From assembly GCF_001698205.1 (NCBI RefSeq), contig NZ_CP016591.1:2170001-2234000 (forward strand): DNA of 64,000 bases, written 5' to 3'. The stretch is from Tsuneonella dongtanensis. GTDB lineage: Bacteria; Pseudomonadota; Alphaproteobacteria; Sphingomonadales; Sphingomonadaceae. The notes beneath the pieces are model-generated. The model ran no database searches, had not been told where the DNA came from, and worked only from the letters and a program-made list of their open reading frames with translations. The translations under genes were made by a program, and so were the position numbers. Positions 1-64,000 of the stretch are shown one piece after another. The stretch's first letter is position 1. Each line of letters starts with the position of its first letter.

Positions 1-1
1 C

Positions 2-931
2 ACCAGCTTCGACTGGGGCGTACCGGTGCCGGGCAGCCCGGGACACGTCATGTACGTCTGGGTCGACGCGCTGACGACATATCTCACCGGCATCGGCTTT
101 CCCGACCGGGAAGGGGATTTCGCGCGCTTCTGGCCGGCGAACCTCCATCTCATCGGCAAGGACATTGTCCGCTTCCATGCGGTCTATTGGCCCGCCTTCC
201 TCAAGAGCGCGGGCCTTCCGGCACCGAAGGCCATCTTCGGCCACGGCTTCCTGCTCCACCGCGGCGAGAAGATGTCGAAATCGACCGGAAACGTCGTCGA
301 CCCGCTTGAGCTGGCGGAGCGCTACGGTGTCGATCAGCTCAGGTACTTTCTTCTTGCCGAGGTCCCCTTCGGCAAGGACGGCAGCTTTTCGGCCGAGGCG
401 ATCGTGACGCGCTGCAACGCCGAACTCGCAAACAGCTTCGGCAACCTCGCGCAGCGCGTATTGTCGATGATCTTCAAGAACCTCGACGGTGCGCTGCGTG
501 CGGATCTGCCCGTGTTCGATGCGGATACCGATCTGTCGGACTTCGTTGCCCGCGAGATCGGCACGATGCACGAGCGGTTCGAGGAACTGGCGTTCAGCGA
601 AGGCATCGAAGCGTGGATGCGCGCGGTGTTTGCCTGCAACGCCTATGTCGATGACCAGGCCCCCTGGGCGCTGCGAAAAACCGATCCGGAGCGCATGACC
701 GCGGTGTTGATGACGCTAGTCCGTCAGGTCCGCGATCTCGCGATCGCAATTCGCCCGGTGGTGCCGTCGAGTATCGACCGCCTGCTGGACCAGATGGGAA
801 TTGCCGAGAATGCGCGCGATTTTGCCGCGTTGGCAAACCGCGATTGGCTCTCTGCGCTCGGCGACTTCCGACTTAGTCAGCCAATAGGGGTGTTTCCCCG
901 GCTCGAGTTGGCCGAGGACGAGCCCGCGTGA
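2..931 (+). CDS. metG: Methionyl-tRNA synthetase, C-terminal part (cut by window edge)
   Basis: Class Ia synthetase that charges tRNA-Met in the cytosol. The reading frame is open from base 2 (reading TSFDWGVPVPG), so the N-terminal half with the HIGH motif lies before the window. The KMSKS loop is intact (GEKMSKSTGNVVDP), preceded by the conserved HLIGKDIVRFHAVYWPAFL block. The helical anticodon-binding domain follows. The protein ends at LELAEDEPA, with no appended C-terminal tRNA-binding domain. Its TGA overlaps the GTG start of tatD (GTGA), which suggests a shared transcript. Identification is secure; only the true start is unknown. Confidence 0.97.
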   Translation, partial: TSFDWGVPVPGSPGHVMYVWVDALTTYLTGIGFPDREGDFARFWPANLHLIGKDIVRFHAVYWPAFLKSAGLPAPKAIFGHGFLLHRGEKMSKSTGNVVDPLELAERYGVDQLRYFLLAEVPFGKDGSFSAEAIVTRCNAELANSFGNLAQRVLSMIFKNLDGALRADLPVFDADTDLSDFVAREIGTMHERFEELAFSEGIEAWMRAVFACNAYVDDQAPWALRKTDPERMTAVLMTLVRQVRDLAIAIRPVVPSSIDRLLDQMGIAENARDFAALANRDWLSALGDFRLSQPIGVFPRLELAEDEPA

Positions 932-1704
932 GGCTGATCGACAGCCATTGCCACCTCGAATACGAAGGCGTGGTCGAGGATCGGGCCGGCGTTCTGGCAA
1001 GAGCAAGGGCGGCGGGGGTGAGCGGCATGCTCAACATCTCGACGCGCGAAAGCGACTGGGCGCGCGTGATCGGGACCGCCGAAGGCGAGCCTGACGTCTG
1101 GGCATCCGTCGGCATCCACCCCCACGAGGCCGACGCGCATGCCGACCTTGGTCGCGAAAAACTGACGACAGCAGCAGATCACCCGAAGGTCATCGGTATC
1201 GGCGAAAGCGGTCTCGATTACTACTACGACAAGTCTGATCGCGCGGTGCAGCGCGACCTGTTCCGCATGCATATCGGTGTTGCGCGCGAGACCGGCCTTC
1301 CGGTCATCGTCCATACGCGGGACGCCGAAGAGGATACCGTCGCCATTCTGGCCGACGAGATGGAGCAGGGCGCTTTTCCCGCCCTCATCCATTGCTTCAC
1401 GGCTTCCAGGGACTTCGCCGGCAAGGTGCTCGATCTCGGGCTGACCATCTCCCTGTCCGGCATCGTGACTTTCAAGAACGCAAGGGAACTGCAGGAAATC
1501 GCGAGCGAATTGCCCGCGGATCGTTTGTTGGTCGAGACCGACAGCCCCTTCCTCGCGCCCGTTCCGCATCGCGGCCGTCCATGCGAACCGGCGTTCGTGC
1601 GCGACACTGCGGCCTTCGTCGCGAACTTGCGCGGGGTTCCTCTTGAAGATCTCGCGGAAACGACGAGCGACAACTTCTTCCGGCTGTTCGGCAAGGCCGC
1701 ATGA
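928..1704 (+). CDS. tatD: TatD family metal-dependent hydrolase
   Basis: Amidohydrolase-fold protein of 258 residues; TatD homologues act as Mg-dependent DNases. Metal ligands are all visible: the N-terminal H-x-H (DSHCHLEYE, H7 and H9), Glu in GESGLDYYYD, His in PVIVHTRDAEED, His in LIHCFTAS and Asp in ETDSPFLAP. Length is normal. It starts with GTG overlapping the metG stop and ends with an ATGA overlap with the next gene. The metG-tatD-MBL hydrolase order is common in proteobacteria. The physiological substrate cannot be read from the sequence. Confidence 0.94.
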   Translation: MRLIDSHCHLEYEGVVEDRAGVLARARAAGVSGMLNISTRESDWARVIGTAEGEPDVWASVGIHPHEADAHADLGREKLTTAADHPKVIGIGESGLDYYYDKSDRAVQRDLFRMHIGVARETGLPVIVHTRDAEEDTVAILADEMEQGAFPALIHCFTASRDFAGKVLDLGLTISLSGIVTFKNARELQEIASELPADRLLVETDSPFLAPVPHRGRPCEPAFVRDTAAFVANLRGVPLEDLAETTSDNFFRLFGKAA

Positions 1705-2468
1705 AGCTGGTCATGCTCGGCTCGGGCACCTCGACCGGGGTCCCGCGTATCGGAGACGACTGGGGGGATTGCGATCCGTCCGAACCACGCAATCGGCGGA
1801 CGCGGGTGTCGATCGTCGTGGAAAGCCGCGAGGGCAAGCGCCTGCTTGTCGATACCTCCACCGATCTGCGCCACCAGCTTCTCGCCAATCGCATCGACAA
1901 AGTGGACGGCGTTTTCTGGACGCACGATCACGCCGACCACTGCCACGGCATCGATGATTTGCGGGTGATGCGATACGATCGGTCGGGACCGCTGCCCGGT
2001 TTTGCTGCAGACGAAACCGCCCGCCGGCTGCGGGCGCGCTTCGGCTACGTGTTTGCCGGCGAGCACGGCTATCCCACCATCTGCGAGTTGAATACGCTCG
2101 AGCGACTGCGCATTTTTGCCGGGTTCGGAATCGCGCATTGCCAGATGCCGCACGGTCCCGCCAGGTCGACGGCCTACCGCTTCGATGCTGACGGAAAATC
2201 AATCGTTTACGCGACGGACTTCAGCGAGATTGTGCCGGAGCTGCTCGACCTTTCCAAAGCTGCCGACCTGCTGGTTGTCGATTGCCTGCGTCGGAGGCCG
2301 CATCCGACGCACGCGCATCTGGAAATGGCGCTGCAACTCGCCGAGCGCTCTGGTGCACGCCGGGCAGTCTTGACGCACCTCGACAAATCAATGGATTATC
2401 GCACGCTGTGCGGCGAGGTCCCCGGCAATGTCGTCGTGGGTTACGATGGCCTGGAGGTGCAATTGTGA
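1701..2468 (+). CDS. MBL-fold metallohydrolase, PhnP-like
   Basis: A 255-residue metallo-beta-lactamase-fold hydrolase with the metal signature HDHADHCHGIDDLR (H-x-H-x-D-H) and the N-terminal GSGTSTGVPRIG block typical of PhnP and cyclic-phosphodiesterase relatives. Further ligands are likely in YATDFSE and VLTHLDKSMDY. Known relatives cleave cyclic phosphate diesters, but no phosphonate genes are nearby, so the substrate here is open. It overlaps tatD by ATGA and the next small gene by GTGA, so the four genes are probably translationally coupled. Confidence 0.88.
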   Translation: MKLVMLGSGTSTGVPRIGDDWGDCDPSEPRNRRTRVSIVVESREGKRLLVDTSTDLRHQLLANRIDKVDGVFWTHDHADHCHGIDDLRVMRYDRSGPLPGFAADETARRLRARFGYVFAGEHGYPTICELNTLERLRIFAGFGIAHCQMPHGPARSTAYRFDADGKSIVYATDFSEIVPELLDLSKAADLLVVDCLRRRPHPTHAHLEMALQLAERSGARRAVLTHLDKSMDYRTLCGEVPGNVVVGYDGLEVQL

Positions 2469-2635
2469 ACGAATTCGGCGCAGTCCAGCTCATTGCATTG
2501 TTTGCCTGGCTGATCCTGGCCGGAAGCGCGGTCGCTTCCTTTCGGCTCGGCTGGAAAGACGGCGTGCGGATTGGCCTGATATGGGCCGGAATTTTCGTCG
2601 CCGTTTTTCTCATCTTCAGCATGGCGATGGGGTGA
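2465..2635 (+). CDS. Small two-helix membrane protein
   Basis: A 56-residue protein starting with GTG at 2465, where the codon overlaps the preceding TGA (GTGA). It has two hydrophobic stretches, roughly residues 7-25 (LIALFAWLILAGSAVASF) and 35-54 (RIGLIWAGIFVAVFLIFSMA), separated by a short charged loop RLGWKDG. No catalytic motif is visible. A longer reading with an upstream start in the same frame would overlap the MBL gene deeply and is unlikely. Similar ApaG-less short membrane proteins follow this hydrolase in sphingomonads, as far as I recall; function unknown. Confidence 0.7.
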   Translation: MNEFGAVQLIALFAWLILAGSAVASFRLGWKDGVRIGLIWAGIFVAVFLIFSMAMG

Positions 2636-2666
2636 GTGGTCGCGAACGATGAACGCTGCATTTAAC

Positions 2667-2680
2667 ATAATATATATTAT
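2667..2680. promoter_or_regulatory. 14-bp perfect AT palindrome upstream of mazG
   Basis: ATAATATATATTAT reads identically on both strands and lies 9 bases before the mazG ATG, in an otherwise GC-rich region. It could hold a -10 hexamer for a very short-leader mazG transcript or be an operator. No clear -35 was found at the right distance, so the role is inference. Confidence 0.45.
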
Positions 2681-2689
2681 CATCCCGAG

Positions 2690-3451
2690 ATGACCGGCCA
2701 GCTGGACCGCCTCCTCCGCATAATGGCCACACTTCGCGACCCGGAGAACGGCTGTGACTGGGATCGCGCCCAGCGCTTCGAGACCATCGTGCCGCACACG
2801 ATTGAAGAAGCGTACGAGGTCGCGGACGCCGTCGCGCGAGGCGACATCGAAGACATACGCGACGAGCTGGGCGACCTGCTTTTTCAGGTCGTGTTCCAAG
2901 CCCGGATTGCCGAGGAAGATGGCCAGTTCGGGTTCGACGACGTCGCGCGCTCGATCGCAGACAAGCTCGAAGCGCGCCATCCGCATATATTCGCCGAGGC
3001 CGAGAAACCTGGCGACGACCGTGAAGCGCGCTGGGAAGCGCTCAAGGCGGCGGAACGAGCCGACAAGGGAGCGACAAGTGCGCTCGACGGGGTCGCGATC
3101 GCGCTGCCGGCGCTGATGCGCGCCGACAAGCTGCAGAAGCGCGCGGCCCGCGTCGGTTTCGACTGGCCCGATCGTGCCGGTCCCGCCGCCAAACTGGCGG
3201 AGGAAATGTCAGAACTCGCCGAAGCCGACGCGGCCGGTCGGTTCGAGGAAGCAGGCGACCTCCTGTTCGCTGCGGTCAATCTCGTGCGGGCCTATGGCAT
3301 CGCTCCAGAGGACGCGCTGCGGGCGGCGAACGCCAAGTTCGAGCGTCGATTCCGCTCCATGGAAGCAATGGCAGCGGGTGATTTCGGCGAGAGGACTCTC
3401 GAAGAGCAGGAGGCGCTTTGGCAAGCGGTCAAGGCCGCCGAACGCTCATAG
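2690..3451 (+). CDS. mazG: Nucleoside triphosphate pyrophosphohydrolase MazG
   Basis: House-cleaning NTP pyrophosphatase of 253 residues with the two MazG domains of the long family. The first domain has the metal site EEAYEVADA followed by ELGDLLFQVVF (E-x2-E...E-x2-D pattern). The second carries KLAEEMSELAEADAAG and EAGDLLFAAVNLVRAYG. N-terminal LLRIMATLRDPENGCDWDRAQ is the family hallmark. It begins 54 bp after the small membrane gene, so it may have its own promoter in the AT-rich gap. Its last six bases overlap the end of hflX, which runs in the opposite direction. Confidence 0.95.
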   Translation: MTGQLDRLLRIMATLRDPENGCDWDRAQRFETIVPHTIEEAYEVADAVARGDIEDIRDELGDLLFQVVFQARIAEEDGQFGFDDVARSIADKLEARHPHIFAEAEKPGDDREARWEALKAAERADKGATSALDGVAIALPALMRADKLQKRAARVGFDWPDRAGPAAKLAEEMSELAEADAAGRFEEAGDLLFAAVNLVRAYGIAPEDALRAANAKFERRFRSMEAMAAGDFGERTLEEQEALWQAVKAAERS

Positions 3452-4744
3452 CGTTTCGAACTGGCCGAGTTCCTTCGGGTTGAGCCGCACCGCGAGCCTG
3501 CGCAGAGGCCCGTCCGCACCCGAACCTGCATCGCTTTCCTCGACGACCTCGCCATGCGCATGGAGCCAGGCGATACGCTTGCCGGCGCTCGCCGGCAGCA
3601 CGAATTCGTGCACACGGGCAGCGTGAGTTAGTTCGTCACCAAGCCGGGCGAGCAAATCCGCTACTCCTTCGCCCGACACCGCCGAAATCGCGACCACCAT
3701 GTCATCGGCCTCGGCCGCTTCGCGCACGTCGACCGCGACCTCATCATCGAGCAGGTCGATCTTGTTCCAAACCTCGATGATGGGAATGGAGGCGCCCCCC
3801 TCCCCTTCGGTCACACCAAGATCGCCGAGTACCTCGAGGACTTGCGTTTTCTGGGCCTGGCTCGACGGGTTTGCGATATCGCGGACATGGAGGATGAGGT
3901 CGGCGCCGGTCACCTCCTCAAGCGTAGCGCGAAAGGCAGCGACTAGCTGGGTCGGAAGGTCGGAAATGAACCCCACAGTATCCGACAGGATCGCTTTTTC
4001 GACCCCGGGCAGCGAGATCGCGCGCATTGTCGGGTCCAAAGTGGCGAAGAGCAAATCTTCGGCCATGACATCTGCACCGGTCAGGCGATTGAAAAGCGTG
4101 GATTTTCCCGCGTTGGTATAACCCACCAGAGCGATCACCGGCCAAGGTGCCCTGCCCCGACGCTCACGATGCAGCGCGCGCGTCTTGCGCACGCCTTCGA
4201 GTTCCTTGCGCAGTCGCGCCATGCGTTGGCGGATCATTCGGCGGTCGGCCTCGATCTGCGTCTCGCCGGGGCCGCCGAGGAACCCGAACCCGCCGCGCTG
4301 ACGTTCGAGGTGGGTCCACGAGCGCACGAGGCGGCTCTGCTGGTAGTCGAGGTGGGCCAGTTCGACCTGAAGGCGTCCTTCCGCCGTTGCCGCCCGCTCT
4401 CCGAAAATTTCCAGGATCAGGCCCGTCCGGTCGATGACCTTGCGCTTCAGGCGGTCCTCAAGGTTGCGCTGCTGGATGGGAGACAAGGCCCCGTCCACGA
4501 CGACCAGTTCGGCTTCATGCTGCTCGCAGGCGACCGCCATGTTTTCGACCTGGCCCGCGCCGAACAGGGTGCCAGGGCGGACCTGGCGAACCGGAAGCAC
4601 GAACGCATCCGCGATGACGATCCCGATCGCCAGCGCCAGCCCGCACGCTTCCTCGAGCCGTGCCTCGGGTTCGAGATCATGATGCCGTCCGCGGACGTCA
4701 GGACACACGACAAGGGCCCGCGCACCGCGCGAGACCTCGCCCAT
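3446..4744 (-). CDS. hflX: GTPase HflX
   Basis: Ribosome-associated GTPase of 432 residues; HflX splits stalled ribosomes under heat stress. The N-terminal domain has RPGTLFGAGQ, VVVDGALSPIQQRNLE and the linker LDYQQSRLVRSWTHLERQRG. The G domain shows G1 GYTNAGKST, G3 DTVGFI and G4 NKID. ATG at 4744 gives MGEVSRGARALVV, but the frame continues upstream through SFDENL to a CTG at 4765 whose TG is shared with the hfq TGA. That CTG may be the true coupled start. Last gene of the dusB-ntr-hfq operon. Confidence 0.95.
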   Translation of the reverse strand: MGEVSRGARALVVCPDVRGRHHDLEPEARLEEACGLALAIGIVIADAFVLPVRQVRPGTLFGAGQVENMAVACEQHEAELVVVDGALSPIQQRNLEDRLKRKVIDRTGLILEIFGERAATAEGRLQVELAHLDYQQSRLVRSWTHLERQRGGFGFLGGPGETQIEADRRMIRQRMARLRKELEGVRKTRALHRERRGRAPWPVIALVGYTNAGKSTLFNRLTGADVMAEDLLFATLDPTMRAISLPGVEKAILSDTVGFISDLPTQLVAAFRATLEEVTGADLILHVRDIANPSSQAQKTQVLEVLGDLGVTEGEGGASIPIIEVWNKIDLLDDEVAVDVREAAEADDMVVAISAVSGEGVADLLARLGDELTHAARVHEFVLPASAGKRIAWLHAHGEVVEESDAGSGADGPLRRLAVRLNPKELGQFETL

Positions 4745-4761
4745 CAGGTTTTCATCGAAGC

Positions 4762-5316
4762 TCAGTCGCTGTCGCCTTCGAACTCATCCGACAGATCCAC
4801 CGCCGATGCCGGCTGAATTGTCGAGACGGCATGCTTGTAGGCCAACTGGACGTAGCCCTCGCGCTCGAGCAGCATGCAGAACAGGTCGTAGGCCGCAATC
4901 TTGCCCTGGAGCATCACTCCGTTGACGAGGAACATCGTCACCTGAACTCCGGCCTCGCGCACACGGCTCAGGAAGACGTCCTGCAAAAGCCGCTGCTTCG
5001 CTCCGGAGCCCTGGCTGGCGAATTGACCGGCATCGAGCGGGCTCGACGGCATGATTGTCGACACGGCATGCTTGTAGACCAGCTGCGATTGCCCGTCCCG
5101 CCGAAGCAGGATCGAGAAATTGTCAAACCAGGTTACGATGCCTTGCAACTTCACGCCCTTGACGAGGAACATCGTCACCGGGGTCTTGTTCTTGCGAAGC
5201 AGGTTGAGAAACGCGTCCTGCAGGCTCTGCTGCTTCCCACCGGACGAAGGCTGCGGAGCCTCGTCAACTTCGTTCAAGGGCTTCAGACGCGCGCTCAGCG
5301 TGCGGGATGTGGACAC
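4762..5316 (-). CDS. hfq: RNA chaperone Hfq, tandem two-domain form
   Basis: Hfq pairs small RNAs with mRNAs; a normal protein is about 70-100 residues with one Sm domain. This one is 184 residues with two complete Hfq domains (about 30-92 and 108-170) joined by a 15-residue linker, after a 28-residue leader. Both keep the LQD start and the YKHAVSTI Sm2 motif (81-88, 160-167). Domain 1 keeps the basic rim (RKNK); domain 2 has REAG there and Met in place of distal-face Lys31 (E. coli numbering). GTG start is supported by GGAG eight bases upstream. Probably forms a trimer of fused pairs in place of a hexamer (inference). Confidence 0.95.
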
Positions 5317-5468
5317 TTGGACGTCTCCTGTTGTTGGCGGCCGCTTCTGCGGTCCGCAATCAGGCGCTCCTCTTCCCCGAGGTACGCCGGAATCGGTGCC
5401 GAATATGGCGTGCTCGCCTCAATTCGCAAATGCTTTTGCTGCAACTGCGTTCCAAGAGTTGCGGAAAG

Positions 5469-6845
<1,377 letters not shown>

Positions 6846-6861
6846 CAGATTGTGTCTCCGG

Positions 6862-9096
6862 TCATTCAGCCGCCACCGTTCCGCCGTCGGCAAGCGGATC
6901 GCGGGCGAAGCGCAGTGTCACGCGGGTGCCGCTTTCGCCACCCGGTGCACTGGCAAAAGTCATGTCGCCGCCGTGTTCCTCGACGATCTTGTTGACGATC
7001 GCGAGGCCAAGCCCCGTGCCCTTTTCGCGGGTCGTGACATAGGGTTCGACGATCCGCTCGCGGTCCTGCGGCAGGCCAACGCCGTTGTCGTCGACGGTCA
7101 CCGTCATCAGGTCTTCGGTTGCGGACATGGTCACGGCGATCCGACCACGATAGTCGGGCTCGGCATTGCGCGCACGCGCTTCGATCGCTTCGGCGGCGTT
7201 TTTGAGGACGTTTGTCATCGCCTGGCCAATCTGATGGCGATCGGCGGCGATCGTGACGATGCCGTCCGCGTCGGAGGAATAGGCGTAGTCTATTTCCGGG
7301 TGAGCGACTTCCTGAAGGAAGAGCGCCTGCTTGACGAGATCCTGCGCGTCCTCGGGGCGGAACACGGGTTTCGGCAGGCGGGCGAAGCTCGAGAATTCGT
7401 CGACCATCTTCCTCAGGTCGCCGACCTGCCGAACGATGGTGTTGGTCAGCTCGTCGAACAGATCCCCATCGCTTTCGATCTGCTTGCGGTACCGCCGCTT
7501 GAGCCTTTCGGTGGCGAGCTGGATCGGAGTGAGCGGGTTTTTGATCTCGTGCGCGATGCGGCGAGCGACATCGGACCAGGCGGCCTGCCGCTGGTCGAGG
7601 ATCTGGCGGGTAATGTCCTCGAACGTGATGACCCGGCCGTCGGGCGCATCGGCAACCTTGACCGCAAGCGTCAGGAGTTCGCCGCCCTTCGTCCAGTTGA
7701 CGAGCCCGCTGGCGAGCTTGCCGTCGGCAAGGCCCGCGAGTTGGGGAGCCAGGTCGAGAAGGGGAACGGAGGCCGGCACCGGCCCTTTCTCGCCCAGCAG
7801 GAGTTCCTGTGCTGAACTGTTCATCAGCAGGACGCGCCCCTCCCGATCGAGCGTGACGATCCCGGCCGAGATGGATTCGATGACCGCTTCGATGAAGGCG
7901 CGGCGCTCTTCCAGCTGCCGGTTCGCGCCAAGCAGCGCGGCGGTCTGCTGCTCGATCTGCCCGGCCATCCGGTTGAAGGCGCGATTGAGCATGCCGATCT
8001 CGTCGGAACCCGTTCGCCCTTCGACCCGGACGAAGTCGCCCGCACCTATCCTGCGGGCTGCACCGACGAGTTCACTAAGGGGATCGACCATGCGATCGGC
8101 CAGCCGTAGCGCGAACCATACGGCGAGGATGACGAGGGCGATACTCACGAAAAACAGCGCAAGGTTGAAGCGCAGCTGCAGCGCGCGGGCGCGTTTCGTG
8201 AGCACGTCGTAGGCCGCCACGATCGACTGTGCTCTTGCCCATTGGCTGAAGCCCAGCGCCTCCGTGCTGCGCGCGTTGTAAAGATAGACGCCCGACTTCT
8301 TGTCGATCGGCACCAGTGCCTCGATGCGCGCCGTGTTGCCGGCTACGACGATCGGCTCTCCCTCGTTGAGCATCGGCAGCGCGCTCTCGGCAAACACCAG
8401 GGGCTCGTTGCCGGAACGCAGGTTGGCGATCGCCGCGGTTCGCAGGCTCCCGCTGGGAAGTCGCTGGAGTATGGCGGATTCGCTCAGGTCCCGGGCGAGC
8501 ATCTGCTGACCATAAACGTCGACGAATGCGGGATCGGTGAGGGCGAAGCTTTCCAGATAATATCCAATGTCGGCAGCCATCGCGACCGAGCCCTGCGAGA
8601 CCTGCAACTGATTCTGTTCGTAGTATCCGCGTGCCAGGTTGTTCGCGTTCTGCATCAGGCCACGGGAATTGTCCGAGAACCAGAAGTCGACACCAGTCTG
8701 GAACAGAAAGGCCGCAAATGCTGCGACGAGGAGGGTCGGCAGTGCGGCGACGAGCGAGAAAAAGAACACCAGGCGCACGTGCATGCGAGCGGTACTGTTG
8801 GCCGCACGGCGCAGAGCCAGACGGCGCCCGAACAGTACGACCAGCGTCATCGCGGGAATCAGGGTCGCGATCAGCAGCACCGCCACCTGCCGCGACGGCA
8901 AAAGCTGCCCGTCGGGCGGCGCGCTGGAGAAGGTGTAATATGTGGTCCACACCATCGCCGCGAAGCCGAGAGCGGCGACAAGCTCCAGGATCAGGAAGAA
9001 ATTGGCCTTGCGGCTCGCGACGACGAAGCGCCGCCACCATCTGGGGCTGCGACGGATCGATGCCGTAGTGGGTCCGTGCTCGTCCGGCGCGCTCAT
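6862..9096 (-). CDS. ntrY: Sensor histidine kinase NtrY
   Basis: Membrane kinase of 744 residues that phosphorylates NtrX. Hydrophobic segments lie near 31-58, 70-95 and 110-135, then a periplasmic region of about 150 residues, then a transmembrane helix (LFFVSIALVILAVWFALRL). A HAMP linker (LVGAARRIGAGDF), a PAS domain (IEAVIESISAGIVTLDREG) and the kinase core follow. The phospho-acceptor His is in [21 protein letters not shown]-lid motifs are NVLKNAAEAI, DNGVGLP and GTGLGLAIV. Head-to-tail with ntrX and 58 bp downstream of ntrC. Confidence 0.96.
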   Translation of the reverse strand: MSAPDEHGPTTASIRRSPRWWRRFVVASRKANFFLILELVAALGFAAMVWTTYYTFSSAPPDGQLLPSRQVAVLLIATLIPAMTLVVLFGRRLALRRAANSTARMHVRLVFFFSLVAALPTLLVAAFAAFLFQTGVDFWFSDNSRGLMQNANNLARGYYEQNQLQVSQGSVAMAADIGYYLESFALTDPAFVDVYGQQMLARDLSESAILQRLPSGSLRTAAIANLRSGNEPLVFAESALPMLNEGEPIVVAGNTARIEALVPIDKKSGVYLYNARSTEALGFSQWARAQSIVAAYDVLTKRARALQLRFNLALFFVSIALVILAVWFALRLADRMVDPLSELVGAARRIGAGDFVRVEGRTGSDEIGMLNRAFNRMAGQIEQQTAALLGANRQLEERRAFIEAVIESISAGIVTLDREGRVLLMNSSAQELLLGEKGPVPASVPLLDLAPQLAGLADGKLASGLVNWTKGGELLTLAVKVADAPDGRVITFEDITRQILDQRQAAWSDVARRIAHEIKNPLTPIQLATERLKRRYRKQIESDGDLFDELTNTIVRQVGDLRKMVDEFSSFARLPKPVFRPEDAQDLVKQALFLQEVAHPEIDYAYSSDADGIVTIAADRHQIGQAMTNVLKNAAEAIEARARNAEPDYRGRIAVTMSATEDLMTVTVDDNGVGLPQDRERIVEPYVTTREKGTGLGLAIVNKIVEEHGGDMTFASAPGGESGTRVTLRFARDPLADGGTVAAE

Positions 9097-9154
9097 CGTT
9101 GCCCGGTTACAACTGGACTGTTGCAGGTTTGCAAGCGTTTTTCGTCCACTCGCC

Positions 9155-10570
9155 TCAATCGCGCCTTGTGCAGTCGTCAGGGTCGATCTGCAGGTCCGTC
9201 AGTCGTTTTCGCAGCGTGTTCCGGTTGATGCCCAGCAGCCGCGCGGCGCGAAGCTGGTTGCCGCCGGTGCTTGCGAGGGCGTGCGACAGCAGCGGACGCT
9301 CGAACTCGGCAAGAGCATCATCATAAAGCTGCCCCTCGCGCGGTGGCGATACCCGCAGCCAGGCTTCGAGGGCGCCAGCGAAGCCGGTGTCGCCATCCAC
9401 CTCGGCAGCGACATCTGGAGAGCCGAGAACCATTTCGACCGTTTCCGCATCGATCGTTTCGTCCCGTGCGATGAGCGCAAGGCGGAAGACGGCATTGCGC
9501 AATTCGCGAACGTTGCCACGCCACGGGAATCGCTCCAGCGCGGCGACCGCCCCCGTGTCGATCCGCCGACGAGGCAAACCTTCTCCGACGGCGAGCCCGA
9601 GGAAATGCCGGGCGAGCGCTGCAATGTCGTCGCGCCTCTCGCGCAAGGGCGGCAACTCGATCGGCACCACGTTGAGGCGGTAGAACAGATCCTCGCGGAA
9701 GGTGCCGGCAGCGATCATCGGAGCGAGGTCGCGGTTGGTCGCCGCGACGATGCGCACGTCGACTGCGATCTCTTGCCGCCCCCCGACACGCCGGATGCGA
9801 CCCGACTGCAGCGCGCGCAGGAGCCGGGTCTGCGCCTCGAGAGGCATGTCGCCGATCTCGTCGAGAAACAGCGTGCCCCCGTTGGCCTGTTCGAACTTGC
9901 CGATGGCCTGCGCGATCGCGCCGGTGAAAGCCCCCTTCTCGTGACCGAACAGCTCGCTTTCGATGAGATCGTGGGGGATCGCCGCGGCGTTGACCGCGAC
10001 GAAGGGGCCGGACTTGCGATGCCCTAGCTGGTGGATTGCTTCGGCGACCAGTTCCTTACCGGTGCCGGATTCTCCAAGGACGAGTACGGTCAGATCGTTG
10101 CGCAGGACCCGGGTGATCATGCGATAGACACCCTGCATCGCCCGGCTACGGCCGACCAGGGGAAGCCCTTCGCCGCTTTCGTCGGGCACCGGTGAGCCCT
10201 CGCCGCCCCGCTGGCCGGCCGCCTGAACGACCGCGCGGACGAGTTCGTCGAGATCGAAAGGCTTGGGGAAATACTCGAACGCGGCCAGTTCGGTCGCGCG
10301 CACCGCGGTATCGAGAGTGTTCTGCGCCGAGAGCACGATTACCGGCATATCCGGATGGGCGTCTCGCACTTCTCCAAGCGATGACAGCCCGTCACCATCG
10401 GTCAGGACCACGTCGGTCAGCATGACCGAATAGCTTTTGTCCGCAAGGCAGGCATCGCGGCGCGCGATCCCGTCGACGCGGTCTACCTCGAAGCGTTCAT
10501 CCTCGAGCGCAGTGACGATGACCGTCGCAATGCCCGGGTCATCCTCTACCAGCAGGATCCTGCCCGCCAT
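9155..10570 (-). CDS. ntrC: Nitrogen regulator NtrC, sigma-54 activator
   Basis: 471-residue transcription activator for nitrogen assimilation genes. Receiver ([15 protein letters not shown], phospho-Asp in [13 protein letters not shown]), AAA+ domain with Walker A GESGTGKE, intact sigma-54 loop GAFTGA ([13 protein letters not shown]) and Walker [14 protein letters not shown], then a C-terminal Fis-like HTH ([20 protein letters not shown]). Contrast with neighbouring NtrX, where the loop is lost. Lies six bases after the ntrB stop on the same strand, so it is co-transcribed with ntrB. Confidence 0.97.
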
Positions 10571-10576
10571 CTGACC

Positions 10577-11665
10577 TTACCCCTGTTTCGCCACCGGAAG
10601 GTGGATGCGGAAATGCGTGAGCCCTGCCCGTTCATCGCGCTCGTGCGCGATGCGGCCGTCCATGTCCTGCACCAGGCGTCGGACCAGCGCGAGGCCGAGC
10701 CCCTGGCCGCTCTTCTTGCTGCTAACGAACGGCTCGAAGACGTGAGCACGCAGGTCCGGATCGATCCCGGGACCGTTGTCGCTCACCGTCAGCTCGATCG
10801 GAAGGCGGACCGAACGCCCCGGACGAATTGCGTTGAAGATCAGGCCGCTCACGTATCGTGTGCGGACGGTGATCTTCGCCCCCTCGGCTCCGGCACAGGC
10901 GTCGCGCGCATTGGCGAGCAGGTTGATCATGACCTGCTCAAGCGTGCCCTCGTTGCCGAGGACTGGCGGCAGCGAGGGGTCGAACTCCTCGACCAGCTCC
11001 ACCCCGCGCAATCCGCCTCCGCGGACCGTGCCAATCGCGCGGCGCACAGCCTCGTGAAGATTGAGCGCAGCGTTCGGCTCCGCTGCTCTGGCTCCGATCC
11101 GCTGCATGCGATCGATCAGCGAAGCGATCCGTGTAACCTCCGTCGCGATGAGGTCTGCGAGCGGACGGTCCTTTTCGTTCAGTTTCCGGGCGATCAGCTG
11201 GCCAGCGCCGCGGATCGCGGCGAGAGGATTCTTGATTTCGTGGGCAAGGATCGCAGGCGCGCCGAGCCGGCTGGAACCCGATTCTTCGGACATCTCGTCC
11301 TGGCCGGCATCGGACAACGTGACCACGCGCCAGCCGGAGTATGCGGAAAGCGGCGATACCGACAGGTTGACGCGGCGGGACTGGTCCCCGGCCCGGATGG
11401 TCACTCCGCGCGCCACCAGGGGAGCGAAATCCTCACGGGAATGAGCCGTCACCCGCGGATCGTCGATGCCGACCACATCGAACAGCGGACTGCCGATCAT
11501 CCGGTGCGCGCTGCGCCCCAGCATCTCCTCGCTCGCCGGATTGGCTTCGACGATGACCATGTCGGGGTCCAGCAGAAGGACCGCGAAGACCAGGCCCGCA
11601 ATCTGCTCACGTGGCCCGGGCAAAACTTGGGTCGCGTCGTCGGCTACCGGCGTCGCCGTGCTCAC
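10577..11665 (-). CDS. ntrB: Nitrogen sensor kinase NtrB
   Basis: Soluble histidine kinase/phosphatase of 362 residues that controls NtrC and is itself governed by PII proteins in other bacteria. N-terminal PAS-like domain (about 22-130; [20 protein letters not shown]), H-box [21 protein letters not shown] with acceptor His, then ATPase motifs [20 protein letters not shown] and GQGLGLALV. No membrane helices. Its ATG overlaps the dusB stop by four bases, so the two are coupled. Confidence 0.96.
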
Positions 11666-12651
11666 GCCGCCTTCCGAAGCAAAAGCGGTTCGTAAAAGCG
11701 GTCGATTTCGCCGAGCACCTGCGCAGCGTCGTCGATGAAGTTGACCTTGTTACGAAACTCCGCGGACCCGTGAAGGCCTTTGGTGTACCAGCCGATGTGC
11801 TTGCGGGCCATCTTCACGCCGGTGAACTCGCCGTAATGATCGAGCATCGCGCGGTAGTGTTCGACCATCGTCGCGTGCTGTTCATCGAGCGACGGATCGG
11901 CCAGGCTTTCGCCGGTCTTCCACCAGTGCATGACCTGGCCAAGCAGCCACGGGCGGCCATAGGCGCCGCGACCGATCATCAGCCCGTCGGCACCCGACTG
12001 CTCGAGGGCTCGCGCGGCATCATGGATGGAACAGATGTCTCCGTTGACAATGACGGGAATGCCGACCGCGTCCTTGACCTTGCGCACGAATGCCCAGTCG
12101 GCTTCGCCCTTGTACATCTGGTTGCGCGTGCGCCCGTGGACGGTGATCATCTGCACGCCAAGGTCTTCGGCGATGCGCGACAGTTCGGGCGCGTTCAGGC
12201 TGTCGTGGTCCCAGCCCATGCGCATCTTGACCGTCACCGGCACGTCCACCGCTTTGACGGTCGCTTCCATGAGCTTGATGGCAAGCGGCACCTCGCGCAT
12301 CAGCGCGCTGCCTGCATACTGGCCGACGACCTTTCTCACCGGACAACCGAAGTTGATGTCGATGATCGCCGCGCCGTTCGCTTCCTGCATTCTCGCGGCT
12401 TCTGCCATCGACGCAGGGTCGCAGCCGACGAGCTGCATCGAAACGGGCTCCTCGATCGGGTCCCACTCGGCCTTCTGGATCGACTGGCGGGTTTCGCGGA
12501 TCGCCGCTTCGCTCGCGATCATCTCGGTCACGTTGAGGCCCGAGCCGTAGCGCCGCACGAGGCGCCGGAACGGCAGGTCGGTCACGCCGGTCATCGGCGC
12601 GAGCACGACGGGCGCGTCGATCGTGACCGGGCCGACCCGGATCGGCGCCAT
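11662..12651 (-). CDS. dusB: tRNA-dihydrouridine synthase DusB (NifR3)
   Basis: FMN enzyme of 329 residues that reduces uridines in tRNA. Starts [20 protein letters not shown] at 12651; the frame is open further upstream, but the family begins here. Visible motifs: [37 protein letters not shown] with the catalytic Cys, [33 protein letters not shown] and [11 protein letters not shown]. First gene of the nifR3-ntrBC-ntrYX-hfq-hflX series; divergent from ispDF across about 100 bp that should hold both promoters. Confidence 0.96.
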
Positions 12652-12753
12652 CAGCGGCGGGGGAGGAAGTGCGTTCAACTGCGGGATGCCTAAAATTTGG
12701 GCAGCGCATAGTGGATTGATGGGGTCGGCGCAAGAAGCTAGCGCGCCAGGGCA

Positions 12754-13887
12754 ATGGGCGTCCTCCCCTCCTTTTCCGCCATCGTCGTCGCCGCGGGGAA
12801 AGGGCTGCGCGCCGGCCAACCGGTGCCCAAGCAATTCGCAATGTGGCGCGGCAAGCCGGTGGTGCGCCATTCGGTCGAGGCGCTTCTGGCGGCCGGTGCC
12901 GAGCCTGTCGTCGTTGCCGTTCCCGAAGGTGCGATGGATGTGGCTGCGGCGGCACTCGAAGGACTATCGGTCCGTCTTGTGACGGGCGCCGCGACACGGC
13001 AAGGGTCGGTCTCGAGTGCGCTGGCGGTAATCGAGAATGCCGAACGTGTGCTGATCCACGATGCCGCGAGGCCCATCTTGCCGGCGCAGGTGATCGAAAG
13101 ACTTTTGTCGGCGCTCGACACCCATACCGGGGCCATCCCCGTGCTGCCGGTCGTCGACAGCCTGGCCATCGGCGAGAACGGAGTGATGACGGGATCGGCC
13201 GACCGCGAGATCTTGCGCCGGGTCCAGACTCCGCAGGCCTTCCGCTTCACTGAAATCCTCGCCGCCCACGACGATTGGCGGGGGGAACCCAACGCTGGCG
13301 ACGATGCCCAGGTGCTCCGCGCCGCGGGCGGTGCGGTGGCGCTCGTCGAGGGCGACGAAGCACTCGCCAAACTGACTTTTGCAGGAGATTTCGTGGACCA
13401 GGCACTGCCCGTTCGCATCGGTACCGGCTATGACGTGCACCGCCTGTCGCGCGGCGAGGAGCTCTGGTTGTGCGGGATCAAGCTGGATCACGACTTCGGC
13501 CTGGCAGGGCACAGCGATGCCGACGTCGGCATCCATGCGCTCGTCGATGCGCTCCTGGGCGCCATCGGAGCGGGCGACATCGGCCAGCACTTCCCGCCGA
13601 CCGACCCGCAATGGAGGGGCGTCGCCTCATCCCGCTTCCTCGAGCATGCCGTGCATCTCGTCGATGAAGCCGGGTATCGGGTCGGCAACATCGATGTCAC
13701 TCTCATCTGCGAGGCGCCGAAGATCGGTCCACACCGCGATGCGATGCGCAATCGTATCGCGGAACTTGCCCACGTCGATGCAGGCGCTGTAAATGTGAAG
13801 GCGACTACCACCGAGCGGCTCGGCTTTACCGGTCGCGGCGAAGGGATCGCCGCTCAGGCCGTGGCCACCGTCATCCGCAAATCGTGA
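12754..13887 (+). CDS. ispDF: Bifunctional IspD/IspF, MEP isoprenoid pathway
   Basis: A 377-residue fusion catalysing two steps of isopentenyl diphosphate synthesis. IspD (about 1-215) adds CMP to methylerythritol phosphate and shows [35 protein letters not shown] and RRVQTPQAF. IspF (about 217-377) forms the cyclodiphosphate and shows the zinc site [11 protein letters not shown] plus [19 protein letters not shown] and the C-terminal [19 protein letters not shown]. IspE, which acts between them, is not in the window. The fusion is typical of alphaproteobacteria. Overlaps the next gene by GTGA. Confidence 0.97.
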
Positions 13888-14444
13888 GGTCCAACGTGAA
13901 ACGCACCCCCGCCCTGCTCGCCGCCGCCGCGCTTGCCGCTCTCATCCCCGCCCAGGCGCAAGCACAAGCCCAGGCCGCGAAGGCTTGCCTGACCGAACGC
14001 GAAGTTGCGCAGATGGCGATCTACGCGGTCCCTTCGGTGGTGACTGGCGTGCGCGGCAAGTGTGCGCCGCGCCTGTCGAAATCGGGCTTTCTCGCTACGA
14101 AGGGCGATACCTTTGCGCAGAAATATGCTGCTCTACAGGTCGAGACTTGGCCGGTCGCAAAGTCGGCACTGCTCAAGTTCGTCGGCGGAAGCGTCGGTAA
14201 GCCGAAGGCCGACGACCCGATCGCGATGTTCGCCTCGCTCCCGGATGAATCGGTGCGGCCGCTCGTCGATGCGATGATCGCGCAGAAGATCGGAGAAGCG
14301 GTCAAGCCCGAACAGTGCGGCAACGTCGAGCGCGGGATGCAGCTCGCCTCGGTTCTCAGCCCGCGCGATAGCGGCGCGATGATCGCGTTCATCATGGCCA
14401 TGACCAAGCCGAAGAATCCACCGATCTGCCCGGCCGCGTCGTGA
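13884..14444 (+). CDS. Secreted protein of unknown function with four cysteines
   Basis: A 186-residue protein with a clear signal peptide (KRTPALLAAAALAALIPAQAQAQ, cleavage probably after an AQA). The mature part of about 155 residues has exactly four Cys (CLTER, GKCAPR, EQCGNV, ICPAAS), so two disulfides are plausible. GTG 13884 overlaps the ispDF stop; an in-frame GTG at 13896 would give a tidier signal peptide (MKRTPALL). Sits between ispDF and pncC with 4-bp overlaps on both sides. No domain recognised. Confidence 0.8.
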   Translation: MRSNVKRTPALLAAAALAALIPAQAQAQAQAAKACLTEREVAQMAIYAVPSVVTGVRGKCAPRLSKSGFLATKGDTFAQKYAALQVETWPVAKSALLKFVGGSVGKPKADDPIAMFASLPDESVRPLVDAMIAQKIGEAVKPEQCGNVERGMQLASVLSPRDSGAMIAFIMAMTKPKNPPICPAAS

Positions 14445-14938
14445 GCGACCTGCTCCCGAAAGAGATCGTCGATCTCGCCCGGCGCGTCGTCGAGGAGAAC
14501 GCGAAGCTCGGGCGCCGCGTAGCGCTCGCCGAGAGCTGCACCGGCGGGCTCGTAGCCGCGGCGTTGACCGAGATTCCGGGCTCCTCGGCCGTCCTCGACC
14601 GCGGTTTCGTCACATACTCCAACGACGCGAAGATGCAGGATCTCGACGTTTCAAGCGAGATCATCGAGACGTTCGGCGCGGTGTCGATCGCCTGCGTCTG
14701 GGCCATGGCGCAGGGGGCTCTCGCGCACTCGAATGCCGATGTGGCGGTTGCGATCAGCGGGGTTGCGGGGCCCGATGGCGGCACAGCGTTGAAGCCTGTC
14801 GGCACGGTCGTCTTCGCGCGCGCTTGCTGCGAAGCGGGGAGCGAACCCGAAGGCGAGCTCAAGCAGTTCGACGGGAAGGACCGGGCGGAAATCCGCCGTC
14901 AGGCGACGCTGGCGGCGCTCGAACTATTACTGCCGTAA
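14441..14938 (+). CDS. pncC: Nicotinamide-nucleotide amidase, CinA C-terminal family
   Basis: Deamidates nicotinamide mononucleotide in pyridine nucleotide salvage. 165 residues, the stand-alone CinA-C size. Signature VALAESCTGGLVAAALTEIPGSS with the catalytic Ser, then GFVTYSNDAK, ETFGAVS and ISGVAGPDGG. Lacks the N-terminal COG1058 domain of full-length CinA. Starts GTG overlapping the previous stop. Its last 40 bases overlap the end of the converging COQ10-like gene. Confidence 0.92.
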   Translation: MSDLLPKEIVDLARRVVEENAKLGRRVALAESCTGGLVAAALTEIPGSSAVLDRGFVTYSNDAKMQDLDVSSEIIETFGAVSIACVWAMAQGALAHSNADVAVAISGVAGPDGGTALKPVGTVVFARACCEAGSEPEGELKQFDGKDRAEIRRQATLAALELLLP

Positions 14939-15360
14939 AGCTCGTGCGCCCGCGCCTCGAACGCGGCCACCATCTTCCGGAAGGCGCGGTCGAAGTACTG
15001 GCCTGCCAGCGCCTCGAAAACCGCATTGCGGAAGGTGAAGTCGACACAGAAATCGACTTCGCATCCGCCATCGTCCATCGGACGAAACAGCCAGCGATTG
15101 TCTAGGTCCTTCATCGGCCCGTCGAGGTAGTGCACCTCGATCCGGTCGGGACGGTGCTTGATCACGCGCGAAGTGAACTTTTCGCGGAGCTGCTTGAAGC
15201 CCACCAGCATGTCGGCGACCATCTCGGTTTCGCTGTTCGACTTGACCCGGGTCGCGACGACCCACGGCAGGAATTCCTGGTACCGCCCGACATCCGCCAC
15301 CAGGTCGAACATCTGTTCGGCCGAATAGGGCAGCGCGTGGACTTCGTGGATGCCCGGCAT
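14899..15360 (-). CDS. START-domain protein, COQ10/RatA family
   Basis: A 153-residue cyclase/dehydrase-type START protein. Family blocks: VHALPYSAEQMFDLVADVG, YQEFLPWVV, MLVGFKQLREKFTSRV, DGPMKDLDNRW and CEVDFCVDFTF. Relatives bind ubiquinone (Coq10) and aid respiration. The E. coli relative RatA was described as a ribosome-association toxin, but no antitoxin-like partner is present here and the ubiquinone role is likelier. Its ATG shares one base with the lipA stop (TGATG), so it is coupled to lipA. Confidence 0.9.
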   Translation of the reverse strand: MPGIHEVHALPYSAEQMFDLVADVGRYQEFLPWVVATRVKSNSETEMVADMLVGFKQLREKFTSRVIKHRPDRIEVHYLDGPMKDLDNRWLFRPMDDGGCEVDFCVDFTFRNAVFEALAGQYFDRAFRKMVAAFEARAHELYGSNSSSAASVA

Positions 15361-16286
15361 CAGCGCGACTGGCGAGCGAGCTTTTCTTCGCGCGCGGCGC
15401 GCATTGCCGCGAAATCGTCTCCCGCGTGATAGCTCGAACGGGTCAGCGGACTCGCGGCGACCTGCAGGAACCCTTTGGCGCGAGCGATGGCGCCATAGGC
15501 CGCGAACGCCTTCGGCGTGACGAATTCCTCTACCTTCGCATGGCGGGGAGTCGGCTGAAGGTATTGCCCCATGGTGATGAAATCGACGTCGGCCGAGCGC
15601 ATGTCGTCCATCACCTGATGGACTTCGAGGCGCTGCTCGCCGAGCCCGAGCATGATCCCCGACTTGGTGAAGATGCGCGGATCGTGCGCCTTGACCTCTT
15701 CCAGCAGGCGAAGCGACGCGTAGTAGCGCGCGCCCGGACGGATGGTCGGATAGAGCCGCGGCACAGTCTCGAGGTTGTGATTGTAGACGTCCGGCCCCGC
15801 TGCGCAGATCGCCTCGACGGCGGGCCGCATCTTGTTGCGGAAATCCGGAGTCAGGATCTCGATCGTCGTATCGGGGGTCTCGCGCCGCAGCGCCTCGATC
15901 ACCTTGACGAACTGGCCGGCACCCCCATCAGGCAGATCGTCGCGGTCGACACTGGTGACGACGATATGGGTGAGCCCAAGCTTCGCTGCGGCCGCGGCGA
16001 CGTGCTCCGGCTCAAGCGGATCGACCGTTTTAGGCATCCCGGTCTTCACGTTGCAGAACGCGCACGCGCGCGTGCACACGTCGCCGAGGATCATCACCGT
16101 CGCGTGCTTCTTCGTCCAGCACTCGCCGATGTTGGGGCATGCCGCCTCCTCGCACACCGTGTTGAGCGAGAGGTCGCGCATGAGCTGGCGCGTTTCGTGA
16201 TAGCCCTTGCTGACCGGCGCCTTCACGCGAATCCAGTCGGGCTTGCGCTGTCGTTCGGTCTTCGGGGCGGACGCAAGGTCGTTCAT
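15360..16286 (-). CDS. lipA: Lipoyl synthase LipA
   Basis: Radical-SAM enzyme of 308 residues that inserts two sulfurs into protein-bound octanoyl groups. Auxiliary cluster cysteines in [13 protein letters not shown]; radical-SAM cluster in CTRACAFC; the C-terminal [10 protein letters not shown] carries the conserved Ser ligand. Start [18 protein letters not shown] at 16286 is chosen since family similarity begins just after it; the frame stays open for another 59 codons without recognisable sequence. Products would lipoylate the PdhB-borne lipoyl domain encoded at 33107-34489. Confidence 0.97.
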
Positions 16287-16341
16287 GGGGAGGCCCCTAG
16301 CGATCTTGCCAGCGATTGCCAATCTGGCTAGCGCCGCGGCG

Positions 16342-17313
16342 ATGGACGCCTCGACACTCCTTGCGCCGTTCACATCACCCATAATTCTCTTTTTCGTGCT
16401 TGGGGCGATCGCCTCGGCACTCCGATCGGACCTCGCGATTCCCGAGGCCATCGCCAAGGGCATGTCGCTCTACCTGATGGCCGCGATCGGGCTGAAGGGC
16501 GGCGTTGCAGTCGCCAAGTCCGGCATCGATGCAACTGTGGCAGCCGCTCTATGCGCCGGGCTCTTGCTCAGCCTCTTGCTCCCCTTCCTGGCCTACGCTG
16601 TATTGCGAGCGATCGGCCGTCTCGACAAAGTCAACGCAGGAGCGGTCGCTGCGCACTATGGCTCGGTCAGCGTGGTCACTTACGTGACCGCTACCGAACT
16701 GCTGGGTGCAAGCGGGCTGGTCGTTGCAGGATTCATGGTGGCGGTGCTCGCAGTCATGGAGACGCCCGCGATCCTCAGCGGCCTGTTCCTCGCCCGCCGC
16801 GGCGCGCAGAGCGCATCTGCGAGCCGAGGCGCGATGCTGCACGAGCTCTTCCTCAACGCTTCGGTCGTCCTCCTCCTCGGCAGCTTCGCCATCGGGGTTA
16901 TTGCCGGCCCGGAGGGTTTCGAAGAAGTGAAACCCCTGTTCGAGAGCGGTTTCAAGGGCGTGCTCTGCCTGTTCTTGCTAGATATGGGCCTGATTGCCGC
17001 CAGGCGACTGATAGATTCCCGCGCGCTAACCGTGCGCCTCGCGGCGCTCGCGATCGCGCTGCCGTTGGTCAATGGCGCACTCGCCGTGGCGCTCGGAACA
17101 GCGCTTGGACTTTCTGTCGCAGATGCCGCCGCACTGGGCGTGCTGGGCGCGAGCGCAAGTTACATCGCAGTCCCGGCGGCCATGCGCCTTGCTCTCCCCG
17201 AGGCCGACCCAGGCGTCTATCTGACGATGTCCCTGTCGATCACCTTCCCGTTCAACGTCGTATTCGGCATCGCGATCTACGCCGCCATGGCGCGTGCGCT
17301 TGCCGGAATGTAG
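16342..17313 (+). CDS. sbtA: Sodium-dependent bicarbonate transporter, SbtA family
   Basis: Integral membrane protein of 323 residues with about ten hydrophobic helices. Hallmarks of Sbt[74 protein letters not shown] and the C-terminal [20 protein letters not shown]. In cyanobacteria SbtA imports bicarbonate with sodium. ATG 16342 is used because an upstream in-frame start would run into lipA. Followed after nine bases by a PII-like gene and then carbonic anhydrase, a layout that supports bicarbonate as substrate. Confidence 0.92.
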
Positions 17314-17322
17314 GGGCAGTTC

Positions 17323-17631
17323 ATGGTCGAAACCGTTACCCGCAAGCGCCTCGAAATCCTCTCCGACACCCCGCTTGTGCGTGTCGTCACGCAAGCAATC
17401 GAGGATGCCGGAATTTCCGGCTGGACGGTGGTTCCGGTGACGTCCGGCCGCGGACGCGAAGGACGATGGAACGAGGAGCGGGTCACCGGTGCTGACAAGT
17501 CGCTCGTGCTGGCCATCGCATCGGAGGAGAAAGCCAACATTCTGATCGATCGACTGGCACCGATCCTGACGAGTCACGGGTTGCTGCTGACGATGGCGAA
17601 CGTGCAGGTTGTTCGGGGCGAGCGCTTCTGA
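17323..17631 (+). CDS. sbtB: PII-like regulator of the bicarbonate transporter (SbtB-like)
   Basis: A 102-residue PII-superfamily protein. The beginning TRKRLEILSDTPLVRVVTQAIEDAG and the T-loop zone WTVVPVTSGRGREGRWNEER fit the SbtB group; the ending LLLTMANVQVVRGERF matches the last PII strand. In cyanobacteria SbtB binds SbtA and adenyl nucleotides and blocks transport. Located between sbtA and carbonic anhydrase, and its stop shares one base with the next ATG. The nucleotide bound cannot be judged from sequence. Confidence 0.88.
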   Translation: MVETVTRKRLEILSDTPLVRVVTQAIEDAGISGWTVVPVTSGRGREGRWNEERVTGADKSLVLAIASEEKANILIDRLAPILTSHGLLLTMANVQVVRGERF

Positions 17632-18272
17632 TGCCCGAATTCGCGCACATGCTCGAAGGTTACCGCCGGTTCCGGTCGGGCACCTACAATGTCCAGAAGG
17701 AACGCTTCGACCGCCTTGCCGACGAAGGTCAATCGCCCAAGCTGATGATCATCGCCTGTTCGGACAGCAGGGTCGATCCGGCGCAGATATTCGACGTCGA
17801 TCCGGGGGAGATTTTCGTCGTGCGCAACGTGGCGGCGCTGGTTCCGCCTTTTGAAACTGCGCCCGGGCACCACGGCGTGTCGGCGGCGCTCGAGTTCGCG
17901 GTGCAGTTCCTGAAGGTCAAGCAGATCGTCGTTATGGGCCACGGACGGTGCGGCGGCTGCCAGGCCTCGTTGACCCAGTCGATGCACGGCGAAGAGCCCG
18001 GCCGCGGCGGATTCATCGCGGACTGGATCGAACTGCTCGACGAAGCGCGAGAAAGAGTCGTTGCCCGGCACGGCACGGAAGGCCGGGCCGCGGAGCGAGC
18101 GATGGAGATGGAAGCGGTCAAGGTCAGCCTCGCCAACCTGCGGACATTCCCTTGCGTTGCCGAACTTGAGGCGCGCGGAAAGCTCAAGCTGCGCGGCGCT
18201 TTCTTCGCCATCGTGGACGGTGTCCTGCACGTTCTCGACGAGGACAGCGGCGAATTCTCTCCAGTTGCGTAA
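17631..18272 (+). CDS. Beta-class carbonic anhydrase
   Basis: Zinc enzyme of 213 residues that interconverts CO2 and bicarbonate. Active-site pieces are present: ACSDSRVDP (Cys and the Asp-Arg dyad), FVVRNVAALVPP and VMGHGRCGGCQA (His and Cys ligands). C-terminal EFSPV ends a normal-length protein with no signal peptide, so it is cytoplasmic. Third gene of the transporter/PII/anhydrase set; overlaps sbtB by one base. The set would import bicarbonate, regulate import and equilibrate it with CO2. Confidence 0.95.
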   Translation: MPEFAHMLEGYRRFRSGTYNVQKERFDRLADEGQSPKLMIIACSDSRVDPAQIFDVDPGEIFVVRNVAALVPPFETAPGHHGVSAALEFAVQFLKVKQIVVMGHGRCGGCQASLTQSMHGEEPGRGGFIADWIELLDEARERVVARHGTEGRAAERAMEMEAVKVSLANLRTFPCVAELEARGKLKLRGAFFAIVDGVLHVLDEDSGEFSPVA

Positions 18273-18300
18273 TCACCGGCCGCGGCCCATCTAGCGGCCC

Positions 18301-19023
18301 ATGAATAACGAGAACAACCTCAAGAATATCGCCCTGCTGATAGACGCGGACAACACCCAGCCTGCCGCTATCGACCCGGTCCTGACGGTCATGGCCGAGC
18401 TCGGCCAGGTCAATATCCGCCGCGCCTATGGCAACTTCGCCAAAGGCAACCTGGCCAAGTGGGACACGATCACGAACCGCTTCGGCATCCGCCCACAGCA
18501 GCAGTTCGACGTATCGAAGGGCAAGAACGCCACCGACATGGCCATGACCATCGATGCGATCGACTTGCTCTACCAGGGCAAGGTCGACGGCTTCGGGATC
18601 ATGAGCAGCGACAGCGATTTCACGCCGCTCGTCACGCGTCTGCGGCAGGACGGAATCATCGTCTACGGGTTCGGCAGCGCCAAGACCCCGCAAGCCTTCA
18701 AGTCCGTCTGCACCCGCTTCATCGACATTGACCAGCTTATCAAGACTGCCGCCAGCGAAGGCAATTCATCGCCGGATTCTGCGCAGACGGTGGCAGCCGA
18801 CACCGAATTGATGGAACTGATCGGCGCCGCCTACAAGGAGGCGAAGCGCGACGACGAAGGCTGGGCCAAAGTGCAGCAGGTCGGCCAGATCGCCGGCAAC
18901 CGGTCGAGTTTCGACGTGCGCAACTATGGCTTCAACAGCCTGTCGGCGATGTTCCGCAACCTTGGCAATTTCAAGGTGGAGCGCCGCGACGACGGCCAGC
19001 TCTGGGTCAAGCGCCTTCGTTAG
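18301..19023 (+). CDS. NYN-domain ribonuclease-like protein with OST-HTH/LOTUS domain
   Basis: A 240-residue LabA/DUF88-type protein. The NYN (PIN-like) domain covers about 8-150 with acidic metal-site residues in IALLIDADNTQPAAID, KNATDMAMTIDAIDLLY and GIMSSDSDFTPLV. The C-terminal part (about 165-238; LMELIGAAYKEAKRDDEGWAKVQ, then FDVRNYGFNSLSAMFRNL) looks like an OST-HTH/LOTUS RNA-binding domain. Known NYN proteins are nucleases or RNA-silencing factors; the RNA target here is unknown. Stands 28 bp after the carbonic anhydrase on the same strand. Confidence 0.87.
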   Translation: MNNENNLKNIALLIDADNTQPAAIDPVLTVMAELGQVNIRRAYGNFAKGNLAKWDTITNRFGIRPQQQFDVSKGKNATDMAMTIDAIDLLYQGKVDGFGIMSSDSDFTPLVTRLRQDGIIVYGFGSAKTPQAFKSVCTRFIDIDQLIKTAASEGNSSPDSAQTVAADTELMELIGAAYKEAKRDDEGWAKVQQVGQIAGNRSSFDVRNYGFNSLSAMFRNLGNFKVERRDDGQLWVKRLR

Positions 19024-19086
19024 AACGGGAACGGGCGCACACCCGATGTGGATGCGCGCCCGCTACCTTACCGCAAATCTGTCGCT

Positions 19087-20385
19087 TTACGGCGCCGTAG
19101 AGGCGGCCGCTCCTGCACGCTGCGCGGCGTAGACGCCCCACAGGCGCGCAATGGCCTGACGTGCGCCGTCAACCTTGGCGAAATTTGCCTGCGCCTCGCC
19201 GATCTTGCCCTGGTCGAGCTGAGCAATACCCAAGCGCGTCAGCACGCGAGCGGTATCGACACCGGGACGCCCGAGCGCGAGATTGTAGAACTCCTCAGCC
19301 TTTGCTGGTTGATTGTAGCTCAAGAATGCGTCCCCGGCGGCCATGGCGGTGGCTGCGGTGGAGCCCGAGGCCTTTGCGTCTCGTTCGAGACCCGGAAGGT
19401 CCGCAAGGTCCGCCTTGACCCGACCGCTGGCGATGTTGCGCGCTTCGGTCACGAAAACGTCCCCGGACTTCAGAAGCCCAGCAGCGATACCGGCATCGAT
19501 CACGCGCTGGGTCTCGCCGGGAAGACGTCGGGCATCGGCGGCAGTGATATAGTCGACGTAATCGCGTTCGTACCGCAACGCATCCGCGCGCGCAGCCAGC
19601 CTGAGCAGGTCGAGCAGTTCCTGACCATCGTAGTCGCGGAAGTTGCGCTGGATCGCGATCGCATCACCCCAGCTCGACTTCGACGGATAATACTGGGCAT
19701 ACATGCCGGCGTACTTCATCGATTGCGCCTCGAGCTTGGCCTGATAGGCCTGCGCAACCGCACGCTTGAGCCAAGCTTCCGGAGCCTTTTGACCAGCTGC
19801 AACCTTGCGAGCGATTGCCTTGTCGAGTGCATCGAGCCCGGTGGGAACCTGGTTCTCGGCAAAATACGTTTCGGCGATGAGCAATTCCGCGTCGCCATCG
19901 TACCCGGCTGCCATCGCCTGCTCCGCGCGACGACGGACCTCTGCCCACTCCTTCGCGTTGTATGCAAGCTGGGCAGCAGCGAAGCTGTTGCGCGCAAGGT
20001 CGGCTGCAGGGGTCTTGCCGCTGTCCAGCATCATACCAAGGCCCTGGCGTTGCAGGGCAGTATCGCTTGTCTTGCTGCCAGCGCTGAATACAAGCTGTCC
20101 CGCCGCGAACCTGTCGTCGGGCGTTTCGGCGGCGGCGATCACCGCTGGAAGCTGTGCCTTGACTGCAGCAGGATCAGGACCTTCGCTCAGCGCTTTCGAG
20201 ACCGGCTGATAGGCAGCGATGAAGGCCTTCGAATAGTCTGCCTTCGGCGCGACAGCCTGTTCCTTATCCTTTCCCTTTTTCTGGGCAAGCGCAGGAGTGG
20301 CGGTGGCCGTCAAACCGACGGCGGCGGTAGTCGCCAGCGCGACAGCAAAGGCAAGCCGCGATCCGGCGGCACGAAACTTGGGCAT
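19087..20385 (-). CDS. Secreted tetratricopeptide-like protein
   Basis: A 432-residue exported protein of unknown role. ATG 20385 is preferred over 20400 because GGGAG lies at the proper distance upstream. A signal peptide ends near TATATPALAQ, followed by a Lys-rich stretch. The remainder is Ala-rich helical repeat, best seen near the C-terminus (AEEFYNLALGRPGVDTARVL, TRLGIAQLDQGKIGEAQANF), which fits TPR units. No enzyme motif. It stands alone, divergent from gyrA across a gap of about 300 bp in which I recognise no gene. Confidence 0.82.
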   Translation of the reverse strand: MPKFRAAGSRLAFAVALATTAAVGLTATATPALAQKKGKDKEQAVAPKADYSKAFIAAYQPVSKALSEGPDPAAVKAQLPAVIAAAETPDDRFAAGQLVFSAGSKTSDTALQRQGLGMMLDSGKTPAADLARNSFAAAQLAYNAKEWAEVRRRAEQAMAAGYDGDAELLIAETYFAENQVPTGLDALDKAIARKVAAGQKAPEAWLKRAVAQAYQAKLEAQSMKYAGMYAQYYPSKSSWGDAIAIQRNFRDYDGQELLDLLRLAARADALRYERDYVDYITAADARRLPGETQRVIDAGIAAGLLKSGDVFVTEARNIASGRVKADLADLPGLERDAKASGSTAATAMAAGDAFLSYNQPAKAEEFYNLALGRPGVDTARVLTRLGIAQLDQGKIGEAQANFAKVDGARQAIARLWGVYAAQRAGAAASTAP

Positions 20386-20682
20386 CGAGTGGTCTCCCAT
20401 GAGTGGACTCGGCCCCGCAGGGGGCCTGCTGTCGGTACAATCGCGCTAGTGGCCAATCGTGCCGGACATTGCAAACCGAACTACGACCTGGGCCGTGAAC
20501 GGCCTTTGAACGATGGTTTCAGGCAGCCGACAGCGCTTGCGCGGGCGGGTCACCATTCTTATGTGGAAAACGGCCTCTGCACGAGTGCATTCACTCCGTA
20601 CAAACTGGCGGTTTGAGCCCCCTTCCCCTAGGCCGGAATAAGCCCGCCGCGCCGCTGCGCGCGCCACAGAAACGGCAGACCT

Positions 20683-23471
<2,789 letters not shown>

Positions 23472-23475
<4 letters not shown>

Positions 23476-24311
23476 AGATCGAGCCGTCCGGAGAAGTTTG
23501 CGGGGCCGAAGTAACCGGCGTCGACCTCTCCGGGCCGCTTGATCCCGAGACGGTTGCTGCAATCCGGGCGGCGTGGCTCGAGCACAGGGTCCTTGCCTTC
23601 CCCGACCAGCATATCGACGACGATGAGCTGGAGCGGCTTACGGTCGCGCTCGGCGGGTTCGGCCAGGACCCTTTCTTCGCGCCGATCGCGGGGCGCGACC
23701 ATATCGCCGCCATCCTTCGCGAAGCGGATGAGGAAACACCCCTGTTTGCCGACAACTGGCATTCGGACTGGTCGTTTTTGCCAGTACCGCCGGCCGGGAC
23801 GTGCCTGGCCGCGGTCGATATTCCGCCAGTGGGCGGGGACATGCTCTTTGCCGACCAGATCGCCGCGTTCGCGGCGCTACCCGCGGACAGGAAGGACCAT
23901 CTGCGCTCGCTGACTGCGATCCACTCGGCTCGCTCTGCCTACGCGCCGGACGGGTCCTATGGGGAACGCGACAAGGGACGCAGCATGGCGATCCGCCCCG
24001 GCGAGAGCGCCCGCGCGACCCAACTCCACCCGCTCGTCCGGCGACATCCGGAAACGGGTGAGGAGGGGCTCTTCAGTTGTCTCGGCTACATCGTAGGCAT
24101 CGGGGGCATGGACGATGGCGACGCGTTCGCGCTGCTTGCGGACCTAATGGCGTGACAGACGCGCGACGAGTTCGTGCACAGGCGCCGCTGGGCGCCCGGA
24201 GTGGTAGTGCTGTGGGACAATCGCGCCGTCCTGCACCGCGCAACCGGCGGGTACGAAGGCCACCGGCGCGAGTTGCACCGGACGACCATCGCTGCGCCTC
24301 AAGCGGTGTGA
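23472..24311 (+). pseudogene. TauD/TfdA-type 2-oxoglutarate dioxygenase interrupted by in-frame TGA
   Basis: Family members are Fe(II)/2-oxoglutarate oxygenases of about 280 residues. Codons 1-227 give a good N-terminal part with iron ligands H97 and D99 (NWHSDWSF). Codon 228 (24153-24155) is TGA, directly after DLMA. With no frame change the frame then continues QTRDEFVHRRRWAPG, VLWDNRAVLHRATGGYEGHR and RELHRTTI to TGA at 24309, which supplies the distal iron His255 and the 2-oxoglutarate Arg. The homologous residue is probably Trp (TGG to TGA). As it stands the product would lack half the active site. Overlaps gyrA by ATGA. Confidence 0.85.
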
Positions 24312-24946
24312 TCGCGTCGCAGGGTGCGGATGACCCCCGTGCAGATCAGGAACTGGCCAGCGTAGTAAAGCGGCCAGACGAACCACTCCGTCACATTTTC
24401 GCCGAGCACCCCGCCCAAGCGGGCGAAGATCAGCAGGTCGCTGGCGACGAACAGCAGCGCGCCGACGCCGACGTTGTAACGGCTGAACCGGCTGAGCCAT
24501 GCCGTCGCGGCCATCGCGGCGAGTGCGACAGCATAGACGACTGCCATGGGATCGCGCGCAAGCAGCCAGGCGGCAAGCGGGACCCCGACTAGCAAGGCAA
24601 GCGATGCGCCGATCTGCGAACCGGTGGTGCGGGCCCTTCGGTTCCCCAGATAGAGCGCGATCGCGACGAGGTGCGAAAGAAGGAACAGTCCTCCCCCCGC
24701 CACGACGTTCAGCTCCATTCCGACATCGCCCGCGGCACCGATGGCCATGACTGCGGCGATCATGCGCGCGTCGCGGGCGCGGCTCCGCGCGATCGCATAG
24801 GCTGCGAGGGCCGCCACCGAGCCGCCTTTCAGCGCAATCTGGAACAGTCCGCCGAGCGCGCTGTCGCTGGCGAGCCAGAACGCTATCGCCATTGCAATGC
24901 CGGCCAGAAGGAACGGCCGGTGTTCGATCAACGCGCGTTTCGGCAT
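24299..24946 (-). CDS. YhhN-family membrane protein (lysoplasmalogenase-like)
   Basis: A 215-residue integral membrane protein with about eight helices. YhhN/TMEM86 homologues hydrolyse the vinyl-ether bond of lysoplasmalogens. Family features: an N-terminal helix after MPKRALIEHRPFLL, GAAGDVGMELN, FLLSHLVAIALYLG, VGALLFVASDLLIFA and WPLYYAGQFLICTGV. ATG 24946 is chosen because the longer frame overlaps divergent trmFO. The true lipid substrate in this bacterium is unknown. The 3' end overlaps the end of the broken dioxygenase frame by 13 bases. Confidence 0.85.
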   Translation of the reverse strand: MPKRALIEHRPFLLAGIAMAIAFWLASDSALGGLFQIALKGGSVAALAAYAIARSRARDARMIAAVMAIGAAGDVGMELNVVAGGGLFLLSHLVAIALYLGNRRARTTGSQIGASLALLVGVPLAAWLLARDPMAVVYAVALAAMAATAWLSRFSRYNVGVGALLFVASDLLIFARLGGVLGENVTEWFVWPLYYAGQFLICTGVIRTLRRDHTA

Positions 24947-25013
24947 AAGTCCCCCTGCTCGGGGCGCTGACTGCCCTTGAACAGGAGTGGGCGCAAGCTC
25001 TAGGCGGCACGCG

Positions 25014-26363
25014 ATGAAACATGACATCCACATCGTCGGCGGCGGTCTCGCGGGAAGCGAAGCAGCCTGGCAGCTTGGTCGGCGCGGATTCCGCGTGCGC
25101 CTGTCCGAAATGCGTGGTTCGGGGGAAACGACCCCGGCTCACCAGGGAGACGGGCTGGCGGAGCTCGTCTGCTCGAACAGCTTTCGTTCGGACGACGACG
25201 CCCAGAACGCGGTTGGTCTCCTTCATCACGAGATGCGCCAGCTCGACAGCCTCGTCATGCGTGCGGGCGAAGAAGCGCGCGTTCCGGCGGGCTCCGCGAT
25301 GGCGGTCGACCGCGACGTCTTCTCTGCCGCGGTCGAGCGCGAGCTGGCCGGCCTCTCCAATGTCGAGATCGTGCGGGAGCGGATCGACACGCTTCCCGAC
25401 AGCGGTGCGACGATCGTTGCAACGGGGCCTCTCACGGCCGCTTCATTGGCAAACAGCATCGCCACGGCGACGGGGCAGGACTCGCTCGCATTCTTCGACG
25501 CCATCGCGCCGATCGTCCACCGCGACAGCATCGACATGTCCGTTGCCTGGATGGCTGCGCGCTGGGACAAGGGTGGCAAGGATTACATCAACTGCCCGCT
25601 GACCCGCGAGCAGTACGAAGGGTTCGTTCAGGGATTGTTGGACGGTGAGAAGACGACCTTTCGCGAGTGGGAGAAAGACACCCCCTATTTCGAAGGCTGC
25701 ATGCCGATCGAGGTCATGGCCGAACGCGGGCCCGAAACGCTGCGCTTCGGGCCGATGAAGCCAGTAGGTCTCGACAATCCGCACGCCGCCACGCCCGAGC
25801 ACCCTAACGGCCGCTGGCCGCATGCTGTCGTGCAATTGCGCCAGGACAACAAGCTTGGCACCCTGTGGAACATGGTCGGCTTCCAGACCAAACTGAAGCA
25901 CGCCGAGCAGGTGCGGCTGTTCCGCACGATCCCGGGGCTCGAGAATGCCGAGTTCGCAAGGCTTGGCGGCCTGCACCGAAATACCTTCCTCAATTCGCCG
26001 ATGGTGCTCGACCGGCAGCTCAGACTACGCGGGGCGGAACATGTGCGGTTCGCCGGTCAGATCACCGGTTGCGAAGGGTACGTCGAAAGCGCCGCTGTCG
26101 GGCTGATGGCTGGGATGATGGCAGCGAGCGAGCTGTCTGGCGAAGAGTGGAAATCGCCTCCGCGCACGACCGCGCTCGGTGCGCTTCTTGCGCACATCAC
26201 CGGTGACGCCGAAGCCGAAACCTATCAGCCGATGAACATCAATTTCGGGCTGTTCCCGCCGCTTCCCGACGTGCGGAAAAAGGCACGTAAGGAAGCCTAC
26301 ACAGAACGGGCGAAGGCCGACCTGTCGCGCTGGCTGGAGGCGCGGACGGCGATGGCCGCCTAG
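25014..26363 (+). CDS. trmFO: Folate-dependent tRNA m5U54 methyltransferase TrmFO
   Basis: FAD enzyme of 449 residues that methylates U54 in the tRNA T-loop with methylenetetrahydrofolate. Dinucleotide-binding start [20 protein letters not shown], then [59 protein letters not shown] and [15 protein letters not shown]. Start [10 protein letters not shown] at 25014 keeps the FAD motif at the very N-terminus, as in the family. Its last four bases overlap the end of the converging EF-hand gene. Confidence 0.97.
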
Positions 26364-26821
26364 CAGCGACAGCTTGGCTTTCGGCGCGCGGCCTTTGGCG
26401 CAGTCTTGGCGAACTCGCCCATGTCGAGTTCCCGGTCGCCATTGCCATCGGCTTTCTCGAACCGTTCAACTGTAGCGACCGCCCACTCCTCGAAATCGAG
26501 CAGGTTGTTGCCGTCCCGGTCGAGCTTGCGGAAGGCATCGCTGCGGGTGGAAAGCATTTCGTTGCGGGTTATCCGACGGTCGCGGTTGCGGTCGTAGCGG
26601 AAGAAGCGTTGCTCCTCGCGGGTCAATTCGGTTGCTTGCGGCGGAGCCGGTCCCTTCAACTCGCCTGCATTGGCGGTCGGCAAATCCTCGGGCGAAGGGC
26701 GTTCCGGCTGCGCCATCGGCGGCGGCGCACCTTCTTCGACAGCGGCTCGGCCCTGCCACCAGAAGACTCCGATGCCGACCAGAATGAGCGCGAGAACCCC
26801 GCCCAGCACCAACCTGCTCAT
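26360..26821 (-). CDS. Membrane-anchored EF-hand calcium-binding protein
   Basis: A 153-residue protein. An N-terminal membrane anchor ([19 protein letters not shown]) and a Pro-rich linker precede three EF-hand loops: [24 protein letters not shown] and [12 protein letters not shown], each with acidic residues at positions 1, 3, 5 and 12. The first loop has Arg at several positions and may bind calcium poorly. The protein ends with a basic, Cys-containing tail [11 protein letters not shown] 26821 puts the anchor at the N-terminus; longer starts enter the neighbouring gene. Probably senses or buffers calcium outside the membrane (inference). Confidence 0.85.
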
Positions 26822-26856
26822 TTGCGCCCCCAGCAGAACCTGTATCCTGTCATACG

Positions 26857-27522
26857 TTAGCCGCCCATAAGGCCAAGGCGAAATGCGAAAAGCACAGCAC
26901 GCCGATCGTGAAGCAAGCGCTGGTCTTTCGCGAGCGCCCGTCGCCCCAGACCTCCGAGGACGCACAAGCCTCGCAATTCCCTTCGCCGCGGCAGGGTACC
27001 GAGAGGCGGTTTCATTCCATCGATCACAGAACGCCGACGCGCATCGTCCGTACGGGCGCGCAAGTCGGCCAGGGCCCATAGTTCGCCAGCAGTCCGGGCG
27101 CTCTCGCTTTCGCTCTCGGCACCAGCGAGTTCGGCGAACGCGGCGAAGGTCGCGCCCCGCGCGGCAACCAGATTGGCGATCGCCATATCGGTAGCCTCGC
27201 CGAGCAGTCCCTCCCAGCCGTCCACCAGTTGGACGAGAGTGCCTTGGGCGCCGTCCCAATGGGCCTTGATCTCCGACAGCAGGGGGTCGTTCGAGGTCGC
27301 GCTCCTGGCCGAGCCGCCCAACTGTTCGCGCCACCATGCGAGGCGAAGTTGGACGAGAACTGGCTCGGTATCGCGCGCGATGAACCGTCCGAGCATGGCG
27401 TCGAAGGCAAGGAGCGCTGCAAGGGCCGGGCGCTGCGCTTCCGGGGTGTAGGCAATGCCCAGTCGCTGCTCCGGCGGCAGGTGTGATATCGCGCTGGCAC
27501 TATTGGGGAACTTGTTAACCAT
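26857..27522 (-). CDS. Squalene/phytoene-synthase-like protein, probably non-catalytic
   Basis: A 221-residue helical protein. AALLAFDAMLGRFI and VQLRLAWWREQL match the second helix region of squalene/phytoene synthases, and LVDGWEGLL the later part. The aspartate-rich DxxxD diphosphate sites of true synthases are not visible, and the protein is about 60 residues short. A comparable eukaryotic relative (NDUFAF6) is a complex I assembly factor, so a non-enzymatic role is possible. Located 35 bp before the EF-hand gene on the same strand and divergent from the Tad cluster. Confidence 0.72.
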   Translation of the reverse strand: MVNKFPNSASAISHLPPEQRLGIAYTPEAQRPALAALLAFDAMLGRFIARDTEPVLVQLRLAWWREQLGGSARSATSNDPLLSEIKAHWDGAQGTLVQLVDGWEGLLGEATDMAIANLVAARGATFAAFAELAGAESESESARTAGELWALADLRARTDDARRRSVIDGMKPPLGTLPRRRELRGLCVLGGLGRRALAKDQRLLHDRRAVLFAFRLGLMGG

Positions 27523-27589
27523 ACGGCTTGACCGATCACTTACCGCAATTCGCTATCGCCCTTGCAGTTGGATGCTGCGCAAGGTGCCT

Positions 27590-28936
27590 ATGACCGGTCG
27601 AATCGCCAAGATAGTCAAGAACCTGACGCATTGCCGATCCGGTAATGCGACGCTTCTGACCGCCGTAGCCCTGCCCGTACTCATCGGAGCCGCCGGATAC
27701 GGCGTCGATACCGCACAATGGTATATGGTCCAGCGCGAATTGCAGCATGCCGCGGACCAGGCGGCCATCGCGGGTGCGTGGGCCCTCGCCTACAAGGACA
27801 CCACCAACACCTACGACAACCGCGCATCGCGTGAGTTTGCCAACAACCTCAGCAAGGCCGAAGAGTATCTCGCGGAAGACATCCAGTCGATTGTCCCGGC
27901 TGTGCGGCGCGGCAACTTTCAGGGGGGAACCAACAATTCGGTCGTTGTCACTGCGCAGATTGCCGTGGACCTGCCGTTCTCAAGGCTGATGAGCAGCTCG
28001 CCCGTGGTAATCGGGGTGAGCTCGGAGGCCGCCTTCGCGGCCGGAACCGTTCACAAGGCGTGCCTGCGGACGTTGAAGAAAAACGCATCGGGCACTTTCC
28101 AGGTCGGCAATGGTGCCACTGTCATCGCCAACTGCGGCGTCATCGCGATTTCCTGCGAGGCGGGAGCGATCCAGATCGACGAGAATGCGACGATCGACAT
28201 CGCCAAGATCACTGCGTGCAACAAAGACGCGGCAGACCTCCCGTCGGACTATGACGGCGAGCTGGTGCTCGACAGCAGCATCGGTGACTACGTCAACGAA
28301 CTTTACGGCCCGCAGCCGCCGGAAGATGCTCCGAAGCCCCCTGCCTACGATTGCAAGAACGCGCCGAAGAAGGGGACCTACACGCTCACGCCCGGTGTCT
28401 ATGATGCCGGCATCAAGATCGCCTGCAACACGATTTTCGATCCTGGTATCTACTACGTAAAAACAGAACTCGACCTGACCCACAACGCCGTCGTTTCAGG
28501 TTACGGTGTCATGTTCGTTCTGCTCAATGGTGCTTCGCTCAAGATGGGCGGCAGCGGCGCGAACGGGACTGGTGGCGGCGGCACCATCAGGAGCAGCCTC
28601 AACCTCACGCCCCCGACTTACGCGACGCTGATCGACCTCGGTTATTCCGACGCCTTCGCCAAGATGTACGAAAACATCCTGATGATCGCCGACAACACGA
28701 CGACGGAAACCGATCACACGATCAACGGCAACGTCAACATGCACATCCAGGGCAAGATCCACCTGCCCAAGGGTAACGTGAAGGTGAACGGCAACTCGCA
28801 AGCTGCAGACGGGGTCTGCTTCCAGATTACCAGCTACACCCTCGATGTGTCGGGCGGCGCCTACCTCTACACGCTGTGCACGCAGGAAGAGACGCAGTCG
28901 CTTAACAGCAAGCCCGGCGTGAGGCTCATCTCGTGA
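27590..28936 (+). CDS. Tad-domain (TadG-like) surface protein
   Basis: First of six adjacent Tad-type genes; 448 residues. The N-terminal hydrophobic segment NATLLTAVALPVLIGAAGYG followed by VDTAQWYMVQRELQHAADQA is the Tad pilus-assembly signature (one membrane helix, then 'columns' of Ala and Asp). The extracytoplasmic part has eight or more Cys and long Asn/Gly-rich stretches (GASLKMGGSGANGTGGGG), suggesting a repetitive beta-rich fold. ATG 27590 has AAGG five bases upstream; an ATG at 27572 lacks this. The stop overlaps the next ATG. Confidence 0.85.
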   Translation: MTGRIAKIVKNLTHCRSGNATLLTAVALPVLIGAAGYGVDTAQWYMVQRELQHAADQAAIAGAWALAYKDTTNTYDNRASREFANNLSKAEEYLAEDIQSIVPAVRRGNFQGGTNNSVVVTAQIAVDLPFSRLMSSSPVVIGVSSEAAFAAGTVHKACLRTLKKNASGTFQVGNGATVIANCGVIAISCEAGAIQIDENATIDIAKITACNKDAADLPSDYDGELVLDSSIGDYVNELYGPQPPEDAPKPPAYDCKNAPKKGTYTLTPGVYDAGIKIACNTIFDPGIYYVKTELDLTHNAVVSGYGVMFVLLNGASLKMGGSGANGTGGGGTIRSSLNLTPPTYATLIDLGYSDAFAKMYENILMIADNTTTETDHTINGNVNMHIQGKIHLPKGNVKVNGNSQAADGVCFQITSYTLDVSGGAYLYTLCTQEETQSLNSKPGVRLIS

Positions 28937-29382
28937 TGGCGCTGCTGAAAATGCTTGCCCGGTGCAGCCGTGGAACCGCAGTTATCGAGACCGCGTTCGT
29001 CGCGCCGATCCTGGCGGTCATGGCGGTCGGCATCTTCGAAATGGGCACGATGGTGCAGAAGCAGCAGGAGCTGCAGAGCGCGGCCTCCGAGGCCGAGGCA
29101 ATCATCCTCGCCGCCGCTGCGGGCACCGGCGTCACATCGACGAAACTGAAGTCGATGTTGTCCACATCGACCGGTATCCCGCTCGACAAGATCACGCTTG
29201 ATGCGCGCTATCGCTGCGGAAACAATACGAACTTGCGGACCGACAACGCCTGCCCGACCGGACAACGAGCATACGAGTTCGTCCAGGCGACATTTCGGGC
29301 GACCTACACGCCGACCTGGACCGAGTTCGGATTTGGCAACTCGTTCAATTACGTCGTCGTGCGTACGATCCAGGTGGGATGA
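28936..29382 (+). CDS. TadE-like pseudopilin
   Basis: A 148-residue protein. A short basic start (MALLKMLARCSRG) leads into a TadE hydrophobic segment TAVIETAFVAPILAVMAVGI with the conserved Glu (VIETAF) five residues into it, then FEMGTMVQKQQELQSAASEA. TadE proteins are minor pilins processed by a TadV-like peptidase at such a site. Two Cys (YRCGNN, NACPTG) lie in the outer domain. A GTG directly upstream (28933) is an alternative start. GTG/ATG start shares bases with the previous stop. Confidence 0.86.
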   Translation: MALLKMLARCSRGTAVIETAFVAPILAVMAVGIFEMGTMVQKQQELQSAASEAEAIILAAAAGTGVTSTKLKSMLSTSTGIPLDKITLDARYRCGNNTNLRTDNACPTGQRAYEFVQATFRATYTPTWTEFGFGNSFNYVVVRTIQVG

Positions 29383-29837
29383 ACATGCTGATCGCCATCG
29401 CTCGCAAGCTACACCGGGACGAACGGGCGGCAACGCTCGTCGAATTCGCGCTGATTGCGCCGGTTCTCATTACCATGATGATCGGGGTGTTGCAGGTCGG
29501 CACCTGGGTCCAGTCGTACAATGCGGTGCGCAACGTAGTGAACGACACGACCCGCTTCGCGATGGTCGAGTACCAGCGCGGCAACAAGATTTCCGACGAG
29601 GCGATCGAGGACCGAGCCCTCGAGATCGCCGGATCTGGTAAGTACAACCTCGATGAATCGCTGTTCGTACCCGATGTAACGGTCAAAGCGACCGAGGTGG
29701 CCGGGATCAGGCAGCGACGGCTGGTGGTCACTTACACGGCACCCGAGTTCATGCCGGTTATCGGCACGCTGGCGCCGGCGATTTCGTACGGGCGGGACAT
29801 CTACCTTTACGACCAGTCGGCTACCGTCGCATCCTGA
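29379..29837 (+). CDS. TadE-like pseudopilin
   Basis: 152 residues. RDERAATLVEFALIAPVLIT is a textbook TadE motif with Glu in LVEFAL, followed by MMIGVLQVGTWVQSYNAVRN. No Cys in the outer domain, unlike its neighbours. The C-terminal part ends in a run of alternating hydrophobic and polar residues (RRLVVTYTAPEFMPVIGT). Starts with ATG four bases inside the preceding gene, so it is coupled. An 86-bp gap without recognised elements separates it from the vWA gene. Confidence 0.86.
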   Translation: MNMLIAIARKLHRDERAATLVEFALIAPVLITMMIGVLQVGTWVQSYNAVRNVVNDTTRFAMVEYQRGNKISDEAIEDRALEIAGSGKYNLDESLFVPDVTVKATEVAGIRQRRLVVTYTAPEFMPVIGTLAPAISYGRDIYLYDQSATVAS

Positions 29838-29923
29838 CCGCCGGGCGGTCTTGGAAAACGTTCTTACCGAATTAACCATTCCCCTTGACCTGACCGATAT
29901 CGGGCCTGCGCTATGCGCGCGGG

Positions 29924-31840
29924 GTGAGCAATCTGGTCCCCCTCTCTGGTTTGGAGCGCATTCGCGCTTTTTTCGGTGACCTTGCCCGCGATCGGGCGGG
30001 CAATACGCTTGCCATGATAGCCGCATCGATCGCGCCGCTCCTGGCGATGGTTGGGGGCGGCGTGGACATGGGCCGGTCGTACATGGCCCAGGCGCGGCTG
30101 CAACAGGCCTGCGACGCGGGCGTGCTTGCCGCACGCAAGAGGCTGGGCTCCGAAGCCGTCGTGACCGGTACCATTCCCGAGGACGCCGGGCTGATCGGAC
30201 AGCGGTTCTTCAACGTCAATTACCGCGCCGGTGCCTACGGATCGGTCGACCGCAGCTTCGTGATGACGCTGGAAGACGACTACGCCATTTCGGGCGTTGC
30301 CCAGGTGACCGTGCCCACCTCCATCATGCGCATCTTCGGGTTCAACGAGGTCCCGATCAAGGTCGACTGCGAAGCCCAGATCAACTTCAGCAATACCGAC
30401 GTGATGATGGTCCTCGACGTCACCGGGTCGATGAACGAGACGAATCCGGGTGACAGCGCGTCGAGGCTCGAGACCCTGCGGGGAACGGTCAAGAGCTTCT
30501 ACGCGCAACTAGCGGCAGCAGCGACCGCGGGCACGCGCATCCGCTATGGTTTCGTACCATACTCGACCAACGTGAATGTGGGCGGGCTCCTCGAAGACGA
30601 TTGGGTGGTGGATGAATGGACCTACCAGTCGCGCGTCCTCGAAAGCAGCACTCTCGGTATCGTCGACTGGACCTATTACACCGCGTCCTCGCCGGTCAGC
30701 GGCACCAGGAACACGGTCGAATACTCGACCTATGCCGCCTCTTTCGACGAGCTCGACGGATTCTACTGCCCGACGAAACCCGCCAGCTCGCTGTCGACGA
30801 GTTCAACGATCAAGTCGACGACCACAGAGGTCTTCATCGGGCCACCCGCAGGCGCCAAAGTCACGCAGGTCATCGAGCGTACACGGAACGGCAAGACATA
30901 TTCAGTGTCCCTCAAGGACACTACGTGCGTCGTGACCGAGACCACATACACCTCTTACGTCGACACCTACGACAAGGTCACACAGCCCAGGTTCGATGAG
31001 TCAGTCTCATGGCTCTACAGGCCCGTCACCATCGACGTGACCAACTGGCGCGCCGAGACCGAAGGCTGCATGGAAGAGCGCGACACCTACAAGATCGACG
31101 ATTACGACAACGTCGATCTGACGCGAGCGCTGGACCTCGACATTGACCTGACCCCGACCGGTGACCCAAGAACCCGCTGGCGCCCGATGTATCCCGGCAT
31201 GATCTATGGCCGTGCTGTCGAGTGGAGCGGCGCGGGATCGTTCGTCCAGCACGACGTCAAGACGAGCAAGGAATTCATCGCACCACAAGGGTTGCGGACC
31301 GACGCGTGCCCTGCCCCTTCACTCCGGATGCAACAGCTCACGAGCGAGGAACTAGACGACTATCTCGCCAGCCTGAGGGCAGAAGGCAGCACCTATCACG
31401 ATATCGGTATGATCTGGGGTGGTCGCCTGATCTCGCCGAGCGGGATTTTCGCCGACGAGAACGCAGACGTCGGACCTACCCAGCCCACCAACCGCAACCT
31501 CATCTTCCTCACCGACGGCGTGACCGCGACCCTTGATCTCAGCTATTCCAGCTACGGCTTCGAGCCGGTCGACCAGCGTCGCTGGGACAGCGCATGGAAG
31601 GTCAAGGGTCAGCCAGTTTCGCTGACATCGGTCGTCGAAAACCGTTTCGCGTTCGCCTGTAACGAGGTTCGCAAGCGCAACATCACCGTGTGGATCGTCG
31701 GTTTCGGCACCGGGCTGAGCCAGATGATGAAGGATTGTGCCGGAGAAGGTCATTATTTTGAGGCTGCGGACGCAGCCGAACTCAACGCGACTTTTGCCAC
31801 CATAGCCAAGAACCTCAGCCAACTGAGGATCCAGCGATGA
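29924..31840 (+). CDS. TadG-like protein with von Willebrand factor A domain
   Basis: A 638-residue protein, GTG start. The N-terminal Tad segment is GNTLAMIAASIAPLLAMVGG followed by VDMGRSYMAQARLQQACDAG. A vWA domain begins near 158 with the metal-ion (MIDAS) motif MMVLDVTGSMNE (D165, T167-G-S169) and has the later FLTDGVTATLD. Within it is an insertion of about 280 residues (190-470) with several Cys and Thr/Ser-rich stretches. vWA-bearing TadG proteins are thought to act at the tip of Tad pili or in adhesion. Its end overlaps the next ATG. Confidence 0.88.
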   Translation: MSNLVPLSGLERIRAFFGDLARDRAGNTLAMIAASIAPLLAMVGGGVDMGRSYMAQARLQQACDAGVLAARKRLGSEAVVTGTIPEDAGLIGQRFFNVNYRAGAYGSVDRSFVMTLEDDYAISGVAQVTVPTSIMRIFGFNEVPIKVDCEAQINFSNTDVMMVLDVTGSMNETNPGDSASRLETLRGTVKSFYAQLAAAATAGTRIRYGFVPYSTNVNVGGLLEDDWVVDEWTYQSRVLESSTLGIVDWTYYTASSPVSGTRNTVEYSTYAASFDELDGFYCPTKPASSLSTSSTIKSTTTEVFIGPPAGAKVTQVIERTRNGKTYSVSLKDTTCVVTETTYTSYVDTYDKVTQPRFDESVSWLYRPVTIDVTNWRAETEGCMEERDTYKIDDYDNVDLTRALDLDIDLTPTGDPRTRWRPMYPGMIYGRAVEWSGAGSFVQHDVKTSKEFIAPQGLRTDACPAPSLRMQQLTSEELDDYLASLRAEGSTYHDIGMIWGGRLISPSGIFADENADVGPTQPTNRNLIFLTDGVTATLDLSYSSYGFEPVDQRRWDSAWKVKGQPVSLTSVVENRFAFACNEVRKRNITVWIVGFGTGLSQMMKDCAGEGHYFEAADAAELNATFATIAKNLSQLRIQR

Positions 31841-32424
31841 ACGCGCTTCGCGCCCTGTGGCGAGACGACCGGGGAGCGACCCTCGTCGAGTTCGCACTGA
31901 TCTCCCCTGCCCTGTTGATGCTGCTCATGGGCATGTTCGAGATGGGATATAACTACTACGTCCAGGCGCAGTTGCAGGGCAGTGTCCAGAAGGCCGCCCG
32001 CGACTCCACGATCCAGTCTTCGCAGTCGAGCGCCGCACTGATCGACGCGCGTGTCACAGACGCGGTTCATGCCATCGTTCCAGGAGCAGAACTGCGGTTC
32101 GTGCGACGGGCGTACTCCTCTTTCAGCGACGTACACCGCGCCGAGGATTTCACCGACATCGACAAGGACGGTACCTGCAACGATGGCGAACCGTTCGAGG
32201 ACGCGAACGGCAATGGCATGTGGGACGAGGATCGGGGAGTCGACGGCGGCGGCGGCGCACGCGATGCGGTGCTTTACGTAGTCGAGGTGAGATACCCGCG
32301 CGCTTTCGGGGTCGCCAAGCTGATCGGCCTGTCGGACAATGTCGAAACGGAAGCCGTGACGGTCCTTCGCAACCAGCCTTGGGATGCGCAATCGTTCATC
32401 GGCGAAGTGGGGCACTGCGCATGA
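31837..32424 (+). CDS. TadE-like pseudopilin with calcium-loop-like insert
   Basis: 195 residues. TadE motif RDDRGATLVEFALISPALLM with Glu in LVEFAL, then MLLMGMFEMGYNYYVQAQLQ. Around 108-135 there is an acidic segment, DIDKDGTCNDGEPFED followed by ANGNGMWDEDRG, with D-x-D-x-D-G spacing typical of calcium-binding loops (dockerin or thrombospondin-3 type). A poly-Gly stretch DGGGGARD follows. This suggests a metal-stabilised minor pilin. ATGA overlaps on both sides. Confidence 0.86.
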   Translation: MNALRALWRDDRGATLVEFALISPALLMLLMGMFEMGYNYYVQAQLQGSVQKAARDSTIQSSQSSAALIDARVTDAVHAIVPGAELRFVRRAYSSFSDVHRAEDFTDIDKDGTCNDGEPFEDANGNGMWDEDRGVDGGGGARDAVLYVVEVRYPRAFGVAKLIGLSDNVETEAVTVLRNQPWDAQSFIGEVGHCA

Positions 32425-33110
32425 TCCGCATTCTGGCCGCCATGCGCCGCCTGTGGCGCACCCGATCGGGTGCCGCCTTGACCGAGTTCGCGTTGTCCGC
32501 GCCCTTGCTCATGGCCGCCGGGCTCTATGGCGTGGAGTCGGCAAACCGCGCGATCGTCCAGATGCGCGTCAACCAGATTGCCATGCTGATCGCCGACAAC
32601 GCCTCGCGAGTGGGAGAGAACTCGCTGTTAGGGGAAGCGAAAATCTACGAGAGCGACCTGAACGACGTTCTTTACGGGGCGCACATGCAGGGCGGCGACA
32701 AGTTCGGGTTCTACGACCATGGACGCGTGATCCTCTCGAGCCTGGAGGTCGTTCCCGAAAGCGACGGGCAGCAGTACATTCACTGGCAACGGTGCATGGG
32801 TAAGCTGACCCATTCGTCGAGCTACGGCTTTGCCGGCGATGGCATGGACGGTTCGCTGGCCGGTATGGGTCCGCCGGGGCAGGAAATCGTCGCCTTCGAT
32901 GACGAAGCCGTCATGTTCGTCGAAGTAGCATTCGTCTATCAACCGCTGATTTCGGACGCCCTTTTCGGAAGTCCGAAACTCGTCGCGACCGCTGCATTCA
33001 ATGTCCGTGAAAACAGGGACCTCAGCGAGATCTACCAGCGTGACCCCGACGATCCGGATCCGTCCGCGACATGCGACAAGCACCACGGCGTCGCGGACTA
33101 CTACGACTAG
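32421..33110 (+). CDS. TadE-like pseudopilin
   Basis: 229 residues, the last of the six Tad-type genes. Start [17 protein letters not shown] at 32421 overlaps the preceding TGA; longer in-frame starts overlap that gene deeply and are rejected. The TadE segment is [20 protein letters not shown] with Glu in LTEFAL. The outer domain has two Cys and an Asp/Pro-rich end ([17 protein letters not shown]). Converges with pdhB and overlaps its end by four bases. Confidence 0.85.
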
Positions 33111-34489
33111 CTACGGTAACAGACCTTCCGGGCCGCTTCGACGATACGCGGAGCATCGATAATCGCGAGCTTCTCGAGGTTGGCCGCATAGGGCAGAGGC
33201 ACATCCTCGTCGCACACCCGCAGGACCGGCGCATCCAGGTGGTCGAAACCGTCCTCCATGCAGATCGCCATCACTTCGGACGCGATCGAGCAGGTCGGCC
33301 AGCCTTCCTCGGCAATGATCAGGCGGTTGGTCTTGGCCAGTGAGGCGAGGATCGCTTCCTTGTCGAGCGGGCGCAACGTGCGCAGGTCGATGACTTCGGC
33401 ATCGATGCCTTCGCCGGCGAGAGTTTCGGCCGCGTCGAGCGCAAGACCGACACCGATCGAGTAGCTGACGATGGTAACGTCGCTACCTTCACGCACGAGC
33501 CGCGCCTTGCCGATCGGCAGAACGTAGTCGTCGATGTCCGGCACCTCGAAAGTGCGTCCGTAGACGAGTTCGTTCTCGAGGAATACGACCGGGTCCTCGC
33601 TGCGGATGGCCGCCTTGAGCAGGCCCTTGCAGTCGGCCGCATCGTAAGGCGCGATGACGATCAGGCCGGGGACGCTGGCGTACCAAGGGCCATAGTTCTG
33701 GCTGTGCTGGGCGCCGACCCGGCTTGCGGCGCCGTTCGGGCCGCGGAACACCACCGGGCAACGCATCTGGCCGCCCGACATGTAATTGGTCTTGGCCGCA
33801 GAATTGATGATGTGGTCGATCGCCTGCATCGCGAAATTGAACGTCATGAATTCGACCACTGGCCGCAGGCCGCCCATCGCCGCGCCCGTGCCGATCCCGG
33901 CGAATCCGTATTCGGTGATCGGTGTGTCGATGACGCGCTTGGCTCCGAACTCGTCGAGCAGTCCTTGCGTGACCTTGTAGGCGCCCTGGTACTGGGCGAC
34001 TTCCTCGCCCATCACGAACACGCGATCGTCCCGGCGCATTTCCTCGGCCATGGCGTCGCGCAAGGCTTCGCGCACCGTGATGGAGGTCATCGAGGTGCCT
34101 TCCGGAATTTCGGGATCGCGCGCGGGTTCGGCCTTGGGCGTCTTGGCGATCGCAGGGGCATCGGGCTCTTCGCGGCCGACGTCCTTCCCTTCACCTGGCA
34201 CATCCTCGACTTTCGCCGCGGGAGCCGGCGCAGGCGTTTCTTCGCCGCCCTCACCCGCCATAGTCGCGATGACTTCGCCGACCTTCACGTTCTCGGTACC
34301 TTCGGCGACGAGGATCTTGCCGATCGTGCCTTCGTCTACCGCCTCGAATTCCATGGTCGCCTTGTCGGTCTCTATCTCGGCCAGGATGTCTCCGGCGGCC
34401 ACGCTGTCGCCTTCCTTGACCAGCCACTTGGCGAGCGTGCCCTCTTCCATCGTCGGCGAGAGCGCGGGCATCTTCAGTTCGAGGGACAT
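33107..34489 (-). CDS. pdhB: Pyruvate dehydrogenase E1 beta subunit with N-terminal lipoyl domain
   Basis: 460 residues. An extra lipoyl domain (1-78) has the lipoylated Lys43 in [16 protein letters not shown], then an Ala/Pro-rich linker. The E1-beta part starts near 130 ([20 protein letters not shown]) with [40 protein letters not shown] and [15 protein letters not shown]. Works with PdhA to decarboxylate pyruvate and feed acetyl-CoA to citrate synthase (gltA at 58593). The lipoyl-E1-beta fusion is typical of alphaproteobacteria. Its ATG shares one base with the pdhA stop. Confidence 0.97.
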
Positions 34490-35595
34490 CAGTAGCTCTC
34501 CACCAGCACGTCGGTGTACAGATCGCTAGCCGGCGGCTCGGGCGAACTTTCGGCGAAATCGGCGCTTTCCGAGACCGCGGTGCGGATGCGCTTGTCGATA
34601 TCCTTCAGCTTCTCCTCCGCTACCCCGCGCTCGATTAGTTCCTTCTTCGCGCGCTCGATCGGATCGTTGTGCTCGCGCTGGTCCTGCACTTCTTCGCGCG
34701 TGCGGTACTTAGCCGGGTCCGACATCGAGTGCCCGCGATAGCGATAGGTGTTGAGCTCCATGAGGACGGGGCCGTTGCCCGCGCGCACATGCTTGAATGC
34801 CACTTCGGCCGCTCGGCGGACCTGGAGGACGTCCATCCCATTCACGTCCATGCCGGGAATGCGGAACGCCGTGCCGCGACGATGGAACTCGGTCTCCGCG
34901 GACCCGCGCTTGACGGCGGTGCCCATGGCATACCCGTTGTTCTCGATCGCGAACACGATCGGCAGCTTCCACAGCGCCGCCATGTTCATCGTCTCGTAGA
35001 CCTGGCCCTGGTTGGCCGCACCGTCACCAAAATAGGCAAGGCAAAGACCGCCATCGCCGCGATACTGGTGACCGAGCGCCAGCCCACCCCCTAGCGAAAC
35101 CTGCGCCCCGACGATCCCGTGGCCGCCGTAGAAGCGGTGTTCCGTCGAGAACATGTGCATCGAACCACCCTTGCCGCGCGAGATGCCCGCTTCGCGTCCG
35201 GTCAGCTCGGCCATGATGACCTTGGGATCGATTCCATAGGCGAGCATGTGGCCGTGGTCGCGATAGCCGGTGATGACGCTGTCGAGGCCTTCCGTCAGCG
35301 CCGATTGCAGCCCGACCGCAACCGCTTCCTGGCCGATGTAGAGGTGACAGAACCCGCCGATTAGACCGAGACCATAAAGCTGGCCGGCGCGCTCTTCGAA
35401 CCGTCGAATGAGCAGCATCTGCTCATACATGCTGACAAGTTCTTCGTCCTTCGCGTTGTAACGCGGGCTTTTTTCATGCTCTTCCTGCAGCGAGTGCAGG
35501 ACGAAGTCGGCGTCCGAGGATTTGCTCTTGTTCGCCGTCGGCTTAGCTGCGGCGGGTTTCGCGGGGGCTTTGCCCTTGCTGGCTGTCTTGGCCAA
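34489..35595 (-). CDS. pdhA: Pyruvate dehydrogenase E1 alpha subunit
   Basis: Thiamine-diphosphate subunit of 368 residues. TPP-binding motif [20 protein letters not shown] ending in [13 protein letters not shown], and the phosphorylation-loop homologue [20 protein letters not shown]. The N-terminus is a Lys/Ala/Pro-rich linker ([17 protein letters not shown]). TTG 35595 is preferred: GAGGA stands eight bases upstream, while the farther in-frame TTG at 35658 has no usable ribosome site. Coupled to pdhB by TGATG. Confidence 0.95.
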
Positions 35596-35712
35596 TGTGC
35601 GGGTCCTCGATGGTCTTGCGCCGGTGAGTGGCGAGGGTCTCCTCAGCCTATGGCGCAAGCCTTCGGTACGCGCAATCCGCGTGCATACGAAAACCCGATT
35701 TGACGTAGGGGC

Positions 35713-36075
35713 CTAGCGGCTTTCCGTCGGCTTGAGCAGGATCACGACCTCGTCGGGATAAACGACATTGAGGTCCTTGCGGATCAGCTCTCCCACGAAG
35801 TCCGGATCAGCGCGCTTGGGGTTCAGCGCGTCGACCTGCATCTGGAGTTCGTTGCGCTCGTGCGTGAGCTTGGCGATCTGCACACGGCGCTGATCCAGCA
35901 GGCGCAGGTTATCGCCCCAGGCAAGCAAGCCGCTTGGCCCGACAATCGCAAGGCCGCCCAGCACCAGGAGCACTGCAAGCGCGGCGCCCTGAGTAAGCCG
36001 ATCCTTCGGCGATAGGATTCGATGTCCTTCCCGTGTCACGGAACTGACAGAATCATAGTTAGCGCACCGATTCAA
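35713..36075 (-). CDS. ftsB: Septum formation initiator, FtsB/DivIC family
   Basis: A 120-residue single-pass membrane protein of the divisome; FtsB joins FtsL and FtsQ to activate septal wall synthesis. One transmembrane helix (GAALAVLLVLGGLAIVG) is followed by a coiled coil (RLLDQRRVQIAKLTHERNEL) and the conserved tail with DPDFVGELIRKDLNVVYPDE. A start a little downstream is possible, since the first 20 residues are poorly hydrophobic and charged. Lies 117 bp before pdhA; FtsB next to pdhA is a familiar alphaproteobacterial arrangement. Confidence 0.9.
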   Translation of the reverse strand: MNRCANYDSVSSVTREGHRILSPKDRLTQGAALAVLLVLGGLAIVGPSGLLAWGDNLRLLDQRRVQIAKLTHERNELQMQVDALNPKRADPDFVGELIRKDLNVVYPDEVVILLKPTESR

Positions 36076-36079
36076 GCGC

Positions 36080-36110
36080 TTTCACGCAAGTTTTGCGACC
36101 CCGCGTGAAA
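36080..36110. repeat. 8-bp inverted repeat upstream of ftsB
   Basis: TTTCACGC (36080-36087) and GCGTGAAA (36103-36110) are perfect reverse complements 15 bases apart, just upstream of the ftsB ATG. It could be a regulator site. The right arm also abuts the terminator of the next gene, so part of the symmetry may be coincidental. Confidence 0.35.
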
Positions 36111-36139
36111 AGCCCGGGCCGATCCTGCGATCGACCCGG
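36108..36139 (-). terminator. Rho-independent terminator of the PRC-barrel-like gene
   Basis: Read on the minus strand, an 11-bp stem (CCGGGTCGATC, loop GCAG, GATCGGCCCGG; one G-U pair) is followed by GCTTTT. It starts about 35 bp after the stop of the gene at 36173-37048 and would separate it from ftsB. The T-tract is only four long. Confidence 0.65.
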
Positions 36140-36172
36140 ACTTCCCGGGAGGGACTCCGCCTGGAGGGAGGG

Positions 36173-37048
36173 TCAATCGGCGGAGTCGGCGGGTTCCACG
36201 CTCGCCTGCTGGCGGGCGGTCTTTTCGATCTTGCCTTCGCCCATTGCCGAAATGAGCAGCGAACCGGCTCCGGTGAAATTCCCTGCCGGAAGCGTCGCTG
36301 GACCGTCTTCGGTCATGACGACGAGCTCTTCGACACGCCCTGGGCTGTCTGCGATCACCTGGCGTACCTCGCCGATGCGGTCGCCACTGTCGTCGAGCAC
36401 CGGCATACCGGGGGCGATGCCAAACACGCCCGCTCCCTGCCCGGCGGCGCTGCCCGCGATGGCGAGCTGGCCGGCGGCACCCGAGAACATGCCATTCGCG
36501 GCACTCGTAGCCGTGCCGCTTGTGTTGCCACCGAGCGAGGCGCCTTGCTGCAAGGCGCCGTTCGCGGCGCCGCGCACCCGGCTCACGCCGTCTCCGGCTG
36601 CATCGCGCCCTGTCCTCGCTGCGCCGCGCGCCGTACCGACTGCGCCGCCCGCGAGGCCGCGGACTGCGTCGGTACCGACAAGTTGCGCCTCGCCGCTCGC
36701 CGACCCGCTAGCCTGCCCGCTTCCCGAACCCGATCCGGTCAGCCCGCCGACAGGTGTAACCATGGTCTTATCCAGCGAACCCGAACCTTGCGCGGAGGCA
36801 TTGCGGTCGGCCGAAACCCGACCAGAACGGCGATCGACCCTGGTCGAGCCCTCGGTCGTGCCAACAACTGAACCGGCGCCCCGTGTCACGGTTTCGACTC
36901 CACGGGAGGGAATGTCGAGCGTTCCGCCGAGGGAGCCGCCCAGACTTCCGCCGAGTCCGCCTCCCAGACCACCGCCACCCAGCAACTGGGCGTGGGCCGG
37001 GGTTGCAGCCAGCAGCAGCGCGACCGAGGTGAAGAAGATGGCTTTCAT
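36173..37048 (-). CDS. Secreted Gly/Ser-rich protein with PRC-barrel-like C-terminus
   Basis: A 291-residue exported protein. Signal peptide FTSVALLLAATPAHAQ, then Gly/Leu repeats (LGGGGLGGGLGGSLGG), then a long low-complexity Gly/Ser/Ala region (about 90-210, for example GSGSGSGQASGSASGE). The last 75 residues (GMPVLDDSGDRIGEVRQVIA ... GEGKIEK) resemble a PRC-barrel-type beta domain. ATG 37048 sets the signal peptide at the N-terminus. Followed by a terminator; preceded by a subtilase on the same strand, 115 bp away. Possibly a cell-surface or envelope component; no known function. Confidence 0.78.
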   Translation of the reverse strand: MKAIFFTSVALLLAATPAHAQLLGGGGLGGGLGGSLGGSLGGTLDIPSRGVETVTRGAGSVVGTTEGSTRVDRRSGRVSADRNASAQGSGSLDKTMVTPVGGLTGSGSGSGQASGSASGEAQLVGTDAVRGLAGGAVGTARGAARTGRDAAGDGVSRVRGAANGALQQGASLGGNTSGTATSAANGMFSGAAGQLAIAGSAAGQGAGVFGIAPGMPVLDDSGDRIGEVRQVIADSPGRVEELVVMTEDGPATLPAGNFTGAGSLLISAMGEGKIEKTARQQASVEPADSAD

Positions 37049-37163
37049 GGTCCTGTTCCTTTTTTCCTTGCCGGAAGGCGGTGCCGTCCGTCGGCAGGAA
37101 AACGGATCGTCGGTCCTGATCCATCCATGAAAGTCTGGAAAAACTGCACAAGCTACTGAAAGT

Positions 37164-38366
37164 TTAGCGACAATCCCCGCAAATAAGACCGCGGCCGTAG
37201 ATCGGATCGGGACCTTTCCTGCCAAGATCGACTACTTCGGCGTCGACCTTGGCTTGCCAGTCTCCATCCATCGCCGCAGCTATGCGCGCGGCAGCGAGAG
37301 GCGCGGCAAAGGAGGTGCCGCGCAGCTTTACCGTGCGACCCTTAGCGTTGGTAGCGACCAAGTCCGCACCCGGGGCAGCGTAATCGAGATCGAGTGCGCG
37401 CCCAGCCTCGATGAGGGCACGATTTCGCGCGTCGACGCCCGTGACTGCGACCACCCCTGGGTAGCTTGCCGGAAAAGCAGGGGGCGCCGCCGGTCCATCG
37501 TTGCCGACTGCCGCCACGATCACGACGCCCTTCGCACGCGCTGCTGCAATCGAACGCGAGAGCAGCGGGTTGTCAGGGCCGACAATGCTCATACTGATCA
37601 CTTTCGCGCCGCCTGCGACGAGCCACCCCAATCCCCGTGCGACAGCCGTCGCGCTGCCTCCCGCAGGGTCCTGTCCATAGACGTCGGCGACCGCGATGGT
37701 ACGCACACCGGCACGCCTAAGTAGCGAAACGACCGCGCTGCCATGATCGCTCGCCATCGGGGCCCCTATGGCAAAGCCCTTGCTGGCGGCGATGGGAAGC
37801 GATGCCGACGGCGCCCCGTCGACCACTCCAACTCGAGCGGAAATGGCGGGCGTGGGCACTATGGCCCTTGCTGCTCCTCCTCCGCGTCCCACCTGCTCGA
37901 AAATGTGGTCTGGCGTCCACTGCAGGCCCGGCGCGGCGCGCTGAAGCAATCCCTCGACCTCTCGCAGGCGCACTCCGTGCGGCAGGCGCACCCGCGTGAC
38001 CGCGATATCGAGCCCATCTATCGTTTCGACGCCGACTACTCCAAAGCCGAGCGCTTGCAAGCCGCGCAGCGCAAACTCGCTCGGCTCGAACACGACGATC
38101 TCGCCGCGCCGTGCGGGAAATCCGTCCGGGGTCATCTCGAGGTGTTTGGGATTGGTCCTGACAAGCCGCTCGAGCCGATCCTCGCGCAACGCAGCGAGTT
38201 GACGGCCGGCATCGGCCAGTACCGGTTCGGCAACCCGCACGACACCACCGATGGTGTCGCGGACAGGGCCGGTCGGAAGCTGCACCCCCGGGAGGCCTAT
38301 CTGCGCGACCGCGGGCGAGGCCAGCAAGGCGAGCAACATGGCAATTCGGGAAATCGGCATTCGCAT
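37164..38366 (-). CDS. Exported S8-family serine protease (subtilase)
   Basis: A 400-residue protein with a signal peptide (SRIAMLLALLASPAVAQ). The first 180 residues after it could be an inhibitor-like prodomain. Catalytic triad in subtilisin order: Asp in ARVGVVDGAPS, His in MASDHGSAVVSLL, Ser in LRGTSFAAPLAAA; the oxyanion-hole Asn is in VAAVGNDGPAAPP. The His motif is DHGSA where most members have HGTHV, a noticeable variation. The C-terminus ends RGLICGDCR with two Cys. Divergent from the ECF sigma gene, which starts 34 bp away, so it may belong to the sigma factor's regulon or signal path (inference). Confidence 0.88.
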   Translation of the reverse strand: MRMPISRIAMLLALLASPAVAQIGLPGVQLPTGPVRDTIGGVVRVAEPVLADAGRQLAALREDRLERLVRTNPKHLEMTPDGFPARRGEIVVFEPSEFALRGLQALGFGVVGVETIDGLDIAVTRVRLPHGVRLREVEGLLQRAAPGLQWTPDHIFEQVGRGGGAARAIVPTPAISARVGVVDGAPSASLPIAASKGFAIGAPMASDHGSAVVSLLRRAGVRTIAVADVYGQDPAGGSATAVARGLGWLVAGGAKVISMSIVGPDNPLLSRSIAAARAKGVVIVAAVGNDGPAAPPAFPASYPGVVAVTGVDARNRALIEAGRALDLDYAAPGADLVATNAKGRTVKLRGTSFAAPLAAARIAAAMDGDWQAKVDAEVVDLGRKGPDPIYGRGLICGDCR

Positions 38367-38396
38367 CGTTCACCTGATGGGCTTTTTGCGCTTAAC

Positions 38397-38432
38397 AGGG
38401 ATGAAACGATCCCCGCCATCCGTTTCATCCCT
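38397..38432. repeat. Perfect 12-bp inverted repeat over the ECF sigma start codon
   Basis: AGGGATGAAACG (38397-38408) and CGTTTCATCCCT (38421-38432) are exact reverse complements with a 12-base spacer. The ATG at 38401 used for the sigma gene is inside the left arm. As RNA it would fold into a hairpin hiding that ATG; as DNA it could be an operator or overlap an autoregulated promoter (GAAAC/CGTT elements, though spacing of 13 is short for an ECF promoter). Confidence 0.6.
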
Positions 38433-38964
38433 GCAAGACCGCAAGAACGAACCGCAAGATACGAAGGCCAGAACGATCGCCCACGGCTTCGAAGACGAGA
38501 TGGTCGCGCTTCTCCCCCGCTTGCGCCGGTTCGCGCTCGGGCTGGCGCGCGACCGTGCCGATGGTGACGACCTGGTGCAGTTGACTGTGGAAAGGGCGCT
38601 GACCTCCCGCACGCAGTGGCAGGAGGGCACGCGGCTCGACAGCTGGATGTACAGGATCATGCGCAATATCTGGATCGACGAAGGGCGAAGCCGCACGCGG
38701 CGGTCGCAGACGTTCGTAACCGAGGAAACCGGGCTGAGCGTCGGCGGCGACGGCGGACAGGAAGCGGCCGCCGAGCTCGGCGTGGTGGGTCGCGCCATGG
38801 ACCGCCTGCCCGACGATCAACGCGAAGCGGTCATGCTCGTCCTTGTCGAGGGCTACAAATATGCGGAGGCAGCCGAAATCGTCGGCTGTCCGGTGGGCAC
38901 CCTCACCTCCCGCCTCGGTCGGGGCCGCGAGGCGCTGATGGCCATGCTGGGAGAAGCTGCGTGA
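38401..38964 (+). CDS. ECF-type RNA polymerase sigma factor
   Basis: 187 residues from ATG 38401. Region 2: LLPRLRRFALGLARDRADGD, DLVQLTVERAL, LDSWMYRIMRNIWIDEGR. Region 4: MDRLPDDQREAVMLVLVEGY and KYAEAAEIVGCPVGTLTSRL. The first 33 residues are outside the sigma fold, and an in-frame ATG at 38500 would begin right before region 2, giving 154 residues, a normal ECF size. The choice matters because the upstream ATG lies in an inverted repeat. Its stop overlaps the anti-sigma GTG (GTGA), a coupled sigma/anti-sigma pair. Confidence 0.92.
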   Translation: MKRSPPSVSSLQDRKNEPQDTKARTIAHGFEDEMVALLPRLRRFALGLARDRADGDDLVQLTVERALTSRTQWQEGTRLDSWMYRIMRNIWIDEGRSRTRRSQTFVTEETGLSVGGDGGQEAAAELGVVGRAMDRLPDDQREAVMLVLVEGYKYAEAAEIVGCPVGTLTSRLGRGREALMAMLGEAA

Positions 38965-39671
38965 CACGCGATTCCGACGAAATCCGCGCCTACGTCGACG
39001 GCGAGCTGGACAAACTCACGGCCGCGCGGATCGCGCGCGAGGCGGAAAGCGACGCCGAGCTGGCGTCGGCCATCGCCGCCGAACGCTCGCTGCGCGAGGC
39101 GCTAACAGCGCACTTCGCACCGGTGCTTGCCGAGCCGGTACCCGAGCGACTGACCACGCCGATCGACGCCGCGCGAAAGATAGTATCGCTTGATGAGATT
39201 CGTAACCAGCGCTTCGGCTTTAATGCCAGAACGCTGCGCTGGGCTGGCCCGGCGATGGCCGCCGCGTTGGTTCTCGCATTGCTCATCCCCGGCCTGCGCA
39301 GCGGCCAGACCGAGACGCGCGACGGCCTCACCTTCGCTTCCAACGACCTCGCAAGGGCTCTCGACAGCCAGCTAGTCGCGGATCAGCGCCAGGGCGACGA
39401 AACGCGGATACTCCTGAGTTTCGCCGACGAAGAAGGAACCTTGTGCCGCGGCTTCGCTCGTGCGGACGTGTCGGGCATTGCGTGCCGCAGGGGCGGCGGC
39501 TGGCACCTGAGGGTCCAGCGCGACGGTATCGACGTATCGGCGAACGACTACCGCCAGGCTAGCTCTGTCGATAGTGCGATCATGGAGGCTGCGCAGGGCA
39601 TGGCGGCTGGCCCGGCGCTCGACGCCGCGGCGGAACGGGCGGCGAAAGAGCGCGGCTGGGCCGCTCAGTAG
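38961..39671 (+). CDS. Membrane-bound anti-sigma factor
   Basis: 236 residues, GTG start inside the sigma stop codon. The N-terminal cytoplasmic domain (DSDEIRAYVDGELDKLTAAR, ERSLREALTAHF) is the anti-sigma helix set; one transmembrane helix follows (GPAMAAALVLALLIPGL), then an outer domain of about 110 residues with two Cys (GTLCRG, GIACRR). No HxxxCxxC zinc motif is present in the sigma-binding domain. It would hold the sigma factor at the membrane until released. Converges with the acyl-CoA dehydrogenase and overlaps it by seven bases. Confidence 0.88.
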   Translation: MTRDSDEIRAYVDGELDKLTAARIAREAESDAELASAIAAERSLREALTAHFAPVLAEPVPERLTTPIDAARKIVSLDEIRNQRFGFNARTLRWAGPAMAAALVLALLIPGLRSGQTETRDGLTFASNDLARALDSQLVADQRQGDETRILLSFADEEGTLCRGFARADVSGIACRRGGGWHLRVQRDGIDVSANDYRQASSVDSAIMEAAQGMAAGPALDAAAERAAKERGWAAQ

Positions 39672-40822
39672 CTGCGCGGCAGACCGAGCACGTGCTCGGC
39701 AAGGTAGCTCAGGATCAGGTTCGTGCTGATCGGCGCCACGGTGTACAGTCGCGCCTCGCGGAACTTGCGTTCGACATCGTACTCCTCGGCAAAGCCGAAG
39801 CCGCCGAAGGTCTGCACGCACATGTCGGCGGCAGCCCAGCTCGCTTCGCTGGCGAGAAGTTTCGCCATGTTCGCCTCGGCACCCGGATTTCCGCCCGCGT
39901 CATAGACCTGCGCGGCATGGTGGACCATGAGCTCGGCAGCGCGCATTTGCGCGTAACAACGGGAGATAGGAAACTGAATTCCCTGATTCTTTCCGATCGG
40001 ACGCGCGAAGACCTCGCGTCCGTTGGCATATCCGACGGCCTTTTCGATGAACCACTTCGCATCGCCGACACATTCGGCCGCAATCAGGATCCGCTCGGCA
40101 TTCATGCCTGACAGAATGTAGCGGAAGCCCTGCCCCTCTTGCCCCACGAGTGCGCTTGCCGGAATGCGCAGGTCGTCGAAAAACACTTCGGTGGTCGAGT
40201 GGTTCATCAGCGTGCGGATCGGCTTGATCGTCAGGCCATTGCCGACCGCTTCGCGCATGTCGACGAGGAACACGCTGAGCCCCTCGGTGCGCTTGGCGAC
40301 CTCCTCGCGCGGTGTCGTGCGCGCGAGCAGCAGCATGAGGTCGGAATGCTCGGCGCGGCTGGTCCAGATTTTCTGGCCGTTTACGACGTAGTGCTCTCCG
40401 TCCCGCACGGCGCGGGTTTTCAGCGAGAGGGTGTCGGTCCCGCTGGTCGGTTCGGACACCCCGAACGCCTGCAGGCGCAACTCCCCCCGGGCGATGCCGG
40501 GCAAGTATGCGGCCTTCTGCGCCTCGCTCCCGTACCGCAGCAGCGTATTCATGATATACATTTGCGCGTGAGCGCTGGCACCGTTGCAGCCGGAGGCCTG
40601 GATCTCCTCCATGATGACCGCGGCTGCGTCCAGTTTCAGCCCGCTGCCGCCGAATTGCTCTGGGATCAGTGCAGCGAGAAATCCTGCGCGGGTCAGCGCA
40701 TCGACGAACTCGCCGGGATAGGCACGGTCGCGATCCTTCGCGCGCCAGTACTCGCCGGGAAACTGCTCGCATAGCGCGCGAACGGCGCGGCGGATCTCCG
40801 CCAGGTCCTCGCGTTCGTCCAT
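39665..40822 (-). CDS. Acyl-CoA dehydrogenase
   Basis: FAD flavoenzyme of 385 residues that oxidises acyl-CoA to enoyl-CoA. Conserved blocks: FLAALIPEQFGGSGL, FGVSEPTSGTDTLSLKT, VNGQKIWTSRAEHSDLML, FDDLRIPASALVG, GRKs-like stretch GREVFARPIGKNQGIQFP and the C-terminal QTFGGFGFAEEYDVERKFRE with RLYTVAPIST. The catalytic base is expected near the CVQTFGG/EEYDVER block. No other beta-oxidation gene is adjacent, so the chain length preference is unknown. Confidence 0.93.
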   Translation of the reverse strand: MDEREDLAEIRRAVRALCEQFPGEYWRAKDRDRAYPGEFVDALTRAGFLAALIPEQFGGSGLKLDAAAVIMEEIQASGCNGASAHAQMYIMNTLLRYGSEAQKAAYLPGIARGELRLQAFGVSEPTSGTDTLSLKTRAVRDGEHYVVNGQKIWTSRAEHSDLMLLLARTTPREEVAKRTEGLSVFLVDMREAVGNGLTIKPIRTLMNHSTTEVFFDDLRIPASALVGQEGQGFRYILSGMNAERILIAAECVGDAKWFIEKAVGYANGREVFARPIGKNQGIQFPISRCYAQMRAAELMVHHAAQVYDAGGNPGAEANMAKLLASEASWAAADMCVQTFGGFGFAEEYDVERKFREARLYTVAPISTNLILSYLAEHVLGLPRSY

Positions 40823-40846
40823 TCTCTCGCCCCGCCTGCGGTCAGT

Positions 40847-40923
40847 TGGTGCGCCCGACAGGATTCGAACCTGTGGCCCCCAGATTAGGAATCTGATGCT
40901 CTATCCTGCTGAGCTACGGGCGC
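40847..40923 (-). tRNA. tRNA-Arg(CCT)
   Basis: On the minus strand the acceptor arms GCGCCCG and CGGGCGC pair perfectly, followed by A and an encoded CCA. D-arm AGCTCAGCAGGATAGAGC, anticodon loop TTCCTAA giving CCT, and T-loop GGTTCGAATCC are all canonical. Length is 77 including CCA. It reads AGG codons. Confidence 0.96.
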
Positions 40924-40962
40924 GCCGGGGGTGGCTGTAAAGCGCCGGAATCGCGCTGGCAA

Positions 40963-41415
40963 TCAGTTGAGTTCGTCGGGCGGTGCCAACGGAAACGGCA
41001 GCGGGGCGATCGGAATGCCTTCCTCCACGAGGGCGCGCGCCTCATCCGGGCTTGCCTGCCCATGAATCGTGGCGTGATCGCGCTCGCCATAATGCATCGC
41101 ACGGGATTGCTCGGCGAAGTCGGTCCCCACCCACGTGCTTTCCTTGAGCGCCCGAGCTTGCGCATCGGCGAGAGCCCGGACGGCTTTCGCAACCTCGGGA
41201 GGGAGGGCGTTGCTCAGCGCAGGTCCGGCAACCTCCGTTCGCGCATTACCCTTGGCCGGTACGGCCGGTGCCATCGGCGCCTTCTCGACGCCGACCGATC
41301 CGCAGTGTGGGCATGCCACCAGTCCGCGCCCAATCTGGTCCGCGTACGCTTCGGACGATGCGAACCATCCCTCGAAGCGATGGCCAAGCGTGCACGAGAG
41401 ATCGAAGACAATCAT
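40963..41415 (-). CDS. DUF1178 family protein
   Basis: A 150-residue protein. The start MIVFDLSCTLGHRFEGWFAS and VACPHCGSVGVEKAPMAP are the DUF1178 hallmarks; C8 and the CxxC pair may form a zinc-ribbon-like site. The C-terminal KESTWVGTDFAEQSRAMHYG and APLPFPLAPPDELN blocks are also family-conserved. ATG 41415 was chosen because the family starts there. Function is unknown; it is co-directional with the nitrilase-family gene, seven bases away, and sits in a conserved nit-grx neighbourhood. Confidence 0.9.
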   Translation of the reverse strand: MIVFDLSCTLGHRFEGWFASSEAYADQIGRGLVACPHCGSVGVEKAPMAPAVPAKGNARTEVAGPALSNALPPEVAKAVRALADAQARALKESTWVGTDFAEQSRAMHYGERDHATIHGQASPDEARALVEEGIPIAPLPFPLAPPDELN

Positions 41416-41422
41416 CGGCGGC

Positions 41423-42241
41423 TTAGTTGGGGATTGGGCGCTTGTTGGCAAGGGAAGGCAGTTGCCGGCGCACTTCGGCGGTTCGCTCTGCATCGATCTC
41501 CGCAAAGCCGACGCCTGGCGCATCGCCTCCCATGTCGAGCACGATGTCCCCCCACGGATCCACCACCAGACTGTGACCGAATGTGCGGCGCCCGTCTTCG
41601 TGATCGCCGACTTGCGAAGCTGCGATGACCCAGGCGCTCGCCTCGACCGCACGGGCGCGTTGCAGCAAGTGCCAATGCGCCTTGCCCGTGGGCACCGTGA
41701 AAGCGGCCGGTATCGCGATGGCATCGCAGCTCCGGCGCCCAAGCTCTTCGAAAAGAGCGGGAAAGCGGATGTCGTAGCATACCGTCAAACCCAACCGTCC
41801 CAGGGGAGTCCCATCGCTCGTAACCACCTCCCGGCCGGGCTCGAACGCGTTCGATTCCCGCCAGCTTTCGCCGCTGGCAAGATCGACGTCGAACATGTGA
41901 ATCTTGTCGTATCGGGCCACGATCTCTCCGTGCGGTCCGATGAGGATCGAACGGTTGGCCCACCTGCCTCCTTCGCCGAAAACCGCAATGGACCCCAATG
42001 CGACCCAGATGCGGTGCCTAGAGGCAGCAGCACGTGCCGCCTCGAGGACGGGGTTCTGTTGCTCGGGGACGATGTGGGTTGCGGCGCGTGAACGGTCGCG
42101 GTCGAGCAAACCGGTCATTTCTGGCGTGAAGAGCATCGTCGCCCCGCCCTGCGCCGCCTCTGCCACTGCATCCGTCACGGTGCGGGCGTTGACCGCCGGG
42201 TCGATCCCCGCGGTCATCTGCAACAGCGCAATCCGCGTCAT
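41423..42241 (-). CDS. Carbon-nitrogen hydrolase (Nit1-like, deaminated glutathione amidase type)
   Basis: 272 residues of the nitrilase superfamily. Catalytic triad: Glu in LFTPEMTGL, Lys in RYDKIHMFDVDL, Cys in LTVCYDIRFPALF. The KIHMFD signature is that of the Nit1 branch, whose known members clear deaminated glutathione. Its ATG overlaps the grxC stop by four bases, which fits a glutathione link. No signal peptide. Confidence 0.93.
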   Translation of the reverse strand: MTRIALLQMTAGIDPAVNARTVTDAVAEAAQGGATMLFTPEMTGLLDRDRSRAATHIVPEQQNPVLEAARAAASRHRIWVALGSIAVFGEGGRWANRSILIGPHGEIVARYDKIHMFDVDLASGESWRESNAFEPGREVVTSDGTPLGRLGLTVCYDIRFPALFEELGRRSCDAIAIPAAFTVPTGKAHWHLLQRARAVEASAWVIAASQVGDHEDGRRTFGHSLVVDPWGDIVLDMGGDAPGVGFAEIDAERTAEVRRQLPSLANKRPIPN

Positions 42242-42504
42242 GCAGTCCCGAGAAGCTCGTCGAGCTTGCCCGCTTGATCGAGCGCGGCGAGGTCGTCCGA
42301 GCCGCCGATGTGGACGTCACCGATGAAGATCTGCGGCACGGTGCGCGCCATCGGAGCGCGCGACATCATCTCGTCGCGCTTGGGACCGCCCATGGTGATG
42401 TCGTGCTCGGTGTATGCCACGCCCTTGTCGTCCAGCAGCCGCTTCGCCCGATAGCAATAGCCGCAACCGAATTTGGTGTAGATCACAACTTCGGGCAATG
42501 CCAT
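42238..42504 (-). CDS. grxC: Glutaredoxin 3
   Basis: 88-residue thiol oxidoreductase. Active site CGYC in VVIYTKFGCGYCYRAKRLL, the cis-Pro block TVPQIFIGDVHIGGSDDL, and the C-terminal helix LAALDQAGKLDELL. Start MALPEVVIYT at 42504; longer frames run into the promoter region of the heat-shock gene. First gene of a grxC-nit-DUF1178 set; divergent from hsp20 across 165 bp. Confidence 0.95.
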   Translation of the reverse strand: MALPEVVIYTKFGCGYCYRAKRLLDDKGVAYTEHDITMGGPKRDEMMSRAPMARTVPQIFIGDVHIGGSDDLAALDQAGKLDELLGTA

Positions 42505-42538
42505 TATTTGTCCTTCAGATTCAGCAGCTTGCAAAGGG

Positions 42539-42565
42539 TTGAAACCGCGCGCGCCGCTCCTATCT
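42539..42565 (+). promoter_or_regulatory. Candidate heat-shock (RpoH) promoter
   Basis: TTGAAA (42539-42544) and CCTATCT (42559-42565), with about 15 bases from the hexamer to CTATCT, resemble alphaproteobacterial RpoH promoters (TTG... CYTATNT). It points to hsp20 with a 5' leader of around 97 bases, the right length for the thermometer found below. No start site mapped. Confidence 0.5.
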
Positions 42566-42610
42566 CGGTTACGCTTTCCGTGCCGCATCGCGGGCGGGAA
42601 AGCAATCCGG

Positions 42611-42665
42611 CAGGCGCCGCATCTGCGGGCCCGCCTGATGGTCAAATTGCTCATTGGAGGATTTG
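42611..42665 (+). ncRNA. ROSE-like RNA thermometer in the hsp20 leader
   Basis: The last hairpin (42643-42665) pairs CAAAT with ATTTG and sets TTGCTC opposite GGAGG, so the ribosome site GGAGGA (42656-42661) is masked. The U-U-G-C-U stretch facing the Shine-Dalgarno is the ROSE signature, where a G-G pair makes the helix heat-labile. A second hairpin upstream (CAGGCG-CCGC ... GCGG ... CGCCTG, 42611-42637) fits the multi-hairpin ROSE plan. Warming would open the site and allow Hsp20 synthesis. Confidence 0.75.
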
Positions 42666-42669
42666 TTTC

Positions 42670-43146
42670 ATGTCACGTCTCGATTTCACACCGTATCGTC
42701 GTTCTACCGTCGGCTTCGACCGCCTCTTCGACATCCTCGAGAGCCAGGCGCGCGGCAATGCCGGCGACAACTATCCGCCGTTCAACATCGAGCGGAAGGG
42801 TGACGACAACTATTGCATCACCATCGCGGTCGCAGGCTTCAAGCCGGGCGATCTCGACATCACCGCACAGCAGAATCTGCTGGTGGTCCAGGGCAGGAAG
42901 CGGCCCGAGGGCCAGCAGGGCGAAATGCTCCACGTCGGCATCGCAAATCGCGGGTTCGAGCGCCGCTTCGAACTGGCCGATTACGTGCGGGTCGAAAATG
43001 CCGACCTCGCCGACGGCTTGCTGACGATCGACCTCGTGCGCGAAGTGCCCGAGGCGATGAAGCCGAAGAAAATCCTGGTCGGCGGACAGCCCACGCTCGA
43101 GGTCGTTCAGGACGATACCGAAAGCGGTGCGGCTAACGCCGCCTAA
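42670..43146 (+). CDS. Small heat-shock protein, Hsp20/IbpA family
   Basis: 158 residues with an alpha-crystallin domain (about 38-135). Start MSRLDFTPYRRSTVGFDRLF is the IbpA-type N-terminus; then YPPFNIERKGDDNYCITIAV, GFKPGDLDI, NLLVVQGRK, IANRGFERRFELADYV and LTIDLVREVPEAMKP. The C-terminal I-x-I is weak (PKKILV). It holds unfolding proteins in the cytosol. Expression is probably double-gated by heat, through the RpoH-like promoter and the ROSE-type hairpin (both features above). Confidence 0.96.
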   Translation: MSRLDFTPYRRSTVGFDRLFDILESQARGNAGDNYPPFNIERKGDDNYCITIAVAGFKPGDLDITAQQNLLVVQGRKRPEGQQGEMLHVGIANRGFERRFELADYVRVENADLADGLLTIDLVREVPEAMKPKKILVGGQPTLEVVQDDTESGAANAA

Positions 43147-43168
43147 TCTGGCAGCGCTGACATTATTT

Positions 43169-43193
43169 GGGGGCGGACCAATGGTCCGCCCCC
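43169..43193. terminator. GC hairpin after hsp20
   Basis: GGGGGCGGAC and GTCCGCCCCC form a perfect 10-bp stem around CAATG, 23 bases after the hsp20 stop. No run of T follows on either strand, so it may stabilise the 3' end or be a Rho-assisted site. The rest of the gap to pyrG (43147-43433) holds no gene. Confidence 0.5.
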
Positions 43194-43340
43194 ACGACGA
43201 ATGAACGCCGTCTCAGGCGAATCTGACCGTCCGGGTCGCAGAAGACGATCAAACTCGCGCCAAGCTCGTAAAAGGCCGGCCACATGCCAGCTTACACACG
43301 CGATCTTATCAAAAGATAACTCGTGCGAACCCCTGCCCCC

Positions 43341-43360
43341 TAGGCGCGTAGAGGCGCCTA
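43341..43360. repeat. 7-bp inverted repeat downstream of pyrG
   Basis: TAGGCGC and GCGCCTA flank GTAGAG, about 75 bp after the pyrG stop (minus strand). It could fold into a short hairpin; no T-tract follows. Weak terminator candidate. Confidence 0.3.
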
Positions 43361-43433
43361 AGGCAACATATATTCGTTTTCTATCGGGACGGATTGTAGG
43401 AAATGACCCTTTTCAGGCCATTGCAGACAGCAA

Positions 43434-45065
43434 TCAGACCAGTCTGGCCTGCTGCAGCGCAGCAGCGATAAACCCGGCAAACAGGGGATGCGGATCGAAA
43501 GGCTTGCTTTTCAGCTCCGGATGGAACTGCACCCCGATGAACCAGGGGTGGTCCGGCCGCTCGACGATTTCGGGCAGTAGTCCGTCGGGCGACATTCCCG
43601 AGAAAACGAGACCGTCTTTCTCGAGCGCGCCCTTGTATGCCGAGTTGACCTCGTAACGATGGCGGTGACGTTCGCTGATGGTGGTCGCGCCGCCATAGAT
43701 CGAACTGACGTAGCTGTTGCCGGAAAGCCTGGCATCGTAGGCGCCCAGCCGCATCGTTCCGCCCAGATCGCCTTCGGCACTGCGCTGCTGGAGGCCTTCC
43801 TTGCTCATCCATTCGGTGATGATACCGACGACCGGCTCGTCCGTCGGGCCGAACTCGGTCGAGCTGGCTTCCGAGTGCCCCGCTGCCCGCGCCCCTTCGA
43901 TGCAGGCCATCTGCATGCCGAGGCAGATGCCAAGGAACGGCACCTTCCGCTCCTTGGCGAAGCGCACCGAGGCGATCTTGCCCTCGCTGCCACGCTCGCC
44001 GAAGCCACCGGGCACCAGGATCCCGTGCATCGGCTCGAGCCGTGCAGCGATCTCGTCGTCGTCCTTCTCGAACAATTCGGCGTCGATCCAGCGGATGTTG
44101 ACCTTCACCCGGTTGGCCATGCCCCCGTGCACGAGCGCCTCGTTGAGCGATTTGTAGGCGTCGGGCAGGCCGACGTACTTGCCGACAACGCCGATCGTCA
44201 CCTCCCCCTCGGGGTGCTCATAGCGGTCGAGGATGTCGTCCCAGCGCGACAGGTCGGGTGCGGGGGCGCTCATGCCGAAATGACGCAGAACTTCGTCGTC
44301 GAGCCCCTCGCGGTGGTACTGGAGAGGAACCGCGTAGATGCTCGAGGCGTCGAGCGCGGGGATGACCGCTTCCTTGCGCACGTTGCAGAACAGCGCGATC
44401 TTGGCCCGCTCGCTATCGGGCAGCGGCTTTTCACAGCGGCAGAGGAGTATGTCGGGCTGGATGCCGAGCCCGGTCATCTCGCGGACCGAATGCTGGGTCG
44501 GCTTGGTCTTCAATTCGCCCGCGGCGGCGATGTAAGGCACCAGGGTGACGTGGACGAAGCAGGTATCGTCGCGTCCAAGCTCGTTACGCAGCTGACGCAG
44601 CGCTTCGATGAACGGCAGGCCCTCGATGTCGCCGACCGTTCCCCCGATCTCGCAGAGCACGAAGTCGAGGTCATCGGTGTCGCTCTGCGCGAAGTCCTTG
44701 ATCGCGTCGGTGACGTGCGGAATGACCTGCACCGTCGCGCCCAGGTAGTCGCCGCGGCGCTCCTTCGCGATTATGTCGCGATAGACCCGGCCCGAGGTGA
44801 TGTTGTCGCCCTGGTGTGCCGAAACCCCGGTGAAGCGCTCGTAATGGCCGAGATCGAGATCGGTCTCCGCCCCGTCGTCGGTCACGTAGACCTCGCCGTG
44901 CTGATACGGGCTCATCGTGCCCGGATCGACGTTGAGATAAGGGTCGAATTTGCGGATGCGCACGCGGAATCCACGTGCCTGCAGGAGAGCCGCGAGGCTC
45001 GCCGCCATGAGACCTTTGCCGAGCGAGGAGACCACGCCGCCGGTGATAAATATATACCGCGCCAT
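43434..45065 (-). CDS. pyrG: CTP synthase
   Basis: Forms CTP from UTP with glutamine. 543 residues. The N-terminal synthetase part starts [20 protein letters not shown] with the P-loop, then [17 protein letters not shown] and [20 protein letters not shown]. The glutamine amidotransferase part has [12 protein letters not shown], catalytic Cys in [10 protein letters not shown] and His/Glu in [10 protein letters not shown]. Length and motifs are normal. The 90-bp gap to secG shows no other gene. Confidence 0.98.
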
Positions 45066-45156
45066 GGGAGTCGGGCCTTAAGCGTGTCGCAGGGGTACGC
45101 GCAAGCAAGTTCGCGCGGCAATGTGCCGCAATCCACAACCGGCTTGTCGCAAGCGG

Positions 45157-45504
45157 TTACTGGGTCAGGTCGGCGAGCGGGTCATCGGCAGGCGGCACCG
45201 GCGCCGGCTGGGCCGGTGCGGGCGCGACGGGTGCCGAGCGATCGAGCGTCGATTCGACCGATACGCCGCCGTTGCTCGTGCTGGCAGCGAGTGCCGCCAG
45301 TGCGATCGAAAGGACCACGAACAGGATCGCCAGCCAGCGGGTCGAGCGCGACAGGAAGTCGGCTGCGCCGCGTGCGCTCATCATGCCGCTGGGGCTGCCG
45401 CCGATGCCGAGGCCGCCACCTTCGGACCGCTGCATGAGGATGACCCCGACGAGGGCTGCGGCAACAACCGCCTGTACGACGAGCAGGAATAGGAAAAGCG
45501 ACAT
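45157..45504 (-). CDS. secG: Preprotein translocase subunit SecG
   Basis: Small inner-membrane partner of SecYE; 115 residues with two transmembrane helices (FLFLLVVQAVVAAALVGVIL and WLAILFVVLSIALAALAAS) and between them the conserved MQRSEGGGLGIGGSPSG. The C-terminal tail is Ala/Pro-rich (APAPAQPAPVPPADDP). Start MSLFLFLL at 45504. Follows tpiA on the same strand and precedes pyrG, the usual tpiA-secG-pyrG order of alphaproteobacteria. Confidence 0.95.
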   Translation of the reverse strand: MSLFLFLLVVQAVVAAALVGVILMQRSEGGGLGIGGSPSGMMSARGAADFLSRSTRWLAILFVVLSIALAALAASTSNGGVSVESTLDRSAPVAPAPAQPAPVPPADDPLADLTQ

Positions 45505-45577
45505 AGGACGGAATTCTCGTGTTCGGGTGCGACCGCGCACTTAGGGATGCGCGGCTCAATCGGCAAGCGGCGCGGGT

Positions 45578-46342
45578 TCAGGCGTCCTGCAGGTCGGCTG
45601 CCGCCATGACGATGCCGAGGAAGCTTTCGGCGGTCAGACTGGCGCCGCCCACCAGGGCGCCCCCCACCTCGTCCGCGCCGAGCAGGTCGCGGGCGTTCTC
45701 GGGCTTCACCGAACCTCCATAGAGGATCCGGACCATCCCGCCCTCCTCTTCGCCGTATCGCGAGACCAGGAGCGCGCGGATTGCACGATGCATTGTCTCG
45801 ACGTCGGCAACGGTCGCTGTCTTGCCTGTGCCGATCGCCCAGATAGGTTCGTACGCGACAGACAGACGTTCGCCGGCACCCTCGATCGATTCGGGCAAAG
45901 AGTTCCGCAGCTGTGCGATCACGAAAGCTTCGGCATCGCCCGCGTCGCGCGTCGCCTCGGCCTCGCCACAACAGACGATCAGCTTGAGGCCCGCGGCAAG
46001 AGCCGCTTCCGCCTTGGCTCTGATCAGAGCATCCGTTTCCATGTGGCCCTGACGGCGCTCGCTGTGTCCCAGGATTACGAACTTGGCGCCGGCATCGGCG
46101 ATCATCACCGCCGATATATCCCCGGTGTACGCGCCGTCGGCTTCGGCACTGCAGTCCTGCGCGCCGACGCCGATCTGTTCGGCTTCCTTGTGGACCGCGT
46201 GGATCAGCGTGTACGGCGGGGCCAGCGCAACTTCGACTTTCATCAGGCGCTGCGCGGAACGGTCGATCGCCCGCGCCTCCGCGAGCATCGCCCGCGTGCC
46301 GTTCATCTTCCAGTTGCCGACGATAAAGGGCCGCAAGGCCAT
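45578..46342 (-). CDS. tpiA: Triosephosphate isomerase
   Basis: Glycolytic isomerase of 254 residues. Conserved residues: VGNWKMNGT (Asn and Lys), catalytic His in ILGHSERRQ, catalytic Glu in VAYEPIWAIGTGKTA, phosphate-binding ILYGGSVKPENA and GGALVGGASL. N-terminal MALRPFIVGN is normal for the family. Divergent from ppiD; the 195 bp between them contain no recognised gene and should hold both promoters. Confidence 0.97.
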   Translation of the reverse strand: MALRPFIVGNWKMNGTRAMLAEARAIDRSAQRLMKVEVALAPPYTLIHAVHKEAEQIGVGAQDCSAEADGAYTGDISAVMIADAGAKFVILGHSERRQGHMETDALIRAKAEAALAAGLKLIVCCGEAEATRDAGDAEAFVIAQLRNSLPESIEGAGERLSVAYEPIWAIGTGKTATVADVETMHRAIRALLVSRYGEEEGGMVRILYGGSVKPENARDLLGADEVGGALVGGASLTAESFLGIVMAAADLQDA

Positions 46343-46537
46343 GTGACGTTTTCCCGTAGGTGAATTGAAGATTGGGGGCGGGCCATAGCCACCATCGCTC
46401 CTTCAAGCAAAGCTCCTTCGTGGCCCATGCACCAAAACGCGTCAGGACCTGTTGCGGCAAGGTCGCATGGCATCTAAAGCCCCCGGCCATCGGCGCGGCC
46501 TCGACCGCGCACCTGTTCCTTCGATATTCGGATCGCC

Positions 46538-48475
46538 ATGCTTCAGTCCTTTCGCAACGTCTTCAAGTCCAAGATCGGTCTCGGCCTCACCATCGGCTTC
46601 ATCGGGCTGATCGGCGTCGCCTTCGCGGTGGGAGACGTGGCTTCCACCGGCTCGATGGGTGGCGGCATCACCGGCGGCGACAACGTGGCCGTCGTCGGCG
46701 ACGAGAAGATCAGCGCAAACGAACTGAGTCAGGCCGCCTCACTGGCAGTCGACCAGCTGCGGCAGCAGGAACCGACACTGTCCCTGCAGGCATTCGTCGA
46801 GCAGAACGGGCTGGACGAGGTACTCGACCAGTTGCTCGATCGGCGCGCGATCAGCTGGTGGGCTGCCGAGCACGGCATCAGGGTCGGGAGCAACCTCATC
46901 AACAGCGAGATCCGCCGGATCCCTGCGTTTGCGGGCCCCGGCGGCCAGTTCAGCGAAGCCGCCTATCAGGCGGCGCTTGTCCAACGGAAGCTTACCGATG
47001 CGGAGGTCCGCCGCGACCTCGGCGATGCGCTCGTCGCGCAGCAGGTTCTCGTGCCCGGATCGTTCGGCGCCCGCATGCCGGTCAAGGTCGCGGCACGCTA
47101 TGCCGCCCTGACGAAGGAGCGGCGCGAAGGAGCCATCGCGACCATTCCGAGCGCGGCATTTGCGCCGACCGGAGCGCCGACAGCGGCACAGCTCACCGCA
47201 TATTACAACGCCAACCGCGGCGACTACATCCGGCCCGAGCGCCGCGTGCTGCGTTACGCCACGTTCGGCGCCGAGGCCCTTGGCAACATCGAACCGACGT
47301 CCGCCGAGGTGTCCGCACGATACAATCGCGATCGAGCGGCAAAGTATGCAGCGCGCGAACTTCGCTCGTTCACTCAACTGATCGTTCCGACAAAGGCAGC
47401 CGCCGACGCGATCGCCGCGCGTGGCGGGGCTGCGCTCGAGACCGCTGCACGCGAGACCGGGCTCCAGCCGAGCAAGATCGAGAACGTGGACAAGACGACC
47501 TTTGCGGGCAACACCTCGCAAGCGGTGGCTAATGCAGCTTTCGCCGCGGGACGCGGGGCAATCGCCACTCCGGCACGCGGAGGCCTCGGGTTCTACGTCG
47601 TCCGGGTTGATGCGATCGACAACACTCCGGCCCGTTCACTCGACCAGGCTCGGACCGAAATAGTCGCCGCGTTGCGCGAAGAAAAGCGCGTGCAGGGACT
47701 CGCCGATCTTGCCGCCGAAGTGGAAGGCCAGATCGACGACGGCGGTTCGCTGACCGACATCGCCAAGTCGCTCGAGGTAGAAGTTTCCACGACAAAGCCG
47801 ATCGTTGCCGATGGACGGGTTTACGGTGTTCCTGGCGAAACCGCGCCGGCGGTCCTCGCACCGGCCCTCGCCGCCGCTTTCGAAATGGAAGAGGGCGAGC
47901 CGCAGATCGCTGCGATCCCCGGAACCGATCAGTATCTCGTTTTCGAGACTGCGCGGATTACGCCGTCGGCCGCCGCTCCGCTGGCGGAGATCAGGGACGA
48001 TGCAACCGCCGGTTGGCGCCGCGAGGCGGGGCAGAAGGCAGCGAAAGCTGCGGCCGACCGCATCGTTGCACGCGTCGCAAAGGGCCAGACGCTGGCCGCG
48101 GCAATGGCTGCAGAGAAGGTGGCCCTGCCGGCGATGGACTCGGTCAACATGACCCGCGGCGAACTGGTCCAGCAGGGCCAGCGCGTGCCGCCTCCGCTCG
48201 CGCTGCTGTTCTCGATGGCGAAGGACAGCGTCAAGCGTCTCGAGGCGCCTCGCGATGCGGGCTGGTTCGTGGTCGCTCTCGACGAGATCGAGCCGGGCAA
48301 AATTGCAGCGGACGATCCGCTGCTTGCCCAGGCATCGCGTGCGTTCAGCGAAATGCTGGGCCGCGAATATGGCGATGCAATGCGGGCCGCGATCCGTAAG
48401 GAAGCCGAGATCGAGCGCAACGCAGACGCCATTGCCGCGGTGCGCAGGCAGCTCACCGGCACGAGCGCAAACTGA
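46538..48475 (+). CDS. ppiD: Periplasmic peptidyl-prolyl isomerase, SurA/PpiD type
   Basis: 645 residues, membrane-anchored chaperone for outer-membrane and secreted proteins. A single helix (GLGLTIGFIGLIGVAFAVGD) near the N-terminus, a SurA_N-like chaperone part (ELSQAASLAVDQLRQQEPTL, VLDQLLDRRAISWWAAEHGI), and parvulin domains centred near 260-360 (ELRSFTQLIVPTKAAADAI, RGGLGFYVVRVDAIDNT). The mid region lacks a perfect parvulin core, as is common in PpiD. Immediately followed by trpE. Confidence 0.9.
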   Translation: MLQSFRNVFKSKIGLGLTIGFIGLIGVAFAVGDVASTGSMGGGITGGDNVAVVGDEKISANELSQAASLAVDQLRQQEPTLSLQAFVEQNGLDEVLDQLLDRRAISWWAAEHGIRVGSNLINSEIRRIPAFAGPGGQFSEAAYQAALVQRKLTDAEVRRDLGDALVAQQVLVPGSFGARMPVKVAARYAALTKERREGAIATIPSAAFAPTGAPTAAQLTAYYNANRGDYIRPERRVLRYATFGAEALGNIEPTSAEVSARYNRDRAAKYAARELRSFTQLIVPTKAAADAIAARGGAALETAARETGLQPSKIENVDKTTFAGNTSQAVANAAFAAGRGAIATPARGGLGFYVVRVDAIDNTPARSLDQARTEIVAALREEKRVQGLADLAAEVEGQIDDGGSLTDIAKSLEVEVSTTKPIVADGRVYGVPGETAPAVLAPALAAAFEMEEGEPQIAAIPGTDQYLVFETARITPSAAAPLAEIRDDATAGWRREAGQKAAKAAADRIVARVAKGQTLAAAMAAEKVALPAMDSVNMTRGELVQQGQRVPPPLALLFSMAKDSVKRLEAPRDAGWFVVALDEIEPGKIAADDPLLAQASRAFSEMLGREYGDAMRAAIRKEAEIERNADAIAAVRRQLTGTSAN

Positions 48476-48567
48476 GGACGCGCGCGCTGGGCGGCGCAGC
48501 TCCCGAGAACGCCGACGCGGCACGCGCGGCGCTGGCTGAGGGTCGGCCGGCGCTCGTATGGCGGCGC

Positions 48568-50001
48568 GTGGTCGCCGACACGGAAACCCCCGTGGGCGCG
48601 GCACTGAAGCTGATCGAGCCGGGACGCGGCGACTTTCTTCTCGAATCCGTCGAGGGCGGGGAAGTGCGCGGGCGCTACTCGATGCTGGGTCTTGACCCCG
48701 ACCTGATGTTTCGCGCCGAAGGCGAGCGCGCGGCAGTGAACCGCCACTGGCAGGTGTCGCGCGACGGCTTCGAGGAACTATCAGGCAACGCGCTTGCCGA
48801 ACTCCGCGCGCTGGTGGACAACTGCCGCATCGAAGTGCCCGAAGGCCTTCCTCCTGCGCTGTCGTTTCTCGTCGGCTATTTCGGTTACGAGACCATCGGC
48901 CTGGTCGAAAAGCTGCCGCGCGCCGCGGAACCGGGCCTTGCCCTGCCCGACATGTTGTTCGCGCGGCCGACGGTCCTGCTGGTGTTCGACCGGCTCAGCG
49001 ATGAGCTTGTCTGCATGGCACCGGTCTGGTCCGGAAGCGGCGATCCGTCCCAATCGGTCGAAACGGCGAGCGAGCGCATCGACGAGACACTGCGCCGCCT
49101 GGCTGCTGCCCCTCCCCCTGCATCGCGCGCCGCCGACTTGCCAGAAATGGCGCTGCAGCCGACCATGCCGGCAGAGCAGTTCGCCGGCATGGTCGCCCGC
49201 GCAAAAGACTACATCGAGGCCGGCGACATCTTTCAGGTCGTGCTGTCGCAGCGGTTCGAGTGTCCCTTTCCGCTGCCCCCGCTCTCGCTCTATCGCGCGC
49301 TGAGGCGGGTCAACCCGAGCCCGTTTCTCTATTTCCTCGACCTTCCCGGCTTCGCGGTGGTCGGCTCGAGCCCGGAGATCCTAGTCCGCGTGCGCGACGG
49401 GGAAGTGACCATCCGCCCGATCGCCGGTACCCGACCGCGCGGGGCGACGCCGGAAGCGGACAAGGAAGCTGAGGAAAGTCTGCTTGCCGACGCTAAGGAG
49501 CGTGCCGAGCATCTCATGCTGCTCGACCTGGGCCGCAACGACGTAGGCCGCGTGGCGGCGAAGGGCACGGTCCGGGTGACCGACAGTTTCACCGTCGAAC
49601 GTTACAGCCACGTCATGCACATCGTCAGCAACGTAGTCGGCGTTCTGGACCCGGCGAAGAGCGCGCTCGACGCCCTGTTCGCGGGCTTTCCCGCAGGGAC
49701 CGTCAGCGGCGCACCGAAAATCCGCGCCTGCGAGATCATCGCCGAGCTCGAGCCCGCCGCGCGCGGGCCCTACGCCGGCGGCGTGGGATACTTTGCACCC
49801 GACGGCACGCTGGATTCCTGCATCGTTCTTCGCACCGCGGTCGTGAAGGACGGTGTCATGCACGTGCAGGCCGGCGCCGGGATCGTGGCCGACAGCGATC
49901 CGGCCTACGAGCAGCGCGAATGCGAAGCCAAGGCAAGCGCGCTCATTGCCGCGGCGCGCGAGGCGGCGCGGCAGGCGACCGAGCCGGGGTTCGGCCAGTG
50001 A
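48568..50001 (+). CDS. trpE: Anthranilate synthase component I
   Basis: First enzyme of tryptophan synthesis; converts chorismate with ammonia from TrpG. 477 residues from GTG 48568. Motifs: LESVEGGEVRGRYSMLGLDP, GYFGYE, FQVVLSQRFE, SSPEILVRV, IRPIAGTRPRG, LLDLGRNDVGRV, FPAGTVSGAPKIRA and QAGAGIVADSDP. The family N-terminus seems longer: in frame upstream lie NADAARAALAEGRPALVWRR. The only start in range is CTG 48472, which overlaps the ppiD stop (CTGA), giving 509 residues. I suspect that is the real start. Confidence 0.95.
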   Translation: MVADTETPVGAALKLIEPGRGDFLLESVEGGEVRGRYSMLGLDPDLMFRAEGERAAVNRHWQVSRDGFEELSGNALAELRALVDNCRIEVPEGLPPALSFLVGYFGYETIGLVEKLPRAAEPGLALPDMLFARPTVLLVFDRLSDELVCMAPVWSGSGDPSQSVETASERIDETLRRLAAAPPPASRAADLPEMALQPTMPAEQFAGMVARAKDYIEAGDIFQVVLSQRFECPFPLPPLSLYRALRRVNPSPFLYFLDLPGFAVVGSSPEILVRVRDGEVTIRPIAGTRPRGATPEADKEAEESLLADAKERAEHLMLLDLGRNDVGRVAAKGTVRVTDSFTVERYSHVMHIVSNVVGVLDPAKSALDALFAGFPAGTVSGAPKIRACEIIAELEPAARGPYAGGVGYFAPDGTLDSCIVLRTAVVKDGVMHVQAGAGIVADSDPAYEQRECEAKASALIAAAREAARQATEPGFGQ

Positions 50002-50819
50002 CGGCCCGCTTCGCCCTGCCCCTCGTAATCCTGCTCGCGGCATGCAACCAGCAGCCCGGCGGCGAGCCGGTGACGCGCATCGATCTTGAGGATCCCAACG
50101 CGAATGTGGCCGCAACGCCTTCGCCGACACCGACTTCTACTGTCGCCTCCCCGTGCGAAACCGTCACCTTCGACGATGCGCAATTCACCCACTGCACCGC
50201 GGATCCGGCAATCCACCGGATAACGACGATGCTCGGCAAGACGCCGTACAGGGGATTCAAGGCCTTTGCCGACGCCTCGCCGGACGAGGCCATGCGAGTC
50301 GCTTTCGGTGTCAACGCGGGCATGTTCGACGACGAAGGCAAGCCGATCGGCTACTACGTCAAGGACGGCGAGCGACTGAAGGAACTCAACCGCAACGACG
50401 GGGCGGGCAATTTCCACCTGAAGCCCAACGGCGTCTTCTTTGGCTCGGCCGGCAAGTGGCGCGTGATGACGGCCGACGCATTCTACAGCCAGGTCGGAGA
50501 CCGACCCGAATTCGGTACCCAGAGCGGACCGATGCTCCTCATCGACGGCAAGCTCCATCCCGAGATCACCGAGGACGGGCCCAGCCGGACCATCCGCAAC
50601 GGCGTGGGCGTCGACGCTGCGGGCAAGGCGCATTTCGTCATCAGCGAAGGGCCGGTCAGCTTCGGCAAGCTTGCTCGGTACTTCCGCGATGTGCTGAAGA
50701 CCCCCAACGCGCTCTATCTCGATGGGGCGGTGTCCGCGCTCTGGGATCCTGCCGAAGGCCGGATGGATGCCCGCGCACCGATCGGCCCGATGCTGCTGGT
50801 CGAGGAGAAGGCAGAATGA
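49998..50819 (+). CDS. Lipoprotein with phosphodiester-glycosidase (NAGPA/DUF2233) domain
   Basis: 273 residues from GTG 49998 (overlaps the trpE stop). The signal peptide ends in a lipobox LLAAC (C21), so it is probably lipid-anchored. A Pro/Thr linker (ATPSPTPTSTV) follows, then a DUF2233-type domain: VNAGMFDDEGKPIGYYV, NFHLKPNGVFFG, TQSGPMLLIDGKLHP, SRTIRNGVGVDAAGKAHFV and ALYLDGAVSALWDP. Relatives remove sugar-phosphate phosphodiesters. Its place inside the trp operon is unexplained. Followed by ATGA overlap with pip. Confidence 0.85.
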   Translation: MTARFALPLVILLAACNQQPGGEPVTRIDLEDPNANVAATPSPTPTSTVASPCETVTFDDAQFTHCTADPAIHRITTMLGKTPYRGFKAFADASPDEAMRVAFGVNAGMFDDEGKPIGYYVKDGERLKELNRNDGAGNFHLKPNGVFFGSAGKWRVMTADAFYSQVGDRPEFGTQSGPMLLIDGKLHPEITEDGPSRTIRNGVGVDAAGKAHFVISEGPVSFGKLARYFRDVLKTPNALYLDGAVSALWDPAEGRMDARAPIGPMLLVEEKAE

Positions 50820-51772
50820 CCTACCGCACCCTCTATCCCGAAATCGAGCCATACGAGACCGGCCACCTCGACGTGGGCGACGGGCACAAACTCTACTACG
50901 AGCGCGTCGGAACGCCGGGCGCCAAGCCTGCCGTGTTCCTCCACGGCGGCCCTGGCGGAGGGATGAGCACGTCGCATCGGCGGCAATGGGATCCCGCCCG
51001 GTACGACGTCCTGCTGTTCGACCAGCGTGGCTGCGGCAAGTCGCTCCCCTTCGCGGAGATCGAGGCCAACGACACCTGGCGGATCGTCGACGACATCGAG
51101 GCCTTGCGCGAAATGTGCGGTCACGATGCCTGGCAGGTCTTCGGCGGTAGCTGGGGCGCCACTCTCGCCCTCGCCTACGCGCAGAAGTATCCTGCGCGCG
51201 CCACCGAGATCATCCTTCGCGGCGTGTTTCTCGCCCGGCAGACCGAGAAGGGCTGGCTCTACGAGTACGGCGCGAGCGAGATCATGGCCGAGCAGTGGGA
51301 CAGCTTTTCGGGCCATATTCCCGAAGCGGAGCGCAGCGACCTGGTGCGAGCTTACTACGCTCGCCTGACCAGCGACGACGAAGCCACCCGCCTCGCCGCT
51401 GCCACCGAGTGGTCGCTGTGGGAAGGCAACGTTGCCACGCTGCTCCCGAATCCCGGCCTGCTGGCCGACTTCGAGGACCCCGCCAAGGCGGTGCCCTTCG
51501 CGCGCATCTGCGCCAAGTTCTTCCTTGAGGATTTCTATCTGGAGGAAGCGCAGCTTTTGCGCGACGTCGACCGGATCAAGCATATTCCGGGGGTCATCGT
51601 GCAGGGCCGCCACGACATCTGCACGCCCCCGACATCTGCCTGGGCGCTCAAGAAGGTCTGGCCGGAAGCCGAACTCTGGATTGTCGACGATGCCGGCCAC
51701 TCGGCGAGCGAGCCGGGTATAGTGGATGGACTGGTGCGCGCGACCGACAAGTTCGCTAACGCCGCGCCATGA
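50816..51772 (+). CDS. pip: Proline iminopeptidase
   Basis: Alpha/beta-hydrolase of 318 residues that releases N-terminal proline from peptides. Oxyanion block [31 protein letters not shown], nucleophile Ser in [10 protein letters not shown], Asp in [10 protein letters not shown], His in [11 protein letters not shown]. The family's WSLWEG segment is at [12 protein letters not shown] 50816 overlaps the lipoprotein stop. It sits between trpE and trpG, which splits the classical trp order; no signal peptide. Confidence 0.95.
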
Positions 51773-52353
51773 TACTCGTCGTCGACAACTACGACAGCTT
51801 CACCTTCAACCTGGTCCATTACCTGATGGAGCTGGGCGCCGAGGTGCGCGTGGAGCGAAACGATGCGCTGACCGCCGCAGAAGCGATCCGCACGAATGCC
51901 GCCGGATTCCTGATCAGCCCCGGCCCCTGCACTCCGAACGAGGCCGGCATCAGCCTCGACCTCGTCGCCGCCTGCGCCGATGCGGGCAAGCCGCTGATGG
52001 GCGTATGCCTGGGACACCAGTCCATCGGCCAGCATTTCGGCGGTCGCGTCGTGCGCGGCGGGCTGATGCACGGCAAGACGTCCCCCGTCACGCACGACGG
52101 CAGCGGCGTGTTCGAGGGCCTGCCCTCCCCCTTCACCGCGACCCGCTATCACTCGCTGGTGGTCGAAGACATTCCCGACGCACTCGTCGTCAACGCGACC
52201 GCGGATGACGCCCATGTCATGGGCTTCCGCCACCGCGAGCTGCCCATCCACGGCGTACAGTTCCACCCCGAGAGCATCGCCACCGAACATGGCCATGCCC
52301 TGCTTGCGAACTTCCTGCGCCTCTGCGGTATCGAAGCGGGAGTTCCGGCGTGA
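51769..52353 (+). CDS. trpG: Anthranilate synthase component II (glutamine amidotransferase)
   Basis: 194 residues. Class I glutamine amidotransferase that delivers ammonia to TrpE. Start [19 protein letters not shown], then [14 protein letters not shown], catalytic Cys in [25 protein letters not shown], and His/Glu in [16 protein letters not shown]. Paralogues serving folate (PabA) look alike, but the trpD neighbour points to tryptophan; a dual use is possible. ATGA overlaps on both sides. Confidence 0.95.
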
Positions 52354-53342
52354 GGACGCTGCCCCCATCCGAGCCGCACCTTACCGAATCGCAGGCCGAA
52401 GAGGTGTTCGGTGCCCTGCTGGATGGCGAAGTGGCCGAGAATGAAATCGCCCGGTTCCTCTGCGACCTGTCCGACCGCGGCGAGACCGCCGACGAGATTG
52501 CCGGGGCAGCGCGGGCGCTGCGCGCGCGGCTGATCCCGATCGACGCGCCGGAGGGCTCCATCGACGTCTGCGGCACGGGAGGCGATGGGCACCATACCCT
52601 CAACGTTTCGACCGCGGTGTCGCTGGTCGTGGCCGCCGCAGGTGTGCCGGTGGCGAAACACGGCAACCGTGCTGCGAGCAGCAAGGCGGGCGCGGCCGAC
52701 ACCCTCGAGGCGCTCGGGCTCGACATGGAGGCGGCCGGGCGCACCGCCGAAAGAACGCTCGCCGAAATCGGCATCTGCTTTCTGTTTGCGAAGAACCATC
52801 ATCCGGCGATGGGTCGAATTCAACCCATTCGTCAGCGGCTCGGCCGCCGAACCATCTTCAACCTGATGGGCCCACTGTCGAATCCGGCCGGGGTCACACG
52901 CCAGCTCATCGGCATCGCGCGCCCGGCCTATGTGCCAATTTACGCAGAAGCAAAGGCGCGCCTCGGCACCGAGCGGACGTTGATTGTATCGGGTGACGAA
53001 GGCCTCGACGAACTGAGCCTCGCGGGTGGCAACGAGATTGCCGACGTCAAGGGTCACGAATGGGAGATGCGCCGTGCCCGCGCGTCGGACGCCGGGCTGC
53101 CGAGCGCACCGATCGAGGCCATCCGCGGCGGCGATGCGGCGCACAACGCCAAAGCTCTCAAGGCGCTGCTGATGGGCGCGCCCGGCCCCTATCGCGATGC
53201 GGTGCTGTTCAACGCCGGGGCATCGCTGATGATCGCCGGCAAGGCGGCGAATTACGCCGAAGGTGCCGCCGTCGCAGCCGAAGCGCTTGATTCGGGCCGT
53301 GCGGAAGCTCTGCTCGCGAAGTGGATCGATCTCGCTCAATGA
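52350..53342 (+). CDS. trpD: Anthranilate phosphoribosyltransferase
   Basis: 330 residues. Joins PRPP to anthranilate. Glycine-rich motif [40 protein letters not shown], substrate block [19 protein letters not shown] and [14 protein letters not shown]. Starts with GTG overlapping the trpG stop. ATGA overlap into trpC, so trpG-trpD-trpC form one coupled unit. Confidence 0.96.
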
Positions 53343-54124
53343 ACAAGCTCGACGAGATATGCGCGGTCAAGCGCGACGAAGTTGCCGCGCGCAAGGCGCT
53401 GGCGACTATCGAGGACCTCGATCGTCTTGCCCGTGGTCAGTCGGCGCCTCGCGGTTTTCGTGCCGCGCTGGAAGCGAAGGTCGCGACCGGGTTCGCCCTG
53501 ATCGCCGAGATCAAGAAGGCCTCCCCCTCCAAAGGCTTGATTCGCGCCGACTTTCGCCCTGCCGAGCATGCGGTTGCGTATGAAAGTGGCGGAGCCGCCT
53601 GCCTGTCGGTTCTCACCGACGCCCCCTTCTTCCAAGGGCACGAGGACTTTCTCGCCGATGCGCGGCGCGCCTGTGCGTTGCCGGTTCTCCGCAAGGATTT
53701 CATGGTCGACCCGTGGCAGGTTGCCGAAGCGCGCGCCATCGGCGCCGACGCGATCCTGATCATCGTTGCAGCACTCGACGACGGGGCGATGGCCGAGATC
53801 GAGGCCGCCGCGATCGAGCGCGGGATGGACGTCCTTGTCGAGGTTCACGATGCGGCGGAGATGGAACGGGCCGCCCGGCTCCGATCGCGGCTGATCGGGG
53901 TGAACAACCGCAACCTCAAGACCTTCAAAACCGACCTGGCCACGACCGAGGCGCTTGCGCCGCTCGCTCCGGACGGCACCTTGCTGGTCGGCGAAAGCGG
54001 GATCAACAGCCATGCGGACTGCGAGCGACTGTCACGCAGCGGCGTGCGTACCTTCCTCGTTGGTGAAAGCCTGATGCGCCAGCAGGATGTCGAAGCGGCG
54101 ACGCGCGCATTGCTGGCCGCGTGA
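53339..54124 (+). CDS. trpC: Indole-3-glycerol phosphate synthase
   Basis: TIM-barrel enzyme of 261 residues. Start [20 protein letters not shown] at 53339, overlapping the trpD stop. Motifs: [71 protein letters not shown] and [15 protein letters not shown]. No TrpF domain is fused. trpF, trpB and trpA are not in this window. Confidence 0.96.
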
Positions 54125-54206
54125 ACGCAACCTTCGACACCGATCCGCGGTGTCTTCGGTGGAGAACGTTCATACGGGTTGACGGACTGTAACAAGTTTC
54201 CTAATT

Positions 54207-54221
54207 GTTCCGCGTTCGTTC
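54207..54221 (+). promoter_or_regulatory. LexA operator (SOS box) of lexA
   Basis: GTTCCGCGTTCGTTC is a direct repeat of the form GTTC-N7-GTTC, the alphaproteobacterial LexA box, located 32 bases before the lexA ATG. It implies autorepression. A second nearby GTTC (54169) lacks its partner. Confidence 0.88.
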
Positions 54222-54253
54222 CCGTATGGAACATTTGCCGGGGGATAGGTCCC

Positions 54254-54931
54254 ATGCTCACCGCGAAACAGCGCGAATTGCTGCATTTCATCACCGTCCG
54301 CCTGGAAGAAAGCGGCATTTCGCCTTCGTTCGAAGAGATGAAGGAAGCGCTCGATCTCAAGAGCAAGTCGGGGGTGCATCGGCTCATCTCGGCGCTCGAG
54401 GAGCGGGGCTTCATCCGGCGCCTTGCGAACCGCGCCCGTGCTCTAGAGGTCATCCGTCAGCCCGAGGATTCGGTTGCTGCTCCGCGCACGCGCTCGGCGG
54501 ACAACGTCGTGCCGCTGCGTCCCCCGGTTCGTCCCGAGCCGGCCAACGACGTCGTCGAGCTCCCGCTTCACGGACGTATTGCGGCAGGCATGCCGATCGA
54601 GGCGCTCGAGGGACAAAGCACCCTGCCCGTTCCCGCCGCGCTGCTCGGTCCGGGCGAACACTATGCGCTGGAGGTATCCGGCGATTCGATGATCGAGGCG
54701 GGGATTTTCGACGGCGATTTCGCTCTGGTGAAGCGCACCGATGTGGCCCGCGACGGAGAAATCGTGGTCGCGCTCGTCCGCGACGAGGAGGCGACGCTCA
54801 AGTACCTGCGCCGCGAGAACGGGATGGTCCGGCTGGACCCGGCCAACGGAGCGTACGAGCCGCAGGTCTATCGGCCCAACGAGGTCAAGGTGCAGGGCAA
54901 GCTCGCAGGTCTCTTGCGCCGCTACCACTAG
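54254..54931 (+). CDS. lexA: SOS repressor LexA
   Basis: 225 residues. Winged-helix DNA-binding domain 1-70 ([40 protein letters not shown]). A linker precedes the self-cleavage site Ala-Gly in [11 protein letters not shown], catalytic Ser in [15 protein letters not shown] and Lys in [11 protein letters not shown] 54254 is chosen over upstream in-frame codons because the family starts MLTAKQ. A GTTC-N7-GTTC operator stands directly upstream. Comes right after the trp genes on the same strand, with its own promoter. Confidence 0.97.
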
Positions 54932-54937
54932 AGGGCG

Positions 54938-57130
54938 TTATCGCCCCCTGGCAGTCCACCACGGATGCTGACCCTGCCCGGCGGCAACCGTTTCGATCGT
55001 TTCGCTCCGCAAAACCACCGCGAGGCCGCCATTCTCCGACAGGAAGCGCCGATCGGCCTTCAACCAGCGCGGACGGCAACTCATCGGCAGGAAGCGATCC
55101 GCGACCACGATATCCGACTTCTCGCACGCCGCAGCGAGCGACCGCTCTTCGATGCGCGACCGGCTGCGAGCCATGAGCAGCGTCCAGGTGCGCCCTTCGC
55201 GTACGACATCCAGTGAACAGAAATCCGCACTGCATCGGGCATCGGGCCAGCGTTCGAGCGGCACCGGATCACCTTCCAACCCGGCAAGTTCGAGCAGGTT
55301 GTCTCGAGCGAAATCGCTGCGTCCTTCACGCAAGACCAGCAGGCGGTCACCCTCGCCGACAATTCCCACGTGACGCCCATCGTCACTCACGAGAACGTCG
55401 GGCGTTGGCGTAAAAAGAAGCGCTATCGCTCCCGCTCCAGAGGCCACCAGGCCAAGCAGGCGGGCCTTCCCGCGCCAGAGCGCAAGCCATAACCCCCCAG
55501 CGATGAACAGGGCGAAGGTGCCCCAACCCATTTGCGGCATCAGGCGCACCGCCCCGGGTTGGTCCGCGGTGAACCGCGCGATGGCGAGCAACAGCTCGAG
55601 CGATTGGCCTGCCAACCACCAAATCGGCGCCCCCAGGCCGAGCAGGTCGAGGAATAAGGCCAGCGCGATCAGCGGCATGGAAATGAAAGTCACCAGCGGA
55701 ATGGCGACCACATTGGCGAGCGCGCCGTAGAAGCCTGCCCGGTGGAAATGGAACAGGACGATCGGCATGAGTGCGATTTCGATGACGAGCCCCGTCAGCA
55801 ACAGCATCGCGGCACGTCTTCCGGCGCGGGCAATCCATCGCTCCTCGCGCGGGGCGAGAAATGCACGGACCGGCGCCGCCTCGTGCAAGGCGACGATCGC
55901 GATGACCGCCGAAAAGCTCATCTGGAAGCTCGGCCCGACGAGCGCTTCGGGCCACACGAGAAGGACGGCGAAAGCCGCAGTCGCCACCATCCGCATGGAC
56001 AGCGGCTCTCGCCCCAGCGCCAGCGCGATGAGGACCAGCAGTGCACCGACGCAGCTGCGCACCGTGGGCACTTCCGCGCCGGTCAGCAGGGTATAGGCGA
56101 TGCCAGCGCCGGCGGCGACCGCGGCGCCGACGAGCGGCAGGCGGACCCGCAGCACGAGCCATGGCCAAAGCGCGAGCAGGCGCACCGCCAGGACGTAGGC
56201 GGCGGCAATCACCGCGCTGACATGAACTCCGCTGATAGACAGGAGATGGGTGAGGCCGGAGTCCCTCATCGCCTCCTCATCGGCGATGGCGATCCCGCCG
56301 CGGTCGCCGCTCGCGAAGGCAGCCGCTATGGCACCGGCCGATCCGTCGAGCCGCGAGTGGACATGGGCTGACAGTGCCCGCTGCGCCCTTGCTATGGTGC
56401 CACCAGGCGGAGCGGGCTCTATCGTTTCGACCGGGCCCATCGCGCTCCCGGTGGCGGCAAGGCCCGCGAACCACGCCGTGCGGGCGAAATCGTAGGCGCC
56501 GGGCACCATCGGCGGACCGGGCGGCATCAGTCGCGCGCGGAGCCTGATACGGGCGCCCTCCTCAACACCGTCGCCGATCAGTTCGGGCGAAACATTCACG
56601 CGGATCTTCCGCGCCATTCCGCCCTCGGCATCGCGATAAGCCAGCGTCAGGCGAACCCGGCCCTCGGCAGGCCGGTCCTCGCGCGCGAGGACGCGGCCGT
56701 CGATCCAGCTGACCTGTGGGCGCGCCAGCGGCTCCGCCCCGACCAGTTCGGAGCGCGCCCAGACGAGCGCCAGGCCGAAGGCCGCCAGCATCGCCACTGC
56801 GATGGACGCGCGGCGCAAGTACGATCGCGTCTCCTTGCCGGCCCACAGAGCGGCCGCCGCGATAGCCGCGAGCGTCCATCCTGCGAGCCAGGCGAGCCAG
56901 GTTACAGGCGTCGGGAGGGCGAACCATGCCGCAATACCTGCGGCCAGGGCGACAGCGAGCCAGGGTGCCCGGTCAAATGCCGCACGTTCCAGAAACCGGT
57001 CTGCCAGGTCTGCCGCACTGGACAAGGGGCGCGCCTTGCGCCAAGGCCGCTGCAGTGCAGCATCGACCGTAGGGTCGCCCTTATCCCCATCGTCGGACAG
57101 GGGCACCAACGGCACTGTACCGGTCGCCAT
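54938..57130 (-). CDS. comEC: ComEC/Rec2 DNA-uptake channel protein
   Basis: 730-residue inner-membrane protein for import of single-stranded DNA in natural transformation. Order: N-terminal helices, a DUF4131-like region (RVRLTLAYRDAEGGMARKIR), Competence-domain membrane core (LTHLLSISGVHVSAVIAAAY), TVRSCVGALLVLIALALG and VGPSFQMSFSAVIAIVAL, then a C-terminal beta-lactamase-like tail that has no H-x-H-x-D-H site. ATG 57130 is preferred to TTG 57166, which would overlap divergent gltX. End converges with lexA. Confidence 0.92.
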   Translation of the reverse strand: MATGTVPLVPLSDDGDKGDPTVDAALQRPWRKARPLSSAADLADRFLERAAFDRAPWLAVALAAGIAAWFALPTPVTWLAWLAGWTLAAIAAAALWAGKETRSYLRRASIAVAMLAAFGLALVWARSELVGAEPLARPQVSWIDGRVLAREDRPAEGRVRLTLAYRDAEGGMARKIRVNVSPELIGDGVEEGARIRLRARLMPPGPPMVPGAYDFARTAWFAGLAATGSAMGPVETIEPAPPGGTIARAQRALSAHVHSRLDGSAGAIAAAFASGDRGGIAIADEEAMRDSGLTHLLSISGVHVSAVIAAAYVLAVRLLALWPWLVLRVRLPLVGAAVAAGAGIAYTLLTGAEVPTVRSCVGALLVLIALALGREPLSMRMVATAAFAVLLVWPEALVGPSFQMSFSAVIAIVALHEAAPVRAFLAPREERWIARAGRRAAMLLLTGLVIEIALMPIVLFHFHRAGFYGALANVVAIPLVTFISMPLIALALFLDLLGLGAPIWWLAGQSLELLLAIARFTADQPGAVRLMPQMGWGTFALFIAGGLWLALWRGKARLLGLVASGAGAIALLFTPTPDVLVSDDGRHVGIVGEGDRLLVLREGRSDFARDNLLELAGLEGDPVPLERWPDARCSADFCSLDVVREGRTWTLLMARSRSRIEERSLAAACEKSDIVVADRFLPMSCRPRWLKADRRFLSENGGLAVVLRSETIETVAAGQGQHPWWTARGR

Positions 57131-57159
57131 GAAACCATTGGATAAGGACGAGAATTCGG

Positions 57160-58581
57160 ATGGCAAGCGATAGCGCAGGTGTGGTCACACGCTTTGCCCC
57201 TTCGCCGACCGGATTCCTCCACATCGGCGGTGCGCGCACTGCGCTGTTCAACTGGCTCTATGCCCGCCACCATGGCGGCAAGTACCTTTTGCGAATCGAG
57301 GATACCGACCGCGCGCGCTCGACGGAGCCTGCCATTGCGGCGATTTTCGACGGGCTGGGCTGGCTCGGCCTGGAAGGCGACGAGCCGGCGACGTTCCAGT
57401 TCGCCCGGTCCAACCGCCACGCGGAAGTTGCGCACGAACTCCTGGCGAAGGGTGCCGCCTATCGCTGCTACCTGACGCCCGACGAACTCGCCGAGCGCCG
57501 CGCGAAGGCGCAGGCCGAGCGGCGCACCTTCCGCATCGACAGCGAGTGGCGCGATGCCGATCCATCGTCCTGGCCGGCCGAAGCGCCTTACGTCGTGCGG
57601 ATCAAGGCGCCCCGCGAAGGCGAAACCACGATCGAGGACGAAGTCCAGGGCCGCGTGACGGTCGCCAACAGCGAGCTCGACGATTTCGTCCTCCTGCGCT
57701 CTGACGGGACGCCGACCTACATGCTCGCGGTCGTGGTGGACGACCACGACATGGGCGTGACGCACGTCATTCGCGGCGACGACCATTTGAACAACGCGTT
57801 CCGCCAGATCGTCATCCTCGATGCGATGGGCTGGCAGGTGCCGGTCTATGCGCATGTGCCCATGATCCTGGGCGCCGACGGGGCGAAGCTGTCGAAGCGC
57901 CACGGCGCGGTCGGGGTCGATGCCTATCGCGACGAGATGGGCATGCTGCCGGAGGCGGTATTCAATTATCTGCTGCGGCTCGGCTGGGGTCACGGGGACC
58001 GCGAAGAGATCAGCCGCGAGGAAGCTATCGAGCTGTTCGATCTCGCGGGTGTCGGCAAGAGCCCTAGCCGGTTCGACCTCAAGAAGCTGCTGAACCTCAA
58101 CGGCCACTACATCCGCGAAGCGGACGATGCCCGCCTTGCCTCGCTGGTCGCGCCGCTGATCGGCCCCGACGCCGACCTGGCACTCCTCACCGAAGCGATG
58201 CCCCAGCTCAAGTTGCGGGCAAAGGATGTGCACGAGCTCGCGGCCGGCGCGGCTTTCCTGTTCAAGCAGCGACCGCTCCAGATGGACGAAAAGGCCGCCG
58301 CGCTGCTCACCGACGACGCGCGCGCGCTGCTTGCAAGGATTTCTGCGCGTTTGAGCAGCGAAAGCGACTGGACCGTGGCCGCGCTTGAGGCCAATCTGAA
58401 GGGGTTCGCCGAGGAACAGGGGCTGGGACTCGGCAAGCTTGCACAGCCGATGCGCGCTGCGCTTACGGGGACGACCACGTCCCCCGGCATATTCGACGTT
58501 CTGGCCCTGCTCGGACGGGAAGAGGCTCTCGCGCGGCTTGACGCGCAGGTCGAACCGGCCGACGCGGACCACACTGCTTAA
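57160..58581 (+). CDS. gltX: Glutamyl-tRNA synthetase
   Basis: 473 residues. Class Ib synthetase. HIGH-type motif [20 protein letters not shown] and KMSKS-type motif [13 protein letters not shown]; also [42 protein letters not shown]. Length is normal, no fused domains. Divergent from comEC by 29 bp and 11 bp before gltA, so gltX and gltA may share a transcript. Confidence 0.96.
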
Positions 58582-58592
58582 GGAGACCGGAC

Positions 58593-59879
58593 ATGGCGGA
58601 CAAATCGGCGACGCTGACCTACGACAACAAGACCATCGAGCTTCCGGTGCTCGAAGGAAGTGTCGGACCGGAAGTCATCGACATCCGGAAACTCTATGGC
58701 CAGACCGGTGCCTTTACCTACGATCCGGGCTACAAGTCGACCGGAAGCTGCGAAAGCGCGCTGACCTACATCGACGGCGATGAGGGCATCCTGCTCCACC
58801 GTGGCTATCCGATCGGCCAGCTGGCCGAACAGTCGAACTTCATGGAAGTGAGCTATCTCCTCCTCAACGGCGAACTGCCGTCGAAGACCGAGCTCGACGA
58901 TTTCAGCTACACGATCAGCCGCCACACAATGCTGCACGAGCAGCTGTCGACGTTCTACCGCGGTTTCCGGCGCGACGCCCACCCGATGGCGATCATGTGC
59001 GGCGTGGTCGGCGCATTGAGCGCATTCTACCACGACAGCACCGACATTTCGGACCCCGAGCAGCGCAAGATCGCCAGCCACCGGCTGATCGCGAAGATGC
59101 CGACGATCGCCGCGATGGCGTACAAGTATTCGGTCGGTCAGCCGTTCCTCTATCCCGACAACTCGTTAAGCTACACGGGCAATTTCCTGCGCATGACCTT
59201 CGGCGTGCCGGCGGAGCAGTATGAAGTCGTCCCGGCGGTCGAGAAAGCGATGGACCGCATCTTCATTCTCCACGCCGACCACGAGCAGAACGCGTCGACC
59301 TCGACCGTACGGCTCGCCGGATCGTCGGGCGCCAACCCCTTCGCTTGCATCGCGGCCGGTATTGCCTGCCTGTGGGGTCCCGCGCACGGCAGTGCGAACG
59401 AAGCGGCGCTGAACATGCTTCGCGAAATCGGCACGCCCGACAAGATTCCGCACTACATCGAGCGCGCGAAGGACAAGAACGATCCCTTCCGCCTGATGGG
59501 CTTCGGTCACCGCGTCTACAAGAACTACGATCCGCGCGCGACGGTCATGCAGAAGACCGTTCGCGAAGTGTTCGACGCGCTGAAAGTAAACGATCCGCTG
59601 TTCGAGACGGCCCTGCGGCTCGAGGAAATGGCGCTCAGCGACGACTACTTCAAAGAGAAGAAGCTGTTTCCCAACGTCGATTTCTACTCGGGTGTCATCC
59701 TCTCGGCGATCGGATTCCCGACGACGATGTTCACTGCCCTGTTCGCGCTCGCCCGCACGGTCGGCTGGGTCGCCCAGTGGAACGAGATGATCTCCGATCC
59801 CGGCCAAGTCATCGGTCGCCCTCGCCAGCTCTACACCGGGCCGACCGCGCGCGACTACGTGCCGGTCGAAAAGCGCTAG
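58593..59879 (+). CDS. gltA: Citrate synthase
   Basis: 428 residues, hexameric type II form of Gram-negative bacteria. Active-site His in [18 protein letters not shown], second His in [15 protein letters not shown], and Asp within [16 protein letters not shown]. Closing block [18 protein letters not shown]. Preceded by AGGAG seven bases from the ATG. It uses acetyl-CoA supplied by PdhAB. Followed after three bases by a small membrane gene. Confidence 0.98.
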
Positions 59880-59882
59880 CCG

Positions 59883-60092
59883 ATGGCTGCCCTGCGCGCG
59901 GTTCTGATGGTGGTCGGCCTTTTGCTGGCCGTGTTCGGGACGTTCTTTGCGCTACAAGGAGCAGGCGTGATCATGTGGCCCGCGGAAAGCTTCATGCTCG
60001 CGAACCGCAACTGGGTGACCAACGGCCTCGTCATCGCCGCCTTCGGACTGCTGCTGGTGTGGCTGTCGCGCAGGGTCCGCCCGCGCGGCTGA
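59883..60092 (+). CDS. Small two-helix membrane protein
   Basis: 69 residues with two hydrophobic helices (VLMVVGLLLAVFGTFFAL and GLVIAAFGLLLVWLSRRV), an Arg-rich end and a loop WPAESFMLANRNWVTNG. Starts three bases after the gltA stop and converges on the kinase-like gene. Short distance and clean coding frame support it; function unknown. Confidence 0.7.
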   Translation: MAALRAVLMVVGLLLAVFGTFFALQGAGVIMWPAESFMLANRNWVTNGLVIAAFGLLLVWLSRRVRPRG

Positions 60093-60094
60093 GC

Positions 60095-61465
60095 TCAGTC
60101 CGCGGCGGGCAGGTCGAGCGTAAATCGCGCGCCTTCGCCTGGCGTACTCTCTACGGTCAGATCGCCATGCATCGCTCGCGCTAGCTTGCGCGAGATATAA
60201 AGGCCCAGGCCCGAGCCGCCGTCTCCCCCGCGTCCCAGACGCTCGAATTTGTCGAACACGCTGGAGAGCTTGTCGGCGGGGATTCCGGGACCTTCATCGC
60301 GCACCACCGCCCGCGCCCGGTCGCCCTCGCGAGCAACCTCGATATGCACGGTCGTGCCGCCGGGAGAATAGGCGATCGCGTTGCCGATCAGGTTGAGAAG
60401 TACCTGCAGAACACGGCGGAACTCGCCTGTCGCGGGAACCGAGATCCCGTCGTCTGGCGCGACAAGCGTGGTCCCTCGCTCGCGTGCGCGTACGCCAAGG
60501 ATACCGACAGCACGGCGTGCGACGTCGGCAAGGTCGATTCGGTCGGGAGCCGTGCGAAAGTCGTCGGCCTCGACAATCTCGAGGTCCGACAGATCGTCGA
60601 TCAGCGAAAGCAGGTGCTGGCCGGCAGCCGCGATGTCAGCAGCGTAGCTGCTGTATTCTTCGGCGAGCGGCCCCGCGAGGCGCGAGCGGATCGTCTCGGC
60701 GTTAGCGATGATCCGCGCGATCGGCTGGCGCAACACGGGTGTCAATTCCCGCCCGAACGATGGAGTGGCGCGCGAGGGCTCCTCGGAAGCCAAAATTGCT
60801 GCGGGCAACGGCGCATCCGCCACCAGCAGGAGTTCGAAACCCGCGCTGCCGGGATCGGGACGCCCCAGCGGCACCAGCGTTACCGTCCAGCCGCGTTTAG
60901 AGCCCGGGATGACGCAGCGCGTCCCGTCGAGCAGCCGCCAATGGAGCGGCGGACGATGCGCGAGCTCGGGCAATTCAACGAACTCGGTCCAGGGCTTCCC
61001 CGGGTTCTCCCGCATCGCGCGGGCGAGGCCGGCCAGGTCCGATGCAGACGTGTCGAAGGCCAGGACACCCTGGTCTGGCGCAAGCCGCGCGGTAAGCTCG
61101 GCAACAGCGCGGTCGATCGCGATCCTGAGGGCCGATGCCTCGTCTTCCGAAGGCGCGGGACGCGGGCTGGTCGACCAGGCTCCCACCGCGATCGAGCAAC
61201 CCCCGGCTTCACCCTCGCTTTCGGGCTCGATCTCGACCCATGCACGGACGGTGTCTTCTCCGTCGAGCGCCTCGATCGTGCGCGCCAGCCTAAGCCCCAG
61301 CCGACGCGACTTGCGGACGAGTTCGAGCAAGGCGGGCACCGCCACCGTGCCGGGCAATTCTCCGCCGCAACGGCGGTGAAGTCCTGCCAAAGGCTCGTCG
61401 GCTTCGATCAGCCTGTCGGCCGCATCGGTGCGTGCACGAGCAAGGACGACACCCTGGGAGGCCAT
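60095..61465 (-). CDS. Histidine-kinase-like protein lacking the phospho-acceptor His
   Basis: 456 residues, soluble. About 60-220 is a divergent sensory region. The dimerisation helix aligns with HisKA as FGRELTPVLRQPIARIIANA, where the usual SHELRTPL reads TPVLRQPI, so the acceptor His is Pro243. The second helix (HLLSLIDDLSDLEIVEA) is kept. The ATPase core looks intact: LLNLIGNAIAYSPGG, DEGPGIPADKLSSVFDKFER and GGSGLGLYISRKLA. ATG 61465 follows one base after the preceding gene. It may be a pseudokinase scaffold or trans-acting partner. Confidence 0.88.
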   Translation of the reverse strand: MASQGVVLARARTDAADRLIEADEPLAGLHRRCGGELPGTVAVPALLELVRKSRRLGLRLARTIEALDGEDTVRAWVEIEPESEGEAGGCSIAVGAWSTSPRPAPSEDEASALRIAIDRAVAELTARLAPDQGVLAFDTSASDLAGLARAMRENPGKPWTEFVELPELAHRPPLHWRLLDGTRCVIPGSKRGWTVTLVPLGRPDPGSAGFELLLVADAPLPAAILASEEPSRATPSFGRELTPVLRQPIARIIANAETIRSRLAGPLAEEYSSYAADIAAAGQHLLSLIDDLSDLEIVEADDFRTAPDRIDLADVARRAVGILGVRARERGTTLVAPDDGISVPATGEFRRVLQVLLNLIGNAIAYSPGGTTVHIEVAREGDRARAVVRDEGPGIPADKLSSVFDKFERLGRGGDGGSGLGLYISRKLARAMHGDLTVESTPGEGARFTLDLPAAD

Positions 61466-61466
61466 G

Positions 61467-62429
61467 TCAGGCCACCGAGCTCCGCCCGGACGCGCCGAGC
61501 ATGGCGGCAGCCCGGTCGGCGCGAAGCAGATCGAACCCCTCGGGCAGCGATACGTCTGGATGCAGGTGCAGGAACTGTTCCTCGACTTCGCGAGGCTTGA
61601 GCCCGGCGGCGCGCAGCGAAAGCGCCAGGCGCGCAAGTTGCTTGTCGTTTGTCGCGACGACCGCGAGGTCCCTGTCGAAGCGGGACGACGAAGCGATGGC
61701 GCTGAGAAACAGCGCAACGCCGGAATGGCCTACGGAAAGTGCGGCCCGGGCCCCCGGCCCCATTCCGGTGACGAGGCGCGACAACAGGCCGATCCGGCTT
61801 GCGCTTTCGCTGTAATCGCGGCGGAAGGATTGGACCGCGCGCTCCACGCTCGCTCGCTCCCCCTCGTCCGCCAGCTGGATCCACTTCGCGAGGACGGCAT
61901 CGAACAGGTCGGCCGGCAGCTCGCCGATCGGAAGCTCCATACGGCGCTGGCTCTGGACGAAACGGGCCTGCGCAGCCAGCGCCGCCATCGCGGTCGCGGC
62001 GGTCGCTCCGTCTTCGGATGCGATCAAGGCCTGCAGAAGCGGGGAAAGAACCGGGTCGATCGCCGAGCGCTTTTCCAGACGCGCGGAAAGCTGCGACTCC
62101 ATCGCGAGCGCGTGACAGTGCGAGACCAGCCGCGCATCGGTAAGCAGGGATTGCGTCAGGCCTTCGCATTGGCGCTCGGCAACGCCGTGCGGATCGGGCG
62201 AGGTGTCCTGCTCGGCCTTCGCGACGAGCAGCTGGCGCGCCACATCCCACACCATTCCGCGCACGCGGCTGACAATCTCGTCGCTGAACAGCGAATGGTC
62301 GTGATTGGCGAGCAAATGGCCCAGTACAGGCCCAATCGTGCCGATCACGACGTCCCCATGCGCCAGCTCATCGCGCAGGACCGCTTCTACGGGCGCTTCG
62401 CTCGACTGCATCATCACTGCTTCACTCAT
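61467..62429 (-). CDS. Helical protein of unknown function, kinase-linked
   Basis: 320 residues, Ala/Leu-rich and probably all-helical, with no transmembrane segment, signal peptide or Cys-rich motif. Characteristic stretches: VVIGTIGPVLGHLLANHDHS, VRGMVWDVARQLLVAKAEQD, ALMESQ-like HCHALAMESQLSARLE, and DRDLAVVATNDKQLARLALS. It may be a DUF2336-type protein, an alphaproteobacterial family often near two-component genes, but I could not confirm this. Starts MSEAVMMQ and ends one base before the kinase-like gene, so they are surely co-transcribed. Confidence 0.75.
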   Translation of the reverse strand: MSEAVMMQSSEAPVEAVLRDELAHGDVVIGTIGPVLGHLLANHDHSLFSDEIVSRVRGMVWDVARQLLVAKAEQDTSPDPHGVAERQCEGLTQSLLTDARLVSHCHALAMESQLSARLEKRSAIDPVLSPLLQALIASEDGATAATAMAALAAQARFVQSQRRMELPIGELPADLFDAVLAKWIQLADEGERASVERAVQSFRRDYSESASRIGLLSRLVTGMGPGARAALSVGHSGVALFLSAIASSSRFDRDLAVVATNDKQLARLALSLRAAGLKPREVEEQFLHLHPDVSLPEGFDLLRADRAAAMLGASGRSSVA

Positions 62430-62463
62430 GAACCGGCCATAGCGGGCCGTGGTTAAACCTGCG

Positions 62464-63630
62464 TTAGCTTCGTGGGCGGGGCCAGAAAATACGTGCCGCT
62501 AGCGCTGCAAGGCCTACCGCGGCCATCGCAGGCACGAACCCCTGGCCCACTGCCGCCAGGAAAAGTACTGAAAAGACGAGGATACGATCGCCCAGCGGCC
62601 GGATGGGCTTTTGCGCGCCCTCCTCGCGAGCCAGCCTGATGGCTCCGACAAGGACAAGGGCCACGAACGGCGCATGCCATCCGGCAAATTCCTGCGGACT
62701 GGCGGCGACGGCGACGAGAGACAGGTCGAGCGCGGCATCACGCAGTTCGATGTATCGCCGGCGCGGCTCTTTGCCCGCGCCTGCCCGCGCAAACCGCCCC
62801 AGCCGTTCGCCCACCTCGCTCGCCAGCGTTCCAAAGGCCAGCGCGGCCAGGCCGCCGACCGTCATGCCGAGATATCCGGCGATCCCGCCCGCAACGGCAA
62901 GGGTCGCTCCGCCAATGGCAATGGACGGCGCCACCGCGGGTCGATCGGCTGTTCGAGGGAGAACGGACCGGGCCAGAAAGTGCGCGAGCATCTCGCCCGG
63001 GCGGTCGATCGCGGGGGTTGGGACATGGCGGGATTGCCAGGCCATTTCCATTCTCTGCGCCGCGCCGCTGTCTCCCAGAAGTGCCCACCGCCCCTCGTCG
63101 AGCCAGCGCTCGGGCACCTCTACACAGCGCCCTCCGCGCTGGAGCGCAATGCGCAACAGGCCCGCAATGGGATCGGCGTCAGGCGGTAACAGGGTCAGCG
63201 CCTCGACAGCATCGCCACGCGTCGCCAGCACTCCGCCCCAGGCACGGTCGCGGTCGATCCGTTCGAAACCGCGTTCGACCGCGCCTTCGGCCGGGAGCGA
63301 CGCAATCCCCGCCCTCGCCCCGAGCGCCTGGTTGAGCCATTCCCTGTCGGGCAGGATGCCGGGCGCAAAAACGAACAGGGTGTCGGCTGCACTGATCAGA
63401 CCAGACAAAGCACGGGCGTGGGAAACGGCGCTGAACCGCGCATCCCTGCCCTCGGCTTCGCGCTGAAGGGCTCCCAGGGTCGCTCCGGGACCTTCGGCGA
63501 GGCACACGATCCGTTCGCAGCCTAGCGCAAGCGCCGCCTGCAACTGGTGCCATGCGATCGGCCGACCGCCAAGCTTGACGGGTTCCCCGCCCTCATCCGT
63601 GATTGCCATCAGCGCGACCCGCACGCGCAC
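62464..63630 (-). CDS. Membrane protein with nucleotidyltransferase-like N-terminus
   Basis: 388 residues. The first 200 (RVALMAITDEGGEPVKLGGR, WHQLQAALALGCERIVCLAE, TLFVFAPGILPDREWLNQAL) resemble the GT-A fold of nucleotidyltransferases, but the usual G-x-G-T/S-R loop is not seen. From about 225 on there are several hydrophobic helices (IAIGGATLAVAGGIAGYLGM, ILVFSVLFLAAVGQGFVPAM). This two-part plan recalls fused IPC-transferase/CDP-alcohol phosphotransferases, yet the DG-x2-AR motif is absent. Function unknown. 34 bp upstream of the helical protein, likely the same transcript. Confidence 0.72.
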   Translation of the reverse strand: MRVRVALMAITDEGGEPVKLGGRPIAWHQLQAALALGCERIVCLAEGPGATLGALQREAEGRDARFSAVSHARALSGLISAADTLFVFAPGILPDREWLNQALGARAGIASLPAEGAVERGFERIDRDRAWGGVLATRGDAVEALTLLPPDADPIAGLLRIALQRGGRCVEVPERWLDEGRWALLGDSGAAQRMEMAWQSRHVPTPAIDRPGEMLAHFLARSVLPRTADRPAVAPSIAIGGATLAVAGGIAGYLGMTVGGLAALAFGTLASEVGERLGRFARAGAGKEPRRRYIELRDAALDLSLVAVAASPQEFAGWHAPFVALVLVGAIRLAREEGAQKPIRPLGDRILVFSVLFLAAVGQGFVPAMAAVGLAALAARIFWPRPRS

Positions 63631-63696
63631 ACTCCCCGCCAGACGTTGAGCGCGGCAGACTAGGGAGCCGGTATCGGGTTGACTAGGGGGCCGGGG

Positions 63697-63999
63697 TCAG
63701 CCCCCGACGAAGCGTTCGCGGAACAGTTCGATCCGCCGCACGACCGACGGATCGCCGGGTGCGCCGTCCGCCGCTTCGTCGGCAAGATGGATCAGTTCGT
63801 CGGCATGGAAGCTGGCGGCCAGCCCCTTGAGGCGCTGGGCAGCGACAGTCCAGTTGCCGTCGCAGCGGGCGCGCTTCAGCAAGTCCAGCTGGCGATCGAG
63901 GCTTTCGCGAAAGGCGTCGCGCAGCTCGCGCAGAAGCGCCGGATCCTCCCCGGCAGCCGCGGCTATCGTCGCGTCAAAGGCACCATTCTCGTAAGCCAT
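63697..63999 (-). CDS. Hpt-like phosphotransfer protein lacking the acceptor His
   Basis: 100 residues, all helical. LLRELRDAFRESLDRQLDLL and NWTVAAQRLKGLAASFHADE align with the Hpt four-helix bundle, where the usual AHxLKG motif reads AQRLKG: the phosphorylated His is Gln55. The rest of the fold is preserved (ELIHLADEAADG). It is first in line of the four-gene set that ends with the His-less kinase-like gene. The ATG is two bases from the window end; longer starts cannot be excluded. Confidence 0.82.
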   Translation of the reverse strand: MAYENGAFDATIAAAAGEDPALLRELRDAFRESLDRQLDLLKRARCDGNWTVAAQRLKGLAASFHADELIHLADEAADGAPGDPSVVRRIELFRERFVGG

Positions 64000-64000
64000 C

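Follow-up and report, generated by a model that had tools for sequence, protein, structure and literature searches.

A kinase-like and an Hpt-like protein that both lack the phospho-accepting histidine share one operon in Tsuneonella dongtanensis and related genera

What can an operon do when it encodes both a kinase-like protein and an Hpt-like protein, neither of which holds the phospho-accepting histidine? The question is raised by a four-gene operon located at the end of the stretch of T. dongtanensis DNA analysed here (the window; 64,000 nucleotides, positions 2170001-2234000 of a single-contig genome). The operon is carried by the minus strand and runs from the Hpt-like gene through NT and HEL to HK, with intergenic gaps of 66, 34, and 1 base. 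All four open reading frames reported in a first-pass annotation of the window were present, as were the two substitutions that it had singled out, Pro243 in HK and Gln55 in Hpt. The features of the locus are as follows.

58593..59879, plus strand: citrate synthase, convergent with HK and outside the operon, marking the locus in other genomes
60095..61465, minus strand: HK, kinase-like protein of 456 aa with a degenerate HisKA domain (Pro243, and Val244 at the Glu site) and a complete HATPase_c domain
60737..60739, minus strand: Pro243 codon, where HK has lost its phospho-His
61467..62429, minus strand: HEL, predicted all-helical protein of 320 aa, distant relative of DUF2336
62464..63630, minus strand: NT, protein of 388 aa with a nucleotidyltransferase-like domain and a membrane domain of predicted CDP-alcohol phosphotransferase fold, in which the catalytic motifs were not found
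63697..63999, minus strand: Hpt-like protein of 100 aa with Gln55 at the phospho-His position
63835..63837, minus strand: Gln55 codon, where Hpt has lost its phospho-His
L002:6071-8701, past the end of the window, divergent: CC, protein of 876 aa; it has two membrane-like segments at the N terminus, and its long body is coiled-coil-like

Counting from the HK start at 61465, Pro243 lies in the context RELTPVLRQ; Gln55 of Hpt lies in TVAAQRLKG. The start codon of Hpt occupies the final three bases of the listed frame (63997-63999), and the gene is therefore whole. The HisKA domain of HK was matched by Pfam at 30.2 bits (cut-off 26.9) and HATPase_c at 97.8 bits; the window Hpt scored 18.2 bits, below the cut-off of 24.6. 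An error of frame or start was rejected, since relatives keep the frames open and dN/dS values lie below 1. Three of the four operon proteins are missing catalytic residues of their families, and no receiver domain was found in the operon with Pfam.

To what extent is the loss shared? A protein search for HK in 119 genomes of the family (E<=1e-30) was positive in 95, including the window's own, and the loci of the other 94 were fetched for residue reading. The phospho-His was absent in 87 of the 95 loci. Among the eight loci with H at the column, L116 and L117, from one genus, lack the following acid; the others are L120, L121, L122, L123, L125, and L126. Citrate synthase was present in the fetched stretches of L121 and L122, directly adjoining the His-bearing HK in the latter, and absent from those of L120, L123, L125, and L126. 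In 12 sister-family loci, selected from a longer match list, the motif was kept throughout (SHELRTPL, with one SHELKTPL). In the named set, comprising the best 80 of 440 relatives and overlapping the family sample, Pro was present at the site in 80 of 80 HKs; the closest named relatives of the window HK are from Tsuneonella species.

A different arrangement was observed in L126, which contains a DUF2336-like frame and a His-bearing HK, and a similar pair is present in L120. The genes adjoining the HKs of L126 and L123 are presumably flagellar and hook-associated (flgK/flgL). The L126, L120, and L123 arrangement is likely to be an active paralogue of the module.

The HKs without the canonical motif were assembled in a set of 97 rows (the 87 loci, L116, L117, and 8 further family loci) and compared with a His set of 24 rows, in which one gene is counted twice (L121 and L255). 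Of the 97, 95 lack the His and all lack the following acid, the window HK having P243-V244 at these positions. The residues at the site were P (55), R (10), A (8), Q (5), E (4), D (4), K (3), G (2), H (2), and N, V, S, and T (1 each), with no Tyr. The ATP site, which the annotation had described as intact, is so across the whole set, every checked residue being kept in at least 96 of the 97 rows, with an aromatic residue at the second F-box position. In the N box, the two Asn residues are present in 96 (N1) and 97 (N2) rows. The G1 box is kept in 97, 97, and 96 rows (G1 Asp in 97) and the G2 box in 96, 97, and 97, its last two Gly residues being present in 97. The first Phe of the F box is invariant, and the second position is occupied by Phe (89), Tyr (5), or Trp (2). 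A new Arg is present at +8 in 90 of the 97 non-canonical HKs versus 0 of the 24 rows of the His set, and the Thr found at +4 in 24/24 rows of the His set is replaced by Gln in 39 of the 46 near HKs (50 of 97 overall). The residue that follows GLGL in the G2 box is His in 23 of the 24 His-set rows versus Tyr in 84 of the 97 His-less rows; this swap is a second change that tracks the loss of the phospho-His. Pairwise dN/dS values, obtained for eight pairs of His-less HKs with an in-house NG86 script, ranged from 0.045 to 0.214, and are rough since dS was often near or above 1.

Displacement of the acceptor to another histidine was inspected at every model column, His being the only residue considered. 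No other His specific to the His-less HKs was found: H284 is shared, with frequencies of 0.99 and 0.96 in the His-less and His sets, respectively, and two further His columns reach 0.32 and 0.45 at most. An alternative acceptor His in HK was rejected, as no column was both specific and common. For Hpt, an alternative acceptor was likewise rejected, His being present at column 65 at a frequency of 0.52, with Gly in most others. The other acceptor His that the annotation had named as a refutation did not emerge in either protein.

The loci yielded 65 Hpts, 43 of which were aligned and built into a profile. This profile detected Hpts in 74 of the 119 family genomes (E<=1e-12), of which 73 were read, the Hpt of G117 (a genome with no HK at 1e-30) being left unread together with 7 weak matches among order genomes. 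The phospho-His was absent in 71 of the 73 family Hpts, the site holding 13 residue types, and was present in L210 and L109. In the named set, 63 of the 64 Hpts found lack the His, the exception being L312. L109 and L312 are lone His-bearing Hpts located beside His-less HKs, as a result of reversion, retention, or chance. With the same profile, 118 genomes of the order gave 24 strong matches, all in the same family, and 289 genomes of the class gave 4 strong matches in the family and 2 weak matches outside, which have the His. The Hpt model was matched at E<=0.01 by 11 of the 43 aligned rows, and a sequence comparison with solved structures gave only chance-like matches and no solved Hpt. For five Hpt pairs, dN/dS was 0.004-0.183 (rough values, with dS often near or above 1).

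Within the same genomes, both proteins lack the His in 71 of 73 cases and both have it in G085, G034 being mixed. The Hpt is located on the same strand as HK and within 3.3 kb of it in 65 of 73 family genomes; seven Hpts are sited away from HK, all still without the His. A His-less HK is accompanied by an Hpt in 72 family genomes. In 15 others the His-less HK is kept with no Hpt found, indicating that Hpt is not needed for HK.

The four-gene order recurs across genera, supporting the synteny that the annotation had proposed to check. Full flanks surrounded 59 of the named loci; among these, HEL was present in 59, NT in 56, Hpt in 46, CC in 59, and citrate synthase in 58. In the 87 His-less family loci, tblastn with the window proteins detected citrate synthase in 77, HEL in 52, NT in 63, Hpt in 65, CC in 77, and all four operon genes together in 42, these counts being lower bounds because HEL and NT diverge fast. 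CC, which begins 70 bases beyond the Hpt start, gave only Pfam and NCBIfam matches far below the cut-offs, and its architecture may resemble that of a polarity scaffold. A relationship of CC to TipN was considered in view of the two membrane-like segments and set aside, passages of PMC10127582 containing nothing on the build of TipN. Citrate synthase has a cell-cycle role in Caulobacter (PMC7083601); here it is a neighbour only.

For the two remaining operon proteins, the sequences aligned were 63 HELs and 59 NTs, all of normal length. Both proteins diverge faster than HK in most pairs. The predicted fold of NT (mean pLDDT 94.3) resembles, to a moderate extent, those of nucleotidyltransferases and of CDP-alcohol phosphotransferases such as AF2299 and PIPS, with a best E of 6.6e-6 and a TM of about 0.5. 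The plain motif patterns tried, including DGxxAR(x8)GxxxDxxxD of the CDP-alcohol phosphotransferases, were matched by none of the 59 NT rows. The model thus depicts NT as a decayed nucleotidyltransferase joined to a CDP-alcohol phosphotransferase fold. HEL is predicted to be all-helical (pLDDT 93.0), with no similar fold among solved structures. The window HEL gave no match to DUF2336 (PF10098), for which membership was judged by the gathering score; 17 of the 63 aligned HELs matched the model at E<=0.01, and comparison of the two profiles aligned 191 columns with a probability of 89.8 (E 1.8e-6). By these profile scores, HEL is a distant relative of DUF2336 and not a member.

Was the histidine ever there? 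In genus g85, the His is present in 6/6 HKs and in 5/5 of the Hpts found. The full locus was obtained from one genome of this genus, G085 (locus L210), in which HK has the motif SHELRTPL and Hpt the motif AAAHRLKG, the two proteins sitting between the same flanks as in the His-less loci. The locus contains citrate synthase, a short membrane-like frame, the His-bearing HK, a DUF2336 gene, a Wzi-like gene, a nucleotidyltransferase gene with GFGSR, an inositol-phosphate synthase gene, NT, and Hpt, followed by frames that we take to be RNase J and coaX. The G085 proteins exceed the Pfam cut-offs for HisKA (63.7 bits), Hpt (36.6), DUF2336 (178.6), and CDP-OH_P_transf (36.3; cut-off 22), and NT retains DGxxAR and the Gly of the motif, though not both later Asp residues. 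In G530, G531, and G533, HK and Hpt are on one contig, some 7-8 kb apart. The double-His state is thus known from a single genus. The Wzi, NTP transferase, and inositol-phosphate synthase genes lie at L210:4690-7997, and this gene content suggests that the locus may have originated in inositol-lipid or capsule functions.

The order of events was deduced from two trees. A tree of 63 HK rows was calculated with IQ-TREE after masking of the His and of the next column. Of the 80 HKs listed, 39 were taken into A4. The His-less HKs formed a supported clade (98.7/100), inside which L116 and L117 were nested and outside which branched g85 (89.6/98) and then L122 (93.6/100), the locus of G012, which keeps the HK His and in which no Hpt was found. 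An earlier tree of 115 rows contained the same His-less clade and grouped L121 with the outgroups instead. In a species tree based on citrate synthase and RNase J from 24 genomes, the first split separated a group of g85, G012, and G072 (93.4/85) from a branch comprising the 12 His-less genomes included (99.8/88). Since the His-keepers are placed in this way in both trees, the loss in HK maps to the stem of the larger branch. The Hpt loss falls on or after that stem; no Hpt was found in the early lines of this branch.

These results indicate that the losses are older than the annotation had assumed. It had named His-bearing orthologues as a refutation, since they would point to a recent mutation in the window. 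Alignment at both sites revealed old and shared losses (87/95 HKs and 71/73 Hpts), and the double-His orthologues that do exist, in g85, mark the ancestral state and not a recent mutation, since the first split of the family separates this genus from the branch that includes the window. The trees are also better explained by a single ancient change of the locus than by two recent losses that occurred separately, in disagreement with the two independent losses that had been proposed. Together, the double-His state of g85, the domain matches of G085, and the position of the His-keepers outside the supported His-less clade indicate that a phosphorelay beside inositol-phosphate genes likely became a set of pseudo-enzymes under purifying selection. 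The acceptor is generally missing in only 0.9% of HisKA domains (722 of 76,471) and 0.9% of Hpts (90 of 10,312), according to PMC12632262 (section 6). A double loss, side by side and kept across the family, is therefore more than chance.

Pseudo-kinases and pseudo-Hpts are known singly. No description of such a pair in one operon, nor of DUF2336, was found in searches of the open literature. For the Hpt half, the plant protein AHP6 is reportedly a pseudo-Hpt that lacks the His and blocks a phosphorelay. It resembles the window Hpt in the missing His, and differs in being of plant origin, in reportedly carrying one substitution, to Asn, and in not being known to share a gene set with a pseudo-kinase. 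For the kinase half, DivL of Caulobacter serves as the precedent. In PMC4211667, DivL is described as a pseudo-histidine kinase that binds DivK~P and has neither kinase nor phosphatase activity, and, like the window HK, it combines HisKA and HATPase_c without the phospho-His and is conserved in alphaproteobacteria. The site of DivL is occupied by Tyr (Ala in one species), whereas here it is occupied by Pro or by various other residues, Tyr not being among them; DivL also has several PAS domains and binds ATP weakly (PMC4211667). No PAS match was found in the window HK, and those of its G085 orthologue were weak and below the cut-off. The solved DivL structure was among the matches of the HK profile (E 6.5e-33) without being the best, and, unlike DivL, the HK analyzed here has a pseudo-Hpt in its operon. 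A further related arrangement is that of HmrA-HmrB-HmrC-HmrX in Caulobacter, a signalling set in which the Hpt-like HmrB lacks the usual HxxKG and its gene adjoins those of a kinase and of a membrane protein (PMC11481889). It differs from the present operon in that the kinase is a hybrid kinase, which the authors place in a phosphorelay, and in that rescue was abolished when candidate His residues of HmrB were replaced (PMC11481889).

We consider, with a probability of about 0.5, that the operon once specified a phosphorelay module and now specifies a signalling complex that is non-catalytic. Since the losses are old and shared and the ATP site is intact, the natural reading is that of work through binding and ATP, and the set probably now acts by binding and not by passing phosphate. 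HK would bind ATP and change shape with it. With their helical surfaces retained, HK and Hpt would attach to receiver domains or to each other and pass no phosphate, in the manner of DivL with DivK~P. HEL may regulate HK or couple it, and NT may anchor the complex at the membrane. As a whole, the complex would respond to ATP, be anchored at the membrane, and act by binding, either reading or blocking receiver domains. The 15 genomes that have a His-less HK and no Hpt found count against this explanation, as do the His-bearing Hpts of L109 and L312 and the H in the HK column of L116 and L117. It is further weakened by the operon having yielded no receiver, by the derivation of the double-His state from one genus and of the full locus from one genome, by the joint detection of the four genes in only 42 of 87 His-less loci, and by the moderate level of the NT fold matches.

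Part of the data may be read in terms of residual catalysis. HK might be a phosphatase-only or decoy partner of one receiver: autophosphorylation would be lost, but HK would still dephosphorylate a response regulator, or hold it, using the Gln at +4, with Hpt as a separate decoy. The contrast between this Gln in 39 of 46 near HKs and Thr in 24/24 rows of the His set fits such a role, but the Gln extends to only 50 of the 97 rows of the whole set, the acid at +1, which belongs to the HisKA phosphatase motif, is gone in all 97, and no receiver was found in the operon. The His contributes to the phosphatase activity of HisKA kinases without being essential for it (PMC12632262), which speaks for the phosphatase role; on balance, we regard this role as unlikely. 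HK could also be an atypical kinase transferring phosphate from ATP to another residue or protein, with Hpt not being a partner. Conservation of the ATP-site residues, including the second Asn of the N box in 97/97 rows, is stronger than a pure scaffold seems to need. However, inspection of the His columns revealed none conserved in the His-less set alone, H284 being shared with the His-bearing set, and the adjacent acid is lost throughout, making an atypical kinase decidedly improbable.

Two other explanations dispense with a joint function. If each protein were a pseudo-enzyme with its own job, the shared operon reflecting only an inherited gene order, Hpts away from HK (seven genomes of the family sample) and HKs with no Hpt found (15 genomes) would be expected. 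The proximity of Hpt to HK, in the same orientation, in 65 of the 73 genomes with a read Hpt and the matching of the two sites (both without His in 71/73, both with His in G085, G034 mixed) render separate jobs very unlikely. Slow decay, in which the genes lose their functions in turn and are retained through linkage to essential neighbours, would account for the absence of a detectable Hpt in these 15 genomes, for the faster divergence of NT and HEL than of HK in most pairs, and for the disappearance of the NT catalytic motifs. It is hardly compatible with frames that are open across genera, though a few matches carry an internal stop, with dN/dS values well below 1 and conserved ATP residues, and with the maintenance in seven genomes of Hpts that have moved off the locus; we consider decay highly improbable.

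Returning to the non-catalytic complex, a bolder version of this explanation can be put forward tentatively. A phosphorelay and a membrane lipid enzyme might have been converted as a unit into an ATP-gated, phosphate-free relay made entirely of pseudo-enzymes, in which the pseudo-kinase and the pseudo-Hpt would meet at the membrane by binding to one another or to a common receiver, and which would be conserved over much of the Sphingomonadaceae and Erythrobacter lineage. The operon offers a lead to DUF2336. It also provides a before-and-after pair, one genus with both histidines versus a large clade nearly all without them, which makes it possible to test what role a phosphorelay may retain after the loss of phosphate transfer and what purpose ATP binding serves in such a kinase.
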